Source of the DNA: Bradyrhizobium sp. NDS-1
GTDB lineage: Bacteria; Pseudomonadota; Alphaproteobacteria; Rhizobiales; Xanthobacteraceae
Direction of reading: 5' to 3'
Length of the DNA: 64,000 nt
NCBI RefSeq assembly: GCF_032918005.1
Contig: NZ_CP136628.1
Location: 5,131,501-5,195,500 of the forward strand
Shown in pieces: positions 1 to 64,000 of this stretch. Each line of letters begins with the position of its first letter. Within the stretch, counting starts at the first letter, position 1. The notes beneath the pieces were generated by a model. It saw nothing but the letters and a program-made list of their open reading frames with translations, searched no databases and was not told the origin of the DNA. The position numbers were made by a program, and so were the translations under genes.

Positions 1-3000
1 CCGACCGGTTTGCCGCAACGCCGCGCTCAATTGATCCGCATAGGCCGGCGGCAGAAAGATCGAGGTCACCGAATTGCGGGCGATCTCGCTGACGAGGTCG
101 TCGACCAAGAGGCCGGGCTTCGAAGGTAGGACCAGCGAGCCGCCGGTCATCAGCGGCACGAGCCATCGCTCATGGGCAATATCGAAATTGAACGATGCCG
201 TTTGGAACTCGCGATCGCGCGAGGTCATGCGGTACAGCCGGCCGATCGCTTCGCAATGCATGGCGAGCGGCCCGCGCGCAACGGCGACACCCTTCGGCAT
301 CCCCGTCGATCCCGACGTGTAGATGACGTAGGCAAGGCTATCCGGATGGATTTCGACGTCGAGATTCCCACCGTCGTCACCGGCGGACGGCATCAGCTCG
401 TCGATACAGAGCCCTTCGACCCTGGCTTCGCGCAGCACAGGTGCGAGCCGCTCGAGCAACGCGCTTTGCGTCAGGACAAGCGCCGCGCCGCTGTCGCACA
501 ACATGTGGCCGAGCCGCTCAGTCGAATAATCCGGATCGAGCGGCAAATAAGCGCCACCGGCCTTCAGGACCGCGAGCAGCGCGATGATCATGTCCGGACT
601 TCGGCTCAAGGCAGTGCCGACCAGCCGGTCGGGGGCCAAATTCCAGAGCCGAAGCCGCCGCGCAAGCGCGTTAGCACGCGTGTTCAACTCGCCATAGGAG
701 ATGCGCTGGTCGCCCCATAGGACGGCAACGGCGGACGGCGCCTGCGCGGCCTGCGCTTCGAAATGCGCCACGACGTCGGCACAGGGTGATGCCGAGTTCA
801 GCTGCGCTGCGCCGCTCCATTCGAGAGTTCGTCGCGCGTCCTGCTCAACTGCCGCAGAGAGATCACCGAGCGCACACTCCGCGTTTGCCGTGATCTGTTG
901 CAGCAGACCGTGCAGAACGTCGCGAACGCGCAGGATGGCAGCCTCGTCAAACCGGCACCGGTCATAATTGAACTCGATGTTCAGCCCGTCACTTGCGGCA
1001 AACACCGCGACCGCTAGCGCGTAGTTCGTCGGCGTCACATGTACCACGCGGCCGATCCGAGGACGGCCCTCCCCGCCCCGGTGCAATCCCTCGTCGATCG
1101 GATAGTTCTCGAACACCAGGATGTTGTCGAACAGCGGCTGGCCGGCTTGGCCTGCGAGCCGCTGAATTTCGTAGAGCGGCGTCCAGCCGTGCTCGCGCAG
1201 GGCCAGGTTCTGGTCCTGCAGCCGGCGCAGCCAGTCGCCGACGATGGACTGCGGGTTCGGCGCATCGATGATGGGAAGCGTGTTGATGAAGAGGCCCACC
1301 ATCTCCTCCGAACCGGGCAAGTCGGCCGGACGGCCCGATATGGTCACGCCGAATGAGACCGCGGACTGGCCTGAATGCCTGCGCAGCAATTGTGCCCAGG
1401 CGCCCTGTATGACCGTGTTGAGCGTCACCCGCTCGCGCCTGGCAAACGACTTCAGGAGCTCGGTCAGCCGCGCATCCACCGCAAACCCGATACTGGCATG
1501 CCCCTCGGCCCCGGAGGTCCTGCTGGACACCAACGCATTCGCGAGCAATGTCGGCGTTTCGAGTGCTGCCAGCACCTCGCGCCAGAACCTGTCAGCGCTT
1601 TCGCGATCGCGGCTCATCTGCCACGCAATGTAGTCACGATAGCTGCCCTGTATGGCCGGCAGCGTGTCGCCGCTCACGTGCTGCAAGACCTCCGCGATCA
1701 GCCGGGCCGAGCTCCAGCCATCGACGAAGATGTGATGATGGGTCCAGATCAACCAATGACGATTGTCGTCGAGAAGGATCAGGCGAACGCGCTGGAGAGG
1801 CGGTTGCGAAACGTCAAAGCCCTTCTCGCGGTCGCGCCGGGATATCTCGGCCAGCGCGGATTCCAGATCCCCACACGCGCCGTCGCGCCAGTCCTCTTCG
1901 ACGAACGGCACCGTCACATGGCGATGCACCACCTGCTGCGTCGCGCCCGACAGGTTCTGCCAGACGAATCCGGTCCGCATCGCGGCATGCCGGTCGCTGG
2001 CCGCCTGCCACGCGGCTCGCAGCTTGCCGGCATCGACGCCGAACAGCTCGAGCCCTACCTGATTCACATAGGCATCGTTGGGACCGTCACGCAGCGCATG
2101 GAACAGCATGCCCTGCTGCATCGGCGAGAGCGGATAGATGTCCTCGATGCCGCGAAGGTCCAAGGCCATCGCAAGCCGATCGAGGTCGGCCTGAGCAAGC
2201 CCGGACAACGGAACATCCGACGGCGTGAGGCCGCACGCTCCGTTGCAGCAATGCGCGACCAGTTCGCGCAGCGCAGCCTCGTAATGCGCCGCCAGCCGTT
2301 CGATCGTGGCGGACCGGTAGCGCTTGCGTCCATACCCAAAGGACAATTCCAGCCGACCGTCACGCACGAGGCCAGTGACGTTCAGCCATCCGCGCATCGG
2401 CGCCATGGCACTGCGCGAGGGACCGGCGCTCTCCGGTGCGAAGGTAAAGAGCTGGGTGGTGCCGACGCTCGCGTCGAACCGGCCCAGATAGTTGAAGACG
2501 ATCTGCGGCTCCGCCAGTTGAGCGAGGACATGACGCTGTTGCTCGGAGCCGAGATGGCGGAGCACGCCATAGCCGAGACCACGCTTCGGAATCGCGCGAA
2601 GCCTTTCCTTGACCGCCTTGATCAGCGAGGCCTCGTCGCTGTCCACATTTTTCAGCCGGACCGGGAAGGCCGTCGTGAACCAGCCGACGGTACGGGATAC
2701 ATCCGCGTCCGCGAAAATGTCCTCGCGGCCATGGCCTTCGAGCTCTACCGTCACCTCGTCGCGCGGGCTCCAGCGCGACACCGCCCGCACCAGGGCAGCC
2801 AGCAACAGGTCGTTGACCTGGGTCCGATAGGCGGCAGGTGCCTGTTCGAGCAGCCGGGCAGTCAGGTCGGCCCCGAACACCAACGACACTTCGCCGCCGT
2901 CGCCGACGCGATCGACGCCGCCATGCTCTTCGTCACATGGCAGAGGCGTGCCGGCACCGCAATCGCGCCAGTGCGGCAACTCCGCCGCAAGCTCTGCGGT

Positions 3001-6000
3001 CGACGCATAGGCGCGCAGCCGCTCGCTCCACGAAGCATAGGGATCGCTCTTTGGCGGCAGCGTGACGGAGTTGCCGCATTGCAGCTGGTTATAGGCCAAC
3101 GACAGATCTTCCAGCAGGATACGCCAAGACACGCCGTCGACGACGAGATGATGAATCACGAGCAGCAGCCGTTGGCCGCCGTCGGCCCGATCCATGCCGA
3201 CCGCGCGCAACAGCGGCCCCGAAGATAGCGAGAGGCTTTCCTGCGCGGCGCGGGCCAGCTCCGTGATCTCCGTCGCGCTGCCCACGCTTGCACGCAGCCA
3301 CAACAATTCCGACGGCGTCAGCGGCGGGCCCTGCTCCGCCTGCCAGGCACCGTCAACTTGCCTGAACCGCAGGCGCAACGCATCGTGGTGCTCCCCGACG
3401 GCCAAGAGCGCGCGCCGTAGCGTCTCCCAATCGACCCGTATCTGAGGTCGCAGCAAAACCGCCTGGTTCCAGTGATCCCGGTTGCCGATGTCTTCAGCGA
3501 AGAAGCGCGCCTGGATCGGCATCAGCCGACGCATGCCAGATGCAACATCGCCGCTGGTCGACATCGTCGCGTCCAGCTTGCCTTTTCTTGCGGCCGCCTC
3601 CCTCGACACGACGGCGACCGCCGCCAGCCCGGCAACTGTCTGCTGGCTGAAGATCTGCTTCGGCGTCAGGCGGATACCACGCTTGCGCAGGCGGGCAATG
3701 ATCTGGAGGCTGAGGATGGAGTCGCCCCCGAGCTCGAAGAAATTGTCACTGCGACCGACATGCTCGCGACCGAGCACCTCGCACCAGACCGCCGCGATCG
3801 CGACCTCAATGTCGCCCGCAGGTGCGGCATAGCCGGCCGAGGCCTCGTCTTGCGATGGCTCCGGCAGCGCACGGCGATCGACCTTTCCATTGGGCGTCAG
3901 CGGCAGTCGCGCCAACAGGACGATGTGCGACGGCACCATATAGTCCGGCACGATCGTTGCCAGCTGTTGCTTGATCGCATCGGCTTGCAGACCAGCGCTG
4001 ATCGCGGGCACACAATAGGCGACAAGCTCCTGGCGCTGCGCGCTTCCGTCGATCGCGCGCGGGACTACGACTGCATCCTCGATCCCCGGCAGCGCCCTGA
4101 TGACGCGCCCGACCTCGCCGAGCTCGATGCGATAGCCGCGCAGCTTGATCTGGTCATCGGTGCGGCCCAGGAATATCAGCCGGCCCGCGCCGTCGCAGCG
4201 GACGAGATCCCCGGTTCGGTAGAGCCGCTCGCCTGTCTCTCCGAACGGATCCGGCACGAAGCGTTCCGCAGTCAGGCACGCCGCGCCGCGATAGCCCCGT
4301 GCCAACCCTGCACCGCCGATATAGAGCTCGCCGGCAACGCCGATCGGTACCTCGTTCAGCGCGTCATCCAGGACATGGGCCCGCAGATTGGCAAGAAGCA
4401 GTCCGATTGGAATCGGACTGTTTTCCTGTTCAACCGCGCACTCATGCGTCGCCACACCGACGGTAGTTTCCGTAGGTCCGTAGTGATTCAGAATCCGGCA
4501 CCCCGGCCGCAAGCGTCGGACTTCGTCCAGCAGCGCGCCATCGCAAGCCTCGCCACCCAGGACGAGCGCATCGCGGGGCAAAAGATCGGCCGACCGCGAC
4601 GCCTTCAGCAATCCTCGCAGATGGCTCGGGACGATCTTGAGGATGTCGACCTCGCCTTCGCGCATCGCTTGCGCGAACCCATCCGCATCGAACACGGCCT
4701 CCGGCGATAGCAGATGCAGCGTCCCGCCGGTCGCCAGCGCACCGAACAGGACGGTGTGGCCGAGGTCGGCCGCCACCGTCGATACCATCGCCATGTTCGC
4801 CGACGGACGCGGTCCCAGGCGTTGCAGCAGCCCCTGCACGTAATTGGCCAAGGCGCTGTGCGAGACGCTGACGCCCTTGGGCGCGCCGGTCGATCCCGAC
4901 GTATAGATGACGTAGGCGGTCTGCTCCGGATGGATCGTCGTGTCGACCGCCCGGCTCGAAACCTCCGCGCGCACGGCTTCGGTCTCCGCATCGAGCAGCA
5001 GGCAATCGAGCCCACGCGCGTCCGCCAATGTCTCACCCGCCGCCAGCACGATCTCGATGTTGCCGTCGGTCAAGATACGGCGAATACGTTCCAGCGGCCA
5101 TTTCGGATCCAGCGGGACGTACGCGCCGCCGGCCTTGAGCACGCCGAGCAAGGCGACGACAAAGGCCGGCGATCGTTCGATCCACAGCGCGACCGGCGTC
5201 TCGCGCGCCACGGCCTTGGCGATGAGGACACGTGCGATACGGTTCGAGCGCTGCTCGAGTTCCGCAACGGTCAACTGATCCCGGCCGCATCGGATGGCTA
5301 CGGCGCTCGACCTATCGGCGCTCGATCCACGGTGCAGGCTGAGCACATCGGTGTCGCGGAACGTCGCGGCTTCACTTGGCACGATCTGCCGGTGCTGCTC
5401 GTCGATGACGAAGTCCGATATCCGCCGTTCGGCATTGTCGACAATCTGGCGCAGGATCGAACCGAATTGTGCCGCCAGCCGCGCGATGGTTGGACGATCG
5501 AACAGATCGGTGGCGTAGTTGAACGTGACCTTCATGCCGACGGCGCCATCGATCACGTCGAGCGCGAGATCGAAATGCGAACCCGCGAGATCGACGATGT
5601 CGATTTCGGCGGCGAGCCCCTCGACGCCGGCGAATCCTTGCGGCGCCGTCATGTAGTTGAACTTCGCCTGGAACAGGGGGTTGTGCCCCCCGCTGCGTTC
5701 GGGCTTAAGGCCGTCGACCAGCATTTCGAACGGGAGATCCTGGTACGATAGCGCCCCGACCACGGATTCTCTGACCTGCTGCAACAGGCTCGGGAAGCCT
5801 GCTTCGCCGGCAATCTCGGCCCGCAGGACCAAGGTATTGACGAAACATCCGATCAGCCTTTCGAGCTGCGCATGCCGACGCCCTGCGACCGGCACGCCGA
5901 CGCGCAAATCGTTCTGCCCGGTGTAGCGATGCAACAGCACCTGATATGCGCCGAGCAGCAGCATGAAGACGCTGACACGCTGCTTGGCGGCGATCTCCCG

Positions 6001-8709
6001 GAGACGGGACGCGAGCGCGCCGTCGATGGCAAGTCCAATGGAATCGCCGGCATGGCTCTGGACCGCCGGACGCGGTCGATCGTGCGGCAACGCCAGGACC
6101 GGATGAACGTCGCCGAGCGTGCTGCGCCAATAGGCGAGCTGCCGATCGCCCTCGCCTGCCGCGAGCCAGTTTCGTTGCCAGGCTGCGAAATCAGCATATT
6201 GAATTGCCGGAATCGACGGCCCGCCCGCGCCCTGGCCGATGCCGCTGCGGTAGAGCGCGGCCAGCTCTTCGAGCAACACGTCGAGCGACCAGCCATCCAC
6301 GACGATGTGATGGGCCAGCAGCAGCAATTCGTACGCATCGTCGGTCTGCTGCAGCAGCACCGCGCGCAACAGCGGCCCGTTCACGAGATCGAACGGCTTA
6401 CCGAGCTCCGAACGCTTCAGTGCTTCGGCGCGCTCGGCGCGTTCCCGTACCGAATAGAACCGGAGATCCTCGTGCCGAATGCCAATGTTCATGGCATCGT
6501 GGATGAACTGCGTTCCCCGGCCGTCCCTGGCGGTGAAGGTGGTGCGCAAGATCTCGTGACGGCGGACGATCTCGTCAAATGTACGCGATAGCACGGCCTG
6601 ATCGACCCGCCCCTTCAGGCGGATCGTACTTGCGACGGTATAGGCCGTTCCGCCCGGATCCATGTTCCAGAGGAACCAGAGCCGCTCCTGCGCGTGCGAC
6701 AGCGTCGCACGCTCGGCCGGTGCCGCCCACGGGATTGGCGGCAGCGCCCGGCTGGCACCGGCGCCTGCCAACGCATCGATCCGGCCAGCAAACGCCGCCA
6801 GCGTCGGCGCGTCGAAGAAGAGTCGCAGCTCCACTTCCACGTTCAGGCGATCGCGGATCGCAGCAGCAGCCTGGCCGGCGGCAATCGAGTTTCCGCCCAG
6901 CACGAAGAAATCGTCCTCGCGATGGACCACTGCGACGCCAAGCGCGTCGCACCAGATCGCGGCGACGGCGCGCTCGGTCGCGCTCGCCGCCGCCGTGAAG
7001 GATACCGCGCCGCGGCGACGGCCCCGCTCGAATACCATGAAACTGTCCAGCGTGTTGTCGGCGAGGCGCGCCGCGCAGGCCGATCGTTGCAGCTTGCCAC
7101 TCGTGGTCAGCGGCATCGCCTGCGGGTTCAGCAGCACGATCACGGCCGGATATTCCTGTGCCTGACGCCGCACCGCTTCGCCGATTGCATGCGCGAGCGC
7201 TTCCGGATCGCTGCGCTTGAGCACCGCGCGGCTGAACTCCGCCGCGACGCCGATGGCCTCACGCCCATCGATCTCGACTGCAAAGGCGGCCACCCGCCCG
7301 CTGCGAACGGACTCGACCTCGGCTTCGACAGCCTGCTCGACATCCGTCGGGTAGACGTTCTGCCCGCGAACGATGAGCAGGTCCTTGAGGCGTCCGGCCA
7401 CGACCAGTGCGCCATCGCGAATGAAACCCACGTCGCCGGTCCGCAGCCAGCGCGTGCCATCCCGCTCCACGAACGCCTGGTGCGTCGCCTCGGGATTGTT
7501 CCAGTAGCCGAGCGCGACGCTGGGGCCGGCGACCCAGATCTCTCCGACCTCATTTGCCTCGGCCGCAGCCGAGCCGTCGACCCGCATGATGCGCGTGTCG
7601 TGACCTGCGGCGGTTCGACCGCATGCCACGAGATCGGTGCCTGCGCAGGCACTCACAACGCGGCCTGCGGCGAGCTCCGCGGTGTCGAGCGAATAGCTGA
7701 CCGTATCGGCACCGATGTCGCCGGCGGTGACCAGCAGCGTCGCTTCGGCAAGGCCATAGCAAGCCGTCAACGCCCGTTGATCGAACCCGGCTCGCGCAAA
7801 CCGGTTGCCGAACTTCTCGAGGGTGGTCCGGCGGACAAACTCCGACCCCGAGAATGCGAATTTCCACCGGCTCAAGTCCAATCGACTGATCGTGTCATCC
7901 GAAATGCGGTCGGCGCATAGCGAGTACGCAAAGTCGGGGCCACCGCTCATCGTGCCGCCGTGACGATCGATGGCCTCGAGCCAGCGTCGCGGCCGCTCGA
8001 GAAAGTTCCGCGGCGACATCAGGACGCCTGTAAAGCCCGTGAACAACGGATTCAGAAGTCCGCCGATCAGTCCCATGTCGTGATAGAGCGGCAGCCAGCT
8101 TACAAAGACGTCGTCCGGCGTTCCTCCAGCAGCCGCTTCGATGGCGCGCTCGTTGGCCGCCAGATTGCCATGAGAGACGCAAACGCCCTTCGGCCGCGAG
8201 GTCGATCCGGATGTGTATTGGAGGAACGCGATGGCATCGGCCGCAAGCCTGGTCTCGCGCCACTCCGCTGCGAGCTCGGGCGGAATCGCATCCACCGCAA
8301 CGACTTGCACGTCGCCCAATGCGGGCAGCGTTGCCTCGATGACATCGCGCAGAGCCGTTTCCGACAGGATGAAGCGCGGCGCCGCATCCCGCAGAATGCC
8401 GTTGAGACGCCCTGCATAACGCTCGGGACCGCCCTCGGGCGGATACGCCGGAACGGCGATCACGCCCGAATACAGGCAGGCATAAAACGCGACGGCATAA
8501 TTGATCCCGCTCGGAAGAAGAATTACCGCCCGCTCGCCTGCACCGCCCATCTGCCGCAGCCACGCCGCGAGCGCCCTGATCCGAACGTCGAGCGAAGAAT
8601 ACGTCAGCTCATCCGCGACGCCGTCGCCTTCCAGGAACCGCAACGCCACCTTCTCCGGCTGCAAGGCGGCATGCTCTCGCAGGCGTTCGACGAGGTTGGC
8701 TCTATCCAT
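1..8709 (-). CDS. Nonribosomal peptide synthetase with N-terminal fatty-acyl-AMP ligase; 3' end cut by window edge
   Basis: One open frame of 2,903 codons runs off the left edge, so the C-terminus is missing. Domain order by approximate residue: fatty-acyl-AMP ligase 1-580 (VPAYPPE signature, YTSGSTSRPKG near 167); carrier (GGNSI, Ser near 608); condensation (AHHIVVDG near 801); adenylation (YTSGSTGAPKG near 1270); carrier (LGGDSI near 1662); epimerase (HHLVVDGVSW near 1853, EGHGRE and RTVGWFT further on); condensation (HHIFVDG near 2324); adenylation (YTSGSTGMPKG near 2797), which is truncated. The first adenylation pocket, aligned by eye to GrsA, reads D-L-T-K-V-G-H-V-G-K, the aspartate code. 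An acyl chain is probably loaded first, then aspartate is added and epimerised to D. The chosen ATG has AGGGA about nine bases upstream. An in-frame ATG at 8778 overlaps the stop of the upstream gene (ATGA) and is an alternative start. It is the last visible gene of the mbtH-thioesterase-dioxygenase operon. Confidence 0.93.
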   Translation of the reverse strand, partial: MDRANLVERLREHAALQPEKVALRFLEGDGVADELTYSSLDVRIRALAAWLRQMGGAGERAVILLPSGINYAVAFYACLYSGVIAVPAYPPEGGPERYAGRLNGILRDAAPRFILSETALRDVIEATLPALGDVQVVAVDAIPPELAAEWRETRLAADAIAFLQYTSGSTSRPKGVCVSHGNLAANERAIEAAAGGTPDDVFVSWLPLYHDMGLIGGLLNPLFTGFTGVLMSPRNFLERPRRWLEAIDRHGGTMSGGPDFAYSLCADRISDDTISRLDLSRWKFAFSGSEFVRRTTLEKFGNRFARAGFDQRALTACYGLAEATLLVTAGDIGADTVSYSLDTAELAAGRVVSACAGTDLVACGRTAAGHDTRIMRVDGSAAAEANEVGEIWVAGPSVALGYWNNPEATHQAFVERDGTRWLRTGDVGFIRDGALVVAGRLKDLLIVRGQNVYPTDVEQAVEAEVESVRSGRVAAFAVEIDGREAIGVAAEFSRAVLKRSDPEALAHAIGEAVRRQAQEYPAVIVLLNPQAMPLTTSGKLQRSACAARLADNTLDSFMVFERGRRRGAVSFTAAASATERAVAAIWCDALGVAVVHREDDFFVLGGNSIAAGQAAAAIRDRLNVEVELRLFFDAPTLAAFAGRIDALAGAGASRALPPIPWAAPAERATLSHAQERLWFLWNMDPGGTAYTVASTIRLKGRVDQAVLSRTFDEIVRRHEILRTTFTARDGRGTQFIHDAMNIGIRHEDLRFYSVRERAERAEALKRSELGKPFDLVNGPLLRAVLLQQTDDAYELLLLAHHIVVDGWSLDVLLEELAALYRSGIGQGAGGPSIPAIQYADFAAWQRNWLAAGEGDRQLAYWRSTLGDVHPVLALPHDRPRPAVQSHAGDSIGLAIDGALASRLREIAAKQRVSVFMLLLGAYQVLLHRYTGQNDLRVGVPVAGRRHAQLERLIGCFVNTLVLRAEIAGEAGFPSLLQQVRESVVGALSYQDLPFEMLVDGLKPERSGGHNPLFQAKFNYMTAPQGFAGVEGLAAEIDIVDLAGSHFDLALDVIDGAVGMKVTFNYATDLFDRPTIARLAAQFGSILRQIVDNAERRISDFVIDEQHRQIVPSEAATFRDTDVLSLHRGSSADRSSAVAIRCGRDQLTVAELEQRSNRIARVLIAKAVARETPVALWIERSPAFVVALLGVLKAGGAYVPLDPKWPLERIRRILTDGNIEIVLAAGETLADARGLDCLLLDAETEAVRAEVSSRAVDTTIHPEQTAYVIYTSGSTGAPKGVSVSHSALANYVQGLLQRLGPRPSANMAMVSTVAADLGHTVLFGALATGGTLHLLSPEAVFDADGFAQAMREGEVDILKIVPSHLRGLLKASRSADLLPRDALVLGGEACDGALLDEVRRLRPGCRILNHYGPTETTVGVATHECAVEQENSPIPIGLLLANLRAHVLDDALNEVPIGVAGELYIGGAGLARGYRGAACLTAERFVPDPFGETGERLYRTGDLVRCDGAGRLIFLGRTDDQIKLRGYRIELGEVGRVIRALPGIEDAVVVPRAIDGSAQRQELVAYCVPAISAGLQADAIKQQLATIVPDYMVPSHIVLLARLPLTPNGKVDRRALPEPSQDEASAGYAAPAGDIEVAIAAVWCEVLGREHVGRSDNFFELGGDSILSLQIIARLRKRGIRLTPKQIFSQQTVAGLAAVAVVSREAAARKGKLDATMSTSGDVASGMRRLMPIQARFFAEDIGNRDHWNQAVLLRPQIRVDWETLRRALLAVGEHHDALRLRFRQVDGAWQAEQGPPLTPSELLWLRASVGSATEITELARAAQESLSLSSGPLLRAVGMDRADGGQRLLLVIHHLVVDGVSWRILLEDLSLAYNQLQCGNSVTLPPKSDPYASWSERLRAYASTAELAAELPHWRDCGAGTPLPCDEEHGGVDRVGDGGEVSLVFGADLTARLLEQAPAAYRTQVNDLLLAALVRAVSRWSPRDEVTVELEGHGREDIFADADVSRTVGWFTTAFPVRLKNVDSDEASLIKAVKERLRAIPKRGLGYGVLRHLGSEQQRHVLAQLAEPQIVFNYLGRFDASVGTTQLFTFAPESAGPSRSAMAPMRGWLNVTGLVRDGRLELSFGYGRKRYRSATIERLAAHYEAALRELVAHCCNGACGLTPSDVPLSGLAQADLDRLAMALDLRGIEDIYPLSPMQQGMLFHALRDGPNDAYVNQVGLELFGVDAGKLRAAWQAASDRHAAMRTGFVWQNLSGATQQVVHRHVTVPFVEEDWRDGACGDLESALAEISRRDREKGFDVSQPPLQRVRLILLDDNRHWLIWTHHHIFVDGWSSARLIAEVLQHVSGDTLPAIQGSYRDYIAWQMSRDRESADRFWREVLAALETPTLLANALVSSRTSGAEGHASIGFAVDARLTELLKSFARRERVTLNTVIQGAWAQLLRRHSGQSAVSFGVTISGRPADLPGSEEMVGLFINTLPIIDAPNPQSIVGDWLRRLQDQNLALREHGWTPLYEIQRLAGQAGQPLFDNILVFENYPIDEGLHRGGEGRPRIGRVVHVTPTNYALAVAVFAASDGLNIEFNYDRCRFDEAAILRVRDVLHGLLQQITANAECALGDLSAAVEQDARRTLEWSGAAQLNSASPCADVVAHFEAQAAQAPSAVAVLWGDQRISYGELNTRANALARRLRLWNLAPDRLVGTALSRSPDMIIALLAVLKAGGAYLPLDPDYSTERLGHMLCDSGAALVLTQSALLERLAPVLREARVEGLCIDELMPSAGDDGGNLDVEIHPDSLAYVIYTSGSTGMPKGVAVARGPLAMHCEAIGRLYRMTSRDREFQTASFNFDIAHERWLVPLMTGGSLVLPSKPGLLVDDLVSEIARNSVTSIFLPPAYADQLSAALRQTGR

Positions 8710-8774
8710 GTTCTCGAATCCCTGTCCGGCCACAAGCCCGAAATCCTCACCGCCCGAATCACGAGTGCTGCCGG

Positions 8775-9743
8775 TCATCCCTGCCGATGAGCTTCGGCCA
8801 TTGCGACGATCACCTTGCGCGGTCCCTTGAATGGAGCGCGCGCATGCGCGGTGAGCATGTTGTCGAGCATCACGACGTCGCCGGCCTGCCAGGGAAAGCT
8901 GATCTTGTGCTTCTCGAGAACTGTCCGGACGATCGACAACGTCTCGTCCTGGATCGTCGAACCATCGCCGTAGAAAACATTGCGCGGCAGATCGGCTTCG
9001 TCATCGACCACATCGAGCAGACTCTCGCGGACTTCCGGCTCGAGATTGGAGACGTGGAACAGATGTGCCTGGTTGAACCAAACCCAATCGCCCGTGGCCG
9101 GGTGCCGCGCCATACCCTGACAGACCTGGCGCGTACGGAGCTCGCCATCCTCTTTCCACTCGCATTCAATGTCGTGGCGAGCACAGTATGTCTCCACTTC
9201 CGACCTGGAGTCGGTGCCGAACACTTGCTGCCAGTCGACATCGAGGCCGTTGCCGTAGTTCCGCACATACATCACACCCTTGTCCGCGAACCGTTCCCGA
9301 ATGGCTGGTGGCATGTCGCGATAGATGGCGCGGCTGTCGGCGATCGGTGTCTCCCCGCCCTCCAGCGCCGGCTGCATGCAGTAGAACCATATCTTCATCG
9401 GCCAATCGCGGGTGTAGGCCTGCTCGTTATGCAGCGGGATATGCTGATGCGGCGGATATTCCGTGGACGTGTAGACTCCCGAAGTCACCTGCGAACGCGG
9501 CGTCGATCCGAACTCGTAGGTGAGCAGCGGATGACCGAAATCTGCCGCGAAGGCCCGGAACGCGTCGGGACCATCGAGCGAGAAATCACGGAACACGATG
9601 CCGCCGCTGTCGGGAAGGTATCGGTCAATCGTCTGGCGCAGCATGGGAAGGGCTTCGCCGAGCGGCTGCCCGGCCTCACCTGCCTTGAGCAGCAGGGGCA
9701 GGGTTTTGCCTTCAATGAATGGCTGGACGGAGAACGCGCTCAT
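8775..9743 (-). CDS. TauD/SyrP-family Fe(II)/2-oxoglutarate dioxygenase, probable aspartyl beta-hydroxylase
   Basis: About 322 residues of the TauD/TfdA fold. The iron site is visible as the H-x-E of LHNEQ near residue 104 and the distal His of LTAHARAPF near 300, followed by the Arg expected to hold 2-oxoglutarate. Proteins of this SyrP type hydroxylate the beta-carbon of aspartate on an NRPS carrier domain. Here it sits directly before an NRPS whose first amino-acid module carries an aspartate code, so beta-hydroxyaspartate formation is the natural reading; this is inference. The start at 9743 begins MSAFSVQPF and follows GCGAGGATC. It overlaps the end of the thioesterase gene by 32 bases, and its stop overlaps a possible NRPS start, so the genes are translationally packed. 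Confidence 0.85.
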   Translation of the reverse strand: MSAFSVQPFIEGKTLPLLLKAGEAGQPLGEALPMLRQTIDRYLPDSGGIVFRDFSLDGPDAFRAFAADFGHPLLTYEFGSTPRSQVTSGVYTSTEYPPHQHIPLHNEQAYTRDWPMKIWFYCMQPALEGGETPIADSRAIYRDMPPAIRERFADKGVMYVRNYGNGLDVDWQQVFGTDSRSEVETYCARHDIECEWKEDGELRTRQVCQGMARHPATGDWVWFNQAHLFHVSNLEPEVRESLLDVVDDEADLPRNVFYGDGSTIQDETLSIVRTVLEKHKISFPWQAGDVVMLDNMLTAHARAPFKGPRKVIVAMAEAHRQG

Positions 9744-10467
9744 GATCCTCGCTCCGATGCAAATCAATCGATCGACCCGCTTGCCGAGCCAGCGCCGCAC
9801 CGATGCGGTCGACCAGCTCGGCTTGCTGCGTGTGAATGAAGAAGTGATGCCCCGGCAGCATATCGAGCGTGAATGACGCCGAGGTCTCCTTGCGCCAGGC
9901 CTCGAGCGCTTCACGGCCGGTCTCGTCGTCCGTTCCGGCGAAGACATGGACGGGGCAAGGAAGCGGACGACGCGGCTGGTAGACATAGGCTCCGCACATC
10001 AGGAAGTCGGCGCGAAGCACCGGCAGCGCGGATCGCATCAGCTCCGCATTCGACAACGCCTCGTCGGGCGTACCCTGAAGATTACGCAGCTGCTGCATCA
10101 GCGCCTCGTCGCTCAAGGGCTCGCGCCACTTGCTGCCGTCCCGAACCGCTGGCGCTTCCGCACCCGAGGCAAAGAGAACGGCCGGTGCCGGCGCGCCGCG
10201 GTCGAGCAGGCGATGCGCAAGCTCGAACGCGATCACCGCACCAAGACTGTGCCCAAACAACGCGTAAGGCCTGTCGAGCTGCGCGCCGAGCTCACCGGCG
10301 AGCTGCGCTGCCAATGCACGCGGATCGGTCGTCAGCGGCTCGTCCATCCGCGCGCCGCGCCCGGGCCATTCCACCGGCCGCACGTCGATCCATGTCGGCA
10401 GAAGCCTTCGCCAGCGCGCATAGAACATGGCACTGCCGCCGGAGTAAGGCAGACAAAGAAGCCGCAT
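9712..10467 (-). CDS. Type II thioesterase of the NRPS cluster
   Basis: A 251-residue alpha/beta hydrolase of the GrsT/external thioesterase family, the usual length for this group. It begins RLLCLPYSGGSA, has the nucleophile elbow GHSLG near residue 73, an acidic residue in FAGTDDETG and the catalytic His in LPGHHFF near the end. Such enzymes clear mis-primed or stalled acyl groups from carrier-domain arms. It lies second in the operon, 21 bases after mbtH, and its 3' end overlaps the dioxygenase gene. The C-terminal tail past about residue 230 is rich in charged residues and could be a loose extension. Confidence 0.9.
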   Translation of the reverse strand: MRLLCLPYSGGSAMFYARWRRLLPTWIDVRPVEWPGRGARMDEPLTTDPRALAAQLAGELGAQLDRPYALFGHSLGAVIAFELAHRLLDRGAPAPAVLFASGAEAPAVRDGSKWREPLSDEALMQQLRNLQGTPDEALSNAELMRSALPVLRADFLMCGAYVYQPRRPLPCPVHVFAGTDDETGREALEAWRKETSASFTLDMLPGHHFFIHTQQAELVDRIGAALARQAGRSIDLHRSEDHERVLRPAIH

Positions 10468-10488
10468 CGAAAGACCAGGCTCCGCCGA

Positions 10489-10716
10489 CTAGGATGACTG
10501 CCGAGGTGCCGCGTCATCCATGAACTTGCGCAAGCTGAGTGGGCGCATGTCGGTCCACACCTGTTCGATGTGATCGAGACATTCCTTCTTGCTGCCGGTC
10601 TTCCCCACCGACTTCCAGCCCACGGGAATCTCCTTGAACGTCGGCCAGATGGAATATTGCTCTTCGTGATTGACGACGACGGTGAAGGTGACGTCGTCCC
10701 TGTCGAACACCATCAT
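10489..10716 (-). CDS. mbtH: MbtH-like protein, adenylation-domain chaperone
   Basis: A 75-residue protein with the MbtH signature: a near-N-terminal [15 protein letters not shown], then [22 protein letters not shown] and W.DMRPLSLR. The three conserved Trp residues are present. MbtH proteins bind NRPS adenylation domains and support their activity. It is the first gene of the minus-strand siderophore operon; AGAGGGAC lies just before the ATG. Two ATGs in tandem (10716 and 10713) make the exact start ambiguous by one codon. Confidence 0.95.
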
Positions 10717-11025
10717 GACTCAGTCCCTCTTCGAAAAGCGAAAGCAGAGATGTTTGACTAGGTCAGAAGCAGACGAGGGTCAAAGCAATATCGACGCCGC
10801 ATTTTTTAAGAGCTCAAAACTGGCGACAGACGTACACAATGCAACCTCCACGCTTGCGCGCCAACACGCGGGAAAATATCGAAATTTCAGGACACGTCGC
10901 CGATTGCTGCAATTCTAAGCGCGCCAGCAGGAACTTTTCCGATACGCCGTGATCGCGAGTTTTGTCACGGGTGGCGCTCCATCGCACCGTGATCAATTGC
11001 GACGAATGGCTCATGACGAAACAGT
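10717..11025. other. Intergenic region upstream of mbtH, presumed operon promoter
   Basis: About 310 bases between the receptor's terminator-like hairpin and mbtH. It is more AT-rich than the flanking genes and holds no convincing reading frame. It must carry the NRPS operon promoter unless that operon reads through from the receptor. A single half-site TTCTAAG at 10913-10919 resembles half of an Irr box but has no matching partner. No clear sigma-70 pair or Fur box was recognised. Confidence 0.4.
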
Positions 11026-11050
11026 GCCGCCGCGGATCGACCGCGGCGGC
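11026..11050 (-). terminator. GC-rich hairpin after the TonB-dependent receptor gene
   Basis: A perfect 10-bp stem, GCCGCCGCGG and CCGCGGCGGC, separated by the five-base loop ATCGA, begins 27 bases after the receptor stop codon. It is positioned as a transcription terminator for the receptor. No run of T follows on the minus strand, so it may instead be a Rho-dependent end or a 3' stabilising hairpin. Confidence 0.55.
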
Positions 11051-11076
11051 ATGAATTCCGGCTCTAAGACAGCGAT

Positions 11077-13437
11077 TCAGAAATTGAAGGTGGTAGACAC
11101 CAAATAGGTCCGAGGCGCACCAAGCGTGATAACACCGCTATATGCCGAAGCCCAGTAGGCTTTGTTTCCGACGTTCTCGATATTGGCGCGCACGACGATC
11201 GGCTTTCCGTTCCAGGGGGATATAAAGGTATATCGCGCCCCGATGTCGACACGCGTCCATTCGGGCAAGGTCAGCGTATTCGTGACGTTGACGTATTGCG
11301 ACCCCGTATAAATGACCCGGCCCGTGAACGTGAGACCACGCACAAACGGCGTATCCCATTCCGCGCCCATATTGACGTTGACGACCGGCACGCCGACCGC
11401 CTTCTTTCCATCGTTGGTCCCGCCTTGGGTCTGCTCCTGTACACCGTCAATCAGCGCAATACCGCCGAGAAGGCGGATATCGGGCGTGATCTCGCCGAAC
11501 ACGTTGATTTCCGCGCCCCGATTGCGTTGTCTGCCGTTGAGTTGCTGGGTTGCGGAAACGCCAGAGCCCACAGTGATGATGCCGGGCTGACTAATGTCGA
11601 AAAAGCTTAGGGTGGTCGTTAATCGACCTGCGTCGATCTTAATGCCGCCCTCAACCTGCTTTGTCTGGGCTGGAGGGAACACGGTGCCACGATTTGCAAA
11701 AGTTCCGCCTACCACTGCGGGCGTTTGGAGACCTTCAATGTAGTTTGCATAGAGTGAGATGTTTTCGACTGGCTTGACGAGGAGCGCGTATGCTGGACTC
11801 CAGACGGAAGTGTCTTGCTCCGGCCGGCTCAACGTAGACGAAAGGAAATTGGTTACCTCGGCTCCGGCCGTCTGGCGACGAACGCCAACCGTGAATTGGA
11901 CGCGCTTGTTCCAAAGCGACATCGTGTCCGAAATTCCAACGCTCTTGAGATTGACATTCGTCCACTGATCAGCCGCAAGATTGTTCAGCGCTGGTTGCGG
12001 AATATTTGTTGGTTCGTTGTAAAGGTTCCAGTAGATGAGATTATTAGCTGGAAGTGCGCTACGATTCCAAACCTGCTGCCGATAGGTTCGGTCGTTGATT
12101 GAGTAGTTGACGTTCACCGCGTGATTGAGGGGCCCAGTGTCAATGTTGGCCCGAACACCGGCTTCCCCGGCGAGCGTTTCAAACGTTTCCTTACCCCGTA
12201 TTGGCTGAGAAGACAGGCCTCCCAGTTGCGGGACACTGGGTGGCGCGCTCAAATTCGTAATAATCGGCGACGGGTAAGTGTAGTTGATATTGCTGTCGTG
12301 ATAACCGAACGCTGCATAGGCTGTCGCCCAGTCAGTAATATCGACTTCACTGCGCGCGGTGGTGAAGAAATCTGTTGGGGCGTAATAGGCCCAAGGGACC
12401 TGGAAATTCAACCCGGCTTTCGGCGGCGGGGGAATGACTGTCGTGGTGGCCGGAACTGAGAAGAAGCGCAGCGGCGGATTCAGATTATCGGCCTGGTAGC
12501 CAATATCGACTGCAGCGCGCACGCGCTCGCCGCGGTAATCGAGACCTAGAACCGCGTTGCCGAATTCATCGGTCTGACGGTTCCAGGGCGTATTGCCATT
12601 CGAGTAGGTGCTGTTCAGCCGAACACCCCACTCTTTGTGCTCACCGTAGCGACGGCTAACGTCTATATTCTCGCCAAACTGCGATTTTGAGACGTAGGTT
12701 GCCGTGAGCTGCGTAATGTCGATGTCGGGCGCGTGCTTGGTGATCAGATTGACGCTTCCGCCGACCGCACCACCGCTCGCAACGCCAGTGCCACCGGTCG
12801 TCATGCCGTTGAGCAACGCGCTCGGGCCCTTCAGCACTTCAACGCGCTCCACGTAATTTGCGCCCGAAGAATAATATGGAGCGATTCCGTAGAGGCCATT
12901 CAGCCCATAGTCGCCGCTGTCGTAATAGAAGCCGCGGATAAACAGACTGTCCGCGCCACCGCCTGCCGCCTGGACGACGCGAACCGAGGGATCATTCGCC
13001 AGGACGTCGCGGATGGTGCGCGCCTGCTGGTTCTGTATCAGCTCCGCCGTATAGCTGGTCTGGTTGAACGGCGTGTTCATGACGCCGCGATTGCCGAGAA
13101 GACCCAGGCTTCCGCCTGTTGCGACCTGGCCGCCTGCATAGGCGGGTGGCACCGTGCCGATGGTACCGGTCGAGGGCACCACATAGGGAACGGGTGCCGC
13201 CTGGCGCGGAGCCGCCGCGGCGACGGATCGCTGTCCTCGCGAGGCGCGGGTCGACTGCGATCTCTGGATCGGCTGACGAACTCTTGGCCTGGGAGCATCG
13301 ACGGTCACCGGCGGCAAATTCGTTTGCGCAAGCACCTGCTGAAATTCACCCGACGGTTCCAGCGACAGCGCGAGATAGCTCACCGCTCCCAGCGACAGCG
13401 TCCGCACGATCTTCCTGGTCGAGAGTTCACGCCTCAT
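11077..13437 (-). CDS. TonB-dependent ferric-siderophore receptor
   Basis: About 786 residues. A hydrophobic signal segment (SLGAVSYLALSL) near residues 15-30 is followed by a Pro/Ala/Arg-rich linker containing PPVTVDAP, then a plug domain (TIRDVLANDPSVRV, FIRGFYYDSGDYGLNGL, VERVEVLKGPSALL, GGSVNLITK). A beta-barrel with many alternating aromatic strands follows and ends in FNF, the terminal Phe needed for outer-membrane insertion. It belongs to the FhuA/FpvA-like ferrisiderophore group. No long N-terminal signalling domain is evident, so FecI/FecR-type signalling is not supported. Its position next to the NRPS operon suggests it takes up that product. An upstream in-frame ATG at 13467 is possible, but the start at 13437 gives a normal signal peptide. 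Confidence 0.93.
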   Translation of the reverse strand: MRRELSTRKIVRTLSLGAVSYLALSLEPSGEFQQVLAQTNLPPVTVDAPRPRVRQPIQRSQSTRASRGQRSVAAAAPRQAAPVPYVVPSTGTIGTVPPAYAGGQVATGGSLGLLGNRGVMNTPFNQTSYTAELIQNQQARTIRDVLANDPSVRVVQAAGGGADSLFIRGFYYDSGDYGLNGLYGIAPYYSSGANYVERVEVLKGPSALLNGMTTGGTGVASGGAVGGSVNLITKHAPDIDITQLTATYVSKSQFGENIDVSRRYGEHKEWGVRLNSTYSNGNTPWNRQTDEFGNAVLGLDYRGERVRAAVDIGYQADNLNPPLRFFSVPATTTVIPPPPKAGLNFQVPWAYYAPTDFFTTARSEVDITDWATAYAAFGYHDSNINYTYPSPIITNLSAPPSVPQLGGLSSQPIRGKETFETLAGEAGVRANIDTGPLNHAVNVNYSINDRTYRQQVWNRSALPANNLIYWNLYNEPTNIPQPALNNLAADQWTNVNLKSVGISDTMSLWNKRVQFTVGVRRQTAGAEVTNFLSSTLSRPEQDTSVWSPAYALLVKPVENISLYANYIEGLQTPAVVGGTFANRGTVFPPAQTKQVEGGIKIDAGRLTTTLSFFDISQPGIITVGSGVSATQQLNGRQRNRGAEINVFGEITPDIRLLGGIALIDGVQEQTQGGTNDGKKAVGVPVVNVNMGAEWDTPFVRGLTFTGRVIYTGSQYVNVTNTLTLPEWTRVDIGARYTFISPWNGKPIVVRANIENVGNKAYWASAYSGVITLGAPRTYLVSTTFNF

Positions 13438-13515
13438 TCCTGCACCCCAATTTCCACTCGCAAGCACGTCCCCACGCTTCCTAACATGCGAGGGTGCTGC
13501 GAGAAGGAATTGAGA

Positions 13516-13532
13516 ACTAGAAATTATCTAAG
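13516..13532 (-). promoter_or_regulatory. Candidate Irr-binding iron control element upstream of the receptor
   Basis: On the minus strand this 17-base stretch reads CTTAGAT, AAT, TTCTAGT. It matches 10 of the 14 defined positions of the rhizobial iron control element TTTAGAA-N3-TTCTAAA. It lies 79 bases upstream of the receptor start, a sensible place for iron control. In Bradyrhizobium Irr uses such boxes. The match was found by eye and is imperfect. Confidence 0.45.
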
Positions 13533-13712
13533 GTTGCACGACAAAACCGTCGCGATTGGAGGATCGATTTTCATTCCAATTGCGTCATCCGATTTTTAAT
13601 TCTTCTATTTTGTAATCGTTGTAATCGTCGAGCCGCATACGGCACGTCGACGACACTTTGCGTCAAACCGGCGGCGAGCTCCCATGGCCTGGACTGGCAG
13701 CTTCCACGCCCG

Positions 13713-15560
13713 TCAGGCTTCCCGATAGAGTCGAACGACGATGTCATTTGGAAACAGCACGTTGGCCGAGTCGGCCCGTGATCGCCACAAGACGATTCCG
13801 TCGACAGGTGCCGGCATCGGAAGCTCGCACTCGGCAAAGCTCGCCACAATCTGCAGCGTCTCGCCGCCACCCGTCCGCCAGCGGATATCGAGACCGCCAT
13901 TCTGAATCGTTCCACGCGCGGCTGAGACAAATCCCTCCTTGATCAGCGGAATGATCTTTTCCCGCCGAATCCTCAGCAGCTCGGCCGTCAGCGCCCGAAA
14001 TTCGGATGCGCTGTCGATGCCCGCCCAGTTCAGCTTGGAAGCGAGGAATGTTCGATCGTCACAAGGATCCGGAATCCGGGCGCGCAACTCCGGCGTCGAG
14101 AACGCCTTGAAATGCGCGAACTCCCTGCGCCGGCCCTCGCGCGTCAGATCCGCCGCCTCGCCGGACCAGTCCGCAAAGAACAGAAATGGTGTGTCGGCGG
14201 CTGCCTCCTCTCCCATGAACAGCATCGGGACGTGAGGATTGAGCAAGACGAGCGCAAGAGCCTGCCTGAGCTTTTCGGAACTGACCAGCACCGATAGCCG
14301 CTCTCCCAGCGCGCGATTGCCGATCTGATCGTGGTTCTGGGCGAAGAAGATCGTGGCCTCCGGCGGCAGGTGCGCACTCGGCTCTCCGCGCGGAGCATCG
14401 TGCAGCGGAAAGACCTCGCCCTGATAGGCAAAGCCCTCGGTGAGGGAGCGCGCAAGATGGTCGAGCGGCTTGTCTGCGAAGGCGCGGTAATATCCCTCGT
14501 TCTCTCCCGTCAGCAGCACGTGGAGCGCATTGTGGAAATCGTCACCCCACTGCGCATCGTAGTGCGCGACCCGGCCCTGCCGGCGATCGAGAAGGTGCGC
14601 CTGGTTGGCCTCGTTCTCCAGCATCAGATGCACGCGCCGGCCTGCCAGTTGGCCGCGCACGGTCTCTGCCAGCTCGATGAGAAAATGACGTTCGGAATCG
14701 TCCTTCAAGGCATGCACCGCGTCGAGACGAAGTCCGTCGAAGCCGTAGTCGCGAAGCCACATGAGCGCGTTTTCGATCAGGAACTCGCGCACGAACGCGC
14801 CATCACGGCCTTCGAGGTTGACGGCAGGGCCCCAACCCGTGGCATGGCGCTTGGTGAAGAAGTTCTCGGCATAGCTGTGCAGATAGTTCAGTTGCGGCCC
14901 GAAATGGTTATAGACGACGTCGAGATAGACCATGATGTCGAGGGCGTGCGCAGCGCGCAGCAACCGTTTGAGATCCTCCGGTCGGCCGTAGCGTGCATTC
15001 GGCGCGTTCAGCAGAACGCCATCGTAACCCCAATTGTGCCGGCCCGGGACATCGTTGAGCGGCATCAGCTCGATCGCGGTGATGCCGAGATCGCGCAGAT
15101 AGGGCAACCTTTTCTCGACGCCGGCATAGGTACCCTCCTCGCTGAAGGCACCGACATGCAGCTCGTAGATAACGGCTTCCGGCCACGGGCGGCCCGGGTA
15201 TAGAATCGGGTCCCGCAACAGCGCCGTGTCGATCACTTCACTGGGCTGACCAACATCGTCAGGCTGGAAACGGGAGGCAGGATCGGGAACGGTCAGATCG
15301 CAGTCGATCCTGAACTGGTAGCGCGTCCCGGCACGTGCGGTCGGACTGAGCAACTGATGCCACCCCTCATCGTCGCGAGGCATGGAGCGTGGCGGCTGGC
15401 CGACTTCGAGTAATTCGACAGACCGAGCGGTCGGCGCCCAGAGATTGAACGAGACCCCGTGGTCGATGATTTGAGGACCATGACGCCGGGCCTGTTCGGC
15501 TATTCCCAGTCTTTGATTCAACCTGCTCGCCTTTCGCCAGCATGCCCGGAGCTTTGACAT
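13713..15560 (-). CDS. treZ: Malto-oligosyltrehalose trehalohydrolase
   Basis: A GH13 enzyme that releases trehalose from maltooligosyl-trehalose. An N-terminal carbohydrate-binding-like domain (VSFNLWAPTARSVELL) precedes the barrel: AVIYELHVGAFS, IELMPLNDVPGRHNWGYDGV, DVVYNHFGP, nucleophile DGLRLDAVHAL, acid/base LMLENEAN and AQNHDQIGNRALGERL. All three catalytic acidic residues are present. From 15560 it is about 615 residues, near the usual 580-600. The frame is open upstream, with ATGs at 15596 and 15773 that give longer forms. None has an ideal Shine-Dalgarno sequence, so the start is uncertain. The treY partner is not in the window. Confidence 0.9.
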   Translation of the reverse strand: MSKLRACWRKASRLNQRLGIAEQARRHGPQIIDHGVSFNLWAPTARSVELLEVGQPPRSMPRDDEGWHQLLSPTARAGTRYQFRIDCDLTVPDPASRFQPDDVGQPSEVIDTALLRDPILYPGRPWPEAVIYELHVGAFSEEGTYAGVEKRLPYLRDLGITAIELMPLNDVPGRHNWGYDGVLLNAPNARYGRPEDLKRLLRAAHALDIMVYLDVVYNHFGPQLNYLHSYAENFFTKRHATGWGPAVNLEGRDGAFVREFLIENALMWLRDYGFDGLRLDAVHALKDDSERHFLIELAETVRGQLAGRRVHLMLENEANQAHLLDRRQGRVAHYDAQWGDDFHNALHVLLTGENEGYYRAFADKPLDHLARSLTEGFAYQGEVFPLHDAPRGEPSAHLPPEATIFFAQNHDQIGNRALGERLSVLVSSEKLRQALALVLLNPHVPMLFMGEEAAADTPFLFFADWSGEAADLTREGRRREFAHFKAFSTPELRARIPDPCDDRTFLASKLNWAGIDSASEFRALTAELLRIRREKIIPLIKEGFVSAARGTIQNGGLDIRWRTGGGETLQIVASFAECELPMPAPVDGIVLWRSRADSANVLFPNDIVVRLYREA

Positions 15561-15942
15561 TCTCCGGGAGGCTCGATTCACGATCGCCTTAAGCATGCTC
15601 AGCACGGGAAAGCTGAGATGCACGCATTCGTTCCTCGAAGACGGCATCGGATTGGGGGTTGGGAGCTGTGTGCACTTTTGGACCGAAGCTGGAAGAAAGC
15701 CTCTCGGTGGCACAACTTGGGGAAGTCCTGGCCTGGCGTTCTCGACCTCCGGCATGAATGACCGCTCGATCACATGCGGTGGGCCACCATCGGCCGGGCC
15801 TTCGGTCGGGTGGATTCAGCGAGCTTATACGAAGCCTGTACCAGGCATCGATCCAGATAAGCGCGCCTCCGTGCATTCAGCAGGCTGTTCTGGAACAGAA
15901 CGGCCGGCCGGGCGGTTGCTCCCACAGACAGGAGTCGTCCCC
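15561..15942. other. Divergent intergenic region between treZ and the DUF3606 gene
   Basis: About 380 bases. It probably holds promoters for both directions and possibly an N-terminal extension of treZ. The frames that cross it look unlike proteins and have no family match that I recognise. No clear promoter pair or operator stood out. Confidence 0.35.
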
Positions 15943-16224
15943 ATGCAGCGCGCGAAACGGCCGCCGATCCGCAACAAGCTGGACCTGACCGATCGGGCTC
16001 AGGTGCGCCTGGTCAAGAAGCGACTGCGTCTTTCCGACGCCGAGCTGACCGCGATCGTTGGTCGAATCGGCAACTCCATTTCGGCAATCAACAAGGAAGC
16101 CGAGCAGCAAAGGGCCCGGGCGCTGACGCCGTCGGCCGATGCGTCTGCTGCCGCGGTGATCGCCCCCGTAGCCGCCACGGACCAAGCGGTTGGCGAGGCC
16201 GCGACAATCGCGCCGGCGTCCTGA
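15943..16224 (+). CDS. DUF3606-domain small protein
   Basis: A 93-residue protein. The first 60 residues match the DUF3606 pattern: L-D-L-T-D-x-x-Q-V-R, a basic stretch VKKRLRLSDAEL and a final I-V-G-R-I-G-N-S-I-S-A-I. The rest is an Ala-rich tail. These small proteins are common and often multi-copy in Bradyrhizobium and relatives; the function is unknown. The ATG follows CAGGAG at good spacing. It ends 25 bases before glgX, so the two are likely co-transcribed. Confidence 0.8.
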   Translation: MQRAKRPPIRNKLDLTDRAQVRLVKKRLRLSDAELTAIVGRIGNSISAINKEAEQQRARALTPSADASAAAVIAPVAATDQAVGEAATIAPAS

Positions 16225-16249
16225 CGGACTCAATTCCTGGGGGAAAGAG

Positions 16250-18487
16250 ATGGATCGGCCAGTACATTCAGACGACGCCCTGGCGAGGGCGGTATCGAGC
16301 CTACGCCGTTCCCGGATCACCGAGGGCAGACCGTTTCCGCTCGGTGCCACCTGGGACGGCCTTGGCGTGAACTTCGCTCTGTTTTCGGCCCACGCCACCA
16401 AAGTCGAGCTCTGCCTGTTTGACGATAGCGGCGAGACCGAGCTGGAGCGGATCGAGCTCCCGGAATACACAGACGAAGTCTGGCACGGCTATCTGCCCTC
16501 TGCCCGTCCCGGCGCCGTCTACGGCTACCGCGTCCATGGCCCCTACGAACCAGATGCCGGACACCGCTTCAATCCCAACAAGCTCGTGCTCGATCCCTAT
16601 GCCCGCCAGTTGATCGGCCAACTGCGCTGGGGGCCCGAGTTGTTCGGCTACATCCTTGACCATGCTGACAAGGATCTGTCCTACGACGAACGCGACAGCG
16701 CGCCTTTAATGCAGAAGTGTGCGGTCATCGATCCGGCCTTCACCTGGGGCGCAGCGCGCAAGCCGGAAGTGCCGTGGGAACGGACCATCGTCTACGAGAT
16801 GCACGTCAAGGGTTTTACCCAGCTCCATCCGCTCGTCCCCGAGGCAGACCGCGGCACGTTCTCGGGGCTCGCGCACTTCGAAATCCCTGCCTATCTGCGC
16901 TCGCTCGGCATCACCAGCGCCGAGCTGTTGCCGATCCACGCCTTCGTCGACGACAGCTACCTGGTCGAGAAGGGCCTGCGCAACTATTGGGGCTACAATT
17001 CCATCGCCTTCTTCGCACCGGAGCCGCGCTACCTCAAGACGCCGGCCGCGAACGAATTCAAGGCCATGGTCAACCAGTTTCATGCCCATGGCATCGAGGT
17101 CATCCTCGACGTCGTCTATAATCACACCGCGGAGGGAAACGAGCTCGGCCCGACGCTGTCGTTCAAAGGCATCGACAACGCCAGCTACTACCGCCTGCTG
17201 CCGGACAAGAAGCGCTACTACATCAACGATACCGGCACCGGAAACACGGTGAACCTCTCACACCAGCGCGTGCTCCAGTTGGTCGCCGATTCCCTGCGCT
17301 ACTGGGCCACCGAGATGCGGGTCGATGGCTTCCGCTTCGACCTGGCAACCATCCTCGCGCGAGAGCCCTACGGCTTCGATGAAGGCGGCGGCTTCCTCGA
17401 TGCGTGCCGCCAGGATCCCGTACTCTCCAGTGTGAAGCTGATCGCCGAACCCTGGGACATCGGGCCGGGCGGCTATCAGGTCGGCCAGTTTCCGCCGGGA
17501 TGGGCAGAGTGGAACGACAAGTTCAGGGACACCGCACGTTCCTTCTGGAAAGGCGATCCGGGCACGATCGCCGACTTTGCCAAACGTATTTCCGGGTCGG
17601 GTGATCTCTTCAACAAGCGCGGCCGCCGGCCCTGGGCCAGCGTCAACTTCGTCACGGCCCATGACGGCTTCAATCTCAACGATCTCGTATCGTATAATGA
17701 GAAGCACAACGAGGCGAATGGCGAGGACAATCGCGACGGTCACAGCAACAACCATTCCTGGAATTGCGGTGCAGAGGGGCCGACCGACGACCCCGAGATC
17801 ACGGTGCTGCGCGAGCGCCAAAAACGAAATCTGCTCGCGACGATGCTGCTCTCGCATGGCACGCCGATGCTGCTCGCCGGTGACGAATTCGGGCATACGC
17901 AAAAAGGCAACAACAATGCCTATGCGCAGGACAACGAGACCACCTGGCTGGACTGGATGGGCATCACCGCCAATGGTCGCAGCCTTCGCGAATTCGCGCG
18001 CAAGCTGATCGCCACACGCAAAGCCTTCCCCATTCTCTACCGCAGCCGCTTCCTGGTCGGCTCGCACAACGAAGAGCTCGACGTCAAGGACGTGGCCTGG
18101 CTGTCTCCATCCGGCGAGGAGATGACGACGGAGCAGTGGCAGGACGGCAACGCCAAATGCTTCGGCATGTTGCTCGACGGACGAGCGCAAGAGACCGGAA
18201 TCCGGCGCCGCGGCTCGGATGCCACCATGCTTCTGGTCTACAACGCGCACCACGACGTCGTGAACTTCACATTGCCCGCCGTCGCCGACGGTCTGAGTTG
18301 GCTGGGCCTGATCGACACCAACCGGCCGGACGAGCGGATGGCCGAGTTCGAGTTCGGGCACGCTTATGCCGTGACGGGGCGATCGCTGCTGGTGTTCGGG
18401 CTTGCCAACGACAATATCGCCACGCGCCGCTTACGCCAGGGTCTTGGCGCGCTGCTGGATATCGCTGACACACCTCTGTCCGGCTAG
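16250..18487 (+). CDS. glgX: Glycogen debranching enzyme (isoamylase type)
   Basis: About 745 residues, GH13 with an N-terminal CBM48 domain (PLGATWDGLGVNFALFSAHATKVELCLF). It hydrolyses alpha-1,6 branches of glycogen limit dextrins. Visible motifs are EMHVKGFT, DVVYNHTAEGNE, nucleophile DGFRFDLA, acid/base IAEPWDIGPGGYQVG and VTAHDGFNLNDLVSYNEKHN, plus MLLAGDEFGHTQKGNNNAYAQDNE, all typical of GlgX. The start at 16250 is preceded by GGGGGAAAGAG. An upstream in-frame extension from 16190 would overlap the DUF3606 gene and is unlikely. It is convergent with the SDR gene that follows. Confidence 0.94.
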   Translation: MDRPVHSDDALARAVSSLRRSRITEGRPFPLGATWDGLGVNFALFSAHATKVELCLFDDSGETELERIELPEYTDEVWHGYLPSARPGAVYGYRVHGPYEPDAGHRFNPNKLVLDPYARQLIGQLRWGPELFGYILDHADKDLSYDERDSAPLMQKCAVIDPAFTWGAARKPEVPWERTIVYEMHVKGFTQLHPLVPEADRGTFSGLAHFEIPAYLRSLGITSAELLPIHAFVDDSYLVEKGLRNYWGYNSIAFFAPEPRYLKTPAANEFKAMVNQFHAHGIEVILDVVYNHTAEGNELGPTLSFKGIDNASYYRLLPDKKRYYINDTGTGNTVNLSHQRVLQLVADSLRYWATEMRVDGFRFDLATILAREPYGFDEGGGFLDACRQDPVLSSVKLIAEPWDIGPGGYQVGQFPPGWAEWNDKFRDTARSFWKGDPGTIADFAKRISGSGDLFNKRGRRPWASVNFVTAHDGFNLNDLVSYNEKHNEANGEDNRDGHSNNHSWNCGAEGPTDDPEITVLRERQKRNLLATMLLSHGTPMLLAGDEFGHTQKGNNNAYAQDNETTWLDWMGITANGRSLREFARKLIATRKAFPILYRSRFLVGSHNEELDVKDVAWLSPSGEEMTTEQWQDGNAKCFGMLLDGRAQETGIRRRGSDATMLLVYNAHHDVVNFTLPAVADGLSWLGLIDTNRPDERMAEFEFGHAYAVTGRSLLVFGLANDNIATRRLRQGLGALLDIADTPLSG

Positions 18488-18555
18488 ATCAACGATCTCG
18501 GTTGCAGTCAGGGCCTACGCTGTTTCGATGAGCGCCCACACGTGGCCGCTCCAGG

Positions 18556-19356
18556 TCAAGCGTCCATTATCTTTTTCATAGTGGCTCTTTGCATTGATCG
18601 CGGCGTCAGGCGATTTGAAAAGGCAGCCATGTTGTTCGCCAGGCCCGGGATCACCATGGCCTTTGCTTGCATGAGCGCCCGAATACCCGTCTCGGCGACC
18701 GGACGCGGCTTCATGGTGAGGAGGCGCAGCAAGCCCGAGGCGGTTGCGCCGGCAGCCGCATCGAAACCCGTCGCGGTGTGCCCAGGGCAGAGACTGGTGA
18801 CGACCACGCCGTGAGGGCGGAGTTCGTCATGCAGGGCCTCGCCAAAAGCGAGTACATAAGCCTTGGTTGCTGCATAGGCTGCGTAACTGGGAACGGCCTG
18901 AAAGCCGAGAAGGCTGGCGATGAGAAGAATATGGCCGGATCGCCGCTTGGCCATGTCCCGGCCGAACAGATAGGTCAGCTCCGTGACGGTCGTGATGTTG
19001 AGCTGGATCATGTCCGCGGTGCGCTCGATTGGCGTGTCCAAAAAATCGCCGTGCAAACCGTATCCGGCATTGTTCAGCAAGATGTCGATCGCCACCGACT
19101 TCGCGTCGAGATTGCTCTTGAGGCGGCTAGCCGCGCCCGGCGCCGCAAGGTCGATCGCCTCGACCAGCACATCCACCCCGTATTTGCGGCGGAGATCGGA
19201 GGCAAGCTTTTCCATGGGAACCTGCCGTCGGGCCGCCAAGACGAGATTGACCTTCTGCGCCGCCAGCAGATCTGCGAATTCAAGGCCGAAGCCGCTTGAG
19301 GCCCCCGTGATCAGAGCCCATTTTCCGGCGAAGCTGTTCATTGCTTCATGCGACAT
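18556..19356 (-). CDS. Short-chain dehydrogenase/reductase
   Basis: About 266 residues of the classical SDR fold. It has the nucleotide-binding TGASSGFG, LLNNAGYG, the catalytic Ser in LLIASLLG and Y-A-A-T-K as YxxxK. C-terminal features (VVTSLCPGHTATGF) resemble DltE/YqjQ-like reductases of unknown substrate. The start MSHEAMN has GAGGA eight bases upstream. It lies 68 bases downstream of a TetR gene on the same strand and is probably co-transcribed with it. Confidence 0.85.
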   Translation of the reverse strand: MSHEAMNSFAGKWALITGASSGFGLEFADLLAAQKVNLVLAARRQVPMEKLASDLRRKYGVDVLVEAIDLAAPGAASRLKSNLDAKSVAIDILLNNAGYGLHGDFLDTPIERTADMIQLNITTVTELTYLFGRDMAKRRSGHILLIASLLGFQAVPSYAAYAATKAYVLAFGEALHDELRPHGVVVTSLCPGHTATGFDAAAGATASGLLRLLTMKPRPVAETGIRALMQAKAMVIPGLANNMAAFSNRLTPRSMQRATMKKIMDA

Positions 19357-19424
19357 CGTTCTCGTCCTCATCTATTTGAAATGGAGCTCGGGCACATTCT
19401 CAATCAGAATGCCGGCCCATCCTT

Positions 19425-20003
19425 TCAAGCGGCAGCGGCGTCTCGAACCTGTTTCGCCGCGGCATCCAGAACGGCCTGAGCCAGATCAGGATCGTTGATC
19501 GTGCGCGATAGCGTCACCGCGCCGACCATCGTCGCGAGAATGGCCATGGCCTTGCTGCGGGAGGCCTCGTCGCCAGCTCCGCCGAGAAAGCGGTCGAGCA
19601 CGTCGAGATGCGCTTTGATTCCTGCTTCGAATTCCGCCTTCACCTCGGGGCCCTGTCGGGCGGCATCCGAGCCGAGGGCCACGATCGGGCAGCCGTCCAT
19701 CTTCTCTCCGCGATGATCGCCGCTGAGGTAAAACCCGATCACTGCGCCGAGTGGATCGTCAGGATGTGCCGCGGCCGCGTCCGACCATCGGCCGGATGCG
19801 CTTTCCAATGCGCGCCTGGACGCCTCCACCGCCAGATCCTCTTTTGATGCGAACTGCTTGTAGAAGGCGCCTTGGGTCAGCCCGGCCCCCTTCATCAGAT
19901 CCTTGAGGCCGATGCCATCAAAGCCGCGCTCCCTGAAAAGGCGGCTGGCCACATTGATCACGGTTTGGCGGTTCTCAGCCGCCTGTGTGCGACTCACTCG
20001 CAT
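19425..20003 (-). CDS. TetR/AcrR-family regulator, probable repressor of the adjacent RND pump
   Basis: A 192-residue protein. Its N-terminal helix-turn-helix (VASRLFRERGFDGIGLKDLMKGAGLTQGAFYKQFASKEDL) is typical of TetR. The C-terminal ligand domain contains MDGCPIVALGSDAAR, a pattern of the subgroup often found beside SDR and efflux genes. It is divergent from the RND operon across a short AT-rich gap holding two similar 25-bp elements, so it probably controls both directions. GGAG lies before the ATG. Confidence 0.87.
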   Translation of the reverse strand: MRVSRTQAAENRQTVINVASRLFRERGFDGIGLKDLMKGAGLTQGAFYKQFASKEDLAVEASRRALESASGRWSDAAAAHPDDPLGAVIGFYLSGDHRGEKMDGCPIVALGSDAARQGPEVKAEFEAGIKAHLDVLDRFLGGAGDEASRSKAMAILATMVGAVTLSRTINDPDLAQAVLDAAAKQVRDAAAA

Positions 20004-20042
20004 CGTGGATCTCCATTGGATTTCGTACGACCTCTATATCCA

Positions 20043-20067
20043 ATTTAGAGTTCATTTGCAATCTATC
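20043..20067 (+). promoter_or_regulatory. Operator-like repeat, copy 1 (TetR side)
   Basis: This 25-bp element contains TTTAGAGTTCATTTG and ends AATCTATC. About 19 of its 25 positions match a second copy in the same orientation at 20165. It lies 40 bases upstream of the TetR start, inside the divergent control region. It is probably an operator of that regulator. Confidence 0.5.
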
Positions 20068-20164
20068 AATCCAAATCCAGGTGTCTAAACACCGATATCC
20101 GGCACCAGGGATCACGCTGCCGTTATCGCTTGAACTTTTAGATTGTGATCGAAATCTAATTTAG

Positions 20165-20189
20165 ATATAGAGTTCGTATGAAATCTAAT
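20165..20189 (+). promoter_or_regulatory. Operator-like repeat, copy 2 (RND side)
   Basis: The second copy of the 25-bp element (TATAGAGTTCGTATG, then AATCTAAT) ends 18 bases before the start of the RND adaptor gene. Nearby, GAAATCTAATT occurs twice (20151-20161 and 20180-20190), and TTAGATT at 20139-20145 faces AATCTAA at 20154-20160 as an inverted pair. The cluster suggests a multi-site TetR operator. Confidence 0.5.
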
Positions 20190-20207
20190 TCTCGAAAGGA
20201 GACGGTC

Positions 20208-21311
20208 ATGAAAAGGGGTCTTGCGGTGCTCGCGGGTATTCTGGTCCCAGCTGGGGTGGCAACCTTCATTGCTCTCGCGATTCCCTCCCATGAAGCCTCC
20301 GCGGTCGTTGACCCCAGGCAGGAGGCCCCGATGGTCCGTCTCGTCACGGCCGCGCGGGTCAGCGGATCCGAACGAGGGTTTACCGGCACGATCGGCGCGC
20401 GCGTGGAGAGCAATCTCGGTTTTCGCGTCGCCGGTAAGATCGTCGAACGGCTCGTGAATGTCGGTGAGCAGGTCAAATCCGGGCAGCCCTTGATGCGGAT
20501 CGACGAAACCGACCTGCGCCTCGCGGTCACAGCGAAGCGCAATGCGGTCGCCGCGGCGCGTGCAGTTGTCGTTCAGACCGACGCCGACGAGCGGCGCTAC
20601 GCCAACTTGGTGAGCGACGGATGGACTTCGAAGCAGCGCTACGAACAGGCGAAGGCCGCATCGGACACCGCCAAAGCGCAGCTTGCCGCGGCGGAAGCCG
20701 ACGCAGAGGTTGCGGAGAACCAGGCGACCTATTCGGTCCTGGTGGCGGATGCGAACGGAACGGTCACCCAGACGCTTGGCGAGCCGGGGCAAGTCGTCGC
20801 CGCCGGCCAGGCGGTGGTTCGGCTGGCACAGTCCGGTCCTCGCGAAGCTGTGGTCGCGCTTCCCGAAACGATCCGGCCGGCGATTGGTTCGCTTGCCGAT
20901 GCAAGCCTCTATGGGAGCGATGGGCGCCGCCACAGCGCGCATCTGCGCCAGTTGTCGGATTCCGCAGATCCCCAGACCCGCACCTATGAGGCCCGCTACG
21001 TGCTCGATGGTGAGGCTGCGGCGGCACCGCTCGGCGCAACGGTCACTATTCGGCTTGCAAGCCAGGATCATCAGCCGGAGGTTCAGGTGCCGCTAGGAGC
21101 CGTGCTCGATGACGGCCGAACGACCGGCGTTTGGGTCTTCGACAGCGCGACCTCAACCGTTCGCCTGCAGCCCGTCAAGCTTCTGCGTGTGACCAGCGAA
21201 ACGGCCGTTATCTCCGGATCGAAGTCCGGTGACCAGATTGTTTCCCTCGGCGCACATCTTCTGCACGAGGGCGCCCGCGTCAGGACCGCGCCGGAAAACA
21301 GGAGCAACTGA
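20208..21311 (+). CDS. RND efflux periplasmic adaptor (membrane fusion protein)
   Basis: About 367 residues. An N-terminal hydrophobic segment (GLAVLAGILVPAGVATFIALAI) acts as signal or anchor. The lipoyl/barrel-sandwich halves are seen as GARVESNLGFRVAGKIVERLVNVGEQVKSGQPLMRID and ANGTVTQTLGEPGQVVAAGQ around an Ala-rich coiled-coil hairpin, then beta-barrel and membrane-proximal domains. It bridges the inner-membrane pump to an outer-membrane channel. The start at 20208 follows AAAGGAG; an earlier ATG at 20178 lies within the operator repeat. The stop overlaps the pump start by one base. Confidence 0.92.
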   Translation: MKRGLAVLAGILVPAGVATFIALAIPSHEASAVVDPRQEAPMVRLVTAARVSGSERGFTGTIGARVESNLGFRVAGKIVERLVNVGEQVKSGQPLMRIDETDLRLAVTAKRNAVAAARAVVVQTDADERRYANLVSDGWTSKQRYEQAKAASDTAKAQLAAAEADAEVAENQATYSVLVADANGTVTQTLGEPGQVVAAGQAVVRLAQSGPREAVVALPETIRPAIGSLADASLYGSDGRRHSAHLRQLSDSADPQTRTYEARYVLDGEAAAAPLGATVTIRLASQDHQPEVQVPLGAVLDDGRTTGVWVFDSATSTVRLQPVKLLRVTSETAVISGSKSGDQIVSLGAHLLHEGARVRTAPENRSN

Positions 21312-24300
21312 TGAGCTTCAATCTCTCCGCCCTCGCCGTTCGCGAACGCGCCGTCACCCTGTTCTTCATCCTCTTGCTGGCAGCCGCCGGCGCCTATGCC
21401 TTCTTCATGCTCGGGCGGGCCGAGGATCCGTCCTTCACCATCAAGACCCTGACGGTCACGACGGTCTGGCCGGGCGCGACGGCACGCGAGATGCAGGATC
21501 AGGTCGCCGAGCCCCTGGAGAAGCGAATTCAGGAACTGACCTGGTATGACCGGGTGGAGACGACGACGCGGCCCGGCTATGCCTACATGACGGTGACGCT
21601 GAAGGACAGCACGCCGCCATCGAGCGTGCAGGAAGAGTTCTATCAAGCCCGCAAGAAGCTGGGAGATGAAGCCCGCAAGCTGCCCTCCGGCGTGCTCGGC
21701 CCCTTCGTCAACGACGAATATTCGGACGTGAGCTTCGCCCTTTACGCGCTCAAGGCCAAGGGCATGCCGATGCGCGAGCTCGCCAGGCAAGCCGAGACCA
21801 TCCGTCAGGACCTCCTGCACGTGCCCGGCGTCAAGAAAATCAACATCCTCGGCGAGCGTCCCGAACAGATCTTCGTCGAATTTTCCTATGCCAAGCTGGC
21901 AACCCTCGGCGTATCAGCAACGGATATCGTTGCCGCTTTGCAGCGGCAGAACACGTTGACACCGGCAGGCTCCATTGACACCAAGGGGCCGCAGGTCTTC
22001 ATCAGGGTCGATGGCGCTTACGACAGCGTCCAGGCGATTGCCGACACGCCGATTGTCGCGGCCGGGCGGACGCTGAAGCTTTCCGACATTGCCGAGGTCC
22101 GCCGCGGCTACGAGGATCCGCCCACCTACATCATCAGGCACCAGGGTGAGCCTACCATCATGCTCGCAGCGGTGATGCAGGAGGGCTGGAATGGTCTGGC
22201 GCTTGGCAAGGCGCTGGAGGAACGGTCCGCAGCCATCGCCGGGACACTGCCGCTCGGGATGAGCCTGGCCAAGGTCAGCGACCAGGCCGTCAACATCACC
22301 TCGGCGGTCGACGAATTCATGATGAAATTTGCGATGGCGCTCGGCGTGGTGCTGCTGGTAAGCCTGCTGAGCCTCGGCTGGCGTGTCGGCATCGTCGTGG
22401 CGGCGGCAGTGCCCCTGACGCTCGCCGTCGTATTCCTCATCATGCTGGAAACCGGCCGGTTCTTCGACCGCATCACGCTCGGCGCCCTCATCCTGGCGCT
22501 CGGTCTCCTCGTTGACGACGCCATCATCGCGATCGAGGTCATGGTGGTGAAAATGGAAGAGGGCATGGACCGCATCTCGGCGGCGGCCTATGCGTGGAGC
22601 CACACCGCGGCGCCGATGCTATCTGGAACGCTCGTGACGATCGCGGGCTTCCTGCCGGTGGGTTTTGCGCGCTCGACGGCCGGCGAATACGCCGGAAACA
22701 TCTTCTGGGTCGTGGGATTCGCCCTCATCGTCTCCTGGATCGTCGCGGTGATCTTCACCCCGTATCTTGGCGTCAAGATGCTGCCGGCGATCAAGCCGGT
22801 CGAGGGCGGCCACCATGCAATTTACGGCACGCCCAACTATCGGCGCTTGCGAGGTCTCATCACCCTCGCCGTCCGCCACAAATTCCTGACCTGCAGCATC
22901 GTCGCCGTCGCCTTCGCACTTTCCATCGTCGGCATGAGTGGCGTCAAGCAGCAGTTCTTCCCGACCTCGGATCGCCCGGAAGTGCTTGTGGAGGTTCGCC
23001 TGCCGGAAGGCACCAGCATCGAGACGACGACGGCCACCGTCGAGAAGCTCGAGCATTGGTTGCACGATCAACCCGAGGCCAAGATCGTCACGAGCTATGT
23101 CGGTCAGGGTGCGCCCCGCTTCTTCTTCGCGATGGCGCCCGAGCTGCCCGATCCGGCCTTCGCAAAGATCGTCGTCCTGACGCCTGACGCAGAGGCGCGC
23201 GAGGCTTTGAAGCACCGGCTCCGACAGACCCTGTCACAGGGCCTCGCACCCGAGGCCAATGTGCGCGTCACCCAACTCGTGTTCGGACCTTACACGCCCT
23301 TCCCGGTGGAGTTCCGGATCATGGGACCGGATCCCGCTCAATTGTATGCCATCTCTCAGAAGGCTCTCGAAGTCATGCGTGGCGTTCATGACGCACGGCA
23401 GGCAAATCGGGATTGGGGCGATCGCACGCCCGTGCTCCGCTTCATCCCGGATCAGGATCGGCTGAACCTGATCGGCCTTTCGCCGGCCGAGGTCGGCCGT
23501 CAACTCCAGTTCCTGCTCACCGGCATCGCCGTGACACAGGTTCGCGAGGACATCCGCAATGTCCCCATCGTGGCGCGTAGCGCTGGCGGCGAACGGCTGG
23601 ATCCGTCGCGTCTGGCGGATTTCTCATTGATGAGCAGGGACGGCCGCGCGATTCCGCTCGACCAGGTCGGCCATTCCGAAATCCGGCTCGAAGAGCCGAT
23701 CATGAAGCGGCGCGATCGCACGCCGGTCGTCACAATTCGTTCTGATATCAATGAGGCGACCCAACCTCCGGAGGTCTCCAAGGAAATCAGGACGGCCCTC
23801 CAGCCCCTGATCGCCTCCCTTCCCGCCGGGTATCGTATCGAGCTGGGCGGATCGATCGAGGAGGCAACCAAGGCCAACGACGCGCTCGCGACGATCTTTC
23901 CGGCCATGATTGCCGCCATGCTGATCGTCATCATGCTGCAGGTGCGATCCTTCTCGATGATGGCCATGGTCGTTCTGACGGGACCGCTCGGCCTCGTCGG
24001 CGTCGTGCCGGCACTGCTCCTCTTCAACCAGCCGTTCGGATTCAACGCGATCCTAGGCCTGATCGGACTGGCCGGCATCCTGATGCGCAACACTCTGATC
24101 CTGACCGAACAGATCAAGGAAAACCTTGCCGCCGGACTTGACGACTATCACGCCGTCATCGAGGCCACCGTGCAACGCACCAGGCCCGTGATCCTCACGG
24201 CGCTTGCTGCGGTGCTGGCCTTCATCCCGCTCACGCACTCCGTCTTCTGGGGATCGATGGCTTACACGCTGATCGGCGGCACCGCAGTCGGAACGGTGCT

Positions 24301-24421
24301 GATCCTGCTGTTCCTCCCGGCGCTCTATGCCGCGTGGTTCCGAGTCAAGCCGACCGCTGACGGGACGCATGCGGGAACGACGGAAGAGGCGCATGCACAA
24401 CCGGCAATGGCTGCCGAATAG
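21311..24421 (+). CDS. RND-family efflux pump inner-membrane subunit
   Basis: A 1,036-residue transporter of the AcrB/MexF superfamily, of normal length with twelve expected membrane helices and two large periplasmic loops. The first helix follows ALAVRERAVTLFFILLLAA. The proton-relay acidic pair is in LLVDDAIIAIEVM in helix 4. Repeated pseudo-symmetric motifs appear in the second half (GIAVTQVREDIRNVPIV, LIGLAGILMRNTLI). It exports unknown toxic compounds with the adaptor encoded just upstream. No TolC-like outer-membrane gene is nearby, so a shared channel must be used. The TetR regulator next door suggests induction by substrate. Confidence 0.95.
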   Translation: MSFNLSALAVRERAVTLFFILLLAAAGAYAFFMLGRAEDPSFTIKTLTVTTVWPGATAREMQDQVAEPLEKRIQELTWYDRVETTTRPGYAYMTVTLKDSTPPSSVQEEFYQARKKLGDEARKLPSGVLGPFVNDEYSDVSFALYALKAKGMPMRELARQAETIRQDLLHVPGVKKINILGERPEQIFVEFSYAKLATLGVSATDIVAALQRQNTLTPAGSIDTKGPQVFIRVDGAYDSVQAIADTPIVAAGRTLKLSDIAEVRRGYEDPPTYIIRHQGEPTIMLAAVMQEGWNGLALGKALEERSAAIAGTLPLGMSLAKVSDQAVNITSAVDEFMMKFAMALGVVLLVSLLSLGWRVGIVVAAAVPLTLAVVFLIMLETGRFFDRITLGALILALGLLVDDAIIAIEVMVVKMEEGMDRISAAAYAWSHTAAPMLSGTLVTIAGFLPVGFARSTAGEYAGNIFWVVGFALIVSWIVAVIFTPYLGVKMLPAIKPVEGGHHAIYGTPNYRRLRGLITLAVRHKFLTCSIVAVAFALSIVGMSGVKQQFFPTSDRPEVLVEVRLPEGTSIETTTATVEKLEHWLHDQPEAKIVTSYVGQGAPRFFFAMAPELPDPAFAKIVVLTPDAEAREALKHRLRQTLSQGLAPEANVRVTQLVFGPYTPFPVEFRIMGPDPAQLYAISQKALEVMRGVHDARQANRDWGDRTPVLRFIPDQDRLNLIGLSPAEVGRQLQFLLTGIAVTQVREDIRNVPIVARSAGGERLDPSRLADFSLMSRDGRAIPLDQVGHSEIRLEEPIMKRRDRTPVVTIRSDINEATQPPEVSKEIRTALQPLIASLPAGYRIELGGSIEEATKANDALATIFPAMIAAMLIVIMLQVRSFSMMAMVVLTGPLGLVGVVPALLLFNQPFGFNAILGLIGLAGILMRNTLILTEQIKENLAAGLDDYHAVIEATVQRTRPVILTALAAVLAFIPLTHSVFWGSMAYTLIGGTAVGTVLILLFLPALYAAWFRVKPTADGTHAGTTEEAHAQPAMAAE

Positions 24422-24448
24422 ATGACGGCTCGAGCGCAGGAGACCATA

Positions 24449-24691
24449 TTGAGCAAGCTCTTCACTCTCCTCTCGATTGTCTTCGCCGGCTTGGCTGGCG
24501 CAGACTACTTGAGCGTTGCACCGGCGGCTTCAACAAACGCCTACGGATACTGTCTTCAAGACCATTCCTCCGACACGCCGAAATGCAGCTTCGATACACT
24601 CGAGCAGTGCATCATCCTCATTTCCGGTCGCGGTGGGAGCTGCGCTCGCCACCCGTGGCCATCCGAGGGATCCGCCATGGCGGCGGACTGA
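24449..24691 (+). CDS. DUF3551-family small secreted protein
   Basis: A small protein with a signal-peptide-like start (SKLFTLLSIVFAGLAGADYLSVAPAAST), then the DUF3551 pattern: a first Cys in YGYCLQ, C-S-F-D-T-L-E-Q-C, and G-R-G-G-S-C followed by HPWP. These proteins are common and of unknown function in Bradyrhizobium. A TTG at 24449 preceded by AGGAG gives the cleaner signal peptide. An ATG at 24422 directly abutting the RND stop is the alternative start. It may be co-transcribed with the pump. Confidence 0.72.
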   Translation: MSKLFTLLSIVFAGLAGADYLSVAPAASTNAYGYCLQDHSSDTPKCSFDTLEQCIILISGRGGSCARHPWPSEGSAMAAD

Positions 24692-24804
24692 ACCAAAGGC
24701 TGTCCGCCATATTTTGGTCGAGCCGGGCTTCGCCGAGGCGGAGCTCGGCTCGCAACCACATGACTGGCCTCGATCCGGCGCCAGAAAAGATGGCCGTTGC
24801 GCCC

Positions 24805-24829
24805 AGTCACTATTAATACTAAAGTGACT
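24805..24829. promoter_or_regulatory. Palindromic operator shared with the 38.9-kb molybdenum hydroxylase promoter
   Basis: A perfect inverted repeat AGTCACT-N11-AGTGACT with an AT-only spacer apart from one C. It ends 30 bases before the alcohol dehydrogenase start. The same arms with the same 11-base spacing and a similar spacer occur at 38864-38888, beside an HxlR regulator gene. It is probably that regulator's binding site. Confidence 0.75.
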
Positions 24830-24858
24830 TACATCAACAAACAATCCAGGGGAAACGA

Positions 24859-26019
24859 ATGCGCAAGGTTGGGATACACCACTTTCCCGAAATCGATCGT
24901 GTAGTCTACGGCAAGCCTGCAGCTGAGGCCTTGAATGATGAAGCCGTGCGGCTGAATGCCAACCGCGTTTTCCTCCTGGTCAGCCGTACCTTGAATACGA
25001 AGACCGACGAGATCGAAAAGATTCGCCGCGCGCTCGGCAACAAGCATGTGGCGACCTTCGACGGAATTGCGCAGCACACGACCCGAAAACAAGCTGCTGA
25101 AGTCGCGTGTCAAGCGAACGACGCTCAAGCTGATCTGATCGTTGCCGTCGGTGGAGGTTCTGCCGTCGACCTCGCGAAGATCGTCATCATGGCCATGGAA
25201 CATGATATCCGCGATGAGGCAGGTTTCGACCCGTTCGTTATGGGTCCCGGCGTGCCCTTCTCTCCATTCCGCGCGCCCAAGGTGCGGCAGATCGCAGTGC
25301 CATCGACGCTGAATGGCGGCGAATACAATGCCGGAGCGCTCGTCACGGACGAGCGCACCAAGCTGAAGCAGATATTCTTCCACCCGCAGATGTCACCCGT
25401 GGCAGTCATCCTTGATCCCGACCTGAGCCTCAATACGCCTATGAATCTGTGGATGGGATCCGGGACACGCTCGATGGATCACGGCATCGAAGCCCTGTGC
25501 TCGCCGGCTGGCACGCCATTGGCGGATGAAGTGGTCTTGGCGGGCATCCGTCTTTTGCGCGAGGGCATGCTCCGCACTCTGCAGCATCCGGATGATCTGG
25601 AAGCGCGACGCCAATCGCAACAAGGCTCGTGGCTCGCCGCTTTCGGTCTGCAGGCACGCGTTCCGATGGGGGCAAGCCACGGGATCGGACACGTGCTTGG
25701 CGGCACTTTCGATGTTCCTCACTATTACTGCACGCCCGTCATCATGCCGAGCCTGCTTCGGTACAACAAAGCCTTTACGGAGGATGCGCAGAAGCGCTTG
25801 GCGGCAGCTCTCGGCAGCCCCGATATGGAAGCTGGAGATGCTTTCGCCGGCTTCGTCAAAGCCCTCGGACTACCTACTCGTCTGGCCGACGTCGGCGTCG
25901 GCGAGGACAAGTTCGAGAAGATCAGCAAGATTGCGATCAATCACCGCTTCGTTCAAGCCAATCCGCGCCCGTTCAAGAGCGAAGCGGATATCGTCGATCT
26001 GCTGCGAATGGCCGCTTGA
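24859..26019 (+). CDS. Iron-containing (group III) alcohol dehydrogenase, maleylacetate-reductase-like
   Basis: A 386-residue protein. The N-terminal Rossmann half has the GGGSAVDLAK nucleotide motif near residue 98. The C-terminal helical half carries metal ligands: His in SMDHGIEAL, and the pair in GASHGIGHVLGGTFDVPH. The family oxidises alcohols or reduces aldehydes and maleylacetate with NAD(P). The substrate here is unknown. CAGGGG precedes the ATG. Its promoter holds the AGTCACT palindrome also found before the molybdenum hydroxylase 14 kb away, so an alcohol-to-aldehyde-to-acid route is plausible. Confidence 0.85.
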   Translation: MRKVGIHHFPEIDRVVYGKPAAEALNDEAVRLNANRVFLLVSRTLNTKTDEIEKIRRALGNKHVATFDGIAQHTTRKQAAEVACQANDAQADLIVAVGGGSAVDLAKIVIMAMEHDIRDEAGFDPFVMGPGVPFSPFRAPKVRQIAVPSTLNGGEYNAGALVTDERTKLKQIFFHPQMSPVAVILDPDLSLNTPMNLWMGSGTRSMDHGIEALCSPAGTPLADEVVLAGIRLLREGMLRTLQHPDDLEARRQSQQGSWLAAFGLQARVPMGASHGIGHVLGGTFDVPHYYCTPVIMPSLLRYNKAFTEDAQKRLAAALGSPDMEAGDAFAGFVKALGLPTRLADVGVGEDKFEKISKIAINHRFVQANPRPFKSEADIVDLLRMAA

Positions 26020-26151
26020 CTGAACCGGTTTGCGCGATCCATGGGGCCGCGGTGCGTGCGGTCGGCAGAGGATCGGCGGGAGCCAGTTTGATGCAGGCCC
26101 TTTGCAGACAGCGTTCACGTATCTTCGAGCCACTCTTGATACGGAGTGAAG

Positions 26152-27030
26152 ATGACTGCTCTCGCTGATTTATTCCCCGGCTTTGCGTCGGTGAATGCCG
26201 AAACAAGTTCGGGTCGCATCTTTGCGCGCGTTGGCGGCAAGGGGCCGCCGCTTCTCCTGTTGCATGGATTTCCTCAAACCCATGCGATGTGGCATCATTT
26301 GGCGCCGGCGCTCGCCGAACGGTTTTCGCTCGTCATCGCCGACCTTCCAGGATACGGCGCATCCGACGTTCCCACGACTGATGCAAACCATACTCCCTAC
26401 ACGAAACGGGCAATGGCCCGAACGATGGTCGAGGTGATGGAAAGTCTCGGCCACTCTCGTTTCTCCTTGGCCGGCCATGACCGGGGAGGACGTGTCGGCT
26501 ATCGTTTGGCGCTCGATCATCCGGAACGACTTTCGCGGCTCGTCGTCCTCGACATTTTGCCTACTTACAATTACTGGACGAATCTAAGCCGTCTTTCGGC
26601 GCTTCGCATCTATCATTGGACGTTTCTGGCTCAGCCCCATCCTTTACCCGAAACGCTGATCTCGCGAGACCCAGACGGATTCTTCGGCCCGGTGTTCGCG
26701 GAGGGTTTCGATCCCAGGGCCGTGGAACACTACCTAAGCGCGTTGCGCGATCCCGAGCGCGTGCATGGGCTTTGCGAAGACTACCGAGCCGGCGCCTATG
26801 CGGACTTCGAGCATGACAAGAGCGATCTTGATGCCGGTCGAAAGATCACGATGCCCCTTCATGTGATCTGGGGAAGCCGAGGTATCGCCGCGGCGGGCGC
26901 TCAGCCGCTGATCATTTGGAGCCATTGGGCAAAGCAGGTCACAGGAGAAGCAGTCGAGGCCGGTCACTTCCTGTGCGAGGAAGCTCACGACGCCACGCAG
27001 AGAGCTATCCTGAAGTTCCTTGCGGGTTAA
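26152..27030 (+). CDS. Haloacetate (fluoroacetate) dehalogenase-like alpha/beta hydrolase
   Basis: About 292 residues. Motifs closely follow the characterised Rhodopseudomonas palustris fluoroacetate dehalogenase: [22 protein letters not shown], nucleophile Asp with its Arg in GHDRGGR, the supporting Asp in VLDILPTY, the fluoride-binding His-Trp in [10 protein letters not shown], the Tyr in [15 protein letters not shown] and the catalytic His in AGHFLCEEA. All recalled active-site residues are present, so C-F or C-Cl hydrolysis of haloacetate is credible. The ATG at 26152 has GGAG upstream; a GTG two codons earlier is in frame. Its stop directly abuts the stop of the convergent flavoenzyme gene. 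Confidence 0.85.
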
Positions 27031-28194
27031 TCAGCGAACCGCCAGCAGCGCGGACGGTTGAAGATCGGCGATTCGAGGGTATCCATCGACGGCCATCAGC
27101 AAGTCCGCCTCCGCCAAAATGCATCGCAGCACGTGAACGATCCCGTCGACTCCATCAAGCGCGAGTCCGTAGGCATACGGTCGGCCGATTCCGACGGCCG
27201 TCGCGCCCAGAGCCAACGCTTTAACAACATCCGTGCCTGATCGTATCCCAGAGTCGAACAGAACGGGCGTGTCGCCGGAGGCCCTGACAATGCCGGGCAG
27301 CAGATCCACCGCCGCAATGCCGCCGTTTGCCTGGCGGCCGCCGTGGTTGGAGCAAAAGATGCCGTCGACCCCCGCATCGATCGCACGCCGGGCATCATCA
27401 GGGTGGCAGATGCCTTTGAGCACGAGGGGAAGCTTGGTCAGGGAACGCAACCAGGGAAGATCGTTCCAAGTCAGAGGATTTCCGAAGATTTTCCCCCATT
27501 GCATGATTGCGGCCGGAAGATCTTCCTCGGGAGGCTTCTGCAGCCTGCCGCGAAACACGGGATCCGAAAAATAGTTGCTAAGAACGTCCCCGTGAAACTG
27601 AGGGAAATTCGCCAGGTCGAGGTCCCGCGGGCGCCACCCGGTGATCCATGTATCCAAAGTGACCACGAGCGCCTTGAATCCTGCCGCCTCGGCCCTACGG
27701 ACCAGGCTCTCCGCAACTTCCCGATCGGTGGGCGTATAGAGCTGAAAGAAACCCGGCGTATCTCCGAATTCGGCGGCCACCGTCTCAAGGGGATCGATGC
27801 TGAAGGTCGACGCCATCATCGGCACGCCGGCCTTATGCGCGGCCTTCGCGGTCGCAATGTCACCGTGCATGTCTTGCGAGCATAATCCGATGACGCCGAT
27901 TGGACTCAAGAAGAGCGGAGTAGGAAACCGCATCCCGAACAGATCGATTGACAGGTCTCGCTTCGCAGCACCAACCAGCATGCGAGGCATCAAACCCCAT
28001 TGCTCAAATGCCGAGACATTGACGTTCTGCGTATGCTCGTTGCCGCAGCCGCCGGCTACATAGGCCACGAGCCCGGGAGCCATCGCCGCATGCGCGCGGG
28101 CCTCCAATTCGCGGAAGCCGACCGGCAGTTTCGGCAGCTTGCCGCCGAGACCGCCGAAATAGATTTCGGTCTGATAGTCGCCGTAGTGACCCAA
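27031..28194 (-). CDS. FMN-dependent alpha-hydroxy-acid oxidase, lactate 2-monooxygenase-like
   Basis: About 387 residues. It aligns along its length with mycobacterial lactate 2-monooxygenase as I recall it: GDYQTEIYFGGLGG, YVAGGCGNEHTQNVN, PRMLVGAA, ITGWRPRDLDLANFP, LVLKGICHPDDARRAIDAGVDGIFCSNHGGRQ, SGIRSGTDVVKALALGA and GRPYAYG. The catalytic His of SNHGGRQ and the FMN and Arg residues are present. It oxidises 2-hydroxy acids; the true substrate and monooxygenase versus oxidase activity are not certain. A TTG at 28194 with GGGGGAG upstream matches the family N-terminus better than the GTG at 28209. Confidence 0.85.
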   Translation of the reverse strand: MGHYGDYQTEIYFGGLGGKLPKLPVGFRELEARAHAAMAPGLVAYVAGGCGNEHTQNVNVSAFEQWGLMPRMLVGAAKRDLSIDLFGMRFPTPLFLSPIGVIGLCSQDMHGDIATAKAAHKAGVPMMASTFSIDPLETVAAEFGDTPGFFQLYTPTDREVAESLVRRAEAAGFKALVVTLDTWITGWRPRDLDLANFPQFHGDVLSNYFSDPVFRGRLQKPPEEDLPAAIMQWGKIFGNPLTWNDLPWLRSLTKLPLVLKGICHPDDARRAIDAGVDGIFCSNHGGRQANGGIAAVDLLPGIVRASGDTPVLFDSGIRSGTDVVKALALGATAVGIGRPYAYGLALDGVDGIVHVLRCILAEADLLMAVDGYPRIADLQPSALLAVR

Positions 28195-28354
28195 CGAGTT
28201 CTCCCCCACTGTTGATCGGCGTGACGGCAGCCTGCGTGAACGGATCCCCTTCGGGCGACGCTCCCACGCGCTCGATTTTCCTTTCGCGCCCCACAGATGG
28301 GACGTCCGAACCGAATCTCGGTCGATCGCAAGAGCGGTACGACCTCCTGCTCTT

Positions 28355-29284
28355 CTACTTGAGGGCTTCTCTCGTGCGACGCGCCTCGTAAGACTTCACA
28401 TGGGTGTAGGCCGCGCTGAGAAACACGGCATCCGCGCCATGTTCCGCCCGTCCCAGGAGGTCGCCCAGAACGTGGTCGCCTTCTGTCCGCGATCCTTTCT
28501 CGATGTCGCGCAGCATGGACGCCATCAGCGGAGATCCGGGCGCCGTGAGGAGCGGTCGCGTGCGCTCCAAATAGGCTGGACGAGGCGCAAAGCCGGCGTC
28601 CGCGGCAATCTTGGTGCATTCATCGAGAAGCTTCACGATAAGTCCCGAAGCACCGGCGGCGACGATGTCTCCGATCGAGGCGCGCATCAGGCAGGTCACG
28701 CCCGCGGCGGTGGCGATGAACACCCATTTCTCCCACATGTTCTGCAGGATGTCATCGCTGCCTTCGGCATCGAAATTCGCGTTCGATAATGCCGCGAAGA
28801 TCTTGTCGCGGCGCTTCGATCGCTTCCCGTCCTGCTCGCCGAAGCTGAGCGTATGCAGATCGACGAGATGGAGTATCTCGCCGTTGCTGGAAAGTGCCGC
28901 GGAGATGGCGCATTGACCTCCGAACACCTTCTCCTTCCCAAAGCGGGCGTTCAGTACGTCAATATGACGCAGGCCGTTCAAGAACGGGATGATGACGGTG
29001 TCGTCTCCAACCGCAGGCGCGAAGGACCGTATTGCATCGTCGAGATCGTAGGCCTTGCAACTCAACAAGATCAGATCGTAGGGCCCCTCGAGCCGTTCGG
29101 AGATCACGGTCGGCGGGGATACCAGATATAGATCGCCGGTCCGGCTCTTGACCTCGAGCCCCTTCTTGCGAAGCGCCTCCGCGCGAGCTGGCCTGACGAG
29201 GAAAGTGACATCGCGCCCGGCAGCCAGGAGCCTTGCTCCGAAATAGCCGCCTAGGGCTCCCGCTCCGATTACCAGTATCCGCAA
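28355..29284 (-). CDS. Ketopantoate reductase family (ApbA/PanE) dehydrogenase
   Basis: About 309 residues. N-terminal Rossmann motif GAGALGGYFGARLL, KAYDL with its conserved Lys, N in PFLNGLRHID, and the C-terminal helical domain NMWEKWVFIATAAGVTCLMR. Family members reduce 2-oxo acids with NADPH. Catabolic paralogues like this one often act on branched or unusual 2-oxo acids rather than in pantothenate synthesis. A TTG start at 29284 is supported by AGGAG. It lies on the same strand as the lactate-monooxygenase-like gene downstream and the binding protein upstream, in a probable operon. Confidence 0.82.
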   Translation of the reverse strand: MRILVIGAGALGGYFGARLLAAGRDVTFLVRPARAEALRKKGLEVKSRTGDLYLVSPPTVISERLEGPYDLILLSCKAYDLDDAIRSFAPAVGDDTVIIPFLNGLRHIDVLNARFGKEKVFGGQCAISAALSSNGEILHLVDLHTLSFGEQDGKRSKRRDKIFAALSNANFDAEGSDDILQNMWEKWVFIATAAGVTCLMRASIGDIVAAGASGLIVKLLDECTKIAADAGFAPRPAYLERTRPLLTAPGSPLMASMLRDIEKGSRTEGDHVLGDLLGRAEHGADAVFLSAAYTHVKSYEARRTREALK

Positions 29285-29404
29285 GATTCATCTCCTGTTT
29301 GACGTGGAAGATCGTCGTTCCGTGCTGACGGCGGGACCCGACGTCTGGCTCCGCAGCGCCGAAGGTTACGCCTCAGCGACCGTCACCGGTACCGACAGGC
29401 CTGA

Positions 29405-30613
29405 CTAGTCCACGGCGCTGACGAGCTTCCCGAAAGGAATCCAGCTTTTCCCGTCGAAGCTCTCGAACTGAAGTGACGTCCACGCCTGGTTGTTTTTCTC
29501 GCTGGTATTGATGGCGCTCCCCGGGAGCGCCATCGAAGGCGAGAAATTCCTCAAGTTCAGCGCCTGCTTCATGATGTTGCCGCGCGTCAGATCATCGCCG
29601 CATTGCTGAAGGATCTTCTCGAGCATTTCACCCTGGACGACACCAGCCACGTAAAGTGTCTCTGCCACGTCGCCCGTTGGAATGTACTTGGCAAGAAACG
29701 CACGATAGCTTTTGACTGCCGGGTCGTGCTCCCACGTCGGATCCATCGGATCTTTCAGGAACGTGCTTGATACCACCCCTTTGGCGTTGTCGAGTCCCGC
29801 GGCTGCAAGGGTCCCCGCGACCGACGTGGTGGAATTGATGATGACCGTCAGAGGGCTCCAGCCGATTTCGCGGATTTTACGGAGAGCTTGCGCCGTGAAC
29901 TTCGGTGATCCGGCGATGAACAACGCTTCTGATCCCGAGCTCTTGAGCGACACGACCTGAGAATCGACTGTCGGATCGGTCGCTTCGTAGGACTTTGTCA
30001 CGACCAGCTTGCCGAAATCGTCCTTCATGTATGAACGGAACGCGCCGACAAAATCCTTCCCGAGATCATCGTTCTGATAGAGTATGGCAACGCGCGAACC
30101 GGGCATCTTTTTAGTTATGAATTTCGCATACACCTTGCCCTCGGTATCATAGCTCGGCAGCCCGGTCGTGGTGTAAGGGTACTCGGCATGATTGGTGAAT
30201 TTGTTCGCGCCTGAGAGAACGAAGAGGTGCGGCACCTTCTTGGCATTGGCGTATTTCACGTTCGCAGAAATGCTCGCTGTCCCAAGCGGGCTGAACAGAA
30301 ATGCGACCTCCTCGCTTTCGACCAGCTTGCGGGTTTGCTCGACGGATTTGCTCGGTGAGTATGCATCGTCGAGGGCAATCAGCTTGATCTTGCGGCCGTT
30401 GATACCTCCCTTGTCATTGATGAACTCGACATAGGCCATCAATGCCTTGCCTACGTTGCCGAGCGCCGAGGCAGGGCCACTGAAGGGAAACGTCGATCCG
30501 ACCTTGATCTCCGTCGCGGTAACCCCGACTGGCTCCTCGGCCTCGGCCTTCCGCGCAAACGCCAGTGCAGTTGCAAGCAGCAGCGTCGCGAGCATGACTT
30601 TCCCCTGCCACAT
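29405..30613 (-). CDS. ABC transporter substrate-binding protein, branched-chain amino acid type
   Basis: About 402 residues. Signal peptide VMLATLLLATALAFARKAEA, then the peripheral binding protein type 1 fold: IKVGSTFPFSGPASALGNVG, DDAYSPSKSVEQTRKLVE, VAILYQNDDLGKDFV. The group binds amino acids, amides or aromatic acids for Liv-type importers. No permease or ATPase genes are in the window, so it is an orphan here. The start at 30613 has GGAGGGA. It is a clear paralogue of the protein at 57556. Confidence 0.88.
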   Translation of the reverse strand: MWQGKVMLATLLLATALAFARKAEAEEPVGVTATEIKVGSTFPFSGPASALGNVGKALMAYVEFINDKGGINGRKIKLIALDDAYSPSKSVEQTRKLVESEEVAFLFSPLGTASISANVKYANAKKVPHLFVLSGANKFTNHAEYPYTTTGLPSYDTEGKVYAKFITKKMPGSRVAILYQNDDLGKDFVGAFRSYMKDDFGKLVVTKSYEATDPTVDSQVVSLKSSGSEALFIAGSPKFTAQALRKIREIGWSPLTVIINSTTSVAGTLAAAGLDNAKGVVSSTFLKDPMDPTWEHDPAVKSYRAFLAKYIPTGDVAETLYVAGVVQGEMLEKILQQCGDDLTRGNIMKQALNLRNFSPSMALPGSAINTSEKNNQAWTSLQFESFDGKSWIPFGKLVSAVD

Positions 30614-30853
30614 CGATCTTTTCCCTCCAATGAGACGCTCACGGCGTCGAATGGCGTTTCCGTTCTGCGCCCCGCATCTGACGCCGGGGTCACATTTGAG
30701 ATCGGCTTTGACTCGCCCTTGCCTGGCTTCCGGCAGCAGCACTCGGCGTCCTCTCGCGTGAAACAGTCGCGGTAGGCGTGCCGGACGATGAATGTTGTTT
30801 GATCTTGCGATGCGAAAGCTGGCCGCGTCCAACCAGCCCGCGCCGGTTACGTT

Positions 30854-31645
30854 CTAGTCTCTGTAGCGCGAGCCCCTTGCATCAAGAGCACGACGATATG
30901 CCTCGAACGAATCTTGCCCAAAGGAGGTTTTTTCGTCGAAGCCCTTTGCAACCTCGCTCTGCATCTGCCGCGTCGTGCGACGCAAAATCTCTTCCGGCAG
31001 CGGCCGCCAGCCCTTGCCGAAAGTTGCAGCGGCGATCTGCACTTCGCACGCGCGTTGCAGGACCGTCATGCGGAACAGCGCCTCCGCGGCCGTCCTCCCA
31101 CACGTCAGAAGACCGTGGTGTCTCAAGATCATGTAGTTCTTGTTGCCCAGAGACTTCACGAGGCGCTCGCGCTCGCCGAGATCCGTCGAAATACCCTCGA
31201 AATCATGGTACGCAATTTGCTCATAGAGCATCGCGCCGTAGAAGCTGTGATGCGAGAGCCCCTCTTCCGTGCAAGCAACAGCGACACCGGCCGTCGTGTG
31301 CGTATGGGCGATGAAATGGGCATCATCGCGCGCGGCATGAACCGAAGAATGGATCGTGAAGCCCGGCGCGTTGACACGCCCCGGAACGTCCATAACCTTG
31401 TTCCCATCAAGATCGATCTTGATGAGATTGGAGGCTGTGACTTCGTTGTACGCCAGCCCGAACGAATTGATCAGAAAGTGCTTATCAGGACCCGGCACGC
31501 GAGCCGTGATATGATTATAGATGTGCTCGCACCAACCCAGATCGAAGAAGACATGATACAGCGCAGCGAGATCCTGACGGACCAGCCGCTCTTCGGCGGC
31601 CATGGCGTTGTGGCTGATGTTTCCTGGTGAAGTCTGGACGTTCAT
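30854..31645 (-). CDS. Class II aldolase/adducin family protein (first of two)
   Basis: A 263-residue protein. Family zinc ligands appear in THTTAGVAV (His residues) and ILRHHGLLTCG, and the N-terminal NHITARVPG loop is present. Members include fuculose-phosphate aldolase, but many bacterial ones of this subgroup are decarboxylases or of unknown reaction. The Glu expected for aldolase catalysis is not evident. The start MNVQTS has GGAGGA upstream; an earlier in-frame ATG at 31681 lacks support. It lies 37 bases after a second family member and is likely in one operon with it. Confidence 0.85.
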   Translation of the reverse strand: MNVQTSPGNISHNAMAAEERLVRQDLAALYHVFFDLGWCEHIYNHITARVPGPDKHFLINSFGLAYNEVTASNLIKIDLDGNKVMDVPGRVNAPGFTIHSSVHAARDDAHFIAHTHTTAGVAVACTEEGLSHHSFYGAMLYEQIAYHDFEGISTDLGERERLVKSLGNKNYMILRHHGLLTCGRTAAEALFRMTVLQRACEVQIAAATFGKGWRPLPEEILRRTTRQMQSEVAKGFDEKTSFGQDSFEAYRRALDARGSRYRD

Positions 31646-31682
31646 ACGATTCCTCCGAGAGACTTTATCGCTGGTCGGCACG

Positions 31683-32504
31683 TCAGTTGAGCAGATCCGG
31701 CTGCTCTTTCACGATCTTCGAATAGAGCGTCTGGAACTGAAACCATCCAGTCCTCGGTGAGCCGAGGATAGAGAAAGCCTGCTTCGCAGATTCCTCGGGA
31801 ATGATCTTGAGAGCCTGGCCGGTTCGCGCCGCCGCCGCTTCGGCAAGCAGTTGAACCTGGCACGACCGCTCCATCGTGATGAACCACCAGACCGCCTCAT
31901 CCACGCTCTGTCCGACAGTCAGAAGTCCATGGTTCTGCAAGATAGCCGCCTTGTGCGGCCCCAGCGCCTGAGCGATTTGCTGGCCTTCGTCCACTTCGAC
32001 TGCCACGCCACCGTAGTCCTCGTATAGAGCGTGATCGTTGTAGAAGGCACAGGCATCTTGCGTAATCGGCTCCAGTTTCCGAGCCAGCGTTGAGAACGCC
32101 CGGCCATGGGTGGAGTGCGAATGCGCTGCACCAATCGAATCCGGACGAGCCGCATGAACACTTGCGTGAATCGCGAAAGCGGCGGCATTGACGGGGTAGT
32201 TGCCCTCGACGACTTCGCCTTTGTGGTTGACCCGAATGAGGTCTGAGGCCTTAATCAACCCGAAGCTCATCCCGAAGCCGTTCACCCAAAACGTGTCCGT
32301 GAACTCCGGGTCACGCACGGTGATGTGGCCCGCGACCCCCTCGTCGAATCCGAATTTCGAAAAGAGCCTCAATCCAGCAGCCAGGCGCTCCTTTCTGTGC
32401 CGTCTCTCTTCAACCAGAGTCTTGAAAACAGGAGGTTGTGGCAGGCCCACGCCGATCTTCGCTACGGCTCCGGCATGTCGATCTTGAAGGGGGTGCTCGC
32501 TCAT
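31683..32504 (-). CDS. Class II aldolase/adducin family protein (second of two)
   Basis: About 273 residues. Motifs: VAGHITVRDPEFTDTFWVNGFGMSFG, HASVHAARPDSIGAAHSHSTHGRAF with clustered His, and ILQNHGLLTVG. It differs clearly from its neighbour, so the pair is an old duplication or two distinct subgroups, not a recent copy. In the longer frame an ATG at 32612 would add 36 residues of non-conserved sequence; MSEHPLQ at 32504 is preferred. It is divergent from a LysR gene that probably controls this operon. Confidence 0.83.
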   Translation of the reverse strand: MSEHPLQDRHAGAVAKIGVGLPQPPVFKTLVEERRHRKERLAAGLRLFSKFGFDEGVAGHITVRDPEFTDTFWVNGFGMSFGLIKASDLIRVNHKGEVVEGNYPVNAAAFAIHASVHAARPDSIGAAHSHSTHGRAFSTLARKLEPITQDACAFYNDHALYEDYGGVAVEVDEGQQIAQALGPHKAAILQNHGLLTVGQSVDEAVWWFITMERSCQVQLLAEAAAARTGQALKIIPEESAKQAFSILGSPRTGWFQFQTLYSKIVKEQPDLLN

Positions 32505-32599
32505 CGTTTTGCCTTCGTATTCAATATGCCGCGTAAGCCCACGGCACAGTGACGGGAATTGTTCGACGCGGCGCTGATATGAGGTTAAGTTCGGAGTGT

Positions 32600-32633
32600 C
32601 CGCGGCTACCATTAGACTGGCAGTGAGCCGCGG
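32600..32633. promoter_or_regulatory. Inverted repeat in the aldolase/LysR divergent region
   Basis: Perfect 8-bp arms CCGCGGCT and AGCCGCGG are separated by 18 bases, and lie 50 bases before the LysR start. The position fits a regulator binding site or an RNA hairpin in the LysR leader. The arms are GC-rich, unlike usual T-N11-A LysR boxes, so a structural role is equally possible. Confidence 0.35.
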
Positions 32634-32682
32634 AAAAACAATTGAAATCGATTGTGGATCGTTGAATTTGGCTCAGCGCAAA

Positions 32683-33615
32683 ATGTCGAATGCCCGATCA
32701 ACCCTTCCGCCCTTGGCAAGCCTTCGTGCGTTCGAAGCTCTCGCACGGTCCGGTAGCGTCAAGCTTGCTTCCGAAAGTCTAAACCTCACCCCATCTGCGA
32801 TCAGCCATCAAATTCGTACGCTGGAGGCGCACTTCGGCGTTCAACTCGTGCGACGCAGCGGCCGGAATGTCGAACTCACCGAAAGCGGCGCGATTTACGC
32901 CAGCGCCGTGCTCAGCGCCTTCGACGAACTGTTTCGCGCCAGCGACCTCCTTGAGGATCGCAAGCGCGGCCCGATCGTCAGGGTCAGCGTAACGCCGACG
33001 TTTGCGATGCTCGCTGCGCTCCCGCACCTCGAGAGATTCCGTATCGATAATCCGGGGCTTGATCTGAGGCTGGAGGCCAAGAATACCCCGGCCGATTTCG
33101 AGCGAGACAATATCGACGCCGCGGTCCAGTTCGGCGAGCCTCCTTTCGGTAACCTGACCTATCATCGGCTGCTCAGGTCGCGCGCCGCCCCATGCGCTGA
33201 CCCGAAGCTGTTGGACCGCCGCGGTCCCATTCGGCATCCGGAAGACTTGACGAGGCTGCCGTTGATAAAGTTCGCCACTGCGCCAGACCTTTGGCAGAGA
33301 TGGTTCGCGGAGTACGAACCGCAAGTCGCGACGAAGGAACCGGACCTCGTCGGCGACAGCCTCTTGACGGCCATACAGATGGCCAGGTCATCGATGGGCG
33401 TAGTCCTGGCGCCTTTCCCTCTGATCGCTCCGCTGGTCAGCAGCGGCGCTTTGACGGTCATAGCGCACTGGGGCTCGAAAAGCATCGCGCTGAGGGACTT
33501 TTACTTTACCCATCGGAAGGTCGATGGCTCGTCCGAGAAGATCAAGGCTGTCCACAAATGGCTGAAAGTCGTGGCCAAGGCCTTGGAAACCGATGCTGGA
33601 AAGCTCGGAGTGTAG
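32683..33615 (+). CDS. LysR-family transcriptional regulator, GcvA-like
   Basis: About 310 residues. N-terminal winged helix LPPLASLRAFEALARSGSVKLASESLNLTPSAISHQIRTLE, the GcvA/AmpR-like subgroup signature, then an effector-binding domain. The start at 32683 gives the normal LysR N-terminus; an in-frame ATG 87 bases upstream would add a non-conserved leader. Divergent from the class II aldolase operon, it probably regulates that operon in response to a substrate of the pathway. Confidence 0.88.
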   Translation: MSNARSTLPPLASLRAFEALARSGSVKLASESLNLTPSAISHQIRTLEAHFGVQLVRRSGRNVELTESGAIYASAVLSAFDELFRASDLLEDRKRGPIVRVSVTPTFAMLAALPHLERFRIDNPGLDLRLEAKNTPADFERDNIDAAVQFGEPPFGNLTYHRLLRSRAAPCADPKLLDRRGPIRHPEDLTRLPLIKFATAPDLWQRWFAEYEPQVATKEPDLVGDSLLTAIQMARSSMGVVLAPFPLIAPLVSSGALTVIAHWGSKSIALRDFYFTHRKVDGSSEKIKAVHKWLKVVAKALETDAGKLGV

Positions 33616-33659
33616 AACACTGCCACCGTTGGAAGTGCGCTCCGGTGACAAACGGGGCC

Positions 33660-34328
33660 TCACGCCAGATGATTGGATCTCTTGCGCTTGTGGGGCCTTT
33701 TCGAACCCGGGGGCCTGGTCCGCACCGAGGATTTACGGGATGCTTTCGTAGTTCCGAGGAGTTGCCGCTCGTTGCCGAGGACATGTTCGCGAGCCACGCT
33801 CATGATTTCCGAGGCGAACTCCCGATGATCCGCCGCGCGGGCCAACAGCAATGCGCCCACGATTTCAGACACGATGGCGATCGCTTCTCGCTTCGATGGG
33901 CCGTTCATGTCCTCGGACAAAATGGCGATCATCTCTCTCAGACCGTTTGAAAACGTCCGTCTGACGCCGGCGCCGGTCCGGGAAACCTCGGCACCGAGCG
34001 CCGGAAGAGCGCAACCGTTCGCGACATCGTCACGGTGTCGGTCCGTGAGATAGTAATCGACGATATTCAAAAGGCGTTCGCCGGGACTGGATCGATCGGC
34101 CAGCTTCCGCCATTGCTCTACCGATACGTTCATGGCCCGGGCGAAAGCTCTTTCGATCAGATCGCTCCGAGATTTGAAATGGAGATAGAAGCCGCCGTGC
34201 GTCAGACCGGCGGCCTTCATGAGCCCGGCCACCTTGACGCCTTCAACTCCTCGCTCGCGGATTCGAGCCGAAGCGCGATCCACGATACGTGCGGATGTTT
34301 CGGCTCTATGTCCTTTTTCATATCGCAT
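33660..34328 (-). CDS. TetR-family regulator
   Basis: A 222-residue protein with N-terminal helix-turn-helix (ASARIRERGVEGVKVAGLMKAAGLTHGGFYLHFKSRSDLI) and a C-terminal domain containing NGCALPALGAEV, the same subgroup as the TetR at 19425. A basic Lys/Arg-rich tail ends the protein. It is divergent from an alpha/beta hydrolase gene with a palindrome between them and probably represses it. It is convergent with the LysR gene. Confidence 0.86.
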   Translation of the reverse strand: MRYEKGHRAETSARIVDRASARIRERGVEGVKVAGLMKAAGLTHGGFYLHFKSRSDLIERAFARAMNVSVEQWRKLADRSSPGERLLNIVDYYLTDRHRDDVANGCALPALGAEVSRTGAGVRRTFSNGLREMIAILSEDMNGPSKREAIAIVSEIVGALLLARAADHREFASEIMSVAREHVLGNERQLLGTTKASRKSSVRTRPPGSKRPHKRKRSNHLA

Positions 34329-34477
34329 ATTGTCTCGCGGTCACGAGCTACTCGACGACCGAAAAGTCCGCGCGACAATGTTGCCGCACCCGTCCTGCAT
34401 CCACCGGTTCGGCCGCGCTCTGGACCACCGTAATTCATGCCGATGCGGCTCGACATGGCAAAGCTGGTGCTACGCCT

Positions 34478-34491
34478 ATTCAACATTGAAT
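34478..34491. promoter_or_regulatory. Palindrome between TetR and hydrolase genes
   Basis: ATTCAA-CA-TTGAAT is a perfect 6-bp inverted repeat with a two-base centre, AT-rich in a GC-rich neighbourhood. It lies 57 bases upstream of the hydrolase start and 149 bases from the TetR start. It is a candidate operator of the adjacent TetR protein. Confidence 0.4.
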
Positions 34492-34548
34492 TACGCCCTC
34501 GGATTTCTGGATGTTAGATATCATGTAGGTTCGCAAGGGAGCCGGACA

Positions 34549-35487
34549 ATGACGAGGATTTCTGCGCCTTTGGACGACCGCCCCGGTGCTCCTGCGCAGG
34601 CGCGCCAGACTCGCTCGGGCGATATTCGCAAGCGGACGGTTCGGGCCAATGGACTCGATTTTCCGGTCCTCGAAGCCGGGAGCGGTCCTCTGGTGCTATG
34701 CTTGCATGGCTTTCCCGATCATGCGCAAAGCTGGGTCCACATCCTTCGCCGCCTTGCGCAGGAGGGATATCGGGCCGTCGCTCCCGCCTTGCGCGGATAC
34801 TGGGCTGGTGGCGCAGCACCTGACGGATCCTACCGTGCCGCCGCGATCGGGCAGGACGTCCTCGCCCTGATCGAGGCCTTGGGGGCCGATCAGGCTCATG
34901 TCATCGGCCACGATTTCGGAGCGCGGGCTGCCTACTCCGCAGCAAGCCTCGACGCGTCGCGAATCTGCAAGCTTGTCGGGCTGGCGGTCCCCTACGGGAA
35001 GGGTCTGCCGCAGGCATTCGTAGCCGATGGCGAGCAACAGCGACGAAGCTGGTACATGTTCTTCTTTCACACGCGCTTTGCGGAGCCGGCCGTTCAGCTC
35101 AACGAGTTCGCATTTCTCGATCGGCTCTGGCGGGAATGGTCGCCCAGCTACAAGATGCCGGCTTCGGATCGCAGCGCGTTGATCGAGACGTTCAAACAGC
35201 CTGGCGTCCTGCCTCAGACGCTTGCCTACTACCGCCAGCTGTTCACACCGCCGCCCGAAGCGGAAGCCCAGGCCCTGGAAGCTCGCGCGAACGGCCCGAT
35301 CGCTGTCCCCTCGCTCTACCTGCACGGGGAGGAAGACGGTTGCATGTCAGCTCGGCTCAGCGACGACATGGCAGCGGCGTTCACGAAAGGCTTCGAACGC
35401 GTCGTTCTGCCCGGCGTCGGCCATTTCCTTCATCTTGAAAAGCCCGAGGTTGTTTTGGGTCACATTCTGCCTTTCCTCAAGACCTGA
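34549..35487 (+). CDS. Alpha/beta hydrolase, epoxide-hydrolase-like
   Basis: About 312 residues. HGFPDHAQSWVHILRRL (oxyanion-hole HG), nucleophile Asp in GHDFGARAAY, and catalytic His in GVGHFLHLEKPE. This order resembles soluble epoxide hydrolases and related dehalogenases. The Asp nucleophile excludes a typical serine esterase. The cap contains FFFHTRFAEP and a Tyr in SYKMP that could serve in epoxide opening. The ATG follows GGGAG. It lies divergent from a TetR gene; the natural substrate is unknown. Confidence 0.82.
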   Translation: MTRISAPLDDRPGAPAQARQTRSGDIRKRTVRANGLDFPVLEAGSGPLVLCLHGFPDHAQSWVHILRRLAQEGYRAVAPALRGYWAGGAAPDGSYRAAAIGQDVLALIEALGADQAHVIGHDFGARAAYSAASLDASRICKLVGLAVPYGKGLPQAFVADGEQQRRSWYMFFFHTRFAEPAVQLNEFAFLDRLWREWSPSYKMPASDRSALIETFKQPGVLPQTLAYYRQLFTPPPEAEAQALEARANGPIAVPSLYLHGEEDGCMSARLSDDMAAAFTKGFERVVLPGVGHFLHLEKPEVVLGHILPFLKT

Positions 35488-35571
35488 TCGCCGCAAGGCG
35501 CGGTCCTGCTACGGCGGGCTGCCTTTCCACTCAAAAGGAACGCCCGTCATCTCCTCGAAAAGGACGTTGCG

Positions 35572-35796
35572 ATGTCGAAACCGAGCCCCATTCTGATTAC
35601 CGGCGCCGGCGGCGACGTTGGAACGATCCCCGCGGCTCCGCGAAGCGCTCGGCACGCCATGACGGCAGGATCTCCCGTCATTCAACTGAAGCTCGGGCTA
35701 CGTCTCGCGTCTCTAACCGGCTTTCGCTGCCGATTTGCCACCGGATTTTACGCGTCGGACCGGACGGCGGATCAAGGCATCGGAGGCTTGCTGTAG
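35572..35796 (+). pseudogene. Truncated NAD(P)-binding (NmrA/SDR-like) gene remnant
   Basis: The frame starts MSKPSPILITGAGGDVG, a strong N-terminal Rossmann motif of NmrA or atypical SDR proteins with AAAAGGACG upstream of the ATG. It then loses recognisable family sequence after about 20 residues and stops at 74, where about 290 are expected. Its end overlaps the convergent HxlR gene. It looks like an internal deletion leaving only the start. Without comparison to an intact copy this remains moderate. Confidence 0.5.
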
Positions 35797-36156
35797 GTGG
35801 CGAATGCACTCGTCGTGCTGCAGGCCAGGCTTCAATCTCCCGTTGACGTGCCGGACGCCCCACTGACCGAGAGCCAGAACGACGACGCCAAGCTCGCGGC
35901 CCGAGTCCGTCAGGGTATAGGCCGCCCTGGGCGGATGATCGCTATAGAACTCGCGGCGCACGAGGCCGTGCTCCTCAAGTGTCTTTAGACGATCGGAGAG
36001 CACATTGGGCGCCATGCCGGGCAGACGCTCCTGAAGATCCTGGAAGCGCATGGTGCCGGGAAGCAAGTCCCGGACGATGAGGAGCGTCCAGCGCGCGCCG
36101 ACGATATCGAGCGTGCGGGCTACAGGACAAGATGCATCCAGACTGTTTCTTGCCAT
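35713..36156 (-). CDS. HxlR-family regulator (1 of 4)
   Basis: A 147-residue winged-helix protein: CPVARTLDIVGARWTLLIVRDLLPGTMRFQDLQERLPGMAPNVLSDRLKTLEEHGLVRR, with the conserved N-terminal Cys thought to sense aldehydes or oxidation in this family. A basic tail follows. The gene it once controlled may be the truncated NAD(P)-binding gene alongside. Upstream lie repeated TTTGGAC and a 7-bp inverted repeat. Confidence 0.88.
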   Translation of the reverse strand: MARNSLDASCPVARTLDIVGARWTLLIVRDLLPGTMRFQDLQERLPGMAPNVLSDRLKTLEEHGLVRREFYSDHPPRAAYTLTDSGRELGVVVLALGQWGVRHVNGRLKPGLQHDECIRHLQQASDALIRRPVRRVKSGGKSAAKAG

Positions 36157-36158
36157 CC

Positions 36159-36201
36159 AATATGGTCCAAATTCCTACCTTGTCCAAATATAGTCCATAT
36201 T
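36159..36201. promoter_or_regulatory. Candidate autoregulatory site upstream of HxlR 1
   Basis: AATATGG (36159-36165) and CCATATT (36195-36201) form an inverted repeat with a 29-base spacer. On the minus strand TTTGGAC occurs twice, and TATGGAC once more, in direct order. The cluster touches the regulator's start codon, as expected for autorepression. No second target with this pattern was found in the window. Confidence 0.4.
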
Positions 36202-36285
36202 CCGGGAATTGAAACTATCCGCAAACTCCCGGCGGCCATGCCACCTCGGATTCTGGAAGGCTCTTCGAGAGCGCAAGGGGGCCTG

Positions 36286-36486
36286 TCAATGGCTCGGAAG
36301 CCATGTGCAGCCAAGGGGTCTCAGCGGACCGATCATCGCCCCCAGCCGGATTGTAACCGGACGGTAGGTCCCATTGAACGGCCAGACCAACGTCCGGATC
36401 GAGGCTGAGTCGTAGATTCCCTCGACCGAAAACGGCGCCTGGTAGGGTTCGACGATCCCGTCAGCCGCTGACTTCTTGCGCTTCAC
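36286..36486 (-). CDS. Possible small protein overlapping the acyl-CoA ligase 3' end
   Basis: A GTG-started frame of 66 residues overlapping the last 26 bases of the ligase gene, with GAGGA directly before the start. The translation (VEPYQAPFSVEGIYDSASI, TLVWPFNGTYRPVTIRLGA) looks protein-like, but I recognise no family. It could be a fragment of a lost gene. The spacing of the Shine-Dalgarno sequence is poor. Confidence 0.25.
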   Translation of the reverse strand: MKRKKSAADGIVEPYQAPFSVEGIYDSASIRTLVWPFNGTYRPVTIRLGAMIGPLRPLGCTWLPSH

Positions 36487-38146
36487 TCCTCAACTCGCGG
36501 CGCAGGATCTTACCTACATTGCTCTTCGGAAGTTCAGACCTGAACTCGATCTGCTTCGGAACCTTGTAGGGCGTCAACTGTGTCCCTGCAAAACTGACGA
36601 GCTCCTCTGCCGTCAGTCGAGGATCGAGACGAACGACGAAGGCTTTCACCACCTCGGTGGATTTCGGGTCCGGCACACCGATCGCGGCGCACTCCAGAAC
36701 CCCGGGGTGACTCGATATGACTGCTTCGACCTCGTTCGGATACACATTGAATCCCGAGACGATGATCATGTCCTTCTTGCGGTCCACGATCTTGATGAAG
36801 CCGTCGGCGGACATGACGCCGATATCGCCCGTTCGGAAGAATCCGTCATTCGTCATCACCTGGGCGGTCTCATCCGGTCTGTTCCAATAGCCAGCCATGA
36901 CCTGCGGGCCTTTTCCGCAGATTTCGCCGGCCTCTCCGATCGGCAGTTCGTTTCCTTCATCGTCGCGGATCGAGACATAGGTCGATGGCAGAGGCAAACC
37001 GATCGTTCCGGAGAACTCGGTCATATTCGGCAATGTGGAGGTCAGCGTTGGCGAAGTCTCCGAAAGTCCGTAGCCTTCGGAAAGGATACAACCCGTCACC
37101 GCGCGCCACATGTCTGCGACCCCCTTTTGGGTCGCCATACCGCCGCCGATGGCCATCTGCAACTCCGAGAAATCCACATTCTTGAAGTCGGGATGGCGCA
37201 GCAGACCATTGAATAGCGTGTTGACGGCCGGAAAGCTGTGAATTCTGTGTTTGCGGAGTTCTCGAACGAATCCATCGATGTCACGCGGGTTTACGATCAG
37301 AAGATTGACGCCGCCGACCCGGACGGAGAACAGGAAACAAACGGTGAGCGCGAAGATATGATACAGCGGCAGCGCGCAGACCGTCATAAGAGGCTCGCCC
37401 ACGCGATGGTTGCGGAACGCGGGCTCGCTCCACGCAGTGATTTGAAGGACGTTTGCCACCATATTGCGATGGAGCAGGGTCGCTCCCTTCGAAACACCGG
37501 TGGTGCCTCCCGTGTATTGCAAGAAGGCAACGTCGTGCGGGCCGATATCGGGCCTCCTCAGCGCCATCCTTCGACCGGCCGATAGGGCATGGTTGAACGA
37601 GACGGCGCCGGGCAGAGTGAAGGTGGGCACCATCTTCTTCACCTTGCGCACGACAAAGTTGACGAGAATGCCCCTCGGACCGAGCAACTCCCCCATGGAG
37701 CAGATGATGATGTGCTTGATGTTCGTTCTTGGCAGCACCTTTTCCAAAGTCGCGGCGAAATTCTCCAGAATGAAGATGGCCTCCGCTCCCGAATCGTTCA
37801 ACTGATGCTCGAGTTCTCGAGGCGTGTAGAGAGGGTTGACGTTCACCACCGTGCAGCCCGCACGCAATGCCGCCGCCCCAGCGATCGGGTTCTGGAGAAC
37901 GTTCGGCATCATCACCGCAACTCGACTTCCCTTGACCAGACCTTTGCCCTGCAGGTAGGCGCCGATTGCGGCCGACATTTCGTCGAGCTCACGGTAGGTG
38001 ATTGCCTTGTCCATACAGATGGCCGCTTTGCGATCTCCAAATCTGGCAAAGCTTTCTTCGAACATTTCGATCAATGACGGAAACTGATCGACGTCGACGT
38101 CCGCCGGCACGCCGTCGGGATACTTCCCAAGCCAAAACCGTTCCAC
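36461..38146 (-). CDS. Long-chain fatty acyl-CoA ligase (AMP-forming), FadD-like
   Basis: A 561-residue adenylating enzyme. P-loop-like YTGGTTGVSKGA, substrate motif GYGLSETSP, TGDIGVMSADGFIKIVDRKKDMIIVSGFNVYPNEVE, and the C-terminal catalytic Lys in KSNVGKILRREL. It forms acyl-CoA from a carboxylic acid, ATP and CoA. Length and motifs match FadD; whether the substrate is a fatty or aromatic acid is not determined. The GTG start at 38146 has GGGAGGGAG upstream. It lies downstream of an HxlR gene on the same strand. Confidence 0.9.
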   Translation of the reverse strand: MERFWLGKYPDGVPADVDVDQFPSLIEMFEESFARFGDRKAAICMDKAITYRELDEMSAAIGAYLQGKGLVKGSRVAVMMPNVLQNPIAGAAALRAGCTVVNVNPLYTPRELEHQLNDSGAEAIFILENFAATLEKVLPRTNIKHIIICSMGELLGPRGILVNFVVRKVKKMVPTFTLPGAVSFNHALSAGRRMALRRPDIGPHDVAFLQYTGGTTGVSKGATLLHRNMVANVLQITAWSEPAFRNHRVGEPLMTVCALPLYHIFALTVCFLFSVRVGGVNLLIVNPRDIDGFVRELRKHRIHSFPAVNTLFNGLLRHPDFKNVDFSELQMAIGGGMATQKGVADMWRAVTGCILSEGYGLSETSPTLTSTLPNMTEFSGTIGLPLPSTYVSIRDDEGNELPIGEAGEICGKGPQVMAGYWNRPDETAQVMTNDGFFRTGDIGVMSADGFIKIVDRKKDMIIVSGFNVYPNEVEAVISSHPGVLECAAIGVPDPKSTEVVKAFVVRLDPRLTAEELVSFAGTQLTPYKVPKQIEFRSELPKSNVGKILRRELRSEAQEVSG

Positions 38147-38281
38147 GTTACTCCCTCCCCAACAAGGACCGCCTTTGCAGTCTCTATTTCTCCGCCGAAT
38201 GCGCCGCAGCCAGAAAAGACAGGCAGTCGGCGTCCGGGCACAATGCAGTCTGTCGAAGCCCTTGTTTGGCCAATGGACTGG

Positions 38282-38773
38282 CTATTGCCCGAACTTTGCT
38301 ATGCGCCATCTCACCAAGTCGTCGGCCCCCGGGCCCGCCTTTGGACGAACATCCCTCAAGCGGACGGTCGCGCCCGATTCCTCATCAACAATCTCCAACT
38401 TCACCCGTCGCCCTCCGTTCTTGTTAACGAATTCGAGTGGAGCTCCGGCATCTCCAGTCACTCCCCATTTATCACCGACCTGAGCAAGCGCCTGGATGAC
38501 GAGGATCATGTCCCAGCCTTTACCGGACAAGAAGTACTCGTAGCGATCGGGGCCGGTCCGATAGAGGCGCCGTCCGATCAATTCGTTTCGTTCGAGATGC
38601 TTCAGCCGATCAGAGAGCGTGGCATCGGTGATGCCGGTCGATTTTCTCAGATCATCGTACCTGCGCACGCCCAGCGATAAATCACGCAAGATCAAGAATG
38701 CCCAGCGGTCGCCAACGGCATCGAGTGCCCCGGCGATCGAGCACGCCATTCCTTCAAAGCTCTTCAATCGCAT
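38282..38773 (-). CDS. HxlR-family regulator (2 of 4), probable regulator of the AGTCACT palindrome
   Basis: A winged-helix protein of about 163 residues: [59 protein letters not shown]. The N-terminal Cys of the family is present. It is divergent from the molybdenum hydroxylase operon; between them sits the AGTCACT-N11-AGTGACT site that also precedes the alcohol dehydrogenase at 24859. The start MRLKSFEGM (38773) gives the usual family N-terminus; an in-frame ATG at 38824 is possible. Confidence 0.86.
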
Positions 38774-38863
38774 CCGTCTTCGTCCGAACAACCTGTATTC
38801 CAAGCACGCGCCAGGAGCTTGCATTCGATATCACCAAGCGCCAGCAAAAAATAGCTTGATACA

Positions 38864-38888
38864 AGTCACTATTATTATTAAAGTGACT
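38864..38888. promoter_or_regulatory. Palindromic operator in the HxlR/molybdenum hydroxylase divergent region
   Basis: Perfect inverted repeat AGTCACT-N11-AGTGACT with an AT-only spacer, 37 bases before the small-subunit start and about 90 before the regulator start. Arms, spacing and flanks (TAAAGTGACTT then AT-rich) match the site at 24805-24829. Confidence 0.8.
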
Positions 38889-38924
38889 TCAATAAAAGAA
38901 TCGCGCTCCGGCGCGGGAGGAACC

Positions 38925-39416
38925 ATGCCTACCCCAGCAAGCCCGCACACCGTGACAATCGAAATCAATGGATCGCGCAGGACCGCGACCGTCGAGGCGC
39001 GGAGGCTCCTGGTCCATCTCATACGGGAGGATCTCGGCCTCACCGGCACGCACGTCGGCTGCGACACGTCTCAATGCGGCGCCTGTACCGTCGAGATCGA
39101 TGGAAAAGCCGTGAAATCCTGTACGGTGCTCGCCGTCATGGCGGACGGCGCGTCGATTACGACGATTGAGGGGGTGACCGGCAGCGGCGGCGAACTCAGT
39201 CCTGTTCAGATGGCATTTCACGACCACCATGCGCTTCAATGTGGCTTCTGCACACCGGGCATGGTGATGAGCGTCCGGAGCCTGTTGAAGGAAAACCCCA
39301 ATCCCAGCGAGCGCGAAATCCGGCACGGCCTGGCCGGCAATATCTGTCGGTGCACCGGCTATCACAACATCGTTCGCGCTGTGGAAAGCCTCGCATCGAA
39401 AGGCGGTGTGGCGTGA
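38925..39416 (+). CDS. Molybdenum hydroxylase small subunit, two [2Fe-2S] clusters (CoxS-like)
   Basis: A 163-residue protein. Plant-ferredoxin-type cluster Cys in [14 protein letters not shown] and a fourth in KSCTV; the second cluster in CGFCTPGM and [11 protein letters not shown]. It passes electrons from the molybdenum site to FAD. GGGAGG precedes the ATG. First gene of a small-large-medium operon with overlapping starts. Confidence 0.93.
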
Positions 39417-41782
39417 CCCTTCCGACCGGAATGCGACACATCGGCCAGCCGCTCAGGCGACGGGAGGATCTCAAGCTGCTCGCCGGCAGAGGGCGCTACG
39501 TCGACGATTTGAACTTGGCCGGCATGCTGCATGTGGCGATGCTGCGATCGCCGCACGCTCACGCCGCGATAAACGGCATCGATCCGTCGAACGCGAAGAA
39601 AGCTCCCGGTGTTCGCTTGGTTCTCTCCGGCAATGAGCTCGTCGACAAGATCGGCCCGATCGTGCCGAACTGGATTATTCCCGGTAGCAATGTGCCGGTC
39701 CGCCCGGTGATCGCGACCGATCGCGTTCGCTTTGTCGGAGAATGCGTGGCGCTGGTCGTGGCGGAAACCTTCGCGCAGGCCTGCGACGCACTCGAGCTGA
39801 TCGAGGTCGACTACGAGGTGTTGTCCGCGGTGACCGACGAGGCGTCCGCCATCGGAAAGGACGCGCCGCAGCTTCATGACAACGTACCGGGCAACGTTAC
39901 CACCTTCTACAAGGTCAAGGGCGGCGACTACGACAAGGCGAATCGAGAGGCCGATCAGGTCATCAGCCTCCGCGTACTCAATAACCGCCTCATTCCGACG
40001 TGCATGGAAACCCGCGCGATCGTCGCGGCACCGGAACCGGACGGCACGCTCACTGTCTATATCGGAAGTCAGGTCCCGCATATGCACCGCCGCTGGATCG
40101 CGGAGACGGTCGGTATTCCCGAGAATCAATTGCGCGTGGTCGCGCCGGATATCGGGGGCGGCTTCGGGGCCAAAATGCATCTGTACCCTGAAGATCTGCT
40201 CTGCCCGTACCTTGCTCGCGAACTCAACGCGCCGGTCAAATGGTGGGAGTCCCGCTCGGAGAGCCATCAATCGACCAGCCATGGCCGGGCGCATACGGAA
40301 GATATCGAGATCGCCTTCAACGACGATGGAAGGATTCTCGGCCTCAAAGTCAGCACACTGGGCAATGCAGGTGCATATCTGTCCAACATGGCAACCGGCG
40401 GGCCGACCGTGAACACGGTCAATTTCGGCACCGGCACCTACAAGATTGAGAACTACGAAGCTCTTTCCCGGGTGGTCGTCACCAACACGGTTCCGGTGGA
40501 CGCTTATCGCGGTTACGGTCGCCCCGAAGGGGCCTACATCGCCGAGCGCGCCATCGATGCGGTGGCGCGCCATCTCAATCTCGACCAGGTGGACGTCCGG
40601 CGAAAGAACTTCATTCACTCGTCCGATTTCCCCTACCGCCCTTACAACAGCACCGGCGTGATGTACGACAGCGGCGACTATCAAGCGCTGCTGGACAAGG
40701 CACTCGCGGCATTTGGTTACGAAGAACGTCGCGCGGAATGCGAGGCCTTGCGCGAGCGCGGCATTTATCGCGGCGTTGGAGTTGCCGCCTACACTCATAT
40801 GTGCGGCATGGCGCCATCACGCCGGTTGGCCCTCGGCGGCTTCAACCGCGGCGGCTGGGAAAGCGCACGGGTTAGTATCGATTCCAGCGGGCGAGCCACG
40901 ATCTATTCGGGCTCGATGAGTCAGGGACAAGGCCATGCCACGTCGCTCTCGCAGATCGCTGCGGACGTTCTCCAAATTCCGATCGAGGATATCGAGATCG
41001 TCCAGGGCGACACCCGCCAGGTGCAAGCGGGCCACGGCACGTTCAACTCACGGTCGATGGCGGTCGGCGGATCGAGCGTCCATGTCTCTGCCCACCAGGT
41101 CATCGCCAAGGCCAGGAAGATCGCCGCGGGCATGCTGGAAGTGGATGAGAAGGATGTCTCCTACACGGCGGGCGCATTCACCGTACCCGGCACCGATATC
41201 GCGCCGCTGTCCTTCTCCAAGGTGGCCCGTATGGCATATGTCGGCCATAAGCTGCCCGACGGCGTGGCCCCCGGCCTCGACGAGACGGTTTTCTATGATC
41301 CGACCGGCATGGGCGCACCGTCGGGCGTCCATCTCGCTTACGTCGAGGTCGACCCCCAGACCGGAACGGTCGACATTCTCGATTATGTCGCGGTGGACGA
41401 TGTCGGGACGTTGATCAACCCGCTTCTTGCGGCCGGCCAGATCCATGGCGGTGTCGCGCAGGGCATTGCTCAGGCCCTTTATGAAGAGGTCAGCTACGAC
41501 CCCGACAACGGACAGCTCCTGACCGGTTCGCTGCTGGACTACGCCGTTCCGCGCGCCGAGCATGTTCCCAACATCAGATCGCTGTTCCAGGAAACGCCGT
41601 CGCCGACCAACCCAATCGGCGTGAAGGGCATCGGTGAGAGCGGCTCGATTGCTGCTCCGCCCTGCATGGTCCACGCCGTGCTCGATGCGTTGTCGCCATT
41701 CGGCATCAAGCATCTCGATATGCCTCTCACGCCGCCACGAATCTGGGCCGCAGTACGCAACGCACGCGGAGGAGCCGCCTGA
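39413..41782 (+). CDS. Molybdenum hydroxylase large subunit, molybdopterin-binding (aldehyde oxidase/CoxL-like)
   Basis: About 789 residues. Motifs: [75 protein letters not shown], and [15 protein letters not shown] with the catalytic Glu. The active-site loop reads AYRGYGRPE; the AYxCSFR loop of form I carbon monoxide dehydrogenase is absent, so this is an aldehyde or related hydroxylase, not a CO enzyme. The GTG start overlaps the small-subunit stop as GTGA; an ATG six codons later is the alternative. Likely acts on an aldehyde from the co-regulated alcohol dehydrogenase (inference). Confidence 0.92.
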
Positions 41783-42636
41783 TGATCCCCGCTGCATTCG
41801 ACTATGTCCGCGCGTCTTCCCTCGCCCAGGCGATTGAGCTGTTACGCGACAATCCCGACGGAGCGAAGCTCCTGGCCGGTGGCCATACCCTGCTCCCAGC
41901 GTTGAAGTTGCGGCTGGCTTCGCCCGAGCTTCTGATCGACATCCGAGGTGTCACCGAGATCAAGGGGATCGAGATCGGCGAAACCCATGTCAAGATCGGC
42001 GCGCTCACGACCCACGCCGAGTTGTTCGCTTCCGAACCGCTAAATCAAATATTCCCGGTCTTCCGGGAGGCCGCCAACGTTCTGGCCGATCCCCAGGTAC
42101 GTAACCACGGCACGATCGGCGGTTCGCTGGCCAATGCTGACCCGGCAGCGGACTGGCCAGCCGTCGTCTTGGCGCTGCGAGCGGACATCGAGATCGCCGG
42201 CGCAGCTGGACGTCGCACCGTACCGGCGGAGGACTTTTTCGTCGATATCTTCACGACGGCCCTCGAGCCTGACGAAGTTCTTGCCGCAATCCGCATCCCG
42301 AGGCCGAAACTCGGCACGCGTTACACCTATCGGAAAATCCGGCATCCGGCGAGCGGGTTTGCCGTCGTGGGAGTCGCGATAGGAGTGCGAATACAGGGCG
42401 GTATCGTCAACGATGTTTCCATCGGCATTACCGGTGCAGCGAACCACGCTTTCGTGGGCAAGGCAGCGTCCGAATTCTTGACGGGCAAGGCTCTCTCTCA
42501 GGACAACATCGACGAAGCCGCCAAAGTGGTCGGCGAGATCACCGAATGCCTCTCGGACCGATATGCGCCGGCCGAATATCGCGCGGACTTGATCCGGGTC
42601 GAGCTCGGGCGGGCTCTACTTGCGCTTTCCTCTTGA
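41782..42636 (+). CDS. Molybdenum hydroxylase medium subunit, FAD-binding (CoxM-like)
   Basis: A 284-residue protein. FAD motifs: AKLLAGGHTLLPALKLRL, IRGVTEIKGI, and GTIGGSLANADPAADWPAVVLAL, followed by the CoxM C-terminal domain. It takes electrons from the small subunit. The start overlaps the large-subunit stop by one base (TGATG). Its 3' end overlaps the convergent HxlR gene by 21 bases. Confidence 0.92.
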   Translation: MIPAAFDYVRASSLAQAIELLRDNPDGAKLLAGGHTLLPALKLRLASPELLIDIRGVTEIKGIEIGETHVKIGALTTHAELFASEPLNQIFPVFREAANVLADPQVRNHGTIGGSLANADPAADWPAVVLALRADIEIAGAAGRRTVPAEDFFVDIFTTALEPDEVLAAIRIPRPKLGTRYTYRKIRHPASGFAVVGVAIGVRIQGGIVNDVSIGITGAANHAFVGKAASEFLTGKALSQDNIDEAAKVVGEITECLSDRYAPAEYRADLIRVELGRALLALSS

Positions 42637-43164
42637 GACGGCACTGACCGGCTTGGCGACATTACGGTCGCCTGAAGTGCCGCCAAATCGCTTTCGGTTG
42701 AAAGACACGGCACCCGCGCCGGGGACGATCTCAACGTCCTCGAGCCGCAAAGGCCGGCCGTCCGCCCTTTTCAGCTTCGGATACTCAATCGGACGTCCCG
42801 CCGCGCGATCGAGAAACACGACTTGCGGGCCTTCCGGCTCTGCCAGCCAGTCGTCGCCCCATTTCTTCAGCGCGAGATAGGCCGGGAAGAAATCACGTCC
42901 TTTCTCGGTGAGGACGTATTCATATCGTCCGGCATGTTCAGGCAATCGGACACGAGCCATGATCCCAGCATCGACCAATTTTTTCAGCCGCGAACTCAGA
43001 ATGTTCGGCGCCACGCCGATGTAGAACTCGAATTCGTCGAAGCGCTTCACTCCGTAATACGCTTCGCGCAGGATCAAGATCGACCAGCGATCGCCAACAA
43101 CCTCCATAGCCCGAGCCATGGAGCATTCCTTGTTCGCAAGCCGACTTTGCTTCACACCGGACAT
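42616..43164 (-). CDS. HxlR-family regulator (3 of 4)
   Basis: About 182 residues: CSMARAMEVVGDRWSILILREAYYGVKRFDEFEFYIGVAPNILSSRLKKLVDAGIMAR, with a long C-terminal domain (FLDRAAGRPIEYPKLKR, RLEDVEIVPGAGA) like some catabolic HxlR proteins. ATG at 43164 has AAGGA at good spacing; the ATG two codons earlier has none. It is convergent with the molybdenum hydroxylase operon. Its targets are not obvious; the TctC-type gene upstream on the same strand is one candidate. Confidence 0.86.
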   Translation of the reverse strand: MSGVKQSRLANKECSMARAMEVVGDRWSILILREAYYGVKRFDEFEFYIGVAPNILSSRLKKLVDAGIMARVRLPEHAGRYEYVLTEKGRDFFPAYLALKKWGDDWLAEPEGPQVVFLDRAAGRPIEYPKLKRADGRPLRLEDVEIVPGAGAVSFNRKRFGGTSGDRNVAKPVSAVSRGKRK

Positions 43165-43181
43165 AGCCATCCTTCTGCCGC

Positions 43182-43203
43182 CAATATCAGCTCTACCATA
43201 TTG
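43182..43203. promoter_or_regulatory. Inverted repeat upstream of HxlR 3
   Basis: CAATAT and ATATTG separated by ten bases, 18 bases upstream of the regulator's start. Its position suggests autoregulation. The arms are short, so chance cannot be excluded. Confidence 0.35.
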
Positions 43204-43443
43204 ATGCCGAATTCGCGCATGTCCAGCGCTACTCTCGCAATCTACCTCGGACCGAGCTGCAGAAACAGCTCAATCAGGATTTTTGCGGCCCCGGCCATGA
43301 AAGGCTGCGCCCGGCAGGACCGCGCCGGCGGGGGCGTTCTCAGGCGGTAAACGACCTGGATCTCCATGTCCCACGCACGTTGTCGGGAACATGGACTTGG
43401 AGCTCCGCCGGCTTGATGCAGCCAATAGAGGACGATCGATTGC

Positions 43444-44430
43444 CTATTGCAATTTCAGGGACATCGACCCGATGACCCTGAGATACTTCTCACGCTCGCT
43501 TTTGAAGAACGTCATTGCCTGAGACACGTCCATGGGCGCGACCGGTCGCGCGGCGCTGGCCTTGATTCTTTCGACATTCTCATCGCTCGCGCTCCAGACG
43601 TTCATTGCCCTATTCAAGCGCGCGACGACCTCGTCAGGCGTATCCGGCGCCGCGAACAGCGCAGACCAGATGCTGTACTCGAATCTGCCAACGCTCGCGC
43701 TTTCGCTGATGGTCGGCACCATGGGTAACATCGGATTGCGCTCCGCGCTAGCGACGGCAATCGCCTTGAGCTCTCCGGTCCGGATGAGGCTCAGCGCTCC
43801 AGTGCCCATGGGGACAAAGGCGAGGTCAATATGCCCGCCCAGCAGGTCTGCGATCACCGGCGCGGCGCCCTTGTACGGGACTTCCAGGAATTTTGCCCCC
43901 GTCCGCTGCTGGAAGTCGGCTCCGACGACCTGTGACGAAGAACCGGACCCCCAATGCGCAAGGGTCAATTCCTTGCCGTCCGGCTTGAGCGCATAGTCGA
44001 CAAGCTCATCTGCCGACTTGAAGGAATGGGCTCTGCTCGACACCAGCAGGAAATCGGAATCGCCCACGATGCCGATGAGCTTGAACTTTGCTGGGTCGTA
44101 CTTCGCCGATGGCAGGGTGACTGGCGCCGTGATGAAGTCCGAGCCTGTGGTACCCAGCAGCGTATAGCCGTCTGCCGGAGCCTTCAGTACAGCGCTCACA
44201 GCAATCGAACCATTCGCTCCCGGAACATTCTCCGTCACGAAGGATTTGCCGAGATCCCGCTCCATCACCACGTTCGCGGCGCGGATTGATACGTCCGCCG
44301 GCCCGCCGGCGGGGAATGCCACTTTTACGGTGATGGGCTTGGCGGGGAAGTCCTGTGCGACTGACGGCTCCGTCGCCCAAAGCAAAAGCAACGCAGCGCT
44401 CAGCAACGGTCTCTTCATGCGACCTTTCAT
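43444..44430 (-). CDS. Tripartite tricarboxylate transporter substrate-binding protein (Bug/TctC family)
   Basis: About 328 residues. Signal peptide MKRPLLSAALLLLWATEPSVAQ, then PITVKVAFPAGGPADVSIR, VENVPGANGSIAVSAV-like and GHIDLAFVPMGTGALSLIRTGELKAIAV, all typical of Bug proteins that bind organic acids in the periplasm. No TctA or large TctB homologue is near, as is common for Bug proteins. ATG at 44430 has GGGAGG upstream. Co-directional with the CoA-transferase, hydratase genes. Confidence 0.88.
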   Translation of the reverse strand: MKGRMKRPLLSAALLLLWATEPSVAQDFPAKPITVKVAFPAGGPADVSIRAANVVMERDLGKSFVTENVPGANGSIAVSAVLKAPADGYTLLGTTGSDFITAPVTLPSAKYDPAKFKLIGIVGDSDFLLVSSRAHSFKSADELVDYALKPDGKELTLAHWGSGSSSQVVGADFQQRTGAKFLEVPYKGAAPVIADLLGGHIDLAFVPMGTGALSLIRTGELKAIAVASAERNPMLPMVPTISESASVGRFEYSIWSALFAAPDTPDEVVARLNRAMNVWSASDENVERIKASAARPVAPMDVSQAMTFFKSEREKYLRVIGSMSLKLQ

Positions 44431-44462
44431 TCTGGACCTCCCAAAGCCCGGTCCGTTCCGCG

Positions 44463-44591
44463 CTATGAAGCTGCGACAACGAACGCAACGAACGTTATGA
44501 TTGTGACACTCCAACCCATCATGATGATCGTCCAAGGCTGCGGCGCACCCTCGGTCTGCTTGAACTCCATGCCTCCATCAATTTGCACCAT
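44463..44591 (-). CDS. Small single-pass membrane protein
   Basis: A 42-residue frame: a short polar start (MVQIDGGMEFKQTEGAPQ) and one hydrophobic helix (PWTIIMMGWSVTIITFVAFVVAAS) ending at the C-terminus. AGGAG lies ten bases before the ATG. It sits between the CoA-transferase and TctC-type genes on the same strand with short gaps. I know no family; it could assist an organic-acid transporter. Small size limits confidence. Confidence 0.5.
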   Translation of the reverse strand: MVQIDGGMEFKQTEGAPQPWTIIMMGWSVTIITFVAFVVAAS

Positions 44592-44712
44592 CGGCTGGAC
44601 ACTCCTGATAGAGCTTCGGTCGTCGGACAACGAACGAAGAGCCACGCCTCAAAGGTGTTGCTGGAGCTAATCTCGCCCGCGGTTTCAACCGACCTGACGG
44701 CCGAAATCGAGT

Positions 44713-45939
44713 TCAGGTGGAAAGAGGGGCGCGCGGATGCGAGACGAGAACTCCGGCATCGCTCAGGCGTTTCAACTCCGCTTCGCTGATGCCAAGCTCG
44801 CCGAAGACCGCTGCGTTGTGCTCGCCCTGGAAAGCGGGCGCGCCGATCGGCGTCAACTCGTCCACCGAGAACCGCCACGGCCGTCCCGGCAGGCGATATT
44901 CGCCACCACTGCGATCAGGAACGTGCTGCACCGCGCCCCAGTAATCGCTCCAATCCGACGCCGTAAGCTCCTTGATCGACCGGATCTCGCCCATCGCGAT
45001 CTTGGCCTCATCGAACTGCGCGTCGAGGGTCGCCATATCCGGAAAAGTCAATATCCAGGATTGAATCATCTGGTGCAGCAGGCCGAAATTGAGACGGCGC
45101 GCTGCCGCGGAGGAGAACCTCGGATCGTCCAGAAGATCGACCCGACGCATGGCGCGCAACCAGGATGGAAAGGTCCGGCTACCGACGATACTCGTGGCAA
45201 CCGTGAACTCCTCGCCTTGCGGTCCCGTGAAGAAAGAACAGTCGGTGGCCCCAAGCACCGCAGGCTCCGCACCAATGTCGTCGTCCGAAAGGTCGACATG
45301 CGCGCGCTCGTTGACCGCGAGTAGGGTTGCTGCCATCGCGACATCGATGTATTGGCCCTGCCCGGTTTTCTGCCGGCTGTTCAACGCCGCAAGAATCGCG
45401 ATCACCGCCTGCAGTCCCGCATAGACGTCGGCATGCGACAGGCTGTCTGTCCGCGGTTCGGTCAGCGCGCTACCGTAGTGACGGACGCTGTTTTCGGTGA
45501 AGCCGGCCTCCGCCTGCACGGTCGGTGCGTAGGCCATCCGGCTACGCCAAGGGCCGCCCTGGCCATAGCCGGTAATGGACGCATAGATCAGGCGCGGGTT
45601 GCGCCTGGACAGGGTTTCGTAATCCAGGCCGAAGAACCCCAGCGTGCCTGCACGGAAATTCTCGACGATAATGTCTGCCGTATCGCAGAGCTTCAGCGCC
45701 AGTTCATACGCTCCGGGAACGTTGAGATTGATGCTGACATTGCGTTTGCCGGCATTTTGCTGGGCGTAGTAACCTGACATCCCGTCAGTCGACGGAAAGG
45801 CGAAACGCGAGACATCCGGACTTGGTGGTTCGATCTTGATGACCTCGGCCCCAAGATCTTGCAACGTCCGGGCGCATAGCGGACCGGCAAGCACCCGGGA
45901 GAAATCCACCACACGGATTCCGCTCAACGGACCACTCAT
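44713..45939 (-). CDS. Class III CoA-transferase (CaiB/BaiF family)
   Basis: About 408 residues: GIRVVDFSRVLAGPLCARTLQDLGAEVIKIEPP, QNAGKRNVSINL, catalytic Asp region (SLSHADVYAGLQAVIAILAAL), IVENFRAGTLGFFGLDYETL. It moves CoA between acyl-CoA and a free acid. ATG at 45939 lies one base after the stop of the hydratase gene (TGACATG), so the two are translationally coupled. Probable role is activating a carboxylic acid for the neighbouring hydratase. Confidence 0.9.
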   Translation of the reverse strand: MSGPLSGIRVVDFSRVLAGPLCARTLQDLGAEVIKIEPPSPDVSRFAFPSTDGMSGYYAQQNAGKRNVSINLNVPGAYELALKLCDTADIIVENFRAGTLGFFGLDYETLSRRNPRLIYASITGYGQGGPWRSRMAYAPTVQAEAGFTENSVRHYGSALTEPRTDSLSHADVYAGLQAVIAILAALNSRQKTGQGQYIDVAMAATLLAVNERAHVDLSDDDIGAEPAVLGATDCSFFTGPQGEEFTVATSIVGSRTFPSWLRAMRRVDLLDDPRFSSAAARRLNFGLLHQMIQSWILTFPDMATLDAQFDEAKIAMGEIRSIKELTASDWSDYWGAVQHVPDRSGGEYRLPGRPWRFSVDELTPIGAPAFQGEHNAAVFGELGISEAELKRLSDAGVLVSHPRAPLST

Positions 45940-45940
45940 G

Positions 45941-46738
45941 TCAGCGCCCCGCGAACTTGGCAAGGCCGGGTCCATTCTTCCGGAATGACGCCAGGCCAGC
46001 CTTCAAATCTTCCGAGGCCCAGATCGGCGCCTGAACTCTAGCCATGGCCTCGTCGGCGGCCGCGACGCCTTCGTTCACAGCGATGTGCGCGAGTTGCTTC
46101 GTCGCCGCGTGCGCCACGGTCGGTCCCTGCGCAAACTCTTCGGCGATCGACATCGTGGCGGTCTCGAGCGACTCCTCCGGGACCGTTAGATTGATCAATC
46201 CCCACTTCTCCAGCGTCGGCGCATCGTAGCGCCGGGCCAGCATCGACATCTCCTTGGCGCGCTGCGCACCGATCCGCTGCACTTGACGCTGAATTCCACC
46301 CAGCAACGGATGTAGCCCGAGCGTCGCCTCGACCGAGCCGATCTTAGCCGATGAAGCTGCGATGATGTAATCGCACGAGAGCGCGAGCTCGAGACCGCCC
46401 CCGAGGCAAACGCCGTGAACACTGGCGATCAACGGGATTGGCAGCAACTCCATGAAGCGAAGAAATTCGACGCCGTTCAACCGTCGATTTTCGTTGGCCT
46501 GGTCGGCGCTACCCGCTTCCACCCGCTTGTCGAAGATGTCCAGATCTGCCCCGGCGGAGAAATGCCGCAAGCCACTTCGGATGACGATGGCTCGACTTCC
46601 GGCCTGCTGCGCACCCTCCACCTGTTCGACGATCGCGTTGATGAGCTTGGGGCCAAGCAAATTGTATGGCCGATAGACCATCGTCAAAACGGAGATATTG
46701 CCGCGCTGCTCGCGCGTCACCAATGCATCCTCGGACAA
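45941..46738 (-). CDS. Enoyl-CoA hydratase/isomerase family protein
   Basis: A 265-residue crotonase: RHFSAGADLDIFD (oxyanion hole), SVHGVCLGGGLELALSCDYIIA, IGSVEATLGLHPLLGG where the first catalytic Glu region is retained. It hydrates enoyl-CoA or catalyses related steps. A TTG start at 46738 follows AGGAGG. The promoter region upstream (46796-46815) carries a partial copy of the palindrome seen before the FAH gene. Confidence 0.88.
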   Translation of the reverse strand: MSEDALVTREQRGNISVLTMVYRPYNLLGPKLINAIVEQVEGAQQAGSRAIVIRSGLRHFSAGADLDIFDKRVEAGSADQANENRRLNGVEFLRFMELLPIPLIASVHGVCLGGGLELALSCDYIIAASSAKIGSVEATLGLHPLLGGIQRQVQRIGAQRAKEMSMLARRYDAPTLEKWGLINLTVPEESLETATMSIAEEFAQGPTVAHAATKQLAHIAVNEGVAAADEAMARVQAPIWASEDLKAGLASFRKNGPGLAKFAGR

Positions 46739-46795
46739 AGCTGCCTCCTGTACTGATGGCTCTTGCGACCATCCCTTAAGCTGAGACTACACGTT

Positions 46796-46815
46796 CACTT
46801 TCGTTTTGCAAGTTG
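46796..46815. promoter_or_regulatory. Partial operator shared with the FAH gene promoter
   Basis: Shares the 14-base string CGTTTTGCAAGTTG (46802-46815) with the full palindrome at 47861-47885. The left arm is degraded (CACTTTC). It is 64 bases before the hydratase start, between that gene and the FAH gene stop. Probably bound by the same unknown regulator. Confidence 0.5.
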
Positions 46816-46823
46816 CATTTCGC

Positions 46824-47813
46824 TCAGGCCGTCTGGCGCTCAACCCGATTTTTCAAGATCCCGATGCTCTCGACCTCGAGTTCGATGCTGTCGCCGTGCT
46901 CGAGGAACCAACCAAGTTCGAGGCCGCAGCCATTGCCCACAGTACCGGAGCCGATGAACTCGCCCGGCATCAACGTCTCGTCCTGCGTCACATGGGCGAT
47001 GATTTCCTCGAACGAGAAAAGCATGCCTTCGCTGGCGCCTCGCGACCGGGTCTCCCCGTTGACGCGCGCTTCCATGGTCAGCTTGTAGGGATCGCCTATT
47101 TCATCTGGCGTCACGATCCAGGGCCCAAGCACGTTGCCGCCATCGAAGCTCTTGCCTTTGGCGGGCCCCAGCTTGCCTTCCATCTCAAGCCGCTGGGCAT
47201 CGCGCGCGGAAAAATCATTGAAGATCGTGAACCCGAATATGTGATCGCGCGCTTTCGCTGCAGAGATGTTCGCGCCCCTGTTCTTGGTGATGATGCCGAA
47301 CTCCAACTCGTAGTCCATCATTCGGCTATAGCGCGGCCATCTCACGGTGGTGTTGGGGCCTCCGACGCTGAAGCGGTTCGTGATGTAGTAGATCGGCTGC
47401 TTGCGATAGATTTCCGGCAATTCAGGCAGAGGCGCCGCCTGAAGGCGGGCGAGTTCAACCGCATCGCCGGCTTTTCGTGCCTGGAGCTTGAGGTGTCCAA
47501 TCGGAGCTTGAACGATGTGCACCGGGAACGACATACCGTCGCGCATTTGGCGCGGCTCCGGCAGCGGTGCGAGAAGCTCCGATGCGGCGACATCGGACGA
47601 CAGATCCTGGTCCTGCCCGTATCGACTGAACAGGTCCGACGCTGCATCGAGCGAAGCGTCGCAGTCGTCGATGAGATCAAGCATTGAATTGAAAGCCGGA
47701 TTTGGTTTGCCGGCTCGCTCGGTTGCGGAAGCGAGATCGAACAAACGTGTGTCGCCGGCATGAACCAGCGCGACTTTGCTCCGACCGTTCGATCGATAGG
47801 TGGCCAACTTCAA
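46824..47813 (-). CDS. Fumarylacetoacetate hydrolase family protein
   Basis: About 329 residues. C-terminal FAH domain: YRKQPIYYITNRFSVGGPN, MDYELEFGIITKNRGANI with metal-binding acids, IFGFTIFNDFSARDAQRLEM, GKSFDGGNVLGPWIVTPDE, GEFIGSGTVGNGCGLELGWFLEHGD. It cleaves C-C bonds of ring-fission-like oxo acids or acts as hydrolase or decarboxylase. A TTG at 47813 with GGGGAGGGG five bases upstream gives the normal family start (MKLATYRSNG). A longer frame from an ATG at 47918 crosses the operator and lacks support. Confidence 0.9.
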   Translation of the reverse strand: MKLATYRSNGRSKVALVHAGDTRLFDLASATERAGKPNPAFNSMLDLIDDCDASLDAASDLFSRYGQDQDLSSDVAASELLAPLPEPRQMRDGMSFPVHIVQAPIGHLKLQARKAGDAVELARLQAAPLPELPEIYRKQPIYYITNRFSVGGPNTTVRWPRYSRMMDYELEFGIITKNRGANISAAKARDHIFGFTIFNDFSARDAQRLEMEGKLGPAKGKSFDGGNVLGPWIVTPDEIGDPYKLTMEARVNGETRSRGASEGMLFSFEEIIAHVTQDETLMPGEFIGSGTVGNGCGLELGWFLEHGDSIELEVESIGILKNRVERQTA

Positions 47814-47860
47814 CAGCCCCTCCCCTGATTTGCGTCTTCCTTGTCGATCGAAGCATATCT

Positions 47861-47885
47861 TATAACTTGCGTTTTGCAAGTTGTA
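47861..47885. promoter_or_regulatory. Palindromic operator upstream of the FAH gene
   Basis: TATAACTTGC and GCAAGTTGTA, separated by GTTTT, match in nine of ten arm positions. It lies 48 bases upstream of the TTG start. The right half recurs before the hydratase gene. No regulator gene lies immediately beside it. Confidence 0.6.
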
Positions 47886-48361
47886 CGACAAGCGGACCAG
47901 CGGCGTGTTGTCGACCATTGCATGACTGCCCCCGCATCAGGATGAGCGGCATCGTTGCCGACCCTACATAGCCAGCGCATAAGCTTTTGTCTTATATGCT
48001 CTTAATCGGCTCGCCGCCGGTGCCCGTCAGCACGTCTCACCGGTAGGCCGGGTGGCGGTTATGGCGTTTCACTCTACCAGATCGCCGACGATGAGAGCAT
48101 CGAAGCGATAACCTCACAGGATCCCATCGTGAAGAACGGCGCCGGTCATGATGAGCACTATCCGATGCGTCATTTGGCGGCTCGGGACTGAACGCCGCGT
48201 CCATCAGTTGCACGAGCGGGGACTTGGCAACTCTGGCACTTGTCGCTCGGACTTGCGCGGTATTCGCGCTCCAATCCAGCGCCAAAATCAGCCGAGGAAG
48301 CAACGGGCTTCTCTTTCCGGCGATCGGCATGACTGAAGAATATGCGACAGACTCATAAGTG
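47886..48361. other. Non-coding stretch between FAH gene and nitronate monooxygenase operon
   Basis: About 480 bases with no frame resembling a known protein and no promoter feature recognised beyond the flanking palindrome and terminator-like hairpin. It may contain remnants of lost genes. Confidence 0.35.
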
Positions 48362-48393
48362 GACTGGACGCTGAGACCAATGAGCGTCCAGTC
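48362..48393 (-). terminator. Terminator-like hairpin at the end of the acyl-CoA operon
   Basis: An 11-bp perfect stem (GACTGGACGCT and its complement) around a 10-base loop, 27 bases after the nitronate monooxygenase stop codon. There is no T-run after it, so it may act as a 3' stabiliser or Rho-linked end. Confidence 0.55.
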
Positions 48394-48419
48394 TGGTTAT
48401 CCCTGCTATTCCAGAGGCG

Positions 48420-49433
48420 TTAAGCGATTGCGCGTGCCGGGACGGAACCCTTGCCCGCACCGTCGAGGAAGCCCGTCAGCCGCTGCCGGATGATACGTTC
48501 CGCATCGGCCATGATGCGATCGATCAGCTCCTTGACGGTCGGGATGTCATTGATCAGCCCCACGACCATGCCACAGCTCCAGGCTCCCGCATCCATGTCG
48601 CCATTTATCATCACCTTCGGGTAGACGCCGGCAACCTGGTCGAGAATGTCCTCGATCTTCAAGCTTGCCCCCTTCTCGCGCTCGATCTCGAGCAGCTCGT
48701 CGACACCCTTGTTCTTCAGGACGCGCTCGGTGTTCCGCAGCGCGCGCATGACAAGCACCGTGTCAAGCTCGGTCGCCTTGACCAGTGCCTGCTTCACGTT
48801 GTCATGGACAGGCGCCTCCTTGGTGGCGACGAAGCGAGTGCCCATGTTCATGCCGGCCGCCCCCATCGCAAGAGCCGCGACGAGGCTTCGCGCATCCGCC
48901 ATGCCGCCCGAGGCGACGAACGGAATCTTGAGCTCATCGGCGGCGCGAGGCAGCAGGATCATGTTCGGCATGTCGTCCTCGCCGGGATGACCGCCGCACT
49001 CGAAGCCATCGACGCTGACCGCGTCGCAGCCGATTCTTTCGGCCTTCAGCGAATGCCGGACCGAAGTGCACTTATGGATCACCTTGATGCCGGCCGCCTT
49101 CAGCGCCGGCATGTACTCTTCCGGGCTCCGGCCGGCAGTCTCGACCGCCTTGATGCCGCCTTCCTTGATCGCCGCGATATATTCGGGATAAGGCGGCGCG
49201 GTGAAGCTGGGCAGAAACGTGAGATTCACGCCAAAGGGCTTGTCTGTCATATCGCGGCATCGCGCGATTTCCTTGGCCAACAGCTCGGGCGTCTTTTGGG
49301 TCAGGCCGGTAATGAGGCCGAGACCGCCGGCGTTCGACACCGCGGCTGCGAGTTCGGCGAACCCGACATAGTGCATCCCGCCCTGGATAATCGGATGCTT
49401 GATTCCGAACAGTTCAGTAATCGCTGTTTTCAC
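48420..49433 (-). CDS. Nitronate monooxygenase (2-nitropropane dioxygenase family)
   Basis: A 337-residue FMN TIM barrel: GIKHPIIQGGMHYVGFAELAAAVSNAGGLG, VNLTFLP, DAVSVDGFECGGHPGEDD with the expected His, PFVASGGMADARSLVAALAMGAAGMNMGTRF. In acyl-CoA operons members of this family often have roles other than nitronate oxidation, perhaps as enoyl reductases. It is the last gene of a five-gene operon with an SDR, two acyl-CoA dehydrogenases and a thiolase. Confidence 0.88.
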   Translation of the reverse strand: MKTAITELFGIKHPIIQGGMHYVGFAELAAAVSNAGGLGLITGLTQKTPELLAKEIARCRDMTDKPFGVNLTFLPSFTAPPYPEYIAAIKEGGIKAVETAGRSPEEYMPALKAAGIKVIHKCTSVRHSLKAERIGCDAVSVDGFECGGHPGEDDMPNMILLPRAADELKIPFVASGGMADARSLVAALAMGAAGMNMGTRFVATKEAPVHDNVKQALVKATELDTVLVMRALRNTERVLKNKGVDELLEIEREKGASLKIEDILDQVAGVYPKVMINGDMDAGAWSCGMVVGLINDIPTVKELIDRIMADAERIIRQRLTGFLDGAGKGSVPARAIA

Positions 49434-49454
49434 GATGAACTCCCGCTGCTTCGC

Positions 49455-50642
49455 TCAATGGATGATTTCGAAAAGACCCGCCGCACCCATGCCGCCGCCA
49501 ATGCACATGGTCACGACGCCGTACTTGGCCTTTCGTCGCCGCCCTTCGAGCAGGAGGTGGCCTGTGAGGCGGGCGCCGGTCATGCCATAGGGATGACCAA
49601 TCGCGATCGAGCCACCATTGACGTTGAGCTTGTTCGGATCGATGCCGAGCTTGTCCCGGCAATAGATCACCTGAACGGCATAAGCCTCATTGAGCTCCCA
49701 GAGATCGATGTCGTCGATCTTGAGGTTGTGGCGCTTCAGAAGCCGCGGGATCGCGACGACCGGGCCGATACCCATCTCATCCGGCTCGACGCCCGCGGCA
49801 ACGAAGCCTCGGAAGATACCGAGCGGCTTGAGTCCCTTCTTGGCCGCGATCTTGTCGCTCATGATCACGCATGCCGAAGCGCCGTCCGAAAGCTGGCTCG
49901 CATTGCCCGCACTGATGGTCTTGCCTTCGAACACCGGCTTGATCTTGGCGAGGCCATCTGCGGTCGTGTCGGGACGCGGACCTTCGTCCTTCGTGAGCGT
50001 CACTTGCTCGAAGGTGACCTGCTTGGTCTCCTTGTTGACGAGCGCCATTTTGGTCGTGATCGGGACGATTTCGTCGTCGAACCGACCACTTTGAAGAGCA
50101 GCTCCGACGCGGCGCTGGCTCTCCAGGCTGTACTCATCCTGCTTGTCACGGCCGATCTTGTAGCGCTCGGCGACCGTTTCCGCCGTCTCGAGCATCGACA
50201 TGTACATGTCCGGCTTCATCGCCATCAATTCATCGTCGACCATGTGAAACTTGTTCATATGCTCGTTCTGCACCAGGCTGATCGACTCGATGCCGCCTCC
50301 GATCGCGACGTCCACGCCGTCCAGCATCACGGAACGTGCCGCCACCGCGATCGCCTGCAGGCCAGAGGCGCATTGCCGATCGATCGTCGTCCCGGCGACG
50401 CTCACCGGCATGCCCGCACGGATCGCCCCCTTGCGGGCCACGTTCATCACCATGGTGCCTTGCTGCATGGCGCAGCCCATCACCACGTCTTCGACTTCAC
50501 CAGGGGCGATGCCGGCGCGCTTCACTGCCTCGGCCATGACGTGACCGGCCAGGGTCGGCCCCTCGGTATTGTTGAGGGACCCACGGTAAGCTTTGCCGAC
50601 CGCCGTGCGAGCGGTGGAAACGATTACTGCTTCAGTCGTCAT
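49455..50642 (-). CDS. Acetyl-CoA acyltransferase (thiolase)
   Basis: A 395-residue thiolase: EAVIVSTARTAVGKAYRG, catalytic Cys in TIDRQCASGLQAIAVAA, GGIESISLVQ, NVNGGSIAIGHPYGMTGARLTGHLL with the His, and C-terminal VTMCIGGGMGAAGLFEI with the second Cys. It cleaves 3-oxoacyl-CoA to acetyl-CoA. AGAGAGG lies before the start at 50642. It lies 13 bases downstream of the dehydrogenase gene. Confidence 0.94.
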   Translation of the reverse strand: MTTEAVIVSTARTAVGKAYRGSLNNTEGPTLAGHVMAEAVKRAGIAPGEVEDVVMGCAMQQGTMVMNVARKGAIRAGMPVSVAGTTIDRQCASGLQAIAVAARSVMLDGVDVAIGGGIESISLVQNEHMNKFHMVDDELMAMKPDMYMSMLETAETVAERYKIGRDKQDEYSLESQRRVGAALQSGRFDDEIVPITTKMALVNKETKQVTFEQVTLTKDEGPRPDTTADGLAKIKPVFEGKTISAGNASQLSDGASACVIMSDKIAAKKGLKPLGIFRGFVAAGVEPDEMGIGPVVAIPRLLKRHNLKIDDIDLWELNEAYAVQVIYCRDKLGIDPNKLNVNGGSIAIGHPYGMTGARLTGHLLLEGRRRKAKYGVVTMCIGGGMGAAGLFEIIH

Positions 50643-50655
50643 ATTGCCTCTCTGC

Positions 50656-51786
50656 TTACGCTGCCGCGTCGAGCTGCGCGTAACGCAGCACATGGAACGC
50701 GGGATCGCCGAACTGGATGTTGATGGAGGAGATACGCTTGAAATAATGTCCGACGTTCAGCTCGTCGGTCATTCCCATGCCGCCGTGAAGCTGCACCGCC
50801 TGGTCGGCGACGAACTTGCCGGCATAACCAATCTTCGACTTGGCGCCCGAGGCAAGCCGCGGAAGCCCCGCATCGCCGGCGGCGAGGCTGAGGTTGAGAT
50901 GTTGCATCAGGGAGAGCGCCTCCTGATGCGCGATGAACATGTCGACCATCCTATGCTGCAGCACCTGGAAGGAGCCGATGGTCGTGCCAAACTGCTTGCG
51001 GGTCTTGGAATATTCCAGTGTGGCGGAATTCAGCTCGCCAATGGCGCCGACGGCCTCCGCGCAGAGCGCCCCGATGGCGCGGTCGCGACACGCTTCAAGT
51101 GCCGCAACGCCCTCGCCTTCCTTTCCCAGCAGTTGTCCGCGGACCTCGCGCATGCGGATCTCCGCGGCGCGTCGGCCGTCGATCGTCTTGAAGCTTTGAA
51201 GATCGACACCGGCGACGCGACGGTCGACCACGAAAAGGCTGACGCCGTGCCGGTCGTTGTCGCAGCCGGAGGTCCGCGCCGACACGATCAAATAATCCGC
51301 CCAGGGCGCGGCGATCACTGCGGTCTTCTCGCCGCTCAGAACGTAGTCGCGTCCGTCTCGCCGTGCCGTTGTCGTGACATTGGCCAGATCGAAACGGGAT
51401 TTCTTCTCCGTCCAGGCCAGCGCCCAGATCTTCGTGCCGTCGATAATGCCAGGGATGAACTCCTGCTTTTGCTCGGCGGTGCCCGCGGATTCGATCAAAC
51501 CACCTGCCAGCACCACCGTCTCGACGAAGGGCTCGACGACGAGGTGACGGCCGAACTCCTGCATGATGATCATGGTCGACAAAGGACCGCCGCCGAGACC
51601 GCCTGCATCCTCGGAGAATGGCGCAGCGAGCAGACCGAGTTCGGCGAAAGCCTCCCACTGCTTCCGGCTGAGACCCTCTTCACTCGCCAGGATCTTGCGC
51701 CGCTTATCGAAATCGTACTGATCGCGCAGCACGCGCTGGACGCTGGATCGCAGCAATTCCTGCTCTTCCGTGAACTGGATGTCCAT
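50656..51786 (-). CDS. Acyl-CoA dehydrogenase (first of two)
   Basis: A 376-residue FAD enzyme: MDIQFTEEQELLRSSVQRVLRDQYDF, WAFAELGLLAAPFSEDAGGLGG-like substrate domain, and C-terminal FGTTIGSFQVLQHRMVDMFIAHQEA and QLHGGMGMTDELNVGHYFKR. The conserved catalytic Glu of ordinary medium-chain enzymes is not at the usual place, as in the alpha chains of heteromeric ACADs (for example steroid or aromatic side-chain enzymes). Paired with the next gene, it may form a heteromer (inference). Confidence 0.9.
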   Translation of the reverse strand: MDIQFTEEQELLRSSVQRVLRDQYDFDKRRKILASEEGLSRKQWEAFAELGLLAAPFSEDAGGLGGGPLSTMIIMQEFGRHLVVEPFVETVVLAGGLIESAGTAEQKQEFIPGIIDGTKIWALAWTEKKSRFDLANVTTTARRDGRDYVLSGEKTAVIAAPWADYLIVSARTSGCDNDRHGVSLFVVDRRVAGVDLQSFKTIDGRRAAEIRMREVRGQLLGKEGEGVAALEACRDRAIGALCAEAVGAIGELNSATLEYSKTRKQFGTTIGSFQVLQHRMVDMFIAHQEALSLMQHLNLSLAAGDAGLPRLASGAKSKIGYAGKFVADQAVQLHGGMGMTDELNVGHYFKRISSINIQFGDPAFHVLRYAQLDAAA

Positions 51787-51809
51787 CCGGTCCTCCCGAT
51801 ATGCCGCGG

Positions 51810-52991
<1,182 letters not shown>

Positions 52992-53003
52992 GAAAGGCTC
53001 TCC

Positions 53004-53741
53004 TTACCACTTCTCGCCGAAAGGACGAATTTCCAGTTCGAACGTCCACGCGCTCCTGGGCTGCTGGTAGAGCTGCCAGTAGGACGTTGCCACGGAGGAC
53101 GGAGGCATCAAGGCATCCGGATCGTCGAGTGCGGTGGGGCCGAGCGCTTCCAGCCGACGTTGCCGCACCCACTCGGTGTCCACGCCTGAATCGATGATGA
53201 GATGAGCGACGTGGATGTTCTGGGGCCCCAACTCACGCGCCATGGCCTGCGCCACCGCGCGCAAGCCGAACTTCGCACTTGCAAAGGCCGCGTAGCCGGA
53301 GCCGCCGCGGAGCGACGCCGTCGCGCCTGTGAAGAAGATATTGCCGCCTCCGCGCGGCAACATCAGCTTCGCCGCCTCGCGGCCGGCCAGGAATCCGGAA
53401 TAGCAAGCCATCTCCCAAACCTTGCGGAAGACGCGCTCCGTCGTTTCGAGGATCGGAAAATTGACGTTGGCGCCGATATTGAAGATGCACGCTTCCAGGG
53501 GCGCGTGCTTGTCGGCATCGCCGAGGAAGGAGATGATCTCATCTTCCTTCCGCGCATCGAGCGAGCGGGCATGGATCTCGCCGCCGGAAGCCTCGATCTC
53601 CTTGACGAGCGGCGCCAGCTTGTCGCCGTTACGGCGACCCGCGAAAACCGTGAACCCTTCCGAGGCGAACTTCTTTGCGATCTCGCCGCCGATGAAGTCA
53701 CCCGCGCCGATCACGGCCACGGTTGCGTTTCTCTTCTGCAC
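53004..53741 (-). CDS. SDR-family protein with Phe in place of the catalytic Tyr
   Basis: A 245-residue SDR fold: VAVIGAGDFIGGEIAKKFASEGFTVFAGRRN, IFFTGATASLRGGSGYAAFASAKFGLRAVAQAMARELGPQNIHV. The classical YxxxK reads F-A-S-A-K, and the usual NNAG is replaced by FNIGAN. Lys is kept. This divergent subgroup is common in acyl-CoA operons and may reduce through another route or bind without classical catalysis. GTG start at 53741. First gene of the 53.7-48.4 kb operon, behind the GTTC-N7-GAAC promoter. Confidence 0.85.
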   Translation of the reverse strand: MQKRNATVAVIGAGDFIGGEIAKKFASEGFTVFAGRRNGDKLAPLVKEIEASGGEIHARSLDARKEDEIISFLGDADKHAPLEACIFNIGANVNFPILETTERVFRKVWEMACYSGFLAGREAAKLMLPRGGGNIFFTGATASLRGGSGYAAFASAKFGLRAVAQAMARELGPQNIHVAHLIIDSGVDTEWVRQRRLEALGPTALDDPDALMPPSSVATSYWQLYQQPRSAWTFELEIRPFGEKW

Positions 53742-53834
53742 GGGCGTGCTCCCTGTGAGATTACATCTCGCTTGTTGAGTATTCTGCTGCGAACCGCTGG
53801 ATCATCTCGCCAACGGCCGCCTTACCTTCCCTGC

Positions 53835-53863
53835 ACATAACGTTCTTTTTTAGAACTCGTCAA
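53835..53863 (-). promoter_or_regulatory. Promoter with GTTC-N7-GAAC operator for the acyl-CoA operon
   Basis: On the minus strand: -35 TTGACG (53858-53863), 17-base spacer holding the inverted repeat GTTC-N7-GAAC (53842-53856), then -10 TTATGT (53835-53840). It lies about 95 bases before the SDR start. An identical 23-base block recurs at 58901-58923 before another operon, and a close variant occurs before the HCCA isomerase gene. Confidence 0.7.
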
Positions 53864-54119
53864 TCGATATTTGGGCCGGTCCTCCTCGAAACGACGCTTG
53901 CTCGCGACGCAGGACAGTCTCGCTCACGAGAACCGAGAGGCGCAGTCACACGTCCGCGCGAGTCGCGGCTTTTGCGTCGACCGCACTCGCACCGATGGAC
54001 CGCTTCGCAACGCAGTTCGACGAAGCAGAGCGCACATATTGCAGTTTCGATGAGCGAGCGAGGAAACCGCTCGCAATCACCAGCGGCCACCTTGGGCCAA
54101 GCCGGTCTTTTGGTGGATC

Positions 54120-54749
54120 TTAGGCCGTCGCAGATTGGAGTTTCGATTGCTCGACAATCGATTCCTCCACGTCCCGAAGCTGGTCCTTTCCGAAAAACAT
54201 CTCCTTCCCGACAAAGAACGTCGGCGAGCCAAACGCTCCGCGGCTTACCGCGTCGTTCGTCAGATCGATCAGCCTCTTCTTCACGTCGTCTTGCTGGGCG
54301 CGCTTCGCCAACCTGTCAATATTGACGCCGGAAGCGACGAACGCGGTCCGGAACACCTCCGGATCGTCCATCTTCTTCGGCTCTTCCCACATATGATGAT
54401 AGGCCGCCCTGAAATAGGGCTTGAACATCCCCTCCAATTGCGCGGCAACGGCGCACCGCATCAACATGAGCGTATTGACCGGGAAAAAGGGGTTCGAACG
54501 AAATTTGGTTACGTTATGCCGGCGAATGAACCGCTCCGTCTCGAGCGCCTGGTACTCGGGCTTGTTCTTGATGCCACGAAGGGAGTCGAAGGGCGACATG
54601 TTGCCGGTCGCCTTGTAGATGCCGCCAAGAAGAACCGGAACGTACTCGAACTTGGCGCCGGTGCGCTGCTCGATGCCAGAAATGGCGATCTCGGCCAGAT
54701 AAGCGTTCGGGCTGCCGAAATCGAACATGAACTCTACTTTCGGGGTCAT
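54120..54749 (-). CDS. 2-hydroxychromene-2-carboxylate isomerase/DsbA-like thioredoxin-fold protein
   Basis: A 209-residue protein of the kappa-class GST/HCCA isomerase family: MFDFGSPNAYLAE (active-site Ser near residue 13), PVLLGGIYKATGN, NTLMLMRCAVAAQ, GAFGSPTFFVGKEMFFGKDQLRDVEE. It probably uses glutathione in isomerising ring-fission products, or has another aromatic pathway role. It is transcribed alone from a near-consensus promoter overlapping the GTTC-N7-GAAC operator and is divergent from HxlR 4. Confidence 0.85.
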   Translation of the reverse strand: MTPKVEFMFDFGSPNAYLAEIAISGIEQRTGAKFEYVPVLLGGIYKATGNMSPFDSLRGIKNKPEYQALETERFIRRHNVTKFRSNPFFPVNTLMLMRCAVAAQLEGMFKPYFRAAYHHMWEEPKKMDDPEVFRTAFVASGVNIDRLAKRAQQDDVKKRLIDLTNDAVSRGAFGSPTFFVGKEMFFGKDQLRDVEESIVEQSKLQSATA

Positions 54750-54796
54750 ATCGGCGTTCTCCGGACAACTTAATGATGGTTGAGCTGGCCCATGAG

Positions 54797-54823
54797 ATTA
54801 TAGTTCCTTTTTCGAACTGTCAA
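54797..54823 (-). promoter_or_regulatory. Promoter with GTTC-N7-GAAC operator for the HCCA isomerase gene
   Basis: Minus-strand -35 TTGACA (54818-54823) and TATAAT (54797-54802) with a 15-base spacer that carries GTTC-N7-GAAC (54803-54817). The leader to the start codon would be about 40 bases. The spacer is shorter than the ideal 17, but the boxes are near-consensus. It lies beside HxlR 4. Confidence 0.7.
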
Positions 54824-54862
54824 ACCTACCATGCGCATACCGGGCCAGTTTCCCTGAGGGTA

Positions 54863-54891
54863 TTGTTCGAAGTTCAGTACCTATCTAGAAT
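54863..54891 (+). promoter_or_regulatory. Promoter of HxlR regulator 4
   Basis: TTGTTC (54863-54868), 17-base spacer, TAGAAT (54886-54891). GTTC occurs at 54865 and again at 54873, which may be half-sites of the GTTC-N7-GAAC operator, allowing autoregulation. Confidence 0.5.
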
Positions 54892-54949
54892 GCGGCAAAC
54901 TATCGTTATCCCCCGGATTCGGGAGAACGGTCGGTATTTGGAGACCGCG

Positions 54950-55468
54950 ATGAAATGGAAAGAACTTGAGGAAGAGCCATGCTCAATGGCCCGAACCATT
55001 GGGGTCATTGGCGATCGATGGACCCTGCTTATCCTGCGCGAATGTTTTCTGCGCACCCGCCGCTTCGAAGGTTTTCAGTCTGCACTGGGAATTACGCGCC
55101 ATCTGCTCGCCGAACGGCTGAAGAAGCTCGTTCGGCAAGGCATTCTTCGTCGGATTCCCTATCAAGAGTCGCCTAAACGTCACGAGTACATCCTGACCCA
55201 GAAGGGGTTGGATCTCTATCCCATCATGATGGCGATCGTGCATTGGGGCGATACTCACATGGTGGACGAACGCGGCCGGCCCCTGCTGCACCAGCACCGC
55301 AATTGCGGGAAGGACTTCGATCCCGTCATGGTGTGCTCCGAGTGCGGCGAACCGGTTCTAGCCAAAGAGGTTCACACGCATGCGGGCCCTGGCGCCGGAC
55401 GGCCCCTCGCAGGGAACGCAGCGGAAGGGCCTGCGCCGAAAGCCAAGGCGCGACGCAAGGCGGCCTGA
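54950..55468 (+). CDS. HxlR-family regulator (4 of 4), probable regulator of the GTTC-N7-GAAC regulon
   Basis: About 172 residues: CSMARTIGVIGDRWTLLILRECFLRTRRFEGFQSALGITRHLLAERLKKLVRQGILRR, the conserved N-terminal Cys of the family, and a C-terminal Cys-containing region (HRNCGKDFDPVMVCSECGEPV) with two CxxC-like pairs that could bind a metal. ATG at 54950 has GGAG upstream. It lies in the centre of three transcription units bearing the same operator and is the obvious candidate to bind it. Confidence 0.87.
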   Translation: MKWKELEEEPCSMARTIGVIGDRWTLLILRECFLRTRRFEGFQSALGITRHLLAERLKKLVRQGILRRIPYQESPKRHEYILTQKGLDLYPIMMAIVHWGDTHMVDERGRPLLHQHRNCGKDFDPVMVCSECGEPVLAKEVHTHAGPGAGRPLAGNAAEGPAPKAKARRKAA

Positions 55469-55585
55469 GAGCGCTCCGCGCGGCAGCTCTGCCGTCCTGC
55501 GAGAGGTTGCGGCGTAGTCGGCTCTCCGCGGCTACGATGAGCCCTTCGTCTCGATCTCCCATGAAGCGATCAAGCAGCAACACGC

Positions 55586-57406
55586 TCAAACCCGGATTAC
55601 GCCTCGGCTCGGGTCGGAACTGTAGAGAGCTTCGACATGGTCCGACCGGTGTTTCAGAACGGCACGTTGGTTGACGTACGCCTTGTCGGTAATTTCGCCC
55701 GCAGCCATCGAGGGCGGCTCATTGAGCAGCAAGAATGCGCCGACGTTCTCGCTGCTACCGACGGTCTGGTTGTATTCCTGGAAGCGGTCCTTCAGGAATT
55801 GCACGACGCGGTCATCGCGGTTGAGGTCTGCAGACGGCTGCGCCGCGATCTGGGCGGCTTCCGTCGGGTTGAGCCAGCAAAGCAGCCCGCACCATTCGCG
55901 GTTCTCGCCTGCAACCACGATGTCTGACAGCACGCCGCGCGCCGCCGCCAGGATCGCAGCCCGCATGTTTCCGATCGATACCCAAGTCCCGTTGGCGAGC
56001 TTGAAGTTTTCGGAGATCCTGCCTGTGAAGCGAAGCCCCGCCTCCGGCTTTTCCGGGTCCATGAAGGAGACAGTATCGCCGATACGATAGAAGCCCTCTT
56101 CATCGAAGGCCATCTTCGTCAGATCCGGTCTTCCGAGGTAGCCCGGCGTGACGTTGGGACCTTTGACCCTGACCTCGTAAGTATCGGAAACGGGGAGCAG
56201 TTTGAGCTGTAAACCGGGAGCCGGAAGGCCGATCTCCCCGGGACGGTCTGTGGCCCAATGGGTCGTACTGATCGTTGGAGCGGTTTCCGTCGTGCCGTAT
56301 CCCGACATGACGGGGATCTGCCGGCCCGTGATCGACGACATCAACCGGTAAAGCCGCTCGAGCGTGTTCTGCGAGATGGCCGCGCCGGCGTAACTCAGCC
56401 GGTCCAACCGCTTCAATATGCTTGCGCCCAACTCGGGATCCTTCTCGATCGCATCGCATAGGAAATTATACCCGGCAGGCACATTGAACATGGCAGTCGG
56501 TGAAATCTCCTTCAGATTCAGGAGCGTTTTGTGGAAGAGCTGAGGTAGAGGCCGGCCATCATCGATATAGAGCGTTCCGCCATTCTTCAGTATGCCATGC
56601 AGAATGACGTTGCTTCCCATCGTGTGGTGCCAGGGCATCCACTCAACCTGGACCGGTGCCTCGGACGGCGCTACGAGCAGGCTGCCCATCTGCAGAGAGC
56701 TTGCCATCATGCGGTGGGTGTTCAAGACCCCCTTCGGAAGGCCTGTCGAGCCTGACGTGAAGAGAATTTTTGCGACAGCATCGCAAGATACCGCATTCGA
56801 CGCGCGTTCGAAGCCCTCGTAGCCGTCCCGCTCTTTCATCAGGTCCGAATACGGTACCGTGTCCGGTGCACCGTCGACGCTGATCCAGGTGGCGGCTCCG
56901 AGTTCGGGAATGGAGCGGCCAGCGGAGAAGGCCTGTCCGCTCTGCACGAAGACGAACTTGGGACGCAGCACCTCTGCGATGTCCTTCAAGCGGGAAAGGC
57001 CGCCGGGCATCAAGGTGTAGTTCGGCGATACCGGCGCAAGGATTACGCCGATCGACATTGCGGCGAAGGAAATCATCGCGTTCTCGATCGAGTTTCCGGA
57101 CAGGATGGCGAGGCTGTCCCCAGGCTTGGCCCCCATTTCGATCAGGCTTTGACCAACCGCCCGAACCAGAGCCCACGCGCGACCATAGGTGATCTCGTCC
57201 CACTCACCGCTTGAATTGCGTTGAGCCAGGAAGATACGATTCGGAGCCGCTTTCGCCCAGGTCGGGAGAAAATCCGTAATGCGCCAATCGCAATCTCCCA
57301 GCTCGATCGGCGAACTCAGGATGAGCGTACCGTCGTCCCGACGCTGCAGTGAGACCTCTTTGGGCGCGAAGACAGGTGTATTCGTTGACATTGAAGATGA
57401 TCCCAT
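55586..57406 (-). CDS. Feruloyl-CoA synthase-like AMP-dependent acid-CoA ligase
   Basis: A 606-residue adenylating enzyme: ILFTSGSTGLPKGVLNTHRMM, WMPWHHTMGSNVILHGIL, SGYGTTETAPTIS, FTGRISENFKLANGTWVSIGNMRA, and C-terminal DKAYVNQRAVLKHR containing the Lys region. The MPWHH and ENFKL motifs match bacterial feruloyl-CoA synthases, so an aromatic or phenylpropanoid acid is a likely substrate. It lies downstream of the LivK-type binding protein and is probably co-transcribed from the same operator-bearing promoter. Confidence 0.85.
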   Translation of the reverse strand: MGSSSMSTNTPVFAPKEVSLQRRDDGTLILSSPIELGDCDWRITDFLPTWAKAAPNRIFLAQRNSSGEWDEITYGRAWALVRAVGQSLIEMGAKPGDSLAILSGNSIENAMISFAAMSIGVILAPVSPNYTLMPGGLSRLKDIAEVLRPKFVFVQSGQAFSAGRSIPELGAATWISVDGAPDTVPYSDLMKERDGYEGFERASNAVSCDAVAKILFTSGSTGLPKGVLNTHRMMASSLQMGSLLVAPSEAPVQVEWMPWHHTMGSNVILHGILKNGGTLYIDDGRPLPQLFHKTLLNLKEISPTAMFNVPAGYNFLCDAIEKDPELGASILKRLDRLSYAGAAISQNTLERLYRLMSSITGRQIPVMSGYGTTETAPTISTTHWATDRPGEIGLPAPGLQLKLLPVSDTYEVRVKGPNVTPGYLGRPDLTKMAFDEEGFYRIGDTVSFMDPEKPEAGLRFTGRISENFKLANGTWVSIGNMRAAILAAARGVLSDIVVAGENREWCGLLCWLNPTEAAQIAAQPSADLNRDDRVVQFLKDRFQEYNQTVGSSENVGAFLLLNEPPSMAAGEITDKAYVNQRAVLKHRSDHVEALYSSDPSRGVIRV

Positions 57407-57555
57407 GATTTACCGCAGGCCGTCCCGGCACGCTCGCGTGTGATCCGGCTTCTGATTGCCGCCAACCTCACGAAACTCGTGCGGGCGACTTGCCTAAGGA
57501 ACTCGGGCAGCGCATTTGATCACGCGCTCCCTTGCAGTTTTCCTGCCCGAGACCG

Positions 57556-58755
57556 CTACTCGGACTTCGCGTCGAGCACGTCTCCGAACAATTTGTAGCT
57601 CGTGCCGGTCCAGCGCTGCAGCCTCATTTGAGTCCACATCATGTTCACGTTTTCGCTGGTGTTGACCTCGATCCCCGGCAGCGCGACGGGGACGATTACG
57701 CTCTTCAGATTCTTTGCTTGCGCCAGGATGTTCTTGCGGGACAGATCGTTGCCGCATTGTTTCAGTATTCGCTCGAGCAGAATGCCCTGCTGATATCCGA
57801 CCGCGTAGGTCCCGTTGCTGATGTCGGCGCCGGGTAGATACTTCTCGAAGAAGTTTCGATAATCCCGCAGACCGGGATCGTCCTTCCACGCCTCGTCCCC
57901 AACGTCCTTGGTGATCGTGCCTGCGATCACGCCAATCGACTTGTCGAGCCCGGCCGGCGCGAGCGTCCCGCCAACAGATGCGGAAGGAAAGTTGATGATG
58001 ATGGTCGCCTTCCATCCGATCACCGAGGCCTGCCTGATCGCCTGCGCCGCAAACTTCGGTGTCCCGGCGATCACGAGAGCCTCGGCTCCTGAACTCTTCA
58101 GGTTCGTGATCTGCGAGTCGATCGTCGGCTCGGTCACCTCGTAAGCGGCAGTCACGACCTTTCGATCGAAATCGCTGCCGAGATACGCCTTGAACGCATT
58201 GACGTAGTCTTTGCCGAGATCGTCGTTCTGATAGAGAATTGCGTACTTCGCGCTAGGAAGCACTTTGGTGAGATACTTGGCGTAGATCTTCCCTTCGGTA
58301 TCGTAACTCACGATACCGGTCGTCATCAGGGGATAGTTCTCGACGTCCGAGAACTTGGATGCACCACTGACGATCGCGATGCTGGGCACTCCCTTTGCCC
58401 TGAGATACTTCGCCGTGGCCGAGACGCCGGGCGTACCTAGCTGGCCGTACATGAAGGAGATTTCATCGCTCTCGACCAGCTTGCGCACGTGCTCCACCGC
58501 CTTGGGTGGGCTGTATGAGTCATCGTAGGCGATGTAGTTGATCTTGCGCCCGTTGACGCCGCCTCGCTCGTTCAGCGATTGGATATAGGCGATAAGACCC
58601 TTGCCAATGAGCCCGATCGATGACGCCGGTCCGCTGAAGGGAAAAACCCCACCAATCTTGATCTCGGTATCGGAAATGCCTGGCTCTTCCGCAGCGGAGG
58701 CCGAACCGCTCAGAAGTACAGCGAGGGCTATCGCAATTTTCCATTTGGACATCAT
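57556..58755 (-). CDS. ABC transporter substrate-binding protein, branched-chain amino acid type (paralogue)
   Basis: A 399-residue protein. Signal peptide MSKWKIAIALAVLLSGSASA, then IKIGGVFPFSGPASSIGLIGKG, DDSYSPPKAVEHVRKLVE and YAILYQNDDLGKDYV, all very similar in motif order to the protein at 29405. ATG at 58755 has GGAGG seven bases upstream. No Liv permease genes are near. Given the adjacent feruloyl-CoA synthase-like gene, an aromatic acid may be bound (inference). Confidence 0.88.
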   Translation of the reverse strand: MMSKWKIAIALAVLLSGSASAAEEPGISDTEIKIGGVFPFSGPASSIGLIGKGLIAYIQSLNERGGVNGRKINYIAYDDSYSPPKAVEHVRKLVESDEISFMYGQLGTPGVSATAKYLRAKGVPSIAIVSGASKFSDVENYPLMTTGIVSYDTEGKIYAKYLTKVLPSAKYAILYQNDDLGKDYVNAFKAYLGSDFDRKVVTAAYEVTEPTIDSQITNLKSSGAEALVIAGTPKFAAQAIRQASVIGWKATIIINFPSASVGGTLAPAGLDKSIGVIAGTITKDVGDEAWKDDPGLRDYRNFFEKYLPGADISNGTYAVGYQQGILLERILKQCGNDLSRKNILAQAKNLKSVIVPVALPGIEVNTSENVNMMWTQMRLQRWTGTSYKLFGDVLDAKSE

Positions 58756-58894
58756 CAACCGTCCTCCCCCATGCGTGCCATAGCTGGCACGGAACTGTCT
58801 CTTGTTTGTCTTCCGCTGTGCGATCTCCTGACGACATCGTCGTTCAGAATCGCAGGCCGAAGCAGCCCTTTTTGTCGCTATTGGCTTTTCTTCA

Positions 58895-58923
58895 ACCTAC
58901 CGTTCTTTTTTAGAACTCGTCAA
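58895..58923 (-). promoter_or_regulatory. GTTC-N7-GAAC operator and promoter for the binding protein/ligase operon
   Basis: Minus-strand TTGACG (58918-58923) followed by the inverted repeat GTTC-N7-GAAC (58902-58916), identical over 23 bases to the site at 53841-53863. The -10 here is weaker (GTAGGT, 58895-58900). It lies about 145 bases before the binding-protein start. Confidence 0.65.
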
Positions 58924-59439
58924 GCTCCACTGTTAGGATCTTCTTCGATGCAACAGACATTTGCCGGCATATTTGAGTTTTGCGCTCGACAACTAGATCC
59001 CGCGCGCGTCACTTCTATTATCGAACTTACTTACGCGCCGCCGACGAACAACGGGATCAATGGGAGCACGTGTCCAAGTTGCGTCCTCCTGGCAAGACAG
59101 TGAACCTGGCGCTGAAGCGCGCCTTCTCCCGGGCGAGTGGACAATGAGCTTCGGAAGCAGGCTACGACAATCTTGTGCCGCCCCTATTCAGAGATGAATG
59201 CCCGCCCGCGCCTGCCGCGCGGCCCTTTACGCATCGCACGCCCATGGGAGCGCACGCATATCTCAGCCGCCGACCATCATGTCGTCCCCGGTTCGGCGAG
59301 CGGGCGCAGTTTCGGGAATTCACTTCCACCATTCAGCACGTCCCACGGCGTGCGAAATGAGCATCGAGGCGATCTGGGACGCCGGTCTCCACCCACGTCC
59401 TCGCATGCCGACGCGCTGGTTTGCTTACGCCTCGAGGCG
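58924..59439. other. Non-coding or decayed region before the second molybdenum hydroxylase
   Basis: About 515 bases. A plus-strand frame ending near 59145 reads YYRTYLRAADEQRDQWEHVSK and then LRPPGKTVNLALKRAFSRASGQ before a stop. It looks like the end of a lost gene; I do not recognise it. Other frames here are unlike proteins. No other features were recognised. Confidence 0.3.
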
Positions 59440-61689
59440 TCACGCGAACGTGACGCTCTTGTTCAACGGCAGTTCGCGCACACGCTTTCCGGTAAGAGCG
59501 AAGATTGCGTTCGCGAGAGCAGGTGCGGCTGGCGGGACTGGCGGTTCGCCAATTCCCCGCACTTCTCCCCCAAGCTCCAATCCCTTGACGATGATTTCCG
59601 GCGCCTGATGGAACCTCATAGCCTCAAATACGTGAAAGTTCGTCTGGCTCGGCGCGAAGTTCTCGTATGTCAGCTCGCAGTTCATGGCGTGGCCCAAGGC
59701 CCATATGATGCCTCCCTGCACCTGCGCTTCGAAATTGATGGGATCCAGAATGCGCCCCACCTCACAAACGGCATACACTTTGTCGATCTTGATTCCTTGA
59801 GGCGTATCGCTGACGTCGACGATTTGGGCCATCGGCACGCCGAATGACACCGTCAGCGCTATCCCTCGGGCTCGCCGATCGTCGATCCGCGAGCCTTTCC
59901 AGCCGGAAATATCTCGCAAGGTATGCAAGACCGCTTTTGACGGCTCATGATTGCAGAGACGAATGAGCTCGGACATCGGATCCGCACCGGCGGCGTGGAT
60001 CAGTTCGTCCAAGAAGGAAGCATGGTGGAAGCCATTGCCGGACGCTCCGACAGATCGCCACGGGCTGACTGGCACCATCTCCTTCGCCCGGTAACCTGTC
60101 ACACGGCAGTTCGGTATAGCGAAAGGTTGGTCCCAAATACCGTTGACACTGGAGACGTCGGGGCCGGGAGGAAGGGGCGCCTGCAGACGGTTGAACCAGG
60201 AGGCGCCCATCGATTGCCCAGCGACATCGATGTCCATGCTCTCGACCTTGCCGTCGCGAACCGTACCTTTCGCGCGCGAGAGCTGGATCGGGCGCGGATA
60301 GTCGTGCGCCATGTTCTCCTCGCGGCTCCAGATCATCTTGACCGGAACGCCTTCCATGGCTATCGCGAGCTCGATCGCCTGTAGCGCGTAAGTGTCGTCG
60401 AGGCGCGCTCCGAAGCTGCCGCCGATCGGCTGAGCGTGCACGTAAACCTTCTCTTCCGGCAGTCGGGTCAGCTTCGCCGCATGCCCCTGGAGGAACACCG
60501 GGATCTGCGTTCCCGTCCAGATGTCGAGCCGTTCCTTCGTATAGAGTACAACCGCATTCATCGGCTCGAGTGGGGCGTGGGCCAAGTACGGCGTCCGATA
60601 CTCCGCCTCAACGGGCTTGGACGCGCCGGCGAACGCCTTCTCGACGTCGCCGTCATTGCGGAGCCGGCTATCCTGCAGGTCTTTGGAGAACGAATTCTCC
60701 AGCACCTTCCACATTCCGGCCGAATCGGCTGGATAAGGAGGATCGTTCCATTCGATCTTGATGGCGGCCGCGGCCCGAAAAGCTCTCCACGTGTTGTCGG
60801 CGATGACGCCTACACCGTCTTTGATCGGGACGATCTTCTTGACGCCCCTCATCTTCTCCGCGCTGGAAGCGTCATATCGTTTGATCGTGCCTCCCATGCC
60901 CGGATTGGCCCGGACGGTGGCGTACACCATTCGGTCCAGACGAACATCGATCCCATACTGCTGGATACCCGTGGACTTCGCGACCATATCGATCCGGCGC
61001 ATCTTCTTGCCGATGTAGCGCCACTCCTGTTCCGGTCTGAGCGTGACATCGGCAATGGGCGCAAGCAGCGCGGCCTCGACGGCCAGCTCCGCGTAACTGA
61101 TGGACTTGCCGTCAGGCAGGATGACCTGACCGTCCTTGGTTTTCAGTTGCGATCGGGACACTCCCGCCCTCTTGGCGGCCGCCTCCTTCAAAGTCTCTCG
61201 CGCGACCGCTCCCGCCAAACGGAGTTTATGATAACCGTCGGGTACCGTGGACGAACCGCCGGTGATCTGCATACCCAGCACACGGCTCAACATTTCGCCG
61301 CCTCCCCGCGCCCCGCGCGCCATCATGCCATCGTCGATCGTAGAGAACGGCAGGCTGTCGTCCATGACCCGGCTGTTGAAGTAGGCCGGACTTGGCGGAC
61401 CGGGATGGATGCGAACCTTATGCGGATCGACGTCGAGCTCTTCGGCGATCAGATGAGCTTGAATGGAATACGAGCCTTGCCCCTTATCGGCTCGCGGAGT
61501 GATGAGCGTGACGCCCTTTGCGTCGATGCGGACATACGGCGTGATCGCGGCCTCGCCCGGCTTGAGGTCCTTGAGCAGCGGATTGAGAGGCTCCTTGCGC
61601 AATTGGTAGTAGCCGAACGCGACGCCGCCGGCGATCGCCGCGGAGCCGATCAAAAACGTGCGTCTTGCAATCGTCTTGAGCCGAGCCAC
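59440..61689 (-). CDS. Molybdopterin-binding large subunit, isoquinoline 1-oxidoreductase (IorB) type
   Basis: A 749-residue protein with a twin-Arg-like leader (MARLKTIARRTFLIGSAAIAGG), so it is probably exported folded. Xanthine dehydrogenase family motifs: GQGSYSIQAHLIAEEL, GGSFGARLDDTYALQAIELA, VSPWRSVGASGNGFHHASF, and near the end VRGIGEPPVPPAAPALANAIF with the catalytic Glu. The two-gene organisation with an IorA-type small subunit and no FAD subunit marks the periplasmic class. GTG start one base after the small-subunit stop. Substrate unknown, perhaps an N-heterocycle or aldehyde. Confidence 0.9.
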   Translation of the reverse strand: MARLKTIARRTFLIGSAAIAGGVAFGYYQLRKEPLNPLLKDLKPGEAAITPYVRIDAKGVTLITPRADKGQGSYSIQAHLIAEELDVDPHKVRIHPGPPSPAYFNSRVMDDSLPFSTIDDGMMARGARGGGEMLSRVLGMQITGGSSTVPDGYHKLRLAGAVARETLKEAAAKRAGVSRSQLKTKDGQVILPDGKSISYAELAVEAALLAPIADVTLRPEQEWRYIGKKMRRIDMVAKSTGIQQYGIDVRLDRMVYATVRANPGMGGTIKRYDASSAEKMRGVKKIVPIKDGVGVIADNTWRAFRAAAAIKIEWNDPPYPADSAGMWKVLENSFSKDLQDSRLRNDGDVEKAFAGASKPVEAEYRTPYLAHAPLEPMNAVVLYTKERLDIWTGTQIPVFLQGHAAKLTRLPEEKVYVHAQPIGGSFGARLDDTYALQAIELAIAMEGVPVKMIWSREENMAHDYPRPIQLSRAKGTVRDGKVESMDIDVAGQSMGASWFNRLQAPLPPGPDVSSVNGIWDQPFAIPNCRVTGYRAKEMVPVSPWRSVGASGNGFHHASFLDELIHAAGADPMSELIRLCNHEPSKAVLHTLRDISGWKGSRIDDRRARGIALTVSFGVPMAQIVDVSDTPQGIKIDKVYAVCEVGRILDPINFEAQVQGGIIWALGHAMNCELTYENFAPSQTNFHVFEAMRFHQAPEIIVKGLELGGEVRGIGEPPVPPAAPALANAIFALTGKRVRELPLNKSVTFA

Positions 61690-61690
61690 G

Positions 61691-62149
61691 CTATTTCCCC
61701 TTCATCATCTGGGCTGCAGTTTTGACGGCGCTATGGATGCGGACATAAGTCCCGCATCGACAAAGATTTCCGTCCATGGCTTCGGCGATCTCGGCGTCCG
61801 AAGGATCGGGGGTTTTGGACAGCAGCGCCGCTGCAGTCATCATCTGGCCGGACTGACAATAACCGCACTGCGCGACCTGCTGCTCGATCCAGGCCTGTTG
61901 AACCACATGCAGGTTTCCGGGAGTCCCCAGACCCTCGATTGTCGTGATGCTGCCGCGAACCGCACCAGCGTTGATCGAGCAGGAGCGAACCGCCTCGCTG
62001 TCGATATGAACGGTGCACGCGCCACAAAGGCCCGCACCGCAACCATACTTCGGCCCCAAGATGCCAAGCTCGTCTCGAAGCACCCAAAGGAGCGGCATTT
62101 CCGGTTCAACGTCCAGGTCGTGGCGCTTACCATTGACGGTCAAATGCAT
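61691..62149 (-). CDS. [2Fe-2S] small subunit of the IorAB-type oxidoreductase
   Basis: A 152-residue protein: [42 protein letters not shown] (first cluster), [16 protein letters not shown] and [10 protein letters not shown] (second cluster). AGGAG precedes the ATG at 62149. A longer frame upstream lacks support. Transfers electrons from the large subunit to a cytochrome or similar acceptor. Confidence 0.92.
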
Positions 62150-62335
62150 TGCGAATGCTCCTGTAGCTGCGAAAGACGGCGAACAACGATCACCGGCCTC
62201 TCCGAGGGCTGCGGCCGGCCGGTTCCGGTGCGCTGGACTTGGCACACATCCCGCACTCTCGCTTCATTGATGAATGAACGGCCGCGCAGAGATCGGCAGG
62301 GCTTCGAGAAGGCGGCATTACTTTCCTCGTCCGCC

Positions 62336-62355
62336 CATTGATTTCATCCTCAATG
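62336..62355. promoter_or_regulatory. Inverted repeat upstream of the IorAB operon
   Basis: CATTGA-N8-TCAATG in the region between the MarR gene and the IorAB operon. CATTGATG also occurs upstream of the MarR gene near 63079, so it may be a MarR site. The evidence is weak because the arms are short. Confidence 0.35.
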
Positions 62356-62481
62356 ATTAGGACGTTACGGAGGCCTCGGCCAATTCAGAATCGAATAACC
62401 TTGCTTTACCGCTGAATAGCCGCGAGGTGCGTGTCGGCAAAGCCGATCCATGCCATGGATTGTCGGAAAGCAACTCAAAAG

Positions 62482-62967
62482 CTACCTGAGTTTCCGCCGC
62501 CCTCCTCGCCCAGAAGTGGCGGCCTGCTCCGACCTGACTTTGGGCAATGGCGCATCGATGACCCGCTTCATGAGCTCGCGGAGATGGCCCGCCTCACGCA
62601 CCCCGAACGCCGTTTCGAATCCAGCCCTCGCCTTTTGCCAGGCCGGATAGGCCGCGAGCAGCATCTCCTGCCCGCGATCCGTGATGGCAACCTCCCGCAC
62701 CCGCCGATCCTCCTCGCTCACCTCGATCTTGAGGAGGCCATCGCGTTCCAGAGGCCGGAGATTATGGCCAACGGTCGCTCGATCCATCGTCATGATGTTC
62801 GCCAGGCTGGCCATCGTCATCGGGCCTTCCGAGGCGAGGAAGCCCAGCAGGCTATACTGGGTTGACTTGAGCCCGGTGCCGGCAAGACAGAGATCGTAAT
62901 AGCGCGATATGCGCCGAGCCGCCCGCCTGAGCTGGCTGCAAGTGCAGTTCTGAGGAAAATCACTCAT
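62482..62967 (-). CDS. MarR-family regulator
   Basis: About 161 residues: CSQLRRAARRISRYYDLCLAGTGLKSTQYSLLGFLASEGPMTMASLANIMTMDRATVGHNLRPLERDGLLKI with winged helix and EEDRRVREVAITDRGQ. Three Cys residues near the N-terminus (NCTCSQLRR, DLCLAG) could sense oxidants. MSDFPQN at 62967 is preferred over the ATG at 63039. It lies upstream of IorAB on the same strand and divergent from the ferredoxin-domain gene, so it may control either. Confidence 0.88.
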   Translation of the reverse strand: MSDFPQNCTCSQLRRAARRISRYYDLCLAGTGLKSTQYSLLGFLASEGPMTMASLANIMTMDRATVGHNLRPLERDGLLKIEVSEEDRRVREVAITDRGQEMLLAAYPAWQKARAGFETAFGVREAGHLRELMKRVIDAPLPKVRSEQAATSGRGGRRKLR

Positions 62968-63166
62968 CGCAATCGAACGTCGTGCCAAGTTCAAGCTTCC
63001 TCGGTCGTTTGGGTCGGTGCTCCAGACCCTTAGCACCAAATCGACAGGCAGACTTCAATTGAAATGGCAGTTTGCCTGCATTGATGTCTAATGATAGTCT
63101 CATATGCCCGTAATTGCATGATACACCTCACAAGGGCGCACGCAGCCTTCGCATCAGGAGACCAGC

Positions 63167-64000
63167 ATGGCGGGACTCAAGGATCACCCGATCGCCGACC
63201 GCATACGGCTCAGCCCGCCGGCACCGCCTGCATCGCTCAGCCTCGACGCTTTGAAGGCGCTGGTCATGGAGTGCGGTGCCGACGATTGCGGCGTCGTGAG
63301 CCTTGACGATCCGCTCCTGCGGGACGAAGCCGTTCATGCTCGCCGCGCCTTCGCGGGAGCTCGGCTGGCGGTGAGCATCGTGAGCCGAACGCATCGCGCC
63401 CCAATTCGCTCGCCCACCCGTTCGGCGGCCAACAACGAATTCCATCAAGTCAGCCACGACGTGGACGACATCGCGCGTGAATTGGTTGGTCGGCTCGAGG
63501 ATATGGGAATCTCGGCGATGAACCCGCCGATGGCTTTCCCGATGGAGTTCGATCGCTATCCTGAACGGGGCTGGGTCGTCTCACACAAGCTCGTGGCCGA
63601 GGCAGCCGGCATGGGGAAGCGCGGTATCCATCGCAGCGTCATTCATCCCAAGTTCGGCAGCTTCATCCTGTTGGGCACGGTCCTGGTCGACCTCGAAATC
63701 GAAGCACCGGCGACGGCGCTCGACTACAACCCGTGCTTCGAGTGCAAGCTGTGTGTCGTGGCCTGTCCGGTCGGCGCACTCAAACCGGACGGATACTTCG
63801 ATTTCTCGTCTTGTCTGAACCACAATTATCAGCAGTTCATGGGCGGGTTCGCACACTGGATCGAGGATATCGCCGATGCCAAATCGGCCAAGGATTACCG
63901 GAGCCGTCAACCGCTGGCGGAAACCGTAAAGCGCTGGCAGAGCCTCTCCTACGGCCCCAACTACAACGCCGCCTATTGCGTCGCGGTTTGCCCCGCCGGC
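63167..64000 (+). CDS. 4Fe-4S ferredoxin-domain reductase, QueG-like; 3' end cut by window edge
   Basis: The open frame runs off the right edge after 278 codons. The C-terminal part shows a ferredoxin cluster (CFECKLCVVACPVGALKPD) and later Cys (AAYCVAVCPAG), and the N-terminal part resembles epoxyqueuosine-reductase-like proteins (DDCGVVSLDD, GKRGIHRSVIHPKFGSFILLGTVLVD). It is probably a reductive enzyme or electron carrier, but the cobalamin-binding role of true QueG is not shown. CAGGAG precedes the ATG. It is divergent from the MarR gene. Confidence 0.8.
   Translation, partial: MAGLKDHPIADRIRLSPPAPPASLSLDALKALVMECGADDCGVVSLDDPLLRDEAVHARRAFAGARLAVSIVSRTHRAPIRSPTRSAANNEFHQVSHDVDDIARELVGRLEDMGISAMNPPMAFPMEFDRYPERGWVVSHKLVAEAAGMGKRGIHRSVIHPKFGSFILLGTVLVDLEIEAPATALDYNPCFECKLCVVACPVGALKPDGYFDFSSCLNHNYQQFMGGFAHWIEDIADAKSAKDYRSRQPLAETVKRWQSLSYGPNYNAAYCVAVCPAG

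Follow-up and report, generated by a model that had tools for sequence, protein, structure and literature searches.

A GTTC-N7-GAAC palindrome at promoters of predicted CoA-dependent catabolic genes and its association with the regulator HxlR 4 in Bradyrhizobium

Gene organization and promoter elements around hxlR 4

The window analysed here, a stretch of 64,000 nucleotides, contains the regulator gene hxlR 4 and, around it, predicted target genes with the following promoter and operator elements:

48420..49433 (-): FabK / nitronate-monooxygenase-like flavoprotein (best NCBIfam match TIGR03151, below cut-off)
49455..50693 (-): acetyl-CoA C-acyltransferase (thiolase), short-chain dehydrogenase (SDR)-thiolase operon (Pfam; NCBIfam TIGR01930, 429 bits, cut-off 240.55)
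50656..51786 (-): PimD-like acyl-CoA dehydrogenase, SDR-thiolase operon (Pfam; pimD_small, 368 bits, below the cut-off of 652.7)
51810..52991 (-): PimC-like acyl-CoA dehydrogenase, SDR-thiolase operon (Pfam; best NCBIfam match pimC_large, 485.6 bits, below the cut-off of 623.85)
53004..53741 (-): short-chain dehydrogenase (PF00106), first gene of this target operon
53835..53863 (-): promoter of the SDR-acyl-CoA dehydrogenase-thiolase operon; -35 TTGACG at 53863-53858, candidate -10 TTATGT at 53840-53835, 17-bp spacer
53856-53842 (-): putative operator of this promoter, GTTCTAAAAAAGAAC
54120..54749 (-): DsbA-like / 2-hydroxychromene-2-carboxylate (HCCA) isomerase-like protein (PF01323, E 3.4e-26), divergent target
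54797..54823 (-): promoter of the DsbA-like/HCCA-isomerase gene; -35 TTGACA at 54823-54818, candidate -10 TATAAT at 54802-54797
54817-54803 (-): putative operator of this promoter, GTTCGAAAAAGGAAC
54863..54891 (+): hxlR 4 promoter; -35 TTGTTC at 54863-54868, 17-bp spacer, -10 TAGAAT at 54886-54891
54877-54891: weaker operator-like element overlapping the hxlR 4 -10 box, GTACCTATCTAGAAT
54950..55468 (+): hxlR 4, 172 aa, PF01638 regulator, proposed repressor
55586..57406 (-): AMP-forming acyl-CoA ligase, target (PF00501; NCBIfam subfamily PRK12582, 809.2 bits, cut-off 777)
57556..58758 (-): periplasmic substrate-binding protein (Peripla_BP_6, PF13458), target; a paralogue lies at site 1803177
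58895..58923 (-): promoter of the binding protein-ligase operon; -35 TTGACG at 58923-58918, weak -10 candidate GTAGGT at 58900-58895
58916-58902 (-): putative operator of this promoter, GTTCTAAAAAAGAAC

At three sites of the window a TTGAC -35 box and a -10-like box are separated by GTTC-N7-GAAC, a 15-bp palindrome that takes up the spacer; the positions of the -10 boxes are approximate. An earlier note on this DNA had described an identical 23-base block at 53841-53863 and 58901-58923 and a variant of it at 54801-54823, and direct reading of the sequence confirmed both. The order reported there, a -35 box followed by the inverted repeat, was likewise found at all three sites as minus-strand TTGAC-(1 or 2 bases)-GTTC-N7-GAAC. 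From 59 sites of the same type as the promoter at 53835..53863 the consensus TTGACGA-palindrome-gTTA..T was obtained. The bare palindrome pattern, with at most one mismatch, occurred 25 times in the whole window compared to 26.5 expected occurrences; since this is background, the half-sites alone prove nothing, and an argument from bare motif counts in the window was dropped.

The ATG of hxlR 4 at 54950 is preceded by GGAG, and Met1 and Trp3 of this start were kept in 92/92 relatives of HxlR 4. A longer open reading frame of hxlR 4, from 54773, would span both operators. The match to PF01638 reached 82.5 bits (Pfam cut-off 20.8; scanned as the longer frame), and a structure model gave Foldseek matches to the HxlR-family structures 2f2e, HypR, HxlR and YodB. 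The N-terminal helix cysteine Cys11 was present in 92/92 relatives and likewise in each of the 10 further HxlRs of this genome that were aligned, so that it is not discriminating for thiol-based sensing of the YodB/HypR type, in which oxidation or alkylation of this cysteine changes activity. Position 13 was occupied by Met (77), Leu (12), Val (2) or Ile (1) in the 92 relatives, and the formaldehyde-sensor pairing of Cys11 with Lys13 was therefore absent from 92/92. Together with the conserved Cys32 and a C-terminal H-x-H-x2-C-x9-C-x2-C cluster, Cys11 is a candidate sensing or metal site; the structure model, with a mean pLDDT of 73.7 and block means of 77 (residues 111-120) and 61-65 (residues 121-150), is not reliable enough to judge whether a metal site exists.

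The element on the hxlR -10 box had been missed by the earlier note. GT[AGT]C-N5-TAGAAT was present in 84/92 related hxlR upstream regions, with one mismatch to GTTC-N7-GAAT in 79 of these 84 and none in 5, while the background of TAGAAT is approximately 1% per 115 bp. The genome contained exactly two copies of the pattern GTDCCNAWYTAGAAT, one in front of each of two hxlR paralogues. The weak own-promoter operator probably confers negative autoregulation on hxlR, as predicted from its position, and the promoter role of the -10 element may explain much of its conservation.

Taken together, the scanned target genes point to the CoA-dependent degradation of some carboxylic acid. The FabK-like flavoprotein gene is probably the last gene of the SDR-thiolase operon, and a FabK-like neighbour was also found at L028, L029, L036 and L083 among the 12 loci listed. 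The solved relatives of the DsbA-like/HCCA-isomerase protein were 2imd and 3fz5. Ferulate or hydroxycinnamate regulons are marked by genes for feruloyl-CoA synthetase, hydratase-lyase and vanillin dehydrogenase occurring together. In the general scan the PRK12582 ligase was present among the proteins covered, and hydratase-lyase and vanillin dehydrogenase were not among them. The aromatic or ferulate pathway suggested in the earlier note was unsupported: the genes scanned included no ring-cleavage enzyme, and among 10 proteins the NCBIfam cut-offs were passed only for TIGR01930, a generic thiolase subfamily, and for the ligase subfamily PRK12582. Neither NCBIfam nor the PDB sequence searches gave the identity of the substrate.

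Genome-wide distribution of the palindrome and its linkage to HxlR 4

A genome-wide motif search, as the earlier note had advised, yielded seven promoter-linked sites. TTGAC-N(1-2)-GTTC-N7-GAAC occurred exactly 7 times in the 7.65-Mb genome, 3 times in the window and 4 times elsewhere. The A/T-rich core pattern GTTCNWWWWWNGAAC likewise gave 7 sites in the whole genome and 0 in a reversed-pattern control, and with a free core and an obligatory -35 box the 4 + 3 genome sites fell at the same seven places (controls 0). The four additional sites lie at two other loci (G000:C1 1803177; 3327701, 3331345 and 3345546) and precede paralogues of the target genes of the window, beside a second HxlR gene (G000:C1 3327046-3327558), whose product is 87% identical to HxlR 4 with the same recognition helix. 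A strong site and a weak own-promoter element accompany this gene as well. The proposed confinement of the motif held in this genome, each of the seven sites preceding a gene of the set or a paralogue, and the set comprises substrate-binding proteins, three AMP-forming ligases, short-chain dehydrogenases, an acyl-CoA dehydrogenase pair, a thiolase, a CoA-transferase and DsbA-like isomerases. The co-control of three operons envisaged earlier was accordingly supported in kind and too small in extent, the candidate regulon having seven promoters at three loci.

The exact GTTC-N7-GAAC, with free core, was located 106-257 bp upstream in 91/92 close hxlR genes, and a site with A/T core was found at most 350 bp upstream of hxlR in 73/80 related loci. 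In 1.56 Mb of related loci 180 A/T-core sites were counted, compared to 0-1 in ten shuffles, and a full TTGAC preceded 166/180 of them. The orientation was as in the window for 170/180; the 10 exceptions comprised 4 reversed sites and 6 without clear direction, the latter being omitted from the downstream-gene counts. On the binding-protein side of hxlR, a Peripla_BP_6 gene followed 35/38 oriented sites. Within this genome a site within about 1.5 kb was present only at the two paralogues among 13 HxlR genes in total and at 0/11 of the others.

Across genomes, the A/T-core motif was found in 128/132 with an HxlR 4 relative compared to 3/14 without, a genus-wide co-occurrence part of which may be due to small or incomplete genomes. 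Three of the four motif-less exceptions, on inspection, carried the palindrome with G or C in the core. HxlR domains as such are widespread, as all 14 control genomes contained them. At the level of sequence, the association of the palindrome with HxlR 4 is strong, and the pairing of an HxlR 4-type protein with the palindrome is conserved beyond Bradyrhizobium. The conservation of the site beside orthologues, its absence beside other HxlRs and its association with the recognition helix argue for HxlR 4 as the binder, as had been suggested.

Recognition helix and half-site sequence

Among distant relatives (n=56) the site was present upstream of 16/18 with Arg50-His51 versus 1/38 without, and this association persisted down to approximately 41% protein identity. 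For this comparison 56 (48 + 8) of 57 listed places were used; the remaining one, G402:C461, forms the second half of a tandem and lacks its own upstream DNA. In a hold-out of 40 genes with predictions fixed beforehand, the site was found in 3/6 with Arg-His versus 4/34 others (P 0.055; P 0.16 without one same-family relative), and after the addition of 12 genes initially left out, long frames having been excluded unevenly, in 3/6 versus 4/46 (n=52, P 0.026). Omitted from the hold-out were Bradyrhizobium genes, training-set genes, five frames forming the second half of a tandem and G520, which went into the class set; L260 had only 171 bp of upstream DNA. Because the hold-out was weak, Arg50-His51 alone does not fix the operator sequence. 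The tree was poorly resolved, with one independent pair on supported branches, and could not confirm the independence of the helix-site association.

Distant relatives with an Arg-Arg or an Arg-Thr helix carried other 15-bp palindromes (GTCT in 5/5 and GTCC in 6/8). A recognition code of the HxlR/DUF24 family is tentatively proposed, at odds somewhat short of even, in which a 15-bp palindrome, usually GTxy-N7, would have its half-site set by residues 49-51: Thr/Ala-Arg-His for GTTC, Ala-Arg-Arg for GTCT and Ser-Arg-Thr for GTCC, with the outer G becoming C where Arg/Lys is lost at position 50. The simplest form, with residue 51 alone decisive, was refuted by the tests, which supported the association itself. 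A strict helix code was also rejected, since only 6/15 predictions were right among the 40 hold-out genes (GTTC 3/6, GTTT 1/2, GTCC 1/2, CTTC 1/5; 25 genes without prediction) and 0/5 among the 12 added genes, 6/20 in total. GTTC was carried by two Ser-Arg-Pro hold-out genes. For eight leftover class-level genes, unseen at prediction, 4/5 predictions were right, several of these genes being close to training rows; the Pro-Arg-Ala gene L245 in this set carries GTTC twice. If true, the code would make the operators of many unstudied HxlR regulators predictable from sequence.

Proposed repression by HxlR 4 and comparison with known systems

The sites, their promoter geometry and conservation, the linkage to HxlR and the helix association were all obtained by computation. 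With a probability of about 0.85, HxlR 4 and its paralogue would be dimeric winged-helix repressors of seven promoters, released by an inducer and autoregulated; we infer the binding, the dimer, the repression and the autoregulation from these patterns. One dimer would occupy each palindrome and read the GTTC half-sites through its recognition helix, Ile48-Thr49-Arg50-His51. Because the palindrome lies in the roughly 15-17-bp spacer between the -35 and -10 boxes, a bound dimer would exclude RNA polymerase, and the blocking postulated in the earlier note is thus favoured by the promoter anatomy. An inducer that is synthesised or imported along with the substrate would free the repressor and derepress the seven promoters together for the breakdown of the acid, and the weaker operator copy would close a negative feedback on hxlR.

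Spacer-bound activators of the MerR type have longer spacers, which was counted against a role of HxlR 4 as an activator at the palindrome in the manner of Bacillus subtilis HxlR. Such a role is improbable, even though the founding HxlR is an activator whose DNA binding is raised by formaldehyde cross-linking (PMC7835342): the -35 boxes next to the palindrome are near-consensus, a dimer bound in such a spacer should keep polymerase out, and residue 13 is never the cross-linking Lys in the 92 relatives. That the 3327046 paralogue does the regulating, with HxlR 4 as a redundant copy, is unlikely to a similar degree. The identity of the two helices and the paired strong and weak elements at both genes would fit this, but the frame of HxlR 4 is intact, its promoter elements are conserved, and many genomes are listed with a single match of an HxlR 4-type protein. 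As the two proteins are near-identical, a single deletion of HxlR 4 may show little.

It is very unlikely that HxlR 4 is a bystander and that the palindrome is read by another regulator, be it one of the 11 other HxlRs or the product of the MarR gene (62482-63039). The window holds three further HxlR genes and the second locus one nearby, all with winged-helix domains, but the absence of sites near the other HxlR genes (a comparison confined to HxlR genes) and the fact that, from genome to genome, the palindrome stays with the clade of HxlR 4 speak against this. It is hardly credible that the palindrome has no operator function and serves as a conserved spacer of the promoter or as an element for an alternative sigma factor, as suggested by the position between the -35 and -10 boxes, given exactly symmetric half-sites, an offset from -35 that varies (-6 or -7) and the different palindromes of relatives with other helices.

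Literature searches listed no account of a GTTC-N7-GAAC operator or its regulon, and to our knowledge few HxlR proteins have known operators. New here is the second, weaker operator; the second HxlR paralogue and the four further sites had also been missed by the earlier note. With repression by HxlR 4, an unnamed regulator and scattered 'acyl-CoA' genes would become one defined regulon with regulator, operators and predicted feedback loop, usable for finding the substrate, and an operator tied to a recognition helix is a starting point for predicting other HxlR operators.

HxlR of Bacillus subtilis (DUF24/MarR superfamily; PDB 7bzd, 7bzg) is a formaldehyde-responsive activator of hxlAB (PMC7835342). 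It has the family, the winged-helix fold and the N-terminal cysteine 11 in common with HxlR 4; however, the match stops at about residue 104 and does not reach the C-terminal His/Cys cluster of HxlR 4, which also has no equivalent of Lys13. Over most of the protein length, and by fold as well, the solved structures nearest to HxlR 4 are Pseudomonas aeruginosa PA1607 (2f2e) and PA1374 (4gcv), deposited as putative factors and without the CxxC/His cluster in the alignments. CouR of Rhodococcus jostii, a MarR protein, represses a CoA-dependent catabolic regulon and is released by an acyl-CoA (PMC4737184). Its likeness to HxlR 4 is one of outline; family and pathway differ, and no finding made here points to a CoA ester as the inducer of HxlR 4. 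The thiol-based HxlR/DUF24 sensors YodB, HypR and QsrR have a fold like that of HxlR 4. They carry an N-terminal cysteine, and YodB and QsrR are repressors. Their targets are quinone or disulfide stress genes, whereas those of HxlR 4 would form a CoA-dependent catabolic regulon.

Probable operator sites in the source genome

As the earlier note had described, two identical blocks and one variant surround HxlR 4 (window 54950..55468, plus strand): the minus strand reads TTGACGA-GTTCTAAAAAAGAAC at 53842 and 58902 and TTGACA-GTTCGAAAAAGGAAC at 54803. At all three sites a -35 box is followed by the 15-bp palindrome GTTC-N7-GAAC, which occupies the spacer, and by a -10-like box. Unlike loose half-sites, which showed no excess over background in the window, the promoter-linked form of the palindrome exceeds chance. 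In the genome, searched as a single contig of 7,645,890 bp, TTGACNNGTTCN7GAAC matched four times and TTGACNGTTCN7GAAC three times, with no matches for the reversed-pattern controls, and a search for the palindrome with an A/T core returned the same seven sites (control 0). The expectation that the motif would be confined to such genes held genome-wide, the four sites outside the window all preceding paralogues of the window's genes; the profile scan at these loci covered ten proteins.

Palindrome sites outside the window (contig C1 of the source genome G000)
1803177: upstream of a Peripla_BP_6 protein
3327701: upstream of a DsbA-like isomerase, then a CaiB-type CoA-transferase
3331345: upstream of an AMP-forming ligase, which is followed by a short-chain dehydrogenase and a flavin reductase
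3345546: upstream of another AMP-forming ligase; further along are an old-yellow-enzyme gene and one whose product resembles an enoyl-CoA hydratase

The gene for a second HxlR, with 87% identity to HxlR 4, adjoins 3327701 and is divergent from the isomerase gene. The region 3318000-3354000 (loci L012 and L013) was seen to hold three of the seven sites, this near-identical HxlR and paralogues of the isomerase, dehydrogenase and ligase. Among the 12 related loci listed, several carry much of the gene set as one cluster, so it appears to be split across loci in the source genome.

The gene content suggests that a carboxylic acid is activated with CoA, dehydrogenated and cleaved by thiolysis. In the DNA fetched around 48 distant relatives, homologues of the window's short-chain dehydrogenase and isomerase occur together in 12 and an isomerase in 16, while most have neither gene within reach; the association with this CoA chemistry therefore extends beyond the genus and is not universal. 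Upstream of the 58902 site, window 59440-62245 encodes a molybdopterin-binding subunit together with a small protein resembling, by its sequence alone, a [2Fe-2S] subunit; exact GTTC-N7-GAAC was not found before these genes.

Specificity and conservation of the probable operator

Among the 13 HxlR genes of the source genome, the palindrome occurs near HxlR 4 and its paralogue only, and is absent from the roughly 3-kb stretch around each of the other 11. The window itself holds three further HxlR domains on the minus strand (35845-36105, 38462-38716 and 42838-43101), which have Pro-Asn or Asp-Ala at positions 50-51 and no palindrome near their genes.

The closest named relatives of HxlR 4 belong to Bradyrhizobium, very probably the genus of the source genome. 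Of 146 genomes surveyed in the genus, 132 have an HxlR 4 relative (E <= 1e-30), and the A/T-core motif was present in 128 of these versus 3 of the 14 without one, the latter including several small or incomplete genomes (Fisher P = 4e-11). Individual motifs can arise by chance, since each genome had 0-4 matches to the reversed control. Three of the four relative-positive genomes lacking the A/T-core motif (G018, G051 and G128) have the palindrome with G or C in the core, and the fourth (G132) has a distant relative only. TTGACNNGTTCNWWWWWNGAAC was found in 53 of the 146 genomes, its control in none.

The best 80 of 103 loci with an HxlR 4 relative came from Bradyrhizobium, Afipia, Rhodopseudomonas and MAGs; in 73 of the 80 an A/T-core palindrome lies no more than 350 bp upstream of hxlR. 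Their 1.56 Mb contained 180 such sites in total, where ten mononucleotide shuffles gave 0-1. A complete TTGAC stands before 166 of the 180 (69/73 beside hxlR, 60/68 and 37/39 at the other two positions), at offset -6 in 72/73 beside hxlR and at -7 in 59/68 and 37/39 elsewhere. Direction was as in the window for 170 sites, opposite for 4 and ambiguous for 6; with the ambiguous sites omitted, the downstream genes were the isomerase (63/72), the ligase (39/64) or short-chain dehydrogenase (22/64), and the binding protein (35/38). With HxlR 4, its paralogue and ten loci of additional genomes included, exact GTTC-N7-GAAC was located at -106 to -257 in 91 of 92 upstream regions, not all of them independent since some come from identical or near-identical genomes (L065, L143); the lone exception, L082, has one mismatch.

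Recognition helix and palindrome

Ile48, Thr49, Arg50, His51, Leu52, Leu53, Arg56, Leu57, Lys58 and Lys59 are invariant in all 92 proteins, and the 10 other HxlRs of the source genome that were aligned all lack Arg at 50. Among the 48 distant relatives (38-68% identity, from order- and class-level searches), an exact palindrome lies within 400 bp upstream in 15 of 16 with Arg50-His51 versus 0 of 32 without (P = 1.5e-11; background 3.7% per 400 bp); once eight genes initially omitted are included, the counts are 16/18 versus 1/38 (P = 6e-11). Different helices accompany different 15-bp palindromes: GTCT-N7-AGAC lies upstream of 5/5 Arg-Arg genes (L161, L162, L175, L191, L193) and GTCC-N7-GGAC upstream of 6/8 Arg-Thr genes (L164, L169, L172, L183, L184, L187), with one additional gene agreeing for each (L247 and L241, respectively).

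A helix code was written down first and then tested on 40 additional genes drawn from a search at phylum level. The site was present in 3/6 with Arg-His versus 4/34 without (P = 0.055), or 3/6 versus 4/46 once 12 genes initially omitted were included (P = 0.026). Of the three Arg-His genes without the site, two match it with one mismatch (L211 at -43, L220 at -85). The simple code was rejected. The association of Arg50-His51 with the palindrome stands. On a tree of 98 rows with the helix columns removed, at least 9 changes of Arg-His and at least 12 of the site were counted, with only one independent pair on supported branches.

Predicted regulation and candidate sensor

A dimer on the palindrome within the ~15-17-bp spacer would block polymerase, and repression is therefore the most likely predicted action of HxlR 4. 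Nearer the start codon, 84 of 92 hxlR genes carry GT[AGT]C-N5-TAGAAT (window copy in 54863-54891), with one mismatch to GTTC-N7-GAAT in 79 and none in 5; the background rate of TAGAAT in random 115-bp stretches from the same loci is about 1%. Because a TTG-type -35 is located 17 bp before TAGAAT, this would be the promoter of hxlR itself, its -10 box overlapped by a degraded operator. All 85 occurrences counted retain G, T and C in the left half-site, although these bases belong to neither promoter box. The genome holds exactly two matches to GTDCCNAWYTAGAAT, one ahead of each hxlR paralogue. The putative second operator probably mediates weak autorepression, a reading with which the two sites, 23-35 bp apart, in 12 of the 15 Arg50-His51 distant relatives with a site agree.

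Cys11 (a family residue), Cys32, H114, H116, C119, C129 and C132 are each present in 92/92 relatives. Cys32, C129 and C132 are absent from all 10 of the genome's other aligned HxlRs, one of which (L019) has His and Cys aligned with H116 and C119. Residues 114-132 form an invariant H-x-H-x2-C-x9-C-x2-C cluster, a candidate sensor, metal or thiol site; the structure model has the family fold and is weak in this part. Five of the fifteen Arg50-His51 distant relatives with a site lack the C-terminal Cys cluster; the DNA sequence therefore does not require it. Neighbouring HxlR matches that share one open frame of 312-346 aa were also observed in pairs (G980:C9, G950:C8, G994:C1, G1016:C4 and G402:C461), possibly single-chain double HxlR proteins.

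A literature search, with subscription journals mostly outside its coverage, returned no paper on this regulon or operator. The HxlR of B. subtilis is an activator (PMC7835342), which cautions against the repression reading. The proposed regulon is classed as new and well defined, and its regulator belongs to an already known family.
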